Below are positions 1-34,719 of a stretch of DNA of 34,719 nt, piece after piece; within the stretch, counting starts at the first letter, position 1; each line of letters begins with the position of its first letter. The notes under the pieces were generated by a model that did not search any database, had not been told where the DNA came from, and was given only the letters and a program-made list of their open reading frames with translations. The translations under genes and the position numbers were made by a program. The DNA is from an uncultured Bacteroidales bacterium (GTDB lineage: Bacteria > Bacteroidota > Bacteroidia > Bacteroidales > JAFGXI01), in contig CAMZKE010000066.1 of the NCBI GenBank assembly GCA_947311115.1, positions 1 to 34,719 on the forward strand, given 5' to 3'.

Positions 1-374
1 AAACCGTACAGCATCGTTCGGTCTTGATTTTTTCCTCTATTTTGCATCAAGGCAAAATGGAGTCGCCTGTCCGGCGAAAGAGGACAAGTATTAAAAAATA
101 CAACTACAAGTTACACTAAATAACACAAATATTTATATGAAAATAGACGCAGATTTTATATGATTTTTATGCTATTAAAATTACGGAAATTTATTATAAT
201 AAATTATAACAGTATACCCCGTCTGGTTAATAAAAAAATAATTATGAAAACGTAGAGAGATTTGGAAGTTGTGAGGAATCGAGCAAATCACCCAGCCGTA
301 ATTATTGAAATCTAAATATAAAGCAACCTAGTACTATAATTAGTCCTATAAAGTATATGGAAAAAAATTATAGA
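1..374. other. Intergenic region with paired hairpins
   Basis: No credible gene is visible in these 374 bases. The left end is more GC-rich than its surroundings and folds into two directly abutting hairpins. Positions 35-45 (CTCTATTTTGC) pair with 52-62 over 11 pairs including one G-U, with loop 46-51. TCGCC (63-67) pairs with GGCGA (73-77) over a five-base loop. The remainder, about 80-374, is AT-rich with no recognised element. The compact structure suggests a dispersed intergenic repeat or a small structured RNA, but copy number cannot be judged from one window. Confidence 0.5.
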
Positions 375-1943
375 TTATTGTTTTAAATTTAAAAATAAAT
401 CAACTTCATTTACAATATTTAGAGGTTGTACATCGTATATCTCTATTTTTTTTATTAAAGCTTCGTATTTATCTCCGGTTATTTTTATTTGATATTTTCC
501 GGGTTTTAATGCAACAACATATTTTTTTGTCGCTTTATTATACGAAAAACCATCTAATGTTTTGTTGGTTTTAAGGTCAGTAACTTCAATTGTAATATCT
601 TCGTTGTATTTTTCTAATGGCTCTGATTTCCATGATTTACCAACTCTAATTGTTCCTGTATAAACTAAACTTGGTGGTGGAACATCGTTAAAGATAACTT
701 TATATACATCGGAATAACCTAATCCATTTTCAAGTACTTTTGACATATATGCATATCTTTTATATTGAACAAATGATATTACTTTGTTATCATATGTATC
801 GTTTAATGGGTAACCAATGTTTTGTGGCTTAAACCACTGTCCATTAACTTTTTTAGATTTGAATATATCGTAACCTCCCATTGAATTAAATCCTTTAGAA
901 GCATAATAAAGTACAGTTCCGTTGTATGATATATGAGGGTAGTTTTCATCGTATTTCGAATTTATTTTATTGCCTAAATTTTGAGGCTTTCCCCACGAAC
1001 CATCTGGCAATTTAACCGAAATGTATAAGTCCATTCCTCCATATCCTCCCGGACGATTACTTGCAAAATAAATAGTGTCTTCACTTTGAGAAAAACAAGC
1101 ACCATCTTCAATATATTTTGAATTTATTGTTTCCGTTAAATCTTGTAGTTCGTTAAATCTTTTTCCTGTTTTTGATGTGATAAATATATCATCTTCAGCA
1201 ATAAACCCCTTTAGGTTAATAAAAACTTTTTCGCCATCGTGCGACATTCCAACAACAATTTCGTACGATTCTGTGTTTACTTTACTTCCAAACGATTTCT
1301 TTTTCCTCCATTCTGAACCATCATCGCTATATTCAGGATAACTCCAATAGGCATTATGTATTAGTTCCTGAAAATCAGATATGTATTTTTTGTTTGAAGT
1401 GTAAACTAGCTGCTGACCATCTTCGGTGATAAAAGGGTCGTAATCAGACCATTTACTGTTTATGTTTTTTCCTAAGTTAATAAAGCTAACGTTAACCGGA
1501 TTTTTTACAAGTTCTTTTGCATTATCACAAACTTCAACAAATCTGTTAATATCTCTAATTTGCTCGGTAGATATATTTGCTCGGTTATCTTCTTTATACT
1601 GTATGAAAATAGCTTTTGCTTTATCAAATTCATGATTATGAAATGTTGCACGTGCAATTTGATAATCAAGATCTTCGGGTAGTTTAGCTGTTGTGTTTTT
1701 TTTAATTTTTTTTAAATATTTAAGGGCATCTCCTTTTATACCATCTCCTTTCAGGTAGCACATTGCCATATAGTAGTTTAAATCTACGTCATCTTTTTTC
1801 TTACGGTACAGTTTCTTAAATTGTTTTAGTGCTATTTGGTAGTTACCGTCTTCGTACAAATCTAAAGCATCTTTAAAGTTAACTTGTGCTTCAAGTTTAA
1901 TGAAAATTGATAGAATAATGCTTAATATAATAATACGTTTCAT
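375..1943 (-). CDS. TPR and PD40 beta-propeller envelope protein, PorE-like without OmpA domain
   Basis: 522-residue exported protein. Residues 1-19 form a signal peptide (basic MKR, hydrophobic core, ...LEA before Gln20). Residues about 20-140 are helical and TPR-like (EDGNYQIALKQFKKLY). Residues about 160-412 carry PD40/WD40-like propeller strands near 164-185, 226-246, 279-306, 334-362 and 388-412, with the typical YFASNRPGGYGGMDLY. Residues about 427-522 resemble a carboxypeptidase-regulatory beta-sandwich (PGKYQIKITGDKYE). Known family: the Bacteroidota T9SS-associated protein PorE has TPR, propeller, regulatory domain and then an OmpA-type peptidoglycan-binding domain; here the protein stops before any OmpA domain. 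It is probably periplasmic or outer-membrane associated. The C-terminus is a clean stop at 375-377 with no OmpA remnant downstream. It could be a PorE paralogue rather than a secretion component. Confidence 0.8.
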   Translation of the reverse strand: MKRIIILSIILSIFIKLEAQVNFKDALDLYEDGNYQIALKQFKKLYRKKKDDVDLNYYMAMCYLKGDGIKGDALKYLKKIKKNTTAKLPEDLDYQIARATFHNHEFDKAKAIFIQYKEDNRANISTEQIRDINRFVEVCDNAKELVKNPVNVSFINLGKNINSKWSDYDPFITEDGQQLVYTSNKKYISDFQELIHNAYWSYPEYSDDGSEWRKKKSFGSKVNTESYEIVVGMSHDGEKVFINLKGFIAEDDIFITSKTGKRFNELQDLTETINSKYIEDGACFSQSEDTIYFASNRPGGYGGMDLYISVKLPDGSWGKPQNLGNKINSKYDENYPHISYNGTVLYYASKGFNSMGGYDIFKSKKVNGQWFKPQNIGYPLNDTYDNKVISFVQYKRYAYMSKVLENGLGYSDVYKVIFNDVPPPSLVYTGTIRVGKSWKSEPLEKYNEDITIEVTDLKTNKTLDGFSYNKATKKYVVALKPGKYQIKITGDKYEALIKKIEIYDVQPLNIVNEVDLFLNLKQ

Positions 1944-2000
1944 ATTTGTTTTTTTATTTAATAAAAATAAACATTCTGGTTAATAACTGAAAATAATTGT

Positions 2001-3149
2001 TTAAAAATGTAAAAATAAACCTAAAAATCCAACTAAAAATCCAATAATAACATTAATAAGTTTCATTAAAAAGAAACTTTTTTTATCTTCTGCAAACAGT
2101 GGTAGTGCACCATGACCGTCTTGCACTATTGAATTTGCTAGTAATATGCTTAAAGGTATAGTTCCTGTTATAAATAAAGAAACAAAAATTAAATGAGGTC
2201 CTGATTCGGGAATTATGCCAACTAAAACAGCAACAATAAGTATAATGTATAAATTATCAGATATATATGTTTCAATATCTATGTACTTTTGTAAAATAAA
2301 AACAAGTGCTAAAACTCCAAATGTCCATAAAAAGACTTTTAAAAAATGTTTTTTTATTACGTGTTTCCATAAATGCTCTTCTAAAAAATGTTCAGGTACT
2401 GTAATAATTATAGCTAGTGCCATTAAAAGTATTATTATAAAAGTAATTTTTACCCATGAGTTATGCGAATGTTGGCTGTGTTCTTTATTTGTATTTGTGT
2501 TGTTTTCTGATATATCGATGTGTTTGTTAGTTTCTGTATGCGATTTATCAGAAATAATATTTTGAGAAGTTGAATTATTGAGCAAATGAATATTTAATGT
2601 ATCGGTATGTCCTGAGCTGTTTGTAATAACAAAGAATAAAAATAAAAGTATTGAAAAAATTAGTGTAGCACGAACAAAACTAATATGTTTTAAATTGTAT
2701 ATTATTCCACGTTTTTCGTATGTGTCACAAAATTCATTTTTATGTATATGAAAATGTTTTTGTTGTGATTTTACATTGTTTTTTATAATAAAATTGGATA
2801 TAATTCCGGCAATTATTGCTATAAAAGATATTGCAATAGATATTTTTACAGCTGCACTTGGTATAAGAGCAAACATAATAAAAGCTTCGTCGCCAAAAGT
2901 TGCTATCATTGATGCAACTAATGCTCCAAAACTAAGTATTCCGTGAGTGTACATTGAAACAACGGTGTATGTACCTAAACAACCGGGAATAATTCCTAAA
3001 AACGTGGCTAATATTATTTGTAGAAATTTATTTTTTTGTAAACTATCGCTCCAAACACCACGAGTTTTAATATTAAAAAACTCGATAACAAGCATCATTA
3101 CAGTTACAAAAACTGTTATACTTATTGTATTTTTTAATATTTCAATCAT
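2001..3149 (-). CDS. Putative 10-TM metal exporter (ArsP_2 / putative manganese transporter type)
   Basis: 382-residue polytopic inner-membrane protein. The N-terminal half has the motif GIIPGCLGTYTVV followed by an ATFGDEAF segment; the C-terminal half has GIIPESGPHLIFV followed by NSIVQDGHGALPLFAEDKK. The two halves therefore look like a duplicated transport core, a layout I associate with the ArsP_2 (putative 10TM heavy-metal exporter) family. Two hydrophilic loops are His/acid-rich: about 126-146 (KHFHIHKNEFC) and about 178-230 (several His, ending EHSQHSHNSW), plausible metal-binding segments. It likely exports a divalent metal or oxyanion; substrate is not decidable from sequence. It has its own -7-like motif at 3190-3197, so it may be transcribed apart from the upstream peroxidase gene. 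Confidence 0.75.
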   Translation of the reverse strand: MIEILKNTISITVFVTVMMLVIEFFNIKTRGVWSDSLQKNKFLQIILATFLGIIPGCLGTYTVVSMYTHGILSFGALVASMIATFGDEAFIMFALIPSAAVKISIAISFIAIIAGIISNFIIKNNVKSQQKHFHIHKNEFCDTYEKRGIIYNLKHISFVRATLIFSILLFLFFVITNSSGHTDTLNIHLLNNSTSQNIISDKSHTETNKHIDISENNTNTNKEHSQHSHNSWVKITFIIILLMALAIIITVPEHFLEEHLWKHVIKKHFLKVFLWTFGVLALVFILQKYIDIETYISDNLYIILIVAVLVGIIPESGPHLIFVSLFITGTIPLSILLANSIVQDGHGALPLFAEDKKSFFLMKLINVIIGFLVGFLGLFLHF

Positions 3150-3172
3150 TGTTTTAGGTTTTGTTTTAAAAT

Positions 3173-3209
3173 ATAAAACTTCAACAACACAAAGTTATTG
3201 AAGTTTTAT
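3173..3209 (-). terminator. Hairpin after the peroxidase gene
   Basis: A 12-bp perfect stem (ATAAAACTTCAA at 3173-3184 with its complement at 3198-3209) extends after one mismatch by three more pairs. It lies 20 bases past the stop of the minus-strand peroxidase gene. The tract following it on the minus strand is AT-rich rather than a clean U run, so termination is plausible but not certain. The loop side carries a -7-like motif for the next gene. Confidence 0.5.
3190..3197 (-). promoter_or_regulatory. -7 promoter box (TAACTTTG) for the exporter gene
   Basis: Read on the minus strand this is TAACTTTG, an exact match to the Bacteroidota -7 consensus TAnnTTTG, 41 bases before the ATG at 3149. 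No TTTG is found at the -33 position, which lowers confidence. It sits inside the hairpin described at 3173-3209. Confidence 0.4.
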
Positions 3210-3229
3210 AAATATATTGTATAAATTTA

Positions 3230-4288
3230 TTAATTTAATTCGGTTGGTTTTGCTTTTACTTCTGTTGGTAAGTCGGCTGTTAATGAATTTAAAAACACAA
3301 CTATATTTTTAACATCTTCGTCAGATATATCTTTGTTAAGCTCAGTTTTACCCATTATTTTAACAGCTTCAGCTAGGTCTGTTACACTTCCGTCGTGAAA
3401 ATAAGGAAATGTTTTTTCTACATTTCTTAATGAGGGTACTTTAAAAATAAACATGTCAGCAGGATTTTTTGTTTCTGCATACCTTCCGGAATCAATAACG
3501 GCACTATTTGTTAAGTCCCAATAATTTCCAAATAATGCAAATTTTTGTAGCATATTTCCTCCAAGCAGACTCCCCGAATGGCAAGTAGTACAGCCATTGT
3601 CAATAAAACTTTTTAAGCCGGCTTGTTCTTGTTCGTTTAGAGCTGTTTCGTCGCCTGCTATATATTTATCGAATTTTGATGGAGTTAATAATGTACGTTC
3701 AAAAGCACCGATAGCCTTTTGCACATTTTTAAAACTTATTGCTTTTTCATCGTTCGGAAATGCTTCTTTAAACATATTTTTATACATTTCTACTTTAGAA
3801 AGGCGTTCAACAACAGCTTCTTCGTTAGGCATTTCCATTTCAACAGGATTTAAAACAGGGCCTCCTGCTTGTTCTTCTACATCTTTATTTCTGCCATCCC
3901 AAAATTGAGATATATGTAGTGCTGCATTTAATGTAGTAGGGGAGTTACGTGTTCCGTTTCCTCCGTTATTACCGGGTGATACCGGTAAATTATCAACACC
4001 GTAAGTGTCAAGATTATGACAAGTGTTACAGCTTTGTGTTTGGTCTTTTGATAAGCGGTTATCAAAATATAGTACTTTGCCTAATTTAACTTTCTCTGCC
4101 GTTACCTCGTTGTCCGGATTATTAGCATTGTCGGGTAAAATTTTGAAAAATGCTCTTGCTTTTTCGGCTATTTCATTTTTTACAGAAACCGTATCGGTAT
4201 TTTCTGTGTTAGTACCAGTTTCGTCAGGTGTTGAGCAAGAAAAAGCTAATATTCCTGCACCAATAATAAATAATGTTTTTTTAATCAT
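3230..4288 (-). CDS. Di-heme cytochrome c peroxidase, lipoprotein
   Basis: 352-residue member of the bacterial di-heme cytochrome c peroxidase/MauG family, which reduces H2O2 in the periplasm using cytochrome c electrons. Two heme-attachment motifs are present: C87-N-T-C90-H91 and C233-T-T-C236-H237. Other family signatures are KLGKVLYFDNRLS (67-80), RNSPTTLNAAL near 114-124, FWDGR (129-133) and VPSLRNV...FPYFHDGSV (284-302). The start is a lipoprotein signal (LAFSC, Cys18) followed by a Thr/Glu-rich linker, so it is probably membrane-anchored. It lies 21 bases downstream of the crotonase gene on the same strand and may share its transcript. Heme attachment implies a cytochrome c maturation system elsewhere and at least microaerobic or peroxide-exposed growth. 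Confidence 0.93.
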   Translation of the reverse strand: MIKKTLFIIGAGILAFSCSTPDETGTNTENTDTVSVKNEIAEKARAFFKILPDNANNPDNEVTAEKVKLGKVLYFDNRLSKDQTQSCNTCHNLDTYGVDNLPVSPGNNGGNGTRNSPTTLNAALHISQFWDGRNKDVEEQAGGPVLNPVEMEMPNEEAVVERLSKVEMYKNMFKEAFPNDEKAISFKNVQKAIGAFERTLLTPSKFDKYIAGDETALNEQEQAGLKSFIDNGCTTCHSGSLLGGNMLQKFALFGNYWDLTNSAVIDSGRYAETKNPADMFIFKVPSLRNVEKTFPYFHDGSVTDLAEAVKIMGKTELNKDISDEDVKNIVVFLNSLTADLPTEVKAKPTELN

Positions 4289-4309
4289 GATTATAATAAA
4301 TTTAAAAGT

Positions 4310-5068
4310 TTATTTTTTCCCAAAATTATTAATTCTCTGTTTCCATTCTTTTGTTTGCGAAAGATAAGCAAAATTATCGGCAGCATAAAGTTTTTGGCTT
4401 TCAATATCGGTTGCTAACATTGAGTTAAGTGTTTTTTTTGTGTAAAACATTGCTTCGTTACTACCTTCTATTATTGTTTCTGCAATTTTATATGCTTCGT
4501 CAATAATACTATTTAAAGGAACAATTCTATTTACGAGACCTATTTCTTTTGCTTCTTTGGCATTCATCATTCTTCCTGTAAGTAAAATGTCTCTGCTATT
4601 TGCCATTCCTATAAGTTCTTTTAAATATAGAGTACATGTAACAGGTAAAATTGCACCTAATTTTATTGCAGGAAAGCCAACTTTTGCAGTGTCGGCAATA
4701 ATTCTATAATCAGTAGCTGCCGCGTATCCCATTCCGCCACCTAAAGCAAAGCCATTTATTGCAGAAATAACAGGAGTGGGAAAATTAAATATTTTTTCAG
4801 ATGTACCTTCTAATAATATTGCAAATTCGCGAGCGTCTTCAATCGATTTAAAATTTTGCAACTCTTTTAAATCTACTCCGGATGAAAAAGATTTTTCGCC
4901 TTCGCCTGTTATAATTAAAATTTTAATTTCTTTATTATTTTTTAATAAATTTAATGTGTCTGATAATTCATTTAATAATTCTCGGTTAAATGAATTGTGT
5001 ACCTTTGGTCTGTTAAGGGATAGAAGACAAATACCTTTGTCGTTAATTTCGTATTTTATTGTGTTCAT
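4310..5068 (-). CDS. Crotonase-fold enoyl-CoA hydratase/isomerase family protein lacking both canonical Glu
   Basis: 252 residues, the usual length for a crotonase. The fold signatures are clear: KSFSSGVDLKEL (59-70, CoA-binding/oxyanion loop) and INGFALGGGMGYAAATDYR (104-122, second oxyanion Gly). In classical enoyl-CoA hydratases the general acid/base pair lies in GGGCE and PEIxLG; here these read GGGMG (Gly114) and FPAIKLG (Ala134). Both catalytic glutamates therefore appear to be missing, and the usual GAGGTQRL after the second is replaced by AILPVTCTLYL. The protein should bind an acyl-CoA but is unlikely to be an ordinary hydratase; an isomerase, hydrolase or decarboxylase-like reaction is possible. 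It lies upstream of the cytochrome c peroxidase gene with a 21-base gap, with no fatty-acid oxidation genes nearby. Confidence 0.85.
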   Translation of the reverse strand: MNTIKYEINDKGICLLSLNRPKVHNSFNRELLNELSDTLNLLKNNKEIKILIITGEGEKSFSSGVDLKELQNFKSIEDAREFAILLEGTSEKIFNFPTPVISAINGFALGGGMGYAAATDYRIIADTAKVGFPAIKLGAILPVTCTLYLKELIGMANSRDILLTGRMMNAKEAKEIGLVNRIVPLNSIIDEAYKIAETIIEGSNEAMFYTKKTLNSMLATDIESQKLYAADNFAYLSQTKEWKQRINNFGKK

Positions 5069-5176
5069 TTGGTGCTATTTTATCAATCAATATTAATTTG
5101 CAACTAAAATATATATTTATTTGTCTAATAATATATATCTTTATAAATATTTATTAACTTTTAAAAAAATGTAATT

Positions 5177-6088
5177 ATGAGAAAATTCTTTACTTTAATT
5201 ATTGTTTCAATTTTTGGGATAGGTTTTGTTAACGCACAAGCACCTATTTTAACAGGTCATGAAAGTTTTGAAACATGGGTACCTGCTGATGTGGGACAAT
5301 TACCAGATTATTTTCAAGGAACAAATGCTATTATTGGAACGCCACCCTTGAGTCTTGATTTAGAAGCTGTAACGGAGGGGACTTCAAATTCGCAAGATGG
5401 AAATTCGCATGTTGTAATGACAGGGCAGGATATATCAGGTAGTTGTGTGCCAGGAGTAATAACTCAAGGTAGATTAACTTTTGATTTAGGTACGCAAACA
5501 GCAAGTATAACAGGTGGAGTGCCATATACAACTCGTTCTGCTCAAATGAAAGGTTTTTTTAAGTATAATCCTGCTAATGGAGATACAGGAGTTGTTGCAG
5601 CGTGGTTGTTAAAGGGGTCAACACCTGATACTATTGCTGTTGGCCATGTAGAATTTGTTGGCACTACTGATACTTGGACAGAATTTACAATTGATTTATT
5701 TTATTATTCAAATGATACACCTGACACAATGAACTTTTTATGTTCATCTTCAATTACAGGTAGTAATGCACAAGCAGGTTCTGTTTTAGAAATTGATAAC
5801 GTATGGTTTGAAGGAACCGCTCCTACTTCTGTAAACAGTATTGTTGCAAATAACGATTTTGTTGTAAGTCCAAATCCTGCAACAGGATATTTTAATTTAA
5901 GAATGAGCAATGCACATAATACAACTGTAAAAGTTCATAATACTGTTGGGCAAGTTGTTATTACAAAAACATTTAATACATCGAGCATTAACGATCGTTT
6001 CGATATTTCTGATTTAAACAAAGGGATTTATTTTGTTGAGGTTGTTAATGATGGAAAATCTAAAATTAAAAAATTAGTTGTTAGATAA
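5177..6088 (+). CDS. T9SS-exported PCMD-like protein
   Basis: 303 residues. Signal peptide 1-20 (MRKFFTLIIV... VNA before Gln). The body (about 25-215) resembles the PCMD domain (putative carbohydrate metabolism) of Bacteroidota secreted proteins: HESFETW near the start, GGVPYTTRSAQMKGFFKYNP in the middle and SVLEIDNVWFEG at the end of a beta-sandwich. Residues about 222-303 form a type A T9SS sorting domain (VSPNPATGYFNLRM, GIYFVEVVNDGKSKIKKLVVR), so the mature protein is expected to cross the outer membrane and be attached or released at the cell surface. It is monocistronic, with minus-strand genes on both sides and a strong terminator 20 bases after the stop. Its ligand is unknown; carbohydrate binding is inferred only from fold resemblance. 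Confidence 0.88.
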   Translation: MRKFFTLIIVSIFGIGFVNAQAPILTGHESFETWVPADVGQLPDYFQGTNAIIGTPPLSLDLEAVTEGTSNSQDGNSHVVMTGQDISGSCVPGVITQGRLTFDLGTQTASITGGVPYTTRSAQMKGFFKYNPANGDTGVVAAWLLKGSTPDTIAVGHVEFVGTTDTWTEFTIDLFYYSNDTPDTMNFLCSSSITGSNAQAGSVLEIDNVWFEGTAPTSVNSIVANNDFVVSPNPATGYFNLRMSNAHNTTVKVHNTVGQVVITKTFNTSSINDRFDISDLNKGIYFVEVVNDGKSKIKKLVVR

Positions 6089-6107
6089 TTAATTTTTTTA
6101 TAGATGT

Positions 6108-6147
6108 AAAAAAAGCTTATTGAAAATTTATTCAATAAGCTTTTTTT
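6108..6147. terminator. Strong bidirectional intrinsic terminator
   Basis: A perfect 17-bp stem (6108-6124 with 6131-6147) around a six-base loop, flanked by A7 on one side and a T run on the other, lies between the convergent stops at 6088 and 6166. It can terminate the T9SS gene on the plus strand and the APS kinase gene on the minus strand. It is the cleanest terminator in the window. Confidence 0.92.
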
Positions 6148-6165
6148 TATTTGAGTTTTTCAACT

Positions 6166-6771
6166 TTATAAATCAGATTTAATTTTATCAATAATGAAGT
6201 TAAAAACTTCGTTGACTGATTCTTCAATTGTTTTATTTTCAGTTTTTATTACTAAGTCTGCATTTTGGGGTGCTTCAAATGGGGCATTAATACCTGTAAA
6301 ATCTTTTATTTCGCCGGCTCTTGCTTTTTTGTATAAACCTTTTACATCGCGTTGTTCGCAAATTTCGAGAGGAGTGTCAATAAAAATTTCTATAAAATTG
6401 TTTTCTCCAATTATATCTTTTGCCTGTTTTCTTATGGCAATAGTAGGGCTTACAAAACTATTTATTGTTATAATACCACAATTTAAAAAAAGTTTTGAGA
6501 CTTCGGCAATTCTACGAATGTTTTCTGTTCTATCTTCTGGCGAAAAACCAAGATTATTATTTATTCCTGTTCTAACATTATCGCCATCTAACACTTGTGT
6601 TAAAAAATCTTTTTTATGAAGTGCTTTTTCTAAACCAAGAGCTATTGTTGATTTGCCTGAGCCGGATAAACCTGTAAACCATAGAACTTTTGCTTTTTGG
6701 TTTAAAAATTGTTCTTTATCCTCCTTTGAAAGCATTCTTTCAAAAATAGGATGTATGTTGTTGTCTGTCAT
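6166..6771 (-). CDS. cysC: Adenylylsulfate (APS) kinase
   Basis: 201 residues, normal CysC length. It phosphorylates APS with ATP to give PAPS, the sulfuryl donor for sulfotransferases and substrate for PAPS reduction. Signatures: P-loop GLSGSGKST (34-42), LDGDNVRTGINNNLGFS (61-77), EDRTENIRRIAEV (79-91), FVSPT (106-110) and the lid motif KGLYKKARAGEIKDFTGI (144-161). No CysD/CysN/sulfate adenylyltransferase gene is in the window, although these usually neighbour cysC in Bacteroidota. Instead it overlaps by one base (TAATG) with the preceding thioredoxin-like gene, implying translational coupling. Functionally it is the obvious PAPS source for the sulfotransferase at 9997-10842. Confidence 0.96.
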   Translation of the reverse strand: MTDNNIHPIFERMLSKEDKEQFLNQKAKVLWFTGLSGSGKSTIALGLEKALHKKDFLTQVLDGDNVRTGINNNLGFSPEDRTENIRRIAEVSKLFLNCGIITINSFVSPTIAIRKQAKDIIGENNFIEIFIDTPLEICEQRDVKGLYKKARAGEIKDFTGINAPFEAPQNADLVIKTENKTIEESVNEVFNFIIDKIKSDL

Positions 6772-7103
6772 TAATCAAAAATTAAATTATAAGGTCGTTC
6801 AATAGCTTGAGCCAACTCGCCAACTCCAATATGTCGGCTTTTTCTAATGGTTTCGTTACCATCGAAATATACAACAATTGTAGGGATAGTAAAAACTCCA
6901 CTTTGCGATGAAATTTCCGGTGTTAACGACATATCAACATAATAGAAAGGAATTTTTGGATAATTTTCTTTTAGCATTTCAATAATTTGGGGTTTTAAAA
7001 CCTTACAAACATTACAAGTGTCGTTTGAAAAATACATTAAAACGCCTGTATTTTCTTTCAATATTGAGTTAAACTCATCTAAACTTTGAACTGTTTTGTA
7101 CAT
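6771..7103 (-). CDS. Thioredoxin-family protein with CNVC active site
   Basis: 110 residues, a compact cytoplasmic thioredoxin fold without signal peptide. The redox motif is C30-N-V-C33 in place of the classical CGPC, preceded by LMYFSNDT. The cis-proline loop is FTIP-T (71-75), and FDGNETIRKSRHIGVGEL matches the final strand and helix. The altered dipeptide predicts a different redox potential or partner from standard thioredoxin. Its stop overlaps the cysC start by one base, so the two are co-translated; thioredoxins donate electrons to PAPS/APS reductases, making a sulfur-assimilation role reasonable but unproven. A -7-like box lies at 7121-7128. Confidence 0.88.
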   Translation of the reverse strand: MYKTVQSLDEFNSILKENTGVLMYFSNDTCNVCKVLKPQIIEMLKENYPKIPFYYVDMSLTPEISSQSGVFTIPTIVVYFDGNETIRKSRHIGVGELAQAIERPYNLIFD

Positions 7104-7120
7104 ATATAATTATTTTTGTG

Positions 7121-7128
7121 CAAAGATA
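7121..7128 (-). promoter_or_regulatory. -7 promoter box (TATCTTTG) for thioredoxin-cysC
   Basis: On the minus strand this reads TATCTTTG, an exact TAnnTTTG match, 18 bases from the ATG at 7103. No TTTG is evident 19-21 bases upstream, so only half of the Bacteroidota promoter is supported. Confidence 0.4.
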
Positions 7129-7195
7129 GTAAATTGTTTAAATTGAATACTTGTGTCGCTAAATTTAATTGATAAGTTCTGTAATATATAAAATC

Positions 7196-7555
7196 TTAAA
7201 ACCCGCCCGAATCAAGTAAAATAAGTGTACAAGTTACTAAAACTTCAATGCCTTTTTTACGAGCATCGTTAATAAAATCAGTATTTTCAGTCCCAGGATT
7301 AAAAATGATTCGCTTAGGGGCTAAACTGTATATGTATTCTATCCAATCTTCTTGATTTTGAGAACCAACATACATGGTTACTGTGTGTATATCAGTTAAT
7401 TCAGGTCTGTTTGTAATTATTTTAATATTGTTTATACTTCCTTCTCTAATTCCTAAAGGAATAGCTTCGTGTCCGTATTTTGTTAGTTTACGAACTGCCA
7501 TATTAGAGTACCTTGCTTCGTTAGGTGATGCTCCAATTACAACCGTTTTTTTCAT
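7196..7555 (-). CDS. CoA-binding domain protein (CoA_binding_2 family)
   Basis: 119 residues forming a single Rossmann-like CoA-binding domain as in the YccU family. It starts KKTVVIGASPNEARYSNMAV (2-21), the nucleotide/CoA-binding loop of this family, and ends with RIIFNPGTENTDFINDARKKG (about 83-103), where the conserved NPG and Glu are found. There is no catalytic succinyl-CoA synthetase partner domain. Known proteins of this type bind CoA, but their physiological role is poorly defined. The gene is isolated, 93 bases from the thioredoxin start and 154 bases from htrA, all on the same strand. Confidence 0.88.
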   Translation of the reverse strand: MKKTVVIGASPNEARYSNMAVRKLTKYGHEAIPLGIREGSINNIKIITNRPELTDIHTVTMYVGSQNQEDWIEYIYSLAPKRIIFNPGTENTDFINDARKKGIEVLVTCTLILLDSGGF

Positions 7556-7626
7556 ATTTTTTATTTAAATTATTAGTTAAATAGAGTTTGAACTATAAAT
7601 TTTGAATTCAAAGCGTGATAGAGATT

Positions 7627-7658
7627 AAACCCGCAGAACACTATTGTGTTTGAGGTTT
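7627..7658. repeat. Short inverted repeat in the htrA-CoA-binding gap
   Basis: Nested arms AAACC (7627-7631)/GGTTT (7654-7658) and AACAC (7637-7641)/GTGTT (7646-7650) surround a TATT loop, with an internal bulge. The surrounding gap 7556-7708 is noticeably less AT-rich than the neighbouring spacers. It may act as a weak terminator for htrA on the minus strand or belong to a dispersed intergenic repeat; neither is proven. Confidence 0.3.
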
Positions 7659-7708
7659 TAGATTTCGAGTAACAACGCAAAAATCGGACTTTATAGACAG
7701 GCAACTAA

Positions 7709-9139
7709 TTAATTTAGTCCAATAGCATAATACCCTTTAATACCATTAGGGTAAATACCTTCAATTAAAATTCCTCCATTATTAGAATCGTTATCTATAA
7801 TTTTTTTAATATCATCGGCAGTATTAACAATTTTGCGGTTTACTGTAATTATAATAAATCCTGGTTTAACTCCTTCAATACGAAATTTACCTGCATCAAC
7901 AGATTTTACTTTTACACCGTTTGATAAACCAAATTTCTTTTTTTCTATGCTCGATAATTCTTCAAATTTTGCACCTAGTGCATCAATATTAGTTGTCTTA
8001 ATATATGATGTATCTCCATTTTTATTAGTTAATACTAAATCAAAATCTAACTCTTTATTATTTCTAATAACTGTAATTTTAACTTTTTGTCCGGGACGAT
8101 ATGCAATAAATATTTCTTGCATTTCATTTTTGTTTTTTATTGGCTTATCGTTAATCTTAGAAATTACATCGCCTACTTTTATTCCAGCCTTACCTGCGGC
8201 AAAATTTTCGTCAACATAAGCTACCCCAACACCATTATCAGAGTTTATACCAATACTTTTAGCTCTTGGGTCGTTAACGTCAATAGTTGCAATGCCCAGG
8301 TATGCACGTTGTACAGTACCGTATTCCATAAGGTCTTTCACTATTTTATCGACAATATTTATAGGGATAGCGAAAGAATATCCCATATATCCGCCATTTC
8401 TTGAATATATCATAGAGTTTATACCAACAAGTTCGCCTCTAGTGTTAACTAAAGCTCCACCGCTATTACCAGGGTTTACAGCGGCATCGGTTTGTATAAA
8501 CGATTCAACCGAACGGTTGTTCATTCCTAAATTACGGGCTTTTGCACTTACAATTCCGGCAGTAACAGTTGATGTTAAGTTAAATGGGTTTCCAACAGCC
8601 AAAACCCAATCACCAATTTCAAGAAGGTCGGAGTTACCGTATTTTAAAAATGGCAATCCTTTTTCTTCAATTTTAAGTAATGCAATATCTGTTTCTGGAT
8701 CGGTTCCAATTAGTTCAGCTGTGTACGATTTCTCATTATTTAAAACTACTTCAATATGACTGTTATTTTCAATAACATGGTTGTTTGTAACAATATATCC
8801 ATCAGAGCTTATTATTACACCTGAACCAAAGCCATAAATTTGTTCGCCTTGCGGTTGTGGGCTAAAACCAAAAAATAAATCACGGAACGAAGTGTATGAA
8901 TTTTCTTCGTATTTTTTAATGTGTACAACCGCATCAACCGAATTTTTGGCCGCTTGTTTTAAATCTACATCAATTGTTGGTAACGAAACTTTTTGAAAGT
9001 TAATATCGTTTTTAACCTGTGTTTTTTCAACCGGTAATTTTTCTTGTTTTACATCATTATAAAAAAAATGGTTATAAACAATTACTGAAAAAACTGAACT
9101 AACCATACTTATAAGTATTATTCCAAATATTTTTTTCAT
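7709..9139 (-). CDS. HtrA/DegQ-type periplasmic serine protease
   Basis: 476 residues from the preferred start at 9139 (MKKIFGIILI); an in-frame ATG at 9172 would add 11 residues before the signal segment and is unlikely. An N-terminal hydrophobic stretch (4-22) is a signal peptide or anchor. The trypsin-like domain has the complete triad: H121 (VTNNHVIENN), D151 (DPETDIALLKI) and S226 (NPGNSGGALVN). PDZ1 follows at about 285-370 (AYLGIATIDV...GVGVAYV...AGIKVGDVISKINDKPI) and a second, shorter PDZ at about 395-475 (GVKVKSVDAGKF...PGFIIITVNRKIV). This is the standard DegP/DegQ layout for degrading or chaperoning misfolded envelope proteins. It is divergent from dapF, with its own promoter candidate at 9172-9203. 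Confidence 0.96.
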   Translation of the reverse strand: MKKIFGIILISMVSSVFSVIVYNHFFYNDVKQEKLPVEKTQVKNDINFQKVSLPTIDVDLKQAAKNSVDAVVHIKKYEENSYTSFRDLFFGFSPQPQGEQIYGFGSGVIISSDGYIVTNNHVIENNSHIEVVLNNEKSYTAELIGTDPETDIALLKIEEKGLPFLKYGNSDLLEIGDWVLAVGNPFNLTSTVTAGIVSAKARNLGMNNRSVESFIQTDAAVNPGNSGGALVNTRGELVGINSMIYSRNGGYMGYSFAIPINIVDKIVKDLMEYGTVQRAYLGIATIDVNDPRAKSIGINSDNGVGVAYVDENFAAGKAGIKVGDVISKINDKPIKNKNEMQEIFIAYRPGQKVKITVIRNNKELDFDLVLTNKNGDTSYIKTTNIDALGAKFEELSSIEKKKFGLSNGVKVKSVDAGKFRIEGVKPGFIIITVNRKIVNTADDIKKIIDNDSNNGGILIEGIYPNGIKGYYAIGLN

Positions 9140-9171
9140 AGTTATAAAATTTTGTTTTTGTATTATTAACA

Positions 9172-9203
9172 CAAAGATTAAACTTATTATTACATTTACA
9201 AAA
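9172..9203 (-). promoter_or_regulatory. Candidate Bacteroidota promoter for htrA
   Basis: On the minus strand TTTTG (9199-9203) is followed after 19 bases by AATCTTTG (9172-9179). Spacing matches the Bacteroidota consensus; the -7 box differs from TAnnTTTG at the first base. Predicted transcription start is about 25 bases before the ATG at 9139. Confidence 0.45.
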
Positions 9204-9222
9204 AAAATTAAAAAAGTTTAAC

Positions 9223-9996
9223 ATGACTATTAATTTTTATAAATATCAAGGTACAGGTAACGATTTTATTATAATTGATAATAGAAATAAAAGCTTTGAA
9301 ATTGATAATAATTTAATAAAAAAAATGTGTGACCGTCGTTTTGGCATTGGTGCTGATGGGTTAATGTTACTTGAAAACCATAATAATACAGATTTTAGAA
9401 TGGTTTATTTTAATTCTGATGGTTATGAAGGAACTATGTGCGGTAATGGCGGACGTTGTATTGTGGCATTTGCAAATAAATTGGGAATTATAAAAAATAA
9501 AACAAAGTTTATTGCTGTTGATGGTGTTCATTATGCCGAAATTAATGATGGTTTAGTTTCGCTTAAAATGCTTGATTTAAAACAAATAGAGAGAATAAAT
9601 GATGATTATTTTTTAAATACCGGTTCGCCTCATTATGTTAAGTTTGTTGATGAGTTTAATAAAATTAATGTTTATAACGAAGGTAAAAGAATTAGAAATA
9701 ACGATACTTTTAAAGCCAAAGGGACGAATGTAAATTTCGCACAATTAACAGGAAATATTATAAAAGTAGGTACATACGAACGTGGAGTAGAGGACGAAAC
9801 TCTGTCTTGTGGTACAGGTGTTACTGCTGTAGCTATTTGTGCATATATAGAATCTGATAAAAAAATAAATAATTTTGATATAGAAACAAAAGGTGGAAAT
9901 TTGAATGTAAGTTTTGATAATAAAAATAATTTATTTGAAAATGTTTGGCTTACCGGGCCGGCTACTTTTGTTTTTAGTGGAGAATATGTAGATTAA
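9223..9996 (+). CDS. dapF: Diaminopimelate epimerase
   Basis: 257 residues, typical DapF length. It converts LL- to meso-diaminopimelate, the step giving the peptidoglycan cross-linking residue and lysine precursor. The two catalytic cysteines lie in their diagnostic contexts: C73 in TMCGNGGRC and C196 in LSCGTGVTAVA. GTGNDFIIID (10-19), RRFGIGADG (38-46) and the NTGSPHYV loop (132-139) are also conserved. It is the first gene of a tight plus-strand run reaching panC: its TAA (9994-9996) is immediately followed by the ATG of the sulfotransferase with no spacer. No clear TTTG/TAnnTTTG promoter was found in the 83 bases shared with htrA. Confidence 0.97.
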   Translation: MTINFYKYQGTGNDFIIIDNRNKSFEIDNNLIKKMCDRRFGIGADGLMLLENHNNTDFRMVYFNSDGYEGTMCGNGGRCIVAFANKLGIIKNKTKFIAVDGVHYAEINDGLVSLKMLDLKQIERINDDYFLNTGSPHYVKFVDEFNKINVYNEGKRIRNNDTFKAKGTNVNFAQLTGNIIKVGTYERGVEDETLSCGTGVTAVAICAYIESDKKINNFDIETKGGNLNVSFDNKNNLFENVWLTGPATFVFSGEYVD

Positions 9997-10842
9997 ATGA
10001 GTAATAATAAAAAAATATATTGGTTGGCGTCTTATCCTAAATCGGGTAATACTTGGTTTCGTGTTTTTTTTGCTAATTATATTAATAATAGCGATATACC
10101 TATATCGATAAACGAAATTTCTACAGGTTCAATTGCAAGTAGCAGAGTGCTTTTCGATAATATTAGTGCTTTAACTGCCACCGATTTAACTCAAGATGAG
10201 GTTGATTTGCTTCGTCCTGATATTTATAGAGAGCTTAATAGTGATATTGATGGATATGCTTATCATAAAGTGCACGATGCTTATACACTAAACACAAATA
10301 ATGAGCCATTATTTCCTTCTGATGTATCGAAAGGAGTTGTGTATTTTATTAGAAATCCGTTTGATGTAGCAATTTCTTATGCAAATCATAGCTCTATAAG
10401 TATAGATAAATCTATTGAGCTTTTAAACAGTAATGAGCATAAATTATCTAAATCGGAAAAAAAGCTATCAAATCAAATACGGCAAAAGCTGTTAACATGG
10501 AGTAATCATGTAAATTCGTGGACAACACAAACCGACATACCTGTTTTAGTTTTGCGATACGAAGATATGCTCGAAAATACTTACGATGTATTTAAGCAAG
10601 CAGTTGAGTTTTTAAATTTAGATTTTGATGAAAATAAATTAAAAAAGGCAATCAAATTTAGTAGTTTTAAAGAACTTAAAAAACAAGAAAAAGAAGCAGG
10701 CTTTAAAGAAAAACCACTTAAAACAAAAAGTTTTTTTAAAACAGGTAAAGCAGGAACATGGAAAACAATTTTAACAAACGAACAAATTGAAAAAATAATA
10801 AATAACAACAAGCTTGTAATGAAAAAATACAATTATTTGTAA
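9997..10842 (+). CDS. PAPS-dependent sulfotransferase
   Basis: 281-residue sulfotransferase-domain protein without signal peptide. The PAPS 5'-phosphosulfate loop is YPKSGNTWFR (13-22), the 3'-phosphate-binding segment is YFIRNPFDVAISYANH (116-131, with R119 and S127), and the C-terminal FFKTGKAGTWKTILT (246-260) corresponds to the RKGxxGDWK region of the family. HKVHD (90-94) occupies the position where a catalytic His is expected. It transfers a sulfuryl group from PAPS to a hydroxyl or amine; the acceptor is not predictable. The start directly abuts the dapF stop, and a PqqD-like gene follows after 26 bases, an association that suggests a peptide or peptide-derived acceptor. PAPS would come from the APS kinase at 6166-6771. 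Confidence 0.92.
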   Translation: MSNNKKIYWLASYPKSGNTWFRVFFANYINNSDIPISINEISTGSIASSRVLFDNISALTATDLTQDEVDLLRPDIYRELNSDIDGYAYHKVHDAYTLNTNNEPLFPSDVSKGVVYFIRNPFDVAISYANHSSISIDKSIELLNSNEHKLSKSEKKLSNQIRQKLLTWSNHVNSWTTQTDIPVLVLRYEDMLENTYDVFKQAVEFLNLDFDENKLKKAIKFSSFKELKKQEKEAGFKEKPLKTKSFFKTGKAGTWKTILTNEQIEKIINNNKLVMKKYNYL

Positions 10843-10868
10843 ATTTGCAGGCACAAAAGTGGTAAAAT

Positions 10869-11150
10869 ATGGATATAAAAGATACTGACATTCTTACACG
10901 AAATATGGAAATTTTATCATCGGATATGGATGGCGAAACTGTTATGATGAGTGTTGAAAATAGTGAGTATTACAGTTTGAGTACTGTAGGTACTAAAATT
11001 TATGATATTCTTTCGAAAGATATGAGTTTTAAGAGTTTAATAGATGTTTTAACCAAAGAATATGATGTTGATAGAGCTGTATGTGAAAAAGATACAAAAG
11101 AGTTTTTAGAAGAATTGCTGAAAAAAAATATTATTAAAATTAAAGGATAA
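10869..11150 (+). CDS. PqqD-like protein (RiPP recognition element fold)
   Basis: 93 residues, the size of stand-alone PqqD-family proteins. The N-terminal part, DGETVMMSVENSEYYSLS (about 18-35), matches the beta-strands that include the characteristic 'xxxxLNxtgxxIw' region (here YSLSTVGTKIYDIL, 32-45), followed by a winged-helix three-helix segment ending FLEELLKKNIIKI. Known family members bind the leader peptide of a ribosomally made, modified peptide and present it to a modifying enzyme. Here the adjacent enzyme is a sulfotransferase; no radical SAM protein, peptidase, transporter or precursor peptide is visible in the flanking gaps (26 and 11 bases). Assignment to the fold is good; the client peptide is unknown. 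Confidence 0.8.
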   Translation: MDIKDTDILTRNMEILSSDMDGETVMMSVENSEYYSLSTVGTKIYDILSKDMSFKSLIDVLTKEYDVDRAVCEKDTKEFLEELLKKNIIKIKG

Positions 11151-11161
11151 TTATTTAGGTA

Positions 11162-12673
11162 ATGAAAATATTTTTATCGGAGCAAGTAAAAGAAGCTGAT
11201 GCTTATACAATTAAACACGAGCCTATTTCATCAATAAACTTAATGGAAAGGGCAGCAACATTATGCTATAATTTTATTAAAGAAAATTATTTTTCAAATT
11301 TATATCATATTTTTGTTGGTCCCGGTAATAATGGTGGCGATGGTTTAGTAATTGCTCGTTTATTAGCCGAAGCAGATAAAAAAGTTAATGTATATATATT
11401 AAAATTTACCGATAATTTTTCATCGGATTTTACCGAAAATCTTAAACGATTAAATTCGCAGAATAAAGCTAGCGTTAGGGAAATAAAAGATTTATACAAG
11501 TTTCCTGAGTTTAATGATGAGGAAATAATTATTGATGCAATATTTGGTTCAGGTTTATCTCGTCCTGTTCAAGGTTTTGTTGCAGAGGTAATAAATAAAA
11601 TAAATGAGGCTAAAAATACAGTAATTGCAATTGATATTCCTTCGGGTTTATTTGGCGAAGATAATGCCGAAAATTTACCTAATAATATAATAAAAGCTGA
11701 TATAACTCTAAGTTTTCAGTTTCCTAAATTATCTTTTTTACTTCCTGATAATCATAAGTATGTTGGGCGTTTTGAGTTGTTTGATATTGGTGTGCATAAA
11801 GATTATATTAGTAAAACACCATCGAAATATTATTTTACCGAACAAGCTGATATAAAAATACAAAAACGTGATAAATTTTCACATAAAGGAACTTTCGGAC
11901 ACGCATTGTTATTTGCAGGAAGTTATGGTAAAACAGGAGCTTTAGTTTTGGCATCAAAATCTTGTTTAAGAACAGGTGTTGGGTTATTAACTTCGTATAT
12001 ACCAAAAACATCATATAATATTTATCAAACATCAGTGCCTGAGGCAATGTGTTATACTTTTAATGATGAAACAGCATCGTTTACTACACCTGATTTATCC
12101 AGTTATTCGGCAATTGGAATAGGTCCGGGTATAGGAAAAGACAGGTTAAGTTTAGCAGTTTTAACCGATATTATTCAAAAAAATAAAGCAAAAGTGCCAA
12201 TGGTTATTGATGCTGATGGCTTAAACCTTTTATCAGAAAATAAATATTTATTAAAAGAATTACCCGAAAATAGTATTTTAACTCCACATCCCGGTGAGTT
12301 TAAACGCTTAGTGAAAAATTACAATAACGATACAGAGAAATTAGAAAAATTAAAAAAAATTGCCCGTAAATATAAGTTGGTAATAGTTTTAAAAGGTGCT
12401 TATACTGTGGTTGCAACGCCTGATGGGCGATTGTATTTTAACACAACAGGAAATCCCGGAATGGCAACTGCAGGTAGTGGCGATGTTTTAACAGGAATAA
12501 TATTATCTTTGCTGGCTCAAAAATATAATCAGCTACAAGCGGCTGTTTTTGGAACTTATATTCATGGTTTAGCAGCTGATTTGGCTGTTAATAATTTAGA
12601 CGAAAATAGCTTAATTGCAACTGATATTATTAATTATTTGCCGAAGGCATTTAAAAAACTAAATCTTAAATAA
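11162..12673 (+). CDS. nnr: Bifunctional NAD(P)H-hydrate epimerase / ADP-dependent NAD(P)H-hydrate dehydratase
   Basis: 503 residues, normal for the fused repair enzyme. Residues 1 to about 215 are the epimerase (YjeF_N): VGPGNNGGDGLVIARLL (52-68), IIDAIFGSGLSRP (122-134, catalytic Asp125) and IDIPSGL (157-163). Residues about 235-500 are the ribokinase-like dehydratase: GSYGKTGALVLA (253-264), GPGIG (321-325), HPGEF (376-380) and NPGMATAGSGDVLTGI (431-446, catalytic Asp441). Together they rescue the damaged hydrates of NADH and NADPH. It begins 11 bases after the PqqD-like stop and its TAA overlaps the next ATG by one base, so it is embedded in the run from dapF to panC. Confidence 0.97.
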   Translation: MKIFLSEQVKEADAYTIKHEPISSINLMERAATLCYNFIKENYFSNLYHIFVGPGNNGGDGLVIARLLAEADKKVNVYILKFTDNFSSDFTENLKRLNSQNKASVREIKDLYKFPEFNDEEIIIDAIFGSGLSRPVQGFVAEVINKINEAKNTVIAIDIPSGLFGEDNAENLPNNIIKADITLSFQFPKLSFLLPDNHKYVGRFELFDIGVHKDYISKTPSKYYFTEQADIKIQKRDKFSHKGTFGHALLFAGSYGKTGALVLASKSCLRTGVGLLTSYIPKTSYNIYQTSVPEAMCYTFNDETASFTTPDLSSYSAIGIGPGIGKDRLSLAVLTDIIQKNKAKVPMVIDADGLNLLSENKYLLKELPENSILTPHPGEFKRLVKNYNNDTEKLEKLKKIARKYKLVIVLKGAYTVVATPDGRLYFNTTGNPGMATAGSGDVLTGIILSLLAQKYNQLQAAVFGTYIHGLAADLAVNNLDENSLIATDIINYLPKAFKKLNLK

Positions 12674-13794
12674 TGAAAATTACAAAATATATAATTTCTA
12701 TTATAGTACTTGTTGTATTAGCCTCTTGTACATCAATAAAGCTTGAAAGATTATCATCTGAAAGCAAAATTAACAAGGCGGGTATAGTTTATACATTACC
12801 AAAAACAAAACTGAATATTATAGCAGAAGTTGTTAAAACAACTTATTACAAAGGTCCTTTTAGCGAATATGCTGATGAGTATTTAGGTTTCGATAATGTA
12901 ATAAAAAGTAATTTTTCAGAGTATAAACTATCAAGTATTAATATTGTTCCTACAATTGAGAATGATAATGATTATACTTATTTATTAACTAATTATTCTA
13001 AAAATATTAAAAGTGTTTCTTATTTTGATGGTACTAATGTGTTAAGTGCTTTTAATACAGTGAGTACAGAGGGTGGTAAGGCTGATTTTGAGGTGAAAAA
13101 ATTTAAAATAAACAAAAATTATATTCCTTTTAAAGATAGAACCGTGAAACCTTTAGTGGTTGAGAAATCAGACACAGTTTGGAAAACAATTTTAGTCGAT
13201 AGTGTATTTAAACGAATTCCGAAAGTAAATACAGCAATTGCACCTCGTACAATTAAAGAACAAGCATACATGGCATCGCGTTTTATACTTAAAATTAGAA
13301 AACGTAGATTGCGTGTTTTAACAGCTATGGATGGTAAATTTCCTAATGGTAATGCATTAAAAAAGATTGTAAAAGAGTTAGATAGGTTAGAAAATACATA
13401 TCTTAATTTATTTACCGGAAAAGTAATTTATGATACTGCAAAATATGTATTTGCATATACTCCCGATACAAGTTTAGTACAAAATAATTTATTTAATTTC
13501 GATTCGAAAAAAGGTGTCTCTGAAAACTCAAAATATAGTGTAAGTATTAATTTTATTGACGATAGTAAAAATGAGTATTTTCAAAAGATTAACTCTTTAG
13601 AAATTAAAAAGTGTAATTTAGTATATAAGACTGCAAAATTTATTAACGCAGAAATAAAACTAAATAATAGTATAATTTTTTCTAAAGAAATACCTGTTTA
13701 TCAGGTAGGTTTGATAAATAATTTGCCATTAAAACAACTAAAAAATAAAATTGTTTTCGATAAAATTAGAGGAAACTACAATATACAAGAATGA
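12673..13794 (+). CDS. DUF4831-like lipoprotein
   Basis: 373 residues. Signal MKITKYIISIIVLVVLASC with lipobox Cys19 marks it as a lipoprotein. The following segment, GIVYTLPKTKLNIIAEVVKT (31-50 region) and YKGPFSEYADEYLGF (57-71 region), matches what I know of DUF4831, a Bacteroidota family of unknown function. Residues about 170-300 include a long basic helix-rich stretch (ASRFILKIRKRRLRVLTAMDG) and a beta-rich end. No catalytic motif is recognised. It is coupled on both sides: TAATG with nnr and a four-base ATGA overlap with panC. Location would be periplasmic face of the inner or outer membrane; function unknown. Confidence 0.82.
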   Translation: MKITKYIISIIVLVVLASCTSIKLERLSSESKINKAGIVYTLPKTKLNIIAEVVKTTYYKGPFSEYADEYLGFDNVIKSNFSEYKLSSINIVPTIENDNDYTYLLTNYSKNIKSVSYFDGTNVLSAFNTVSTEGGKADFEVKKFKINKNYIPFKDRTVKPLVVEKSDTVWKTILVDSVFKRIPKVNTAIAPRTIKEQAYMASRFILKIRKRRLRVLTAMDGKFPNGNALKKIVKELDRLENTYLNLFTGKVIYDTAKYVFAYTPDTSLVQNNLFNFDSKKGVSENSKYSVSINFIDDSKNEYFQKINSLEIKKCNLVYKTAKFINAEIKLNNSIIFSKEIPVYQVGLINNLPLKQLKNKIVFDKIRGNYNIQE

Positions 13795-14630
13795 AACAAT
13801 TACATAAAATAATTGAGGTTAAAAAAAGTGTTTCCCAATTAAAAAACGAAAATAAAACTATTGGATTTGTGCCAACAATGGGAGCGTTGCACCAAGGACA
13901 TTTATCGTTAATAAAAGAGTCGATAAAACATTGCGATATTACGCTTGTTAGTATTTTTGTAAATCCTACTCAGTTTAACGATAAAACTGATTTAGAGAAA
14001 TATCCGAGAACTTTAGATGCTGATTTGCAACTACTGAAAGAAATAAATACCGATATAGTTTTTACTCCTGATGTAGATGAAATGTATCCGGAAGAAGATA
14101 ATAGAAAGTTCGATTTTGGTTTTCTTGAAACGGTAATGGAGGGAGCCAACCGTCCGGGTCATTTTAACGGTGTGGCTCAAATTGTATCAAAACTGTTTGA
14201 TATTGTAATGCCAACTTGTGCGTTTTTCGGAAAAAAAGATTTTCAGCAGGTTGCAATAATAAAAAGTTTGGTTAAAAAATATAATTACCCTATTAGAATT
14301 GTAGCTTGCCCAATAATGAGAGAAAACTCCGGTTTAGCAATGAGTTCTCGTAATGAGCGATTATCTGATAAAGATAGGATAGAGGCGGCTATAATTAATA
14401 AGGTGTTGAAAAATTCTGTAGAAAAATCAAAAACAAATACGGTTAGTGAAGTAAAAAAATATGTTGAAAACGAGTTTTTAAAAAATACTAAGCTTGATTT
14501 GGAATATTACGAAATTGTTGACGATTTAACTCTTGAAAGTATTAAAACATGGAACGATTCGGAACATATTACAGCCTGTATTGTTGCTCATATTGGCGGT
14601 GTTAGGTTAATTGATAATATGCAGTTTTAG
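13791..14630 (+). CDS. panC: Pantothenate synthetase
   Basis: 279 residues, the family length. It ligates pantoate and beta-alanine with ATP to give pantothenate, the precursor of CoA and of phosphopantetheine. Signatures: FVPTMGALHQGHLSL (26-40) with the HxGH pair H34/H37, FVNPTQF near 61-67, FFGKKDFQQVAIIKSLV (about 143-159) and AMSSRNERL (about 182-190). It overlaps the upstream lipoprotein gene by four bases and ends in TTAG, whose reverse strand supplies the TAA stop of the convergent glycosyltransferase. No panB or panD lies in the window. Confidence 0.97.
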   Translation: MKQLHKIIEVKKSVSQLKNENKTIGFVPTMGALHQGHLSLIKESIKHCDITLVSIFVNPTQFNDKTDLEKYPRTLDADLQLLKEINTDIVFTPDVDEMYPEEDNRKFDFGFLETVMEGANRPGHFNGVAQIVSKLFDIVMPTCAFFGKKDFQQVAIIKSLVKKYNYPIRIVACPIMRENSGLAMSSRNERLSDKDRIEAAIINKVLKNSVEKSKTNTVSEVKKYVENEFLKNTKLDLEYYEIVDDLTLESIKTWNDSEHITACIVAHIGGVRLIDNMQF

Positions 14631-16150
14631 GGGAGTTTAAAAATATTCATTTTGTTGTATGTAAAAACTAAATCTTTTTTTAAATTTTTAATATTAGTGT
14701 TTTGTAAATAATAATTTTCTGTTGCTATTAAATAATCAGGTTTGTTTTTTAAAGCAAGTTTTAGTTCAGAAACAGAAACATTGCTTGTGTCTTTTATAGT
14801 CCAACCTCTTTTGTTTATAAAATATAAACTTCCGTTTCTTGTTTCGTCTCCAATAACTATAAAAGTATTAGTATTGTTTATTTTTAATGAATCAATTTTT
14901 GATTTTATTCCATCAAATTTATTGTAAATATAATTGTCGTTATAAACTTGTTCGTATCTTCTATACGAGCGATATATTGCATATTTTACGCTTAAAATAT
15001 TTAATATTAGTAACCATAAAATTATTATAATATTAATCCATTTATTTAATTTAAACTTTTTGAGTGTGTTAAACGAATTAACTATTAGAAATAAAAACAC
15101 TGGAATAAATAATAGCACATAATAATCGTGATTTTGAAATTTTTCAAAAAATAATATTAAATAACTAATAGAGCCAATTATTAATATACTTGTAAATATT
15201 AAAATTAATTTATTCGATTTTTTTATAAAAATTAAACTCAGAACAACTAAAATATATATAGTGTGAAATGTAGTTGGGTAATAAAAATCGTTTTTCCAAT
15301 AGTTGGAAAGTAAGTCTAATATTATATAAACTTTTTCTTTAGAAAGTTCCCAAATAGGAGTGGAGTGAGTTAAAAAATATGTATCGCCATATAAATTATT
15401 GTAATATATTGCATAATAATACCAGCTATATACAGCTGAAAAAGAAATAATAGATAAAATAAATAGTAACTTAATATTTACAAATATTTTTTTATCAGAT
15501 AGTTTAATTCCAACTATTTCAATAACAAACAAAGCTATTATTGCAATAGGATATATCATATAAGTAGCTTTTAGCAAGCCGGCAAGAGTTAAAAATATAA
15601 AGCTGAATATTAATGATGTGTTTTTATGCTTATATGTGTAATTTGCAAAATGGTATAACCCAATTAAACTAAAGCCAAGCGATGCAGCATCGGGTAAAAA
15701 ATTGTTTGCATAATACAACACAATACCTGACGACATAGTTAGAAAAGTAATTAAAAAGGAGTAAATCCAATCTTTTAAAAAAATATAAGAAAGTTTTGTT
15801 GTATAGTAAAATCCAGTAAAAACAATACTAATATTTATTAATCGTAGAAAAAATTCGTGTTCGCCAAATATAAAATATAATATTGCTGTTATATAATATA
15901 AAATAGGAAACTCGCAAGCAGCTTTACCGTCAATAGTAGTTAAGTTAAATGTTTGTGGCGAAAAAAAACGCATTCCGTTTTGGAAATAGTTTGATGCAAA
16001 CGATAAGCTGTCGGTTTGTCGTATAAAGTGTATGCTTTGAGGTCTGAAAAATAGAATCTCTAAATAATTAGCAAAATAAGAAATAACAAGAACAATAGCT
16101 GTAAAAAGTAATATTCTATAAATCTCTTTATCAAGATATTTGCTAAGCAT
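14627..16150 (-). CDS. GT-C membrane glycosyltransferase (GT39/ArnT-like)
   Basis: 507 residues with about 11-12 hydrophobic segments, a short N-terminal helix (about 14-33), then a periplasmic loop IRQTDSLSFASNYF (43-56) whose Asp47 fits the conserved acidic residue in the first loop of GT-C enzymes. A second loop region ACEFPILYYITAILYFIFG follows. The C-terminal soluble part (about 400-507) is mixed alpha/beta. Such enzymes move a sugar from a polyprenyl-phosphate carrier to lipid, polysaccharide or protein on the outer face of the inner membrane; donor and acceptor cannot be deduced. The start overlaps the EI24-like gene by one base, and the stop overlaps the panC stop by four bases. Confidence 0.8.
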   Translation of the reverse strand: MLSKYLDKEIYRILLFTAIVLVISYFANYLEILFFRPQSIHFIRQTDSLSFASNYFQNGMRFFSPQTFNLTTIDGKAACEFPILYYITAILYFIFGEHEFFLRLINISIVFTGFYYTTKLSYIFLKDWIYSFLITFLTMSSGIVLYYANNFLPDAASLGFSLIGLYHFANYTYKHKNTSLIFSFIFLTLAGLLKATYMIYPIAIIALFVIEIVGIKLSDKKIFVNIKLLFILSIISFSAVYSWYYYAIYYNNLYGDTYFLTHSTPIWELSKEKVYIILDLLSNYWKNDFYYPTTFHTIYILVVLSLIFIKKSNKLILIFTSILIIGSISYLILFFEKFQNHDYYVLLFIPVFLFLIVNSFNTLKKFKLNKWINIIIILWLLILNILSVKYAIYRSYRRYEQVYNDNYIYNKFDGIKSKIDSLKINNTNTFIVIGDETRNGSLYFINKRGWTIKDTSNVSVSELKLALKNKPDYLIATENYYLQNTNIKNLKKDLVFTYNKMNIFKLP

Positions 16151-16935
16151 TACTCGTTATTTATTTCGTTCATAGAAATTGTTGCTGCTACAACTGAAAT
16201 AATTGCAACAAATCCTGCAAGTGTTGTTCCACACCAAGGAATAAGTAATACTAATGAAAAAATTACACCATTACCAATAGCAATACCTTTGTGGTTTTTT
16301 ATTAGTTTTACACTTTGTTTAATTGTTCGTCTGTTACGCTCGTTACTGTAATCTAAAAATGAAAAACCGTAAAAGTATGATGACACAAAAAATAAAATAA
16401 ATGTAGAAATTAATGAGAAAAACCAGCCAATAAAAGGAATCATACTTAATATAAAGAATGCTAATATTATTAATATTTCAATAGCTAAGTTACGTAGAGC
16501 AAGTAAAATACCACGAACAATATCTCGCATAGTTTGTTCTGCAGAAAAAGGGTATTGCTTTCCGGTAAGAATTTTATCGGTTTTTTCAGATAAAATTGCC
16601 ATTATTGGCGACATAATTATTAAAATTAAATAACCACCTATGTAAGCAAAAATAAAATAGAAAACTACTTTTAATATTAGCCATATAAAACCTGACGTAA
16701 CGCCTTTTAAAACACTGCTACCCCAAAAACTTGCATCTTGCAAACCTGTAGAGCTAAATAAATATTGGTTTGAATAGTTAATAAGCCAATCAATAAGTTC
16801 AAGCCCACTCAATAAAAGCAGAATGTTAAACAATACCGGAAAAATAAAAAACCAAGCTAAACCTTTAGAAAATATTATATCTAAAGCTTTACCATAAGTT
16901 TTTATTCCTATACCTAAATCTTTCGATAAACTCAT
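16150..16935 (-). CDS. EI24/CysZ-like membrane protein
   Basis: 261 residues with four or more hydrophobic regions (about 27-48, 72-108, 145-185, 220-255). The pattern GKALDIIFSKGLAWFFIFPVLFNILLL near the N-terminus, the IMSPIMAILSEKTDKILTGKQYPFS middle loop and the repeated paired hairpin helices fit the EI24 domain, which includes CysZ sulfate permeases. CysZ activity would tie in with the sulfate-activation gene cysC elsewhere in the window, but most Bacteroidota EI24 proteins are uncharacterised, so I do not assign sulfate transport. It is translationally coupled (TAATG) to the GT-C enzyme downstream. A TACTTTTA near-consensus -7 box lies just upstream of its ATG on the minus strand. Confidence 0.75.
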   Translation of the reverse strand: MSLSKDLGIGIKTYGKALDIIFSKGLAWFFIFPVLFNILLLLSGLELIDWLINYSNQYLFSSTGLQDASFWGSSVLKGVTSGFIWLILKVVFYFIFAYIGGYLILIIMSPIMAILSEKTDKILTGKQYPFSAEQTMRDIVRGILLALRNLAIEILIILAFFILSMIPFIGWFFSLISTFILFFVSSYFYGFSFLDYSNERNRRTIKQSVKLIKNHKGIAIGNGVIFSLVLLIPWCGTTLAGFVAIISVVAATISMNEINNE

Positions 16936-17053
16936 TTGGTAAAAGTATTAAAAAATAATGATTTTTTATGATTGTTCGTTTTCTTGTCCAATAAATTTAT
17001 TTGACATTTATTTTGTGGATAAATTATTTTAATCTGTTTGGGTTTAATTCCCA

Positions 17054-17115
17054 GTCCCTTGGGACGTATAAAAGAATAGTATTCCAAAACGATACCTCGT
17101 ACGCTTGCGGCGAGG
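17054..17115. repeat. REP-like double hairpin element
   Basis: Two hairpins 29 bases apart: GTCCC-TT-GGGAC (17054-17065) and CCTCG (17095-17099) with CGAGG (17111-17115) around a TACGCTTGCGG loop that itself contains GC-rich complementarity. The element stands out by composition and I recall near-identical intergenic sequence in other Bacteroidota, but that recollection is not a search result. Confidence 0.5.
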
Positions 17116-17174
17116 AGATTCATTTGAAAATATAATGATTAAATTTTATGTTGTAAACTTACACTGACCTTGTT

Positions 17175-17195
17175 ATACTGAGCAAAGCGAAGTAT
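17175..17195. repeat. REP-like hairpin (TGAGCAAAGCGAAGTATC type)
   Basis: Imperfect palindrome ATACT-ga-GC-aaa-GC-ga-AGTAT. The core resembles the widespread 'ACTGAGCGAAGCGAAGTATC' class of short intergenic repeats. Only one copy is present in this window. Confidence 0.45.
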
Positions 17196-17488
17196 CTATT
17201 TGTCGCTATAGTACTTATCATATAAAATATTAAATAATATGCGATAAACATTTGTGTATGAATAATGCCGGTTAAGGCTTTTCATTACTGGGTTCTACAT
17301 TTCGATTGACACCGTTCGCTCGATGCTCGTATTTAAGTTTTGTTTTTTATATAAACATCATAAATATTTATGAAATTAGGGGCTAAATATATGAATATCA
17401 ATAAGCATAATAAACTAAATAAAACCAAAATAATAATTATTTATCTGATAATAATCTAATTTTATCACAAAAAATAAAGCAATAATCG

Positions 17489-17519
17489 TTTGTTATTAAA
17501 ATAAAAAAAAATACTTTTG
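17489..17519 (+). promoter_or_regulatory. Consensus Bacteroidota promoter for the DUF3857 pair
   Basis: TTTG at 17489-17492, exactly 19 bases, then TACTTTTG at 17512-17519. This is a full match to the Bacteroidota sigma-70 consensus TTTG-N19-TAnnTTTG. Predicted start of transcription is about 25 bases before the ATG at 17550. It is the best promoter in the window. Confidence 0.78.
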
Positions 17520-17549
17520 ATGTAATTATTAATTATAAAATATAAATAA

Positions 17550-19526
17550 ATGAAAATTAGATTAGTTTTATTATTTTTATGGTCAATTTCAGCAGTTTAT
17601 GCTCAAAAAACTGATTATAAAACAGCAATTAAATCTTTGCAAGGAATTACTGCAAAAGATTATTCGGAATCGCCAACTATTTCAATACAAAATGAAGAAG
17701 TGGTTATTAATAAGCAGTGTATAGGAACAAAAATTAGTGAAACTTACACAAAAATTCTTAACGAGCAAGGAAAACAACAAACAAGTCAATTGTATTTTGG
17801 TTACGATTCTGATTACGATACGGTTGAGGTTGTATTAGTTGAAGTAATAAAAGCTGATGGTACTGTTAATAAGATAAATACCCAAGAGGTGCTTAAAAAA
17901 GTTAGTCAGAGTGCTTTTGGTGGTTTTTCAAATATTTATACCGAAACAGGTTGGATACTTACCGGAAATATTCCAAACCTTGAAGTTGGTGATATAGTTC
18001 ACGAAATAAGTAAAGATATTACTCATAAAACGTATATGGAGAATAATTATTTCGACAGAATTAGTATTGAAAATTATTCTACAATATATAAAAGTTTTTA
18101 TCAACTTACTACGCCTAAAGATTTAAAAATGAATGTAATTCATATTAATAAAAAGGAAGGCTTAGCTAAATTTGAAGAGAAAACAGAAGCTGATAAAAAT
18201 ATTTATACATGTACTTTCGATTATATTCCGCAAATTATTTACGAGCCGGGAATGGACGACAACGATTTTTTCTCGTATTATATAATGTTAACAACAGTTG
18301 ATAGTTGGGAATATATTTCAAAATGGTATTATGGTTTGGTTAAAGACCATTTAAAAACTGATGAAGCCATAAAAAATAAAGTAGCAGAAATAATTAAAGA
18401 TGCCAAAACAGACGAAGAAAAAATGTCTAAATTATTTTATTGGGTAGCTCAAAAAGTTCGTTATTTAGGGGTTGATAAAGAAAAAAATCGTCCCGGTTTA
18501 GAGCCACACGATGTTACATATACCTTTAAAACAAGAGGAGGTGTTTGTAGAGATAAAGCAGCTTTGCTTGTATCAATGTTACGTGAAGCAGGAGTTTCGA
18601 GCGATGTTATTTTAATTTCAGCAGGAATGCAACTAAACCATAAAGCACCTGTAATGCGGTTTAATCATGCAATTGCTATTGCTTACGACGAAAAAGGTGA
18701 GCCATTACATATTTTTGACCCAACAAATGAAACTTCTAAAGATTATTTACCTCAGTACGAAGAGGATAATACTTATCTTATAGCACGTGAAAAAGGAGCT
18801 GATTTAAAAATTATACCTGTTTCACCTGCAAGTAAAAATAACACAAATATAAATATTGGTTTAAAAATTGATGATAAAAATAATGCAAAAGGAAGTATAA
18901 AAATTGCTTATTCGGGCTTAGCTGATACATATATTCGTGGTAGTTTAATGCGTAAATCACCAAACAAACGAAAAGAAATGTTGCAAAATACGGTTTCTGC
19001 TATTCATCCATCAGCTGTAATTACCGATTTTTCAATATCAGACCCTGAAAATAAAGACGAAAATATTGTTATGGAGGCAAGTTTTGATATACCCGGTTAT
19101 ATAGATGCAGACGATAATCATGTGTTTGTACCATACGAAGCATCAAAACTTTCGCTTTCGTTTATTTATAATTGGGAAATGCAAGTATTTAACTTATCTG
19201 AAAGAAATTATCCGTTTAAAATTGATAATACATTTAGTGTTGATATTAACGAAAAAGTGAATTTTGCAAAACCTGTTTCGCAAGTATCAGTACCTAAAAC
19301 AATTGATTTAGATTATAAAGGATTTAAACTAATAGGAACAAGTAATTTATCTGATGATAAAAAAGAGCTTAATGCAAAAATATCATTTAGCTCAAGCCGA
19401 ATTCACTTTAAAAAAGAAGAATATAAAGATTTAAAAAATAAACTTTCGCAGTTAGAACAGCTCGAAAAACTTTATATTATTGGAGAAACACCAAAAACAA
19501 TTAATTTAAAAAATAAAGAAAAATAG
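17550..19526 (+). CDS. DUF3857 and transglutaminase-like exported protein (intact triad)
   Basis: 658 residues. Signal peptide 1-18 (ends VYA before Gln19). DUF3857 beta-sandwich about 40-230 (VVINKQCIGTKISETYTKIL, FDYIPQIIYEPGM). Transglutaminase-like domain about 260-400 with a complete papain-like triad: C333 in TRGGVCRDKAALL, H373 in FNHAIAIAY and D390 in LHIFDPTNE. C-terminal beta-rich region about 420-650. Bacteroidota often carry such proteins in tandem; substrates are unknown, with cross-linking or peptidase activity in the periplasm possible. It is transcribed from the promoter at 17489-17519 and followed after only three bases by a second DUF3857 gene. Confidence 0.9.
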   Translation: MKIRLVLLFLWSISAVYAQKTDYKTAIKSLQGITAKDYSESPTISIQNEEVVINKQCIGTKISETYTKILNEQGKQQTSQLYFGYDSDYDTVEVVLVEVIKADGTVNKINTQEVLKKVSQSAFGGFSNIYTETGWILTGNIPNLEVGDIVHEISKDITHKTYMENNYFDRISIENYSTIYKSFYQLTTPKDLKMNVIHINKKEGLAKFEEKTEADKNIYTCTFDYIPQIIYEPGMDDNDFFSYYIMLTTVDSWEYISKWYYGLVKDHLKTDEAIKNKVAEIIKDAKTDEEKMSKLFYWVAQKVRYLGVDKEKNRPGLEPHDVTYTFKTRGGVCRDKAALLVSMLREAGVSSDVILISAGMQLNHKAPVMRFNHAIAIAYDEKGEPLHIFDPTNETSKDYLPQYEEDNTYLIAREKGADLKIIPVSPASKNNTNINIGLKIDDKNNAKGSIKIAYSGLADTYIRGSLMRKSPNKRKEMLQNTVSAIHPSAVITDFSISDPENKDENIVMEASFDIPGYIDADDNHVFVPYEASKLSLSFIYNWEMQVFNLSERNYPFKIDNTFSVDINEKVNFAKPVSQVSVPKTIDLDYKGFKLIGTSNLSDDKKELNAKISFSSSRIHFKKEEYKDLKNKLSQLEQLEKLYIIGETPKTINLKNKEK

Positions 19527-19529
19527 AAA

Positions 19530-21386
19530 ATGAAAAAGATAATATTTATTATAATAAGTTTTGTTGTAATAGGAGCTTTTGCTCAAGATTACAAAACTCT
19601 GATAAAAAATGTACCGGGAGCCGATAAATATCCTGATGCTTCGGCAATAAATGTATTTACAAAAGTAGATGTAGAAGTAAGTAAAGACGGGACATCGAAA
19701 AAACATGTGTATTATGTTAAGAAAATTTTAACTTACAAAGGAAAAAGTAAATATTCTGATGTTAAAATTGATTATGATGCAAAAATTGAGTCGGTTGAGT
19801 TAGGCGAATGTTTTTCGGTTCGTGATGGCAAAAAAATAGAAATACCAAAAGAAGCAATTCACGATAATGGCACTTTTTTAACAATGTATTCGCCCGAGTA
19901 TATTAATCAACGTCAGAAAGTTGTGAATTTTCCGGCAATAGAACCAAACGATTTTATAGTAGTTGATTACGTTATTACTCGTAAACCAAACGATTATTTC
20001 TCAGGTGTAGAACATATGCAAGAAGAAAATCCATACTTAAAGAAAATTTTCTCAATTACCGCACTAGACAAAAGTACTAAGTTAAGTTATAAAGCTGCAG
20101 ATGGGGTAAAAGAAAGTTCAACAACAAAAGATGGGAAAATTACAACTACTTGGACTGTTGAAAATATGCCCGCCATTAAAGATGAGAAAAATAAGCCTAG
20201 TTTTTTAATTATAGGTAAACCTGTGTTTTATTCAGCAATGGCTAATTGGAAACAAGCCGCCGATGTGTATTTTAAGCAATTTACATCGGTTAATTATAAT
20301 ACTAAAGAAGTTGCCGCATTGGTTAAAGATTTTGCAAATTCTAAAATGACTAACGAACTTAAACTTAAAAAAATATATGCTTATATTCAAGATAATTTTG
20401 AGTTTAAATACGCGTTAAATGATGATGGTTATGTGCCTGAAAATGCATCGAAAGTATTAAATCAAAAATTTGGAGGTGCAAAAGAATTAACAGCATTGTT
20501 TATAGCAATGGCAAAGGCAGCAAATGTTATTGTTGAACCTGTTTTGCCAATTTGGGGTAGAGATATTCCTGAGTTTAAGCAAATTACTTGTTCGAGGGCT
20601 GTTGGCAGTGTTTACGCTTATTATAATGGAACTCTCATTGGATTTAATACGCAGTATATGCCATACGGTACAACTTGGATAGAAAAATCTAATTTAATTA
20701 AAAATGATGGAACGGGTAAATTAATAGATTATAATTTTGATGTAAAGCCATTGGTAAACAGAGGTGTAACTGTTAAATTTAATAAAGATTTTACTGCTGA
20801 TGCTAGTTTTACTAAAATCTTAAAAGGAAAAGAAGATTATGTGTTACGTAGAAGTTTTAAAAACGAAACAGAAAAGAAACGTAAAATATGGTTTACAAGT
20901 GATATTTCTGACAAAAGTATAAATGTAGTAGGGGAGCCTGAGTTTAAGAATATTGGAAATTATTCAAATAATTTGGAAATTAGTTTTAATGCTAAAATAA
21001 ATAATTTTTACAATACTCAAGATAATTATATTTATTTAAAATTACCTGAACCTGAAGATATAGATATTGATTTAACAGGAAGTAGTAGAGAAAACCCTTA
21101 TCAAGTAAGGAGTGCAATAAGTTTTATCGAAAAATATACTTTTGAAAATGTTCCTGCCGGATTTAAAGTTATTAAACCTAAAAATCCGATTGTAAAAACT
21201 TATAAAGAAGGTGATGTAACTATGAGTTTTAAAATTAGTTCATTAACAGAAGGCAACAATATAATTGTTGTGAGAGAAGTTTTTATTCCTAAAACAATTG
21301 TTTCAAAAGAAAATTATCCAAAATTTGCTAAGTTTATAGGTGAAGCTAAAAAGCCTTTAAATAATATGGTGTTTCTTTCAAAATAA
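19530..21386 (+). CDS. DUF3857 protein with degenerate transglutaminase domain
   Basis: 618 residues, a distant paralogue of the preceding gene. Signal peptide 1-18 (VIGAFA before Gln19), DUF3857 region about 35-225, transglutaminase-like fold about 255-385, beta-rich C-terminus. At the catalytic helix, where active relatives have GGVC or GDCKDKA, this protein has FGGAKELTALF (314-324), so the nucleophilic Cys is gone. The expected His and Asp strands (FNHAIA, FDPT) are replaced by SVYAYYNGTLIGFNTQY near 360-376, without the triad. It therefore looks like a pseudoenzyme or binding partner. Three-base spacing to the intact paralogue suggests both act together. A hairpin terminator follows at 21405-21441. 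Confidence 0.88.
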   Translation: MKKIIFIIISFVVIGAFAQDYKTLIKNVPGADKYPDASAINVFTKVDVEVSKDGTSKKHVYYVKKILTYKGKSKYSDVKIDYDAKIESVELGECFSVRDGKKIEIPKEAIHDNGTFLTMYSPEYINQRQKVVNFPAIEPNDFIVVDYVITRKPNDYFSGVEHMQEENPYLKKIFSITALDKSTKLSYKAADGVKESSTTKDGKITTTWTVENMPAIKDEKNKPSFLIIGKPVFYSAMANWKQAADVYFKQFTSVNYNTKEVAALVKDFANSKMTNELKLKKIYAYIQDNFEFKYALNDDGYVPENASKVLNQKFGGAKELTALFIAMAKAANVIVEPVLPIWGRDIPEFKQITCSRAVGSVYAYYNGTLIGFNTQYMPYGTTWIEKSNLIKNDGTGKLIDYNFDVKPLVNRGVTVKFNKDFTADASFTKILKGKEDYVLRRSFKNETEKKRKIWFTSDISDKSINVVGEPEFKNIGNYSNNLEISFNAKINNFYNTQDNYIYLKLPEPEDIDIDLTGSSRENPYQVRSAISFIEKYTFENVPAGFKVIKPKNPIVKTYKEGDVTMSFKISSLTEGNNIIVVREVFIPKTIVSKENYPKFAKFIGEAKKPLNNMVFLSK

Positions 21387-21404
21387 TTAATAATAACTGT
21401 TATT

Positions 21405-21445
21405 AAAGTCAGTGGTTCACTTATAGTGAGGTTCTGGCTTTTTTT
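21405..21445 (+). terminator. Intrinsic terminator after the DUF3857 pair
   Basis: AAAGTCAGTGGTTCAC (21405-21420) pairs with GTGAGGTTCTGGCTTT (21426-21441) with two mismatches and some G-U pairs, followed on the plus strand by T residues to 21445. The T tract overlaps the stop codon of the convergent RNase Z gene. Confidence 0.75.
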
Positions 21446-22364
21446 ATTTTATATCTACTGTAAATTTAAACCCATCTTCAACAGCATAAACATTTTCGAA
21501 AATTTCTTTAGCTTCGGCAATATGTTTTTTTGTAAAATTGTAACGTGAAGAGTAATGTCCTAAAAGCAATGTCTTTACATTAGCTTGTTTTGCTACAGTA
21601 GCCGCATCTTTAGCTGTTGAGTGCATAGTTTCCTTTGCACGTGTTTTCATATCTTCTAAAAATGTTGCTTCGTGATACAATAAATCAACATTTTTTACAT
21701 ATTCGGCAGTTTTGGGGCTGTATTGTGTATCCGAACAAAAAGCATAGCTTCTTGGTCGTTTTTTTTCTTTTGTAAACTCTCTATTTGGTATTATTTTACT
21801 ATCTTTAGTTATAAAGTCATTCCCTTCTTTAATAGCTTTTCTTAAGGCTATTGGTACATTATAAAATTCTAATTTGTCTTTACGTAAAGTTGGTAATTGT
21901 TGCTTTTCTTTAAATAAAAAACCTGTTGTTGTTAATTTATGTTTTAGCGGAAAAGCTTCTACCGTAACTATTTTATTTTCAAAAATTAATTTTTTATCTT
22001 TTGTATCGGTATAGTGGTAAATTATTTCGTAGTTTAAGTGTCTTTCAATAGAATTTAAAAACATTGAAAGAATATTTTCGAAACTTGAATGACAGTATAT
22101 ATGTAAGCTTTTTTTTCGTCCAAGAAGATTAAAAGTAGATATTAACCCGGGTAAACCGTAAATATGGTCGCCATGTAAGTGGCTAATAAATATATGGTTA
22201 ATTTTTGAAAATTTAATCTTATAGCGTCTCAGCTGAATTTGAGTACCTTCGCCACAATCAATTAAAAAAAGCTGTTCAGAAATATTTAGTATTTGAGCTG
22301 TTGAAAACCTATTTACCTTTGGTAATGCAGAATTACTTCCAAGAATAGTTAACTCAAATTTCAT
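21444..22364 (-). CDS. rnz: Ribonuclease Z
   Basis: 306 residues, short-form tRNase Z length. It cleaves the 3' trailer from tRNA precursors using two zinc ions. The metallo-beta-lactamase motif SHLHGDHIYGLPG (61-73) supplies H62, H64, D66 and H67. ILGSNSALP (7-15), LIDCGEGTQIQLRR (34-47), FCSDTQYSP (about 213-221) and YHEATF...TMHSTAKDAA (about 234-260) are the other conserved stretches. The gene begins three bases after the STAS gene stop, indicating a two-gene operon. Rnz is cytoplasmic and housekeeping. Confidence 0.97.
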   Translation of the reverse strand: MKFELTILGSNSALPKVNRFSTAQILNISEQLFLIDCGEGTQIQLRRYKIKFSKINHIFISHLHGDHIYGLPGLISTFNLLGRKKSLHIYCHSSFENILSMFLNSIERHLNYEIIYHYTDTKDKKLIFENKIVTVEAFPLKHKLTTTGFLFKEKQQLPTLRKDKLEFYNVPIALRKAIKEGNDFITKDSKIIPNREFTKEKKRPRSYAFCSDTQYSPKTAEYVKNVDLLYHEATFLEDMKTRAKETMHSTAKDAATVAKQANVKTLLLGHYSSRYNFTKKHIAEAKEIFENVYAVEDGFKFTVDIK

Positions 22365-22367
22365 AAA

Positions 22368-22706
22368 TTAATCAATAATTTCTTCTGCTTCTTTTACCGA
22401 ATTTGTTATGTTTAAAACTGTATCTAATTGCGAAATGTTAATAAGGCGTTCAACAGGTTCTTGCAAGCCGGTTAATACAAACTTACCTTCTGCATTTTTA
22501 CATAATCTATTTGCTACTAAAATAGCACTTAACCCTGATGAATCACAGTATCTACAGTTTGACAAATCTATAATAATATTTTTTTCGCCATTCCCTGAAA
22601 CTAAAACAAGCTCAGATTTTAAAGTAGGTGCAATTTTGGTATCAAGTTTTTCTGTAGTGATACTTATTAATGTATGATTTCCTTTTTTATCAATATTAAA
22701 ATCCAT
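22368..22706 (-). CDS. STAS-domain anti-sigma factor antagonist-like protein
   Basis: 112 residues, a single STAS domain. The phosphorylatable motif CRYCDSSGLSAILVANR (51-67) contains the Ser56/Ser57 pair corresponding to the regulated serine of SpoIIAA/RsbV-type proteins, and IIIDLSN (44-50) precedes it as expected. Such proteins are inactivated by a cognate serine kinase and reactivated by a PP2C phosphatase. Neither an RsbW-like kinase nor a SpoIIE phosphatase is in the window, so its partner is elsewhere. It lies three bases upstream of rnz and is probably cotranscribed with it. Confidence 0.92.
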   Translation of the reverse strand: MDFNIDKKGNHTLISITTEKLDTKIAPTLKSELVLVSGNGEKNIIIDLSNCRYCDSSGLSAILVANRLCKNAEGKFVLTGLQEPVERLINISQLDTVLNITNSVKEAEEIID

Positions 22707-22791
22707 TCTCAGTATTTTTATTTTACTTCGGAAAAATACAAAAAATATTATTAAAATTCTATGTTTAGCCTAATTTTATTTATTAGCCAAG

Positions 22792-24702
22792 CTATTCTGC
22801 ATTTGAATTGCAGTATTTATTTATTAATTTATAAGATTCTTCAATACCTAATTCTCCTGATTTACTGAAATCTGCACAAGCATTTTTCGTTTCTTTAAGA
22901 ATAATATAATTTTTCCCTCTGTTGTAGTATGCATAGGCAAAATCTTTATCTAGCTCAATACATTTTGTATAATAATGTGTTGATGTATAATACTCGCCTT
23001 TTTTATTATAAATATTTCCTAAGTTGAAATTTACAATAGGGTTGTTTTTGTTAAGTGTGCTGTAGTTTTCTATTATATTATTAAAATTTGTTGTGGTTTT
23101 ATTATCAGTTGTTTCATATTTGTTATCAACTCCATTTATATTTATAATGCTATTTGTTTTGGTAATATTATTGTCTAGAGTAGTTAGCTTTTCTTGTAAA
23201 ACTGCAAAAGTTAATTTTGCAGGAAAAAAATCGGTGTTTTTAAACTTAAGTAAATTTGTTTTAGCTGATTGATAGTTTTTTAGTTCAATATTTATAATGC
23301 TTTTTAAAAAGCTGATATGGTTTTTGGTGTCATCGGTAGTATTGTTTAAATATTCATATATAATAATTTGTTCTTCTTTGGTTAATTGAGAGTTGTTTTC
23401 TGTTAGTATAATTTTGTAATCTTTTGGTAAAAACTTATTTAGATTATCAGTATCGTTTAACGAATACTTTTTTAGAAATTCTGTTTGTTCAAAGTCTTTT
23501 TTTACAATTTTGTATTCAATATTTTTAAATGAGTTTTTTATTTTTTTTACACCAAAGTTTAAGTTGAAATTATCGTTAAACGATATAATTTTATTCAGTT
23601 TTGTTGTGTCAATAATTGATTTGTCGCTATTTAGTTTATTTGCAATGTACATATCTTTATAAGCACCTTTTTTGTCGCCGGTATTTTCTTTTGCTATACT
23701 TCTTAGTTTATATGCTTGCGAAAATTCAGGATAAATTTCTATTGCTTTATCCATTTCTTTAAGTAAATTTTTATAATTTTTTTGATTGTAGAATATGGTT
23801 CCTTTATTGTAATATGCAAGTAAATTATTGGGTTCTAATTCATTAACTTTTGTGTAATCATCAATAGCGTCATTATATAAACCAATTTCGGTTTTAATTA
23901 TGGCTCTGTTGTAATATGCAAGTGTATTTTCCGGATTTAGTTTAATTACTTTGTCATAATCTTTTATAGTACCATCAAAATCAGGTATTTTATACCTAAT
24001 ATTTGCTCTCCAATAATAATATATAGATTTCTTTTTATCTAATTTAATTGCATAGTCTATTTGTGTTAACGCACTGTCTAACTTTTCTTTATCCAGATAG
24101 ACAATTGCTTTTCGTGCATAAGCATCGGCAAAAAACACATTTAGTTTAATTGCTTTATCCAAATTGTTTAAAGCTTTGTTATATTTTTTTTCAATTAAAT
24201 ATGCTACACCTATGTTTAAATATATTTCGGGTAGCTGATTGTTTAGTTCTTCAGCTTTCTTAAAATTTATAATTGCATTTCCGGTTTCTTGCATTTGTAG
24301 GTATATAATGCCTTTTGTTAAGTATATTGATGCATTATACGGCGATAATTCAATAGCTTTATTAATGCTGTTTATTGCAGAGTTGTAATCTTGTTGATTA
24401 CTTTTTACTATGCTTAAATATTGGTATGCTGATGTATAATACGGATTCATAGAAATAGTTTTAGATAAATCTGATTCGGCTCCAAGCATATCGTTAAGTT
24501 GGTATTTAATAACTCCTCTATAAAAATAAGGCTCAACAAGTTCGGGCTTTATATTTATTATTGAGTTTAAAATTTGTAAGGCTTTGGGGTAGTTCTGGTT
24601 GTAAATATTTAACCTAGCTTTAATTATTAGGTTTTTTGTATCTAATTGTGAAAAAGATACAATATAAATAAATGTGAATATGATTATTAAAATTCGTCTC
24701 AT
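22792..24702 (-). CDS. Exported tetratricopeptide-repeat protein
   Basis: 636 residues with a signal peptide (1-18, ending VSFS before Gln19). About ten consecutive TPRs fill residues 20-355, with clear units such as PYFYRGVIKYQLNDMLGAE, AYQYLSIVKSNQQDYNSAI, AYYNRAIIKTEIGLYNDAI and AYYNKGTIFYNQKNY. A less regular Asn/Lys-rich middle region (about 365-565) follows, then one or two TPRs at about 565-630 (AYAYYNRGKNYIILKETKNA). This is a periplasmic or outer-membrane scaffold for protein-protein contacts; no enzymatic domain is seen. The ATG at 24702 follows directly on the U-tract of the upstream terminator, leaving an extremely short leader. Confidence 0.88.
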   Translation of the reverse strand: MRRILIIIFTFIYIVSFSQLDTKNLIIKARLNIYNQNYPKALQILNSIINIKPELVEPYFYRGVIKYQLNDMLGAESDLSKTISMNPYYTSAYQYLSIVKSNQQDYNSAINSINKAIELSPYNASIYLTKGIIYLQMQETGNAIINFKKAEELNNQLPEIYLNIGVAYLIEKKYNKALNNLDKAIKLNVFFADAYARKAIVYLDKEKLDSALTQIDYAIKLDKKKSIYYYWRANIRYKIPDFDGTIKDYDKVIKLNPENTLAYYNRAIIKTEIGLYNDAIDDYTKVNELEPNNLLAYYNKGTIFYNQKNYKNLLKEMDKAIEIYPEFSQAYKLRSIAKENTGDKKGAYKDMYIANKLNSDKSIIDTTKLNKIISFNDNFNLNFGVKKIKNSFKNIEYKIVKKDFEQTEFLKKYSLNDTDNLNKFLPKDYKIILTENNSQLTKEEQIIIYEYLNNTTDDTKNHISFLKSIINIELKNYQSAKTNLLKFKNTDFFPAKLTFAVLQEKLTTLDNNITKTNSIININGVDNKYETTDNKTTTNFNNIIENYSTLNKNNPIVNFNLGNIYNKKGEYYTSTHYYTKCIELDKDFAYAYYNRGKNYIILKETKNACADFSKSGELGIEESYKLINKYCNSNAE

Positions 24703-24705
24703 AAA

Positions 24706-24742
24706 AAAAATCTAAACAAAAGTAATATTTGTTTAGATTTTT
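24706..24742 (-). terminator. Intrinsic terminator of the BNR-repeat T9SS gene
   Basis: A perfect 15-bp stem (24706-24720 with 24728-24742) around a seven-base loop is followed on the minus strand by a run of eight T (24703-24710), 22 bases past the stop of the 24765-27248 gene. The last T directly touches the ATG of the next gene. Confidence 0.85.
24717..24724 (-). promoter_or_regulatory. -7 promoter box (TACTTTTG) inside the terminator hairpin
   Basis: On the minus strand this reads TACTTTTG, an exact TAnnTTTG match, straddling loop and descending arm of the terminator. It would start the TPR-gene transcript about eight bases before its ATG. No TTTG lies at the -33 position, so the assignment is tentative. 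Confidence 0.35.
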
Positions 24743-24764
24743 AACTTAACTAATACTTATTTTA

Positions 24765-27248
24765 TTAATTTTTAACAAAACGTTTAGTAGTATATTTACC
24801 TGATGAATCTACAGCTTTTACAAAATAAAAACCTTCAACTAAATTTTTTGTATTATAAGAAATAGTACTGTTTGATACATCGAAAGTTTTTAATAGAACA
24901 CCAGAAGAATTGTATATGAAAATCTTACTAAAGTTTTTAGCATTAATATTAAGGGTATTGTGCGTTGGGTTAGGGTATAAATCTATTTTGTTTGTTATGG
25001 TTTTTTCGTTTATAGATGTAAGTTCTCCGTATAATTCTGATTCCCAAACTCCTCTACCGTACGATGCAACTCTAACTTTGTTGATGCTGTTTAAAATTTG
25101 AATGTCTGTAATTTTTACATTTGGTAAGTTTTTTGAAAATTGAATCCATTCATCTAAGTTGTCGTTAGTGTATAAAACACCTAATTCCATTCCTAAATAT
25201 ATTCCATTTTCTTCGTTATTTTCCAAAGCTATACAATTTACAGCAAGCGGAGGTAACCCATTTGTTATTTCTTGGTAGCTCTCGCAAGCATCAGTAGATT
25301 TGTAAACTCTAGGAGATGAACCCAGAGAAAGGCTTAAATATACAACTTCAGGATTATCGGTTGATACTTCTATGTCAGTTATATCTCCACCATTTGGCAT
25401 ATATACTTGTTCCCAATTATCTCCTCCATCATTAGTTTTTATTAGTAAATCTTCTTTTGCAGCGTATATGTAATTACTATTAGATGGTGCTATTGCCATT
25501 ACCGTAAAGTTTTCTGAGTTAAGATTGGTTACGGCTGACCAAGTTATACCGCTATTTGTGGTTTTGTAAATATTTTTACAGCCTACGTACATTATTCCGT
25601 TGTTTGAGTGCGATAATACATAAGGTGTAAGCCATTCACCGGTTTCGTTATAATCGTCAGGAGAGAATATTTGTTGCATGTTATTGCCATAATTATTAGA
25701 CCTGAAAATATTTCCGTATTGGTATGAAACATAACATGTTGATGGTGTTGTGTAATCAATAATTGTAGCCATTCCATCTGCTCCCATAACATGCTTCCAA
25801 GAGTTATTATCTAAAATATTTGAACCATTATCTTGTGCACCCATAGAAATAATTCCTGTATTTATTTCAGAGTTACTAAAATTATATATTTGCGATATAT
25901 TTAAACCTGAGCTTATATTACTCCATTCATCATCTTCACTTTTAACAAATGCACCTCCGTCAGAGCCACAATATAATTTGTTATTGTAAAAATCAAGCGA
26001 ATGAATATCGGCATGCGAGTAGCTGCTTGGAGAACTGTAAAACCAATGACTTGATATTTCCCAATCACTACCTCCGTTGGTCGATTTCCATACATTAACA
26101 CCTCCTGTGTATATTTCTAACGGATTTGTAGGCGAAACAGCAATTGCAAGGTCGTACCATGCTTGTGTTTTGTCATCATCGCCAAACATATCATATCCTA
26201 ATAAATTTATATCATCTAAACCAACTTTTTTAACAAAACTGTTTGCTCCGTTTGTTGATTGAAAAACGCCTTCGAAATTGCTATTTGTACCTGCAATAAG
26301 TAGGTATATATATGAGCTGTCGGCAGGAGTTACGTCCATTACAATTCTAGTTGTTGATACTGGTAAGCCTTGCTCTATTTCAATAAAATTATCACCACCA
26401 TTATACGATTTGTAAAAATGTTGTGCATCGGTTGCATAAACAGTATTACTATTTAAAGGATTGAATTTTATCTGTTTAAAATTTCCATATTCAATTATAT
26501 TTTCCCAATCAATACCTGCATTGGTACTGCGAAATAAACCGTTAGATGTACCAGCATAAATAATTTCAGGATTTTCAGGATTAATGGCTAGACAGTTGAT
26601 AATATAAGAATAATTTGGATCATCATTATATAAACCTGTTGGTTGCCATGTAGCTCCGGCATCAGTCGATTTTAGTACTCCAATACCGTAAGTGTCAAAA
26701 CCATCTCTATCGCCTGTACCTAAATATAAAATATTAGAATTTTGAGGGTTTACAACAATATCTGATGTTCCTAAAATAGTCATATCATCAGTTGTTGTAT
26801 TCCATGTTTGACCAGCATCAATTGATTTCCAAACACCGCCGGAGGCTGCACAAGCATATATTATATTACTGTTATTTGGGTCAACAGTTATGGCATTAAT
26901 TCTTCCGTTACCGGGATTGTAACCTGAGTTTCCGTTTGTCCAAGAAAAAGGTCCTAAAGGAGCCCAGTTTCCTATATTGTTTAGCGATTTAGTTTGTTTA
27001 TAGTTGTTAATAATAGTGTTTTTCGAAATAACTTTATTATCTTTATCAAGTAAAAATTTGTTTTTCCACTTCCACCTTTCGTAGTGTTTAATCCATTTAT
27101 CGTTTATGTTTGTGTTATAGTTTTCTTCAATAAACTTGAAAGAGCTATTTCTATTTTCTTGAAGATAATTAACCCAATTTTTATTTTGTCCGTTAATATT
27201 AACTGTAAAAACTGTTATTATTAAAATTACAATAATTTTTATATTCAT
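24765..27248 (-). CDS. BNR/sortilin-repeat secreted protein with T9SS sorting domain
   Basis: 827 residues. Signal peptide 1-20 (ends NING before Gln21). After a spacer, residues about 95-740 form BNR/VPS10-like beta-propeller repeats, each with an Asp/Asn-Gly-Trp turn: WKSIDAGQTW, LKSTDAGATW, FRSTNAGIDW, YKSYNGGDNF, FQSTNGANSF, WKSTNGGSDW, YKTTNSGITW, IKTNDGGDNW and others, about ten in all. These fit the glycoside-hydrolase/exo-alpha-sialidase-like fold class, but I see no defined catalytic set. The C-terminal about 75 residues are a type A sorting domain (LYPNPTHNTLNINA... EGFYFVKAVDSSGKYTTKRFVKN), indicating T9SS export to the surface. It is monocistronic, with a terminator at 24706-24742 and a -7-like box at 27286-27293. 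Confidence 0.92.
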   Translation of the reverse strand: MNIKIIVILIITVFTVNINGQNKNWVNYLQENRNSSFKFIEENYNTNINDKWIKHYERWKWKNKFLLDKDNKVISKNTIINNYKQTKSLNNIGNWAPLGPFSWTNGNSGYNPGNGRINAITVDPNNSNIIYACAASGGVWKSIDAGQTWNTTTDDMTILGTSDIVVNPQNSNILYLGTGDRDGFDTYGIGVLKSTDAGATWQPTGLYNDDPNYSYIINCLAINPENPEIIYAGTSNGLFRSTNAGIDWENIIEYGNFKQIKFNPLNSNTVYATDAQHFYKSYNGGDNFIEIEQGLPVSTTRIVMDVTPADSSYIYLLIAGTNSNFEGVFQSTNGANSFVKKVGLDDINLLGYDMFGDDDKTQAWYDLAIAVSPTNPLEIYTGGVNVWKSTNGGSDWEISSHWFYSSPSSYSHADIHSLDFYNNKLYCGSDGGAFVKSEDDEWSNISSGLNISQIYNFSNSEINTGIISMGAQDNGSNILDNNSWKHVMGADGMATIIDYTTPSTCYVSYQYGNIFRSNNYGNNMQQIFSPDDYNETGEWLTPYVLSHSNNGIMYVGCKNIYKTTNSGITWSAVTNLNSENFTVMAIAPSNSNYIYAAKEDLLIKTNDGGDNWEQVYMPNGGDITDIEVSTDNPEVVYLSLSLGSSPRVYKSTDACESYQEITNGLPPLAVNCIALENNEENGIYLGMELGVLYTNDNLDEWIQFSKNLPNVKITDIQILNSINKVRVASYGRGVWESELYGELTSINEKTITNKIDLYPNPTHNTLNINAKNFSKIFIYNSSGVLLKTFDVSNSTISYNTKNLVEGFYFVKAVDSSGKYTTKRFVKN

Positions 27249-27285
27249 ATGTGTATAGTACTTTATATTTGTTGTTATGACTGTG

Positions 27286-27293
27286 CAAAGTTA
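27286..27293 (-). promoter_or_regulatory. -7 promoter box (TAACTTTG) for the BNR-repeat gene
   Basis: On the minus strand TAACTTTG matches TAnnTTTG exactly, 38 bases before the ATG at 27248. The -33 TTTG is not found at the normal spacing; a TTG lies 14 bases upstream, which is too close. Confidence 0.4.
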
Positions 27294-27400
27294 TATTATG
27301 TTGCATACAATTTGTTTATTATTGATAAAAAAAAATAATAATTACAAAAAAACTATTTTGACAACAAAAAAAGTATTATTTTCGAAAAAAAAACATTGTA

Positions 27401-29674
27401 ATGATGCGTTTATCTTTAAGAACAAAATTGTTATTGTATATTATTTTTGCTACGGTATTAATATTTGGACCGGCAATAGGATATTTAGGTGTAGTAAATA
27501 AAAACGATTATTACAATATTGGTAAGAAAGATATTGATTCTGAGGCAAAAAGATACAGTATTGAAATTGAAAAGAAAATAGATAGTTATTTTTCAGTTAT
27601 CAGAACACTTGCAAGTGTAAATAACACAATGGCTGAATATAGTAATTATAAGAAACAAGAATTAATATTAAATAATTATAAAAAAGTACTTGAAAATAAT
27701 AAAAAAATTGATGGAGTATGGGATAGTTGGGAGTTTACCAGAACAAATGTTGATAGTGTAAAAGAAAAAAAACGTCGTTCATTTTCAGCTGAGCGTGTAG
27801 GTTCACGAATTATTACAAGAGTTGAAATAAAAGACTTAACAAAAGGCTATTTAGATATTATAGAACAAAACAACGACGAAGCTGTTTTAGAACCTTATTT
27901 ATACTCATTTACAGGAAGAGAGCAGGATAAATGTTTAGTTACAAGTTTATCTGTTAAAATGTATAACAATAATAAAAAAATAGGCGTTGTAGGTATCGAT
28001 ATAAAACTAAGTAATATTCAAAACTTGATTAAAAGTATTGAATTGGCAGGTAACGATGGTGTTGTTGAACTTTTATCGGCGAAAGCAAAATATTTAAGTA
28101 GCAAAAATGAAAAGTTAATAGGGAAGAATTATAATATTAACGATTCAATTTTTAATATATTAAAAAAACGTAGTAATTATTCGCAAATAATTAACGAAGA
28201 CGGCGAAGATATTTATAAAACATATTCAAAAATACAAATTGGAAACACCGACGATTTCTGGATATTAGTTTTTAATGTTCCTAAAACCAAACTTCAAGAA
28301 AAAGCAGTTGAAAATATAAGACTTACATTTATTATAGGAATAATAGGGCTTTTACTTCTCGGGGCTATTATTATTTTTATAACAATACCAATTACAGCAC
28401 CAATTTTTGCTATAACAAAACGTCTTAAAATAATGGCAAGAGGCGAGCTAAATAAGGTTGAAAGTGTAGAAACAAACAGAAAAGACGAGCTTGGTCAAAT
28501 GACAGAAGCAATGAATTTGGTTGGCGATAGTTTAAGGGAAAAAACAAAATTTGCCGAACAAATAGGAAGCGGACAGTTAGATACAGATATAAAATTATTG
28601 AGTGAAAACGATACTCTTGGTCAGGCGTTGGTAAATATGCGTGATAATTTAAAAGAGGCGAAAAAATTAGAAGAAGAATATAAATTAGAAGATAAGAAAC
28701 GACAATGGGCAAATAAAGCTTATGCATTTTTTGCTGAGCTATTGCGTAAAAATAATGAAAATCTTGAAAAATTAAGTGACGAAATAATAAAGAATGTTGT
28801 AAAATATTTAGAAGCAAATCAGGGTGGTATATTTTTACAAGATAAGAATGAAGAAAAATTCTTAAATCTTGTAGCAGCTTATGCTTATGATAGAAAAAAA
28901 TATTTAGAATCGAAAATTGAAAAAGGAGAAGGGCTTGTAGGTACATGTTATATTGAGGCACAAAGTATTTATTTAACCGATATACCTGATAATTATGTAA
29001 ATATTACTTCAGGCTTAGGCGATGCTAATCCAACATCATTATTGCTAGTGCCTTTAAAAAATGAAGAAGAAGTTATTGGCGTAATGGAAATTGCTTCGTT
29101 TAAAGAATTTGAAAAGTACCATATAGAGTTTATAGAGAAACTTGCAAGTACCATAGCTGCAACTGTTCTCACTGTTGAAAATAATGAAAGAACAAAACTT
29201 TTGTTAGAACAAACAAATCAACAGGCAGAAGAAATGCGTTCGCAAGAAGAAGAAATGCGACAAAATATGGAAGAACTTATTGCTACTCAGGAAGAAAGTG
29301 AGAGGAAGTCGGCTGAAGCAAGAGAGCTGTTTACTGCGTTAAATGCAGCAAATTATGTTATTGAGTGTTCTATTGAAGGTGGTATAGTATTTATTAGCAA
29401 TTCGTATTCTCAATATTTAAATATTGATTCAAATATAATTATAGGCAAACAATATATGAGCTTATTAAATATTGATAGTACTAAAGAAATAGAATTTTTA
29501 GAATTATGGAATAGAGTTGCGAGTGGAACTGTCGAAAAAATAGTTTCTACAATTAAAGTTAATGCAAAAGAATTTAAAATGTATCAAACTTTTATGCCTA
29601 TAGTAAACGATGACGAAAAGCTTGAAAAAATAATAATAGTAGCAAACGAATTAAATAAATTTAAAGAACTATAA
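27401..29674 (+). CDS. Cache-HAMP-GAF-PAS membrane sensor without output domain
   Basis: 757 residues (a start at the adjacent ATG, 27404, is equally possible). TM1 about 8-32; extracytoplasmic Cache-type sensor about 35-300 (KKIDGVWDSWEFTR, GVVGIDIKLSNIQNLI); TM2 about 306-329; HAMP about 330-382 (KRLKIMARGELNKVESVE...KDELGQMTEAMN) with a second HAMP-like stretch about 383-420 (GSGQLDTDI...DTLGQALVNMRDNL); GAF about 445-592; coiled coil about 595-640 rich in Glu (EEMRSQEEEMRQNMEEL); PAS about 641-750. There is no histidine kinase, GGDEF, phosphatase or methyl-accepting signalling domain. It likely passes a signal through protein contact. Two small genes follow at spacings of one and 16 bases. 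Confidence 0.85.
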   Translation: MMRLSLRTKLLLYIIFATVLIFGPAIGYLGVVNKNDYYNIGKKDIDSEAKRYSIEIEKKIDSYFSVIRTLASVNNTMAEYSNYKKQELILNNYKKVLENNKKIDGVWDSWEFTRTNVDSVKEKKRRSFSAERVGSRIITRVEIKDLTKGYLDIIEQNNDEAVLEPYLYSFTGREQDKCLVTSLSVKMYNNNKKIGVVGIDIKLSNIQNLIKSIELAGNDGVVELLSAKAKYLSSKNEKLIGKNYNINDSIFNILKKRSNYSQIINEDGEDIYKTYSKIQIGNTDDFWILVFNVPKTKLQEKAVENIRLTFIIGIIGLLLLGAIIIFITIPITAPIFAITKRLKIMARGELNKVESVETNRKDELGQMTEAMNLVGDSLREKTKFAEQIGSGQLDTDIKLLSENDTLGQALVNMRDNLKEAKKLEEEYKLEDKKRQWANKAYAFFAELLRKNNENLEKLSDEIIKNVVKYLEANQGGIFLQDKNEEKFLNLVAAYAYDRKKYLESKIEKGEGLVGTCYIEAQSIYLTDIPDNYVNITSGLGDANPTSLLLVPLKNEEEVIGVMEIASFKEFEKYHIEFIEKLASTIAATVLTVENNERTKLLLEQTNQQAEEMRSQEEEMRQNMEELIATQEESERKSAEARELFTALNAANYVIECSIEGGIVFISNSYSQYLNIDSNIIIGKQYMSLLNIDSTKEIEFLELWNRVASGTVEKIVSTIKVNAKEFKMYQTFMPIVNDDEKLEKIIIVANELNKFKEL

Positions 29675-29675
29675 A

Positions 29676-29921
29676 ATGAACTTTCCTAAATTTTTATTAG
29701 CAGATAATTCACAGGATAATCCTGATAGAATTTATATTGTACATACTCAAGACCCAATGTTTATTGTAGGTTTCGATATTGAAGATTTTAATAACGAACA
29801 AAATATAATGTGGATGAATAGCAAGCCGGATTCGGAAGATGAAATAGCCGATTTACTTGTGTCTGCCGAAGAGTTTTTAATTAGTGAATTAGATAATCAG
29901 GAAGATATTTTTGAAGATTAA
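29676..29921 (+). CDS. Small acidic conserved-looking protein
   Basis: 81 residues, strongly acidic (SEDEIADLL, EEFLISELDNQEDIFED), no signal peptide or membrane segment. The start MNFPKFLLADNSQDNPDRIYIVHTQDP looks like a short beta-rich domain, followed by an acidic helical tail. I recognise similar small proteins in Bacteroidota but know no function. It begins one base after the sensor stop (TAAAATG), so it is almost certainly cotranslated and may interact with the sensor. Confidence 0.75.
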   Translation: MNFPKFLLADNSQDNPDRIYIVHTQDPMFIVGFDIEDFNNEQNIMWMNSKPDSEDEIADLLVSAEEFLISELDNQEDIFED

Positions 29922-29937
29922 CAAAAACTATAAAGAA

Positions 29938-30156
29938 ATGATGGTGAAAAAAATTGCTTCGTATGTCTTAATTGCAGTAGTATTAGTTGTAACCCTAATT
30001 TCGTTACTTGCTGTATGGGATATTATTGATGTTGAAAATGTAATGAGAAAAGTGTTAACTTCTATGTTTATTTTGTTTATTGCAGCAGTAGTAACATTGT
30101 TTATTTTTGCAGTAATAATAAAAGATGGTAACACTAACAATAACAAAATAAGTTAG
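29938..30156 (+). CDS. Small two-TM membrane protein
   Basis: 72 residues from ATG 29938. A frame opening with TTG at 29911 would overlap the previous gene by 11 bases and is less likely; an AAAGAA purine run precedes the ATG. Two hydrophobic helices, about 7-27 (SYVLIAVVLVVTLISLLAVW) and about 40-63 (LTSMFILFIAAVVTLFIFAVI), are joined by a short loop DIIDVENVMRK, and the C-terminus is polar and Asn-rich. Function unknown. It closes the sensor operon and its TAG stop overlaps the convergent gene's stop within a shared TTAG. Confidence 0.65.
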   Translation: MMVKKIASYVLIAVVLVVTLISLLAVWDIIDVENVMRKVLTSMFILFIAAVVTLFIFAVIIKDGNTNNNKIS

Positions 30157-31223
30157 GTGTAAATTACATCGCCAAATCCTGCTTGGTATTTTTGTGTATT
30201 ATCAAACAGTTGTTTAAGTTGTTTTGAATAAGTATAATACTGAGCTGTATTTTTTTTATATAGATACTTTAGTTTGGTTAATTCGGTATTTAAAATAGTG
30301 TCGAAACTTAAAAAAGTTTTGGCATTATTTTTTTGTAAGAAAATGTATAATTCCTTTGCAATTTCTTTTGTGTATTTGTTATTAAAATACGAATAGTAAA
30401 GTTTAAAATTATTATTTCGGTTTACAATATATAAAACGCCAATTACTTTCTTATTTGCACTTAATTTTAATATGTAGTTTTCAAAAACATTGGTGTGTAA
30501 ACTAAAAAAATACTTATTATTTTCAGTTTTAAATGAATTGTTGGTTACAAGCCATTTATAATTTATTGCGTGATTAATATTTTTTACACTATCGTTAATA
30601 AATTCTGTTTTTTCATTATTTATAAATAACTCGCAATCGGTATCAATTCTTTCCAATATTTCTAAACTTAAACTACTGTTATATTCTCGTTTATTTTTTA
30701 TCGATAAAATTGAATTTATAGAAATATCAGTAAAATTAAATAAAGGTTTTAAAGTTTTTAACTGAGGTTTTTTTGAAATTAATATTTCTGATAAAACAGA
30801 TTTAATAAAAAATTTTTCACCCTCTAATGTTTTAATCTCTGAAAAATTTTTAGTTGAGTCAATAATTTGTTTAGTGTGTGGTGTTAAATGGTTAAGCATT
30901 AGCTTATTTCCGTATAAACTTAATGCTTTGTAAAATACAATTGAAGCAGCACGTTTATCAATATTGTTATTTGCACGCCATCCTGAATTCCAATAAAATT
31001 TTTCGCCATTTACTGAATAATCAGGTAAAATTCCAAAATATGCAGCAAGTTTGTTATCCTTAAAATAAGCTATTAACAGAATATCTTTATCATCAATATT
31101 CGGGTTGTTTATAAACGAGTTTATACGTGGTGTTGTAATTGGTATTTCGCCATTAAAACTGGATAATACATCAGGGGATAGTTCTTGTAATTGTTTTTTG
31201 TTATATGTCCTGATGTCTTTCAT
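30153..31223 (-). CDS. GNAT-like acyltransferase family protein (tentative)
   Basis: 356 residues, soluble, Asn/Lys-rich. Residues about 45-75 (DKDILLIAYFKDNKLAAYFGILPDYSVNG) resemble the central strands of a GNAT or FemAB-type acyltransferase, and about 238-262 (FENYILKLSANKKVIGVLYIVNRN) looks like a second such strand pair, suggesting a duplicated GNAT layout. The end QKYQAGFGDVIYT resembles the terminal 'GDGDxxFT' of Bacteroidota GNAT-like proteins. I do not see an unambiguous acetyl-CoA pyrophosphate loop. It starts four bases after an acyl carrier protein gene, so an ACP-bound acyl donor is a reasonable guess. It could also be an unrelated hypothetical. Confidence 0.55.
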   Translation of the reverse strand: MKDIRTYNKKQLQELSPDVLSSFNGEIPITTPRINSFINNPNIDDKDILLIAYFKDNKLAAYFGILPDYSVNGEKFYWNSGWRANNNIDKRAASIVFYKALSLYGNKLMLNHLTPHTKQIIDSTKNFSEIKTLEGEKFFIKSVLSEILISKKPQLKTLKPLFNFTDISINSILSIKNKREYNSSLSLEILERIDTDCELFINNEKTEFINDSVKNINHAINYKWLVTNNSFKTENNKYFFSLHTNVFENYILKLSANKKVIGVLYIVNRNNNFKLYYSYFNNKYTKEIAKELYIFLQKNNAKTFLSFDTILNTELTKLKYLYKKNTAQYYTYSKQLKQLFDNTQKYQAGFGDVIYT

Positions 31224-31227
31224 TAGT

Positions 31228-31470
31228 TTATTTTAGCTTTTTATATAAACTGTTATAGATGTCATTTACACTCTCAATCTCAATAAGTTCGTCGAAATCA
31301 AAACTAATATCAAATTCTTTTTCAATTTTATCAATAATAAGAACATGAAATAAAGATGTCCATTTATTAATTGTTTCAGGCGAATCTGTTTCTTTAATTG
31401 CTTTAGTATCAATTTTAAGAACATCAGCCACTATACTGTTAACTTTGTTTTTTAGTTCTGTTTTATCCAT
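31228..31470 (-). CDS. Acyl carrier protein
   Basis: 80 residues, ACP length and acidic. The segment INKWTSLFHVLIIDKIEKEFDISFDFDEL (34-62) aligns with the 4'-phosphopantetheine attachment region of specialised ACPs, usually WDSLxHxxLIxxxEEEF; Ser39 is the predicted attachment site, with Thr38 replacing the usual Asp. The C-terminal IESVNDIYNSLYKKL is the last helix. It is not the primary fatty-acid acpP, which would be next to fabF; it stands with the GNAT-like gene four bases downstream. A holo-ACP synthase must come from elsewhere. Confidence 0.85.
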   Translation of the reverse strand: MDKTELKNKVNSIVADVLKIDTKAIKETDSPETINKWTSLFHVLIIDKIEKEFDISFDFDELIEIESVNDIYNSLYKKLK

Positions 31471-31484
31471 AAATTAATTTTTTT

Positions 31485-31492
31485 CAAAAGTA
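31485..31492 (-). promoter_or_regulatory. -7 promoter box (TACTTTTG) for ACP gene
   Basis: Minus-strand TACTTTTG matches TAnnTTTG, 15 bases before the ATG at 31470. No TTTG is seen at -33. In the same 71-base divergent spacer a plus-strand TACTTTTA (31506-31513) may serve the HD-domain gene at 31542. Confidence 0.35.
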
Positions 31493-31541
31493 TTAATTAA
31501 ATTTATACTTTTAATGAAATTTTTAAATGCAAAAATATTAA

Positions 31542-33545
31542 ATGAAAATATTTAAAAATACCGCTCACTCTAAATTAGTAGTAAATGCTATTCTATTTGT
31601 TATAGTAGCGTTTATTATTACAATATTTTATCCTTTTAAAGGTGAATTTAAATATGAATTTAGAAAAGGAATGCCGTGGTTACACAACGATTTAGTTGCT
31701 CCGTTTGATTTTTCAATTCATAAATCGGCAAATCAGATAGAGCAAGAAATTGATAGTTTAAAAAAATCGGTTAATCCATATTATAGACTTGATACAGCCA
31801 TTTCGTCATACGTGTATAACGAAACAAAACTTATTTTAAATAATATAAAATCGGATAGTTTAATAAGCTGGAAGCGAAATGTTTTAAAAGATATAAAGAA
31901 AATATATAAAAAAGGGGTTTTTGAAGACAATATCGATGATGTAGAAAAAAAATATATAACACTAATTAGAGGGAAATTTATTGAAGATTTTGCTGCTACT
32001 GATGCAAAAAAAACAAAGGATATAATATTGCAATTAGAAACAAAATATGGCGATAATATTCAACTAATAGAAGATGTGTTAAAACCAAATGTATTGTATG
32101 ATGAAACTACAACTCAGAAAGTTATAGATAATGTTAAAGCATATGTATCGGAAACTTACGGTTATATTAAAAAAGGTGAAAAAATAATTTATAAAGGAGG
32201 TATTGTAAACGAACATTTATATACGGTATTAAGTTCGTTAAAACTTGAATTTGAACAGCAAACATTTAAAGAAACTAGCGTTTTATTAATACTTGCAGGA
32301 CGGTTTTTAATAGTGTTATTGCTATTGTGGTTCTTGTATTTGTTTATACTTTCGTATAGAAAAGAGCTTTTCATAAATACAAAAAATATATTATTCTTAT
32401 TATTGCTAATAATGTTGTTTGTAGCCTCATCTCGTTTAGTAATAGGATTAGAGAAGCTAAGCATATATATAATACCATTTGCTGTAATTCCTGTAATAGT
32501 ACGTACTTTTTTTGATGGTAGATTAGGGCTTTTTGTATCAATAATTACAATATTGTTAATAGCAGGAATGGTACCAAACTCTTACGAGTTTGTTTTTATT
32601 CAAATTTCAGCATCAATGACTGCAATTTTTACTCTGCAGAATATTAACGAACGAGGGAAATTATTTACAACCGCAGCGTTTGTTGTAGTTACTTATTCGG
32701 TTATTTATTTTTCTTCTACGTTTATGCAAGTAGGAAATTTAACAAGCATAAATAATAATAACTTTATATGGTTTGTTGGCAGTGGCTTATTGTTATTGTC
32801 ATCTTATCCGTTAATTTATGTTTTTGAGCGAATGTTTGGTTTCCTTTCAGATGTTACTCTAATGGAACTTGCTGATACTAATCAGCCGCTTTTACGTAGT
32901 CTTGCAGAAAAATCGCCGGGTACATTTCAACATAGCATTCAAGTTGCAAATATTGCAGAGGAAATAACTCGTAAACTAAATGGTAATCCTCTTCTTGCAC
33001 GAACAGGTGCTTTATATCACGATATTGGAAAAAGTTTAAACCCTCAGTATTTTATCGAAAATCAGAATCAAGGAATTAATCCGCATGATAGCATTGAGTT
33101 TGATAAAAGTGCTGAAATAATTATTTCGCATGTTGAGGAGGGTGTGAAATTAGCAAAGCAATTTAATTTGCCTTCGCAAATAATAGATTTTATAAAAATG
33201 CATCATGGAGTAGGGAAGGTGCAATATTTTTACCGTTCGTTTATAAATAAATATCCTGATGTAATGCCCGTTGAAAGTAAGTTTACATATCCGGGTCCTC
33301 GTCCAAATACTAAAGAAACTGCTATTGTAATGGTTTCCGATTCTGTGGAAGCAGCATCGCGAAGCTTAAAAGTTGTTACAACTCAGGCAATTTCTAAGTT
33401 GGTTGATGGTATAATTGATAGCATTATTAATGATGGGCAATTTATGTACACAAACCTAACTTTTAACGATATTACTCTTATTCGGAAACTTTTAAAAGCT
33501 AAGTTAAATAGTATTTATCATGGTAGAATTGAGTATCCTGAGTAG
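31542..33545 (+). CDS. pgpH: 7TM-HD cyclic-di-AMP phosphodiesterase (PgpH type)
   Basis: 667 residues. N-terminal TM about 13-31, extracytoplasmic domain about 32-240 (VAPFDFSIHKSANQIEQE), seven-TM block about 246-430, then an HD domain about 455-640. HD ligands: H464 (GTFQHSIQVAN), H493-D494 (YHDIGKSLNP), H530 (IISHVEEGV), H554/H555 (KMHHGVG) and D600 (MVSDSVEAASR). This is the 7TMR-HD architecture of PgpH, which hydrolyses c-di-AMP to pApA; Bacteroidota relatives are usually shorter at the N-terminus than the Listeria enzyme. It implies c-di-AMP signalling for envelope or osmotic balance. It is divergent from the ACP gene and stops one base before the convergent Bax-like gene. Confidence 0.93.
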   Translation: MKIFKNTAHSKLVVNAILFVIVAFIITIFYPFKGEFKYEFRKGMPWLHNDLVAPFDFSIHKSANQIEQEIDSLKKSVNPYYRLDTAISSYVYNETKLILNNIKSDSLISWKRNVLKDIKKIYKKGVFEDNIDDVEKKYITLIRGKFIEDFAATDAKKTKDIILQLETKYGDNIQLIEDVLKPNVLYDETTTQKVIDNVKAYVSETYGYIKKGEKIIYKGGIVNEHLYTVLSSLKLEFEQQTFKETSVLLILAGRFLIVLLLLWFLYLFILSYRKELFINTKNILFLLLLIMLFVASSRLVIGLEKLSIYIIPFAVIPVIVRTFFDGRLGLFVSIITILLIAGMVPNSYEFVFIQISASMTAIFTLQNINERGKLFTTAAFVVVTYSVIYFSSTFMQVGNLTSINNNNFIWFVGSGLLLLSSYPLIYVFERMFGFLSDVTLMELADTNQPLLRSLAEKSPGTFQHSIQVANIAEEITRKLNGNPLLARTGALYHDIGKSLNPQYFIENQNQGINPHDSIEFDKSAEIIISHVEEGVKLAKQFNLPSQIIDFIKMHHGVGKVQYFYRSFINKYPDVMPVESKFTYPGPRPNTKETAIVMVSDSVEAASRSLKVVTTQAISKLVDGIIDSIINDGQFMYTNLTFNDITLIRKLLKAKLNSIYHGRIEYPE

Positions 33546-33546
33546 T

Positions 33547-34419
33547 TTAGTTGGTTATATTAACAACAGTTTCCTTATTACAATCATCTAATTTAACAAA
33601 ATCGAACCTAGCAAGTTTTTGAACACGAATCATACTATTTAATGCATTAACATACTCAATGCCTTTTGTTGAGTAGCGAGTTAAATATGGAGTTAATTTT
33701 TTACCTGTAATTTTATCGCCTTCGTTTCTTATATTTCTACGTTCTAAACGTAAAAGACGATAAGCACGAGTTGAATTTATATTGTGCATATAAGCTTCAA
33801 TCGATTGTAAAACAGTGTTAAAAGCTTTCAATTTAATTTTTGAATATTTCGATTGTATAAATTTACCTGTGTCGTTTTTACTTACGTGATGTCCAAAAAG
33901 AGCATTGCCCTCTTTTGCGTATCGCGATGTTCCCCAGCCACTTTCTGTAATTGCTTGTGCTATTGCCAAACTTGGAGGTACAATATCTATACGTTGCAGT
34001 AGTTCTTCTATATTTGCAGTATCGCCACTGTATTTTTGTGCCATTTCCAGAATAAACTTATTTTTTGTATTAGCTTTATTTATCAGATGTATTAGTTTTT
34101 CTCGTTCATTTACAATTTTATTATTGGCTTTTAATATATTGCTTAATAATATTCTAATAAATAAGCTTTTGCGTAGTTTAATTTTTTGTAGTTTTAAATC
34201 TTTAGGTGTGTTTTCTACAAATACGCAAGGAACTAGTGAGTCGGTAAAAATACTATCAATAGTGTAGTTTAATTTGGTTAAAACAGAGTCTAACTCTGTA
34301 CAATTTTTAACAGTTATTTTAACAGGTTTTTTATTAGATAAATCGTAAATATCTTTAATAATAAACAAAATTGCTATGCCTATAAGTAGTATTGTAAATA
34401 TTTTAATTGATTTGCTCAT
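33547..34419 (-). CDS. Bax-like N-acetylglucosaminidase-domain protein
   Basis: 290 residues with an N-terminal hydrophobic anchor (8-25). The C-terminal half is a GH73-type glucosaminidase domain: VPPSLAIAQAITESGWGTSRYAKEGNALFGHH (147-178) carries the catalytic-type Glu159, and later VLQSIEAYMHNINSTRAYRLLR and LTPYLTRYSTKGIEYV match Bax proteins. It is expected to cut or remodel peptidoglycan on the periplasmic side. Its stop lies one base from the pgpH stop with no terminator between them. A promoter candidate is at 34433-34463. Confidence 0.88.
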   Translation of the reverse strand: MSKSIKIFTILLIGIAILFIIKDIYDLSNKKPVKITVKNCTELDSVLTKLNYTIDSIFTDSLVPCVFVENTPKDLKLQKIKLRKSLFIRILLSNILKANNKIVNEREKLIHLINKANTKNKFILEMAQKYSGDTANIEELLQRIDIVPPSLAIAQAITESGWGTSRYAKEGNALFGHHVSKNDTGKFIQSKYSKIKLKAFNTVLQSIEAYMHNINSTRAYRLLRLERRNIRNEGDKITGKKLTPYLTRYSTKGIEYVNALNSMIRVQKLARFDFVKLDDCNKETVVNITN

Positions 34420-34432
34420 ATAGTTTTTACTG

Positions 34433-34463
34433 TAAATATATAGGCTTTTATTAAAAAAACAAA
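34433..34463 (-). promoter_or_regulatory. Candidate promoter for the Bax-like gene
   Basis: On the minus strand TTTG (34460-34463), 19 bases, then TATATTTA (34433-34440). Spacing is exact and the -7 box differs from consensus only at its last base. Distance to the ATG at 34419 is short. Confidence 0.45.
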
Positions 34464-34719
34464 TTTATATTTATTCGTGCATTAGTGGCAAATAATATCA
34501 TAAATCAATCTTTCTCCAATATGGAATATTACCATTTAAAGACTTATATATTAAATTATCATTCGTGTATTGTAGGCATTAATTTATACACATTTATTAA
34601 TCATTATTATAAATTTAGGTATAATAGACAAAATGGTTGCACTTTTTTAGCAATTTTTTCCATGTGGACAAAATGGTTGCACTTTTTTAGCATAATAATT
34701 CTAAAACTGAAAATATAGA
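34464..34719. other. Intergenic end of window
   Basis: No credible gene. A 77-codon frame at 34485-34718 has no recognisable domain, unusual composition and runs through the direct repeats. The only organised signal is the repeat pair listed at 34627-34692. Confidence 0.5.
34627..34692. repeat. Two 26-bp direct repeats with 40-bp period
   Basis: The 26 bases at 34627-34652 (starting GACAAAATGGTTGCAC and ending TTTTTTAGCA) are repeated identically at 34667-34692, separated by 14 bases. Closely spaced direct repeats of about this size are typical of the termini of IS21-family elements, so an insertion sequence may begin just beyond the window; no istA/istB sequence is present here to confirm it. 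Confidence 0.6.

Follow-up and report, generated by a model that had tools for sequence, protein, structure and literature searches.

B1 proteins of lasso peptide systems bind the leader and pass the precursor to B2 (PMC8498205; PMC5067487). In the paeninodin group, a homolog of HPr kinase phosphorylates the C-terminal serine, and in the case of pseudomycoidin, a nucleotidyltransferase attaches hexoses to the phosphate (PMC8498205). Sulfotransferase genes have been noted in lasso clusters of Firmicutes (PMC4289311; according to PMC8498205, also by Zhu et al. 2016), with no function assigned there. In the literature searched, where coverage of subscription papers is poor, no paper on a sulfated lasso peptide was found. 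Here we analyze two adjacent genes of a member of Bacteroidota that very probably encode the B1 protein and a tailoring enzyme, a sulfotransferase, of a lasso peptide pathway with dispersed genes.

A sulfotransferase-B1 gene pair in a housekeeping gene run

The analyzed window, 34,719 nucleotides long, corresponds to contig C66; the draft genome it belongs to (G000, 3.53 Mb) is placed in Bacteroidota by its type IX secretion proteins and Bacteroidales relatives. In this window, dapF, the sulfotransferase gene (ST), the gene for a PqqD-like protein, and the NAD(P)HX repair gene are co-directional and separated by gaps of 0, 26 and 11 bases, respectively, the first base of ST directly following the dapF stop (Table 1). 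The sister species G001 has the identical gene order, with 61% identity to the window ST and 59% to the PqqD-like protein; thus, the placement of the pair within a housekeeping run is real and conserved. The original prediction described this layout, with ST abutting dapF and a 93-residue PqqD-like protein between ST and the NAD(P)HX repair gene, and the ORF coordinates agree with it; the housekeeping setting, which it considered odd, recurs in G001, and the pair, whose lack of conservation in relatives would have refuted it, is conserved, as seen both from the gene order in G001 and from linked ST and PqqD-like genes across the order.

Table 1. Genes of the window and lasso peptide genes elsewhere in the same genome, with precursor neighbors in this and related genomes
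Feature	Contig or locus	Coordinates	Strand	Size	Remarks
APS kinase	C66 (window)	6166-6771	-		TIGR00455 248 bits; also near the ST-B1 pair in G001
dapF	C66 (window)	9223-9996	+		TIGR00652 209 bits; same neighbor in G001; flanking housekeeping gene, outside the pathway
PAPS-dependent sulfotransferase, lasso-cluster type (ST)	C66 (window)	9997-10842	+	281 aa	PF00685, E 2.1e-23
Lasso peptide B1 protein (PqqD fold, predicted leader-binding)	C66 (window)	10869-11150	+	93 aa	NF033536 91 bits
Bifunctional NAD(P)HX repair enzyme	C66 (window)	11162-12673	+		PF01256 and PF03853; same neighbor in G001; flanking housekeeping gene, outside the pathway
B2 protease	C6, L076	9528-9959		143 aa	NF033537, above cut-off
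AsnB-like cyclase	C153, L097	7109-8818		569 aa	Best model NF033535
Candidate precursor	C153, L097	8879-9010		43 aa	ATG at 8879, 60 bases past the cyclase stop
Kinase K, HPr-kinase-like	C136, L155	8761-9660
SprB-repeat neighbors of precursors	L097; L136; L137	9023-13525; 9088-14277; 10446-15661			Also L047, L141, L188, L191-L194, L197-L199

ST is assigned to the PAPS-dependent sulfotransferases by its family score (83.5 bits against PF00685, cut-off 22), the PAPS-binding motif and the conserved catalytic residues. The features on which the original prediction relied for this assignment, YPKSGNTW, R119 and S127, are all present; K91, H93, R119 and S127 are invariant among nine homologs, and by analogy with SULT enzymes, H93 would be the catalytic histidine. 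The nearest solved structure by sequence is that of TEG12, a glycopeptide-antibiotic sulfotransferase. The window ST belongs to the same subfamily as the sulfotransferases located inside lasso clusters and, in a tree of 41 such enzymes, pairs with the G001 ST among those of lasso clusters, with the deep branching mostly lacking resolution.

The PqqD-like protein matches PF05402 (E 3.6e-15; 56.5 bits, cut-off 23.4) and passes the NCBI lasso B1 model NF033536, lasso_PqqD_Bac (cut-off 80); its best sequence matches in PDB are 9x90, named lasso peptide biosynthesis PqqD family chaperone, and TbiB1. Identity with the PqqD of PQQ biosynthesis was rejected, given a score of 17.7 bits against TIGR03859 (cut-off 46) and a window without PQQ genes. 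The AlphaFold model, obtained from an alignment of two sequences only, is of moderate quality (mean pLDDT 76, with a weak stretch at residues 27-37). Foldseek with this model ranked TbiB1-leader complexes and PqqD at the top and TfuB1 in ninth place, at weak E-values of 0.1-0.24 and probabilities of 0.94-1.0, supporting the winged-helix fold presumed in the original prediction. On these sequence and fold matches, the protein is a lasso peptide B1 protein, for which leader binding is predicted.

The APS kinase encoded 3.2 kb from the pair could plausibly supply PAPS to ST. We consider this merely plausible because G038, a genome from another family with two ST-B1 pairs, yielded no APS kinase match, and because the co-occurrence of APS kinase and ST over 60 related genomes is not significant (Fisher test, p = 0.09, indicative only given that kinship makes the genomes non-independent). 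Genes for PAPS synthesis, cysD and cysNC, are located inside two ST-bearing lasso clusters of different families (L088:4458-7293; L207:16033-18873).

Lasso peptide genes dispersed over the genome

No precursor-like ORF was detected within the window, as the original prediction had stated for the vicinity of the pair, and a candidate precursor was found on contig C153 of the same genome. Searches by family and by stretches, including a small-ORF scan that was not exhaustive, identified the precursor, B1, B2 and the cyclase on C66, C6 and C153, and an HPr-kinase-like enzyme (K) on C136. Thus, the lasso genes of this genome do not form one cluster, clustering being usual for lasso systems but not required. 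One close family member each was detected for B1, B2, K and the cyclase, and the stretches examined around each of the four loci contain no further lasso gene. The proposal that the pair acts on a peptide encoded elsewhere is therefore supported by the precursor, cyclase, B2 and K on other contigs, with sulfation as the presumed reaction.

The C153 cyclase scores 242 bits against the lasso cyclase model NF033535, far below the strict cut-off of 525, so that its designation rests on the genomic context and on the missing N-terminal glutaminase cysteine (Cys2). The precursor (MDNNKRNIKILKWEKPKIKNLKITKTFGGANATTYESGAVYHS; in part, ...KWEKPKIKNLKITKTF-GGANATTYESGAVYHS) matches none of the curated precursor models, including the paeninodin model NF033524, against which the precursors of relatives score 13.2-21.8 bits (cut-off 27). 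B2 adjoins polysaccharide export genes. K lies 0.8 kb from the contig end, and its separateness accordingly rests in part on G001, where the four matching loci are on four contigs and the B1-ST, A-cyclase and K-NodB loci retain their local neighbors. Dispersal common to both species is not an assembly accident of a single genome. The lasso proteins of the two species are 52-61% identical, with catalytic and binding motifs retained.

A second PqqD-like protein of the genome, on contig C14, was considered as an alternative partner and rejected (30 bits against the B1 profile). The neighbors of this 80-aa protein are an ATP-grasp enzyme and a protein resembling PLP-dependent decarboxylases (L077:7409-10060), in what appears to be a separate, unrelated locus for peptide or amino acid ligation.

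Distribution and organization in related genomes

Among 60 related genomes, B1 and B2 were detected in the same 11, K in nine of these 11, and ST in seven of those nine, that is, ST is nested within K, and K within the coinciding sets of B1 and B2; none of the 49 relatives without B1 and B2 has a close K or ST. A query with a single ST protein recovered three related loci only, and order-wide profile searches were more productive: ST is carried by 36 of the 393 genomes of the order (and, at E 1e-30, by 6 of the 395 genomes sampled from the phylum). Of the 36 stretches around these genes, 31 have K adjacent to ST and 29 contain B1, some of the remaining stretches stopping at a contig end; B2, the cyclase, a nucleotidyltransferase and a precursor are also common. 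Other members of the order carry this ST in compact clusters (K-ST-B1-B2, cyclase, precursor). Genome G005, of the same family as G000, is intermediate, with two loci, B1-B2 and cyclase-precursor-SprB-repeat protein-PorP/SprF-K-start of ST, and in G038, ST-B1 occurs twice, with B2, K and the cyclase separate.

This distribution bears on the possibility that a compact lasso cluster broke up and that ST and B1 persist as a relic with little or no lasso role. Partial loss does occur in the group, G002 (L054:9686-10382) and G011 (L051:9227-9983) retaining B1-B2 pairs only, with neither K nor ST detected. However, all pathway genes are intact in both G000 and G001 despite the divergence of the two species, and decay does not predict A, C, B1, B2, K and ST remaining intact together, which makes a relic improbable compared with a working, dispersed pathway.

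Several relatives show further variations. In family f52, two K genes flank ST (L048:8052-10740; L200:8506-11235). Sneathiella encodes three related sulfotransferases in tandem, beside which no PqqD partner was recognized (L057:7138-9707). Proteins containing phage tail-collar domains are encoded inside the lasso clusters of some relatives (L088:12811-14533, L089:4006-5713, L207:6041-7766 and L205:14914-15462), by three consecutive genes in three of the four loci, and L088 and L089 also contain a formyltransferase-like gene.

Precursors and their genomic neighbors

Unfiltered scans yielded 24 candidate precursors with a common leader pattern, W-x-x-P-x-hydrophobic (a first order-wide scan had demanded Ser, Tyr, Thr or Trp at the end). 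The W and P of the leader are invariant in all 15 aligned precursors. Usually, the candidates have Thr two residues ahead of the core, a start rich in Gly, and an acidic residue (Glu or Asp) around position 7-9; the C-terminal residue is Ser in 20 of the 24 and another residue in four, and Tyr is absent from several cores. A loose precursor pattern matched 17 times in 0.99 Mb, with 15 of the matches adjoining lasso genes. A chance ORF is accordingly an unlikely explanation of the C153 precursor, encoded 60 bases downstream of a cyclase.

Could the pair act on a different, unrecognized ribosomal peptide instead? The C153 precursor is physically far from the pair, the small-ORF scan of G000 covered stretches rather than the whole genome, and in G038, with its two pairs, an unfiltered scan found no precursor beside the cyclase. 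Against this, B1, B2, K and the cyclase are the single close members of their families detected in G000, the second PqqD-like protein being the weakly scoring one of the ATP-grasp locus, and the C153 leader resembles those of clustered ST-B1 systems, with which it shares W-x-x-P-x-[IL]. We regard such a peptide as highly improbable and the C153 precursor as the candidate substrate.

Often, a gene directly after the precursor gene or flanking it encodes a large protein that combines SprB repeats with a type IX sorting domain (CHU_C or Por_Secre_tail), and in three genomes, PorP/SprF is present beside the precursor as well. A functional tie between the lasso peptide and the surface protein is possible, and this recurring type IX-secreted neighbor points to a physiological function to seek.

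Predicted pathway and site of sulfation

The identities of the genes, the location of the precursor next to the cyclase, the dispersal common to the sister species and the co-occurrence with clustered versions elsewhere were computed; from these, we infer how the dispersed parts would act jointly on the C153 precursor, which residues would form the ring, and that, and where, the product would be sulfated. The most likely function of the pair is the handling and sulfation of a lasso peptide produced in trans. The window B1 would bind the K-W-x-x-P-x-I leader of the C153 precursor, B2 would cleave near K-T-F/G-G, and the cyclase would link Gly1 with the Glu of GGANATTYE, closing the ring. K and ST would modify a hydroxyl, most likely that of the C-terminal Ser or of what is built on it.

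That B1 serves the lasso peptide and ST, merely co-transcribed, sulfates another target such as a surface polysaccharide or a small molecule has very little probability in our judgment: enzymes of PF00685 frequently have small-molecule substrates, the solved structure nearest to ST by sequence is that of TEG12, and B2 of G000 has polysaccharide export genes as neighbors, but members of this ST subfamily are linked across the order to K, B1, B2, the cyclase and the precursor and occur in 0 of 49 relatives without B1 and B2.

For sulfation of the lasso peptide, the C-terminal Ser, or a structure built on it, is our tentative choice of site, with somewhat less than an even chance; Ser, Thr or Tyr in the ring or tail is the alternative. 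The C-terminal Ser is the commonest acceptor shared by the precursors, and K adjoins ST in almost all clusters, which suggests that the two enzymes have the same or a nearby site of action and favors this residue. Since several cores lack Tyr, sulfation of Tyr was dropped as the general reaction.

It is conceivable, if rather unlikely, that sulfated and perhaps phosphorylated lasso peptides of these Bacteroidota function permanently at the cell surface, in connection with type IX secretion or SprB-type adhesins, rather than serving as an occasional antibiotic. If true, such a role would explain both the scattering of the genes and their maintenance in the manner of housekeeping genes. Tools seeking adjacent lasso genes would miss a dispersed pathway of this kind. 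With about two dozen candidate precursors, and genomes with and without ST, the unexplained lasso-cluster sulfotransferase becomes directly testable.

Comparison with known systems

In the literature searched, we found no description of the Bacteroidota family with its precursors, of a dispersed pathway kept between species, or of SprB-repeat proteins that are secreted by the type IX system and encoded right behind the precursor; all three are apparently new.

The inferred sulfation of a ribosomally made bacterial peptide is shared with RaxST acting on RaxX, as cited in PMC9484694; going by that description, the latter is Tyr sulfation of a linear peptide, unlike in the present system, where several cores lack Tyr. 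TEG12, Teg14 and cytosolic SULT share PF00685 and the PAPS-binding motif with ST and are its closest solved relatives by sequence, but the similarity is low-level, their substrates are glycopeptides or small molecules, and they have no B1 partner. The PqqD of PQQ biosynthesis (PDB 5sxy, 3g2b) has the same fold and PF05402 domain as the window protein, which in turn falls under the TIGR03859 cut-off and has no PQQ genes around it in the window. The stand-alone lasso B1 proteins TbiB1 and TfuB1 (PDB 5v1u, 5v1v, 6jx3) rank at or near the top among the sequence and fold matches of the window B1, which differs from them in being encoded far from its precursor gene and in having an ST partner, not found described for TbiB1 or TfuB1.

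The closest counterparts are the clusters of the paeninodin/pseudomycoidin group of Firmicutes (PMC8498205; PMC4289311), with split B1 and B2, an AsnB-like cyclase, an HPr-kinase homolog, a sulfotransferase gene, precursors ending in Ser and, as in many of the relatives analyzed here, a nucleotidyltransferase. The present system differs from that group in its Bacteroidota host, the nearly constant location of ST beside K, the dispersal of the genes in G000, precursors that score below the paeninodin model cut-off, and the SprB-repeat, type IX-secreted proteins encoded after the precursor.
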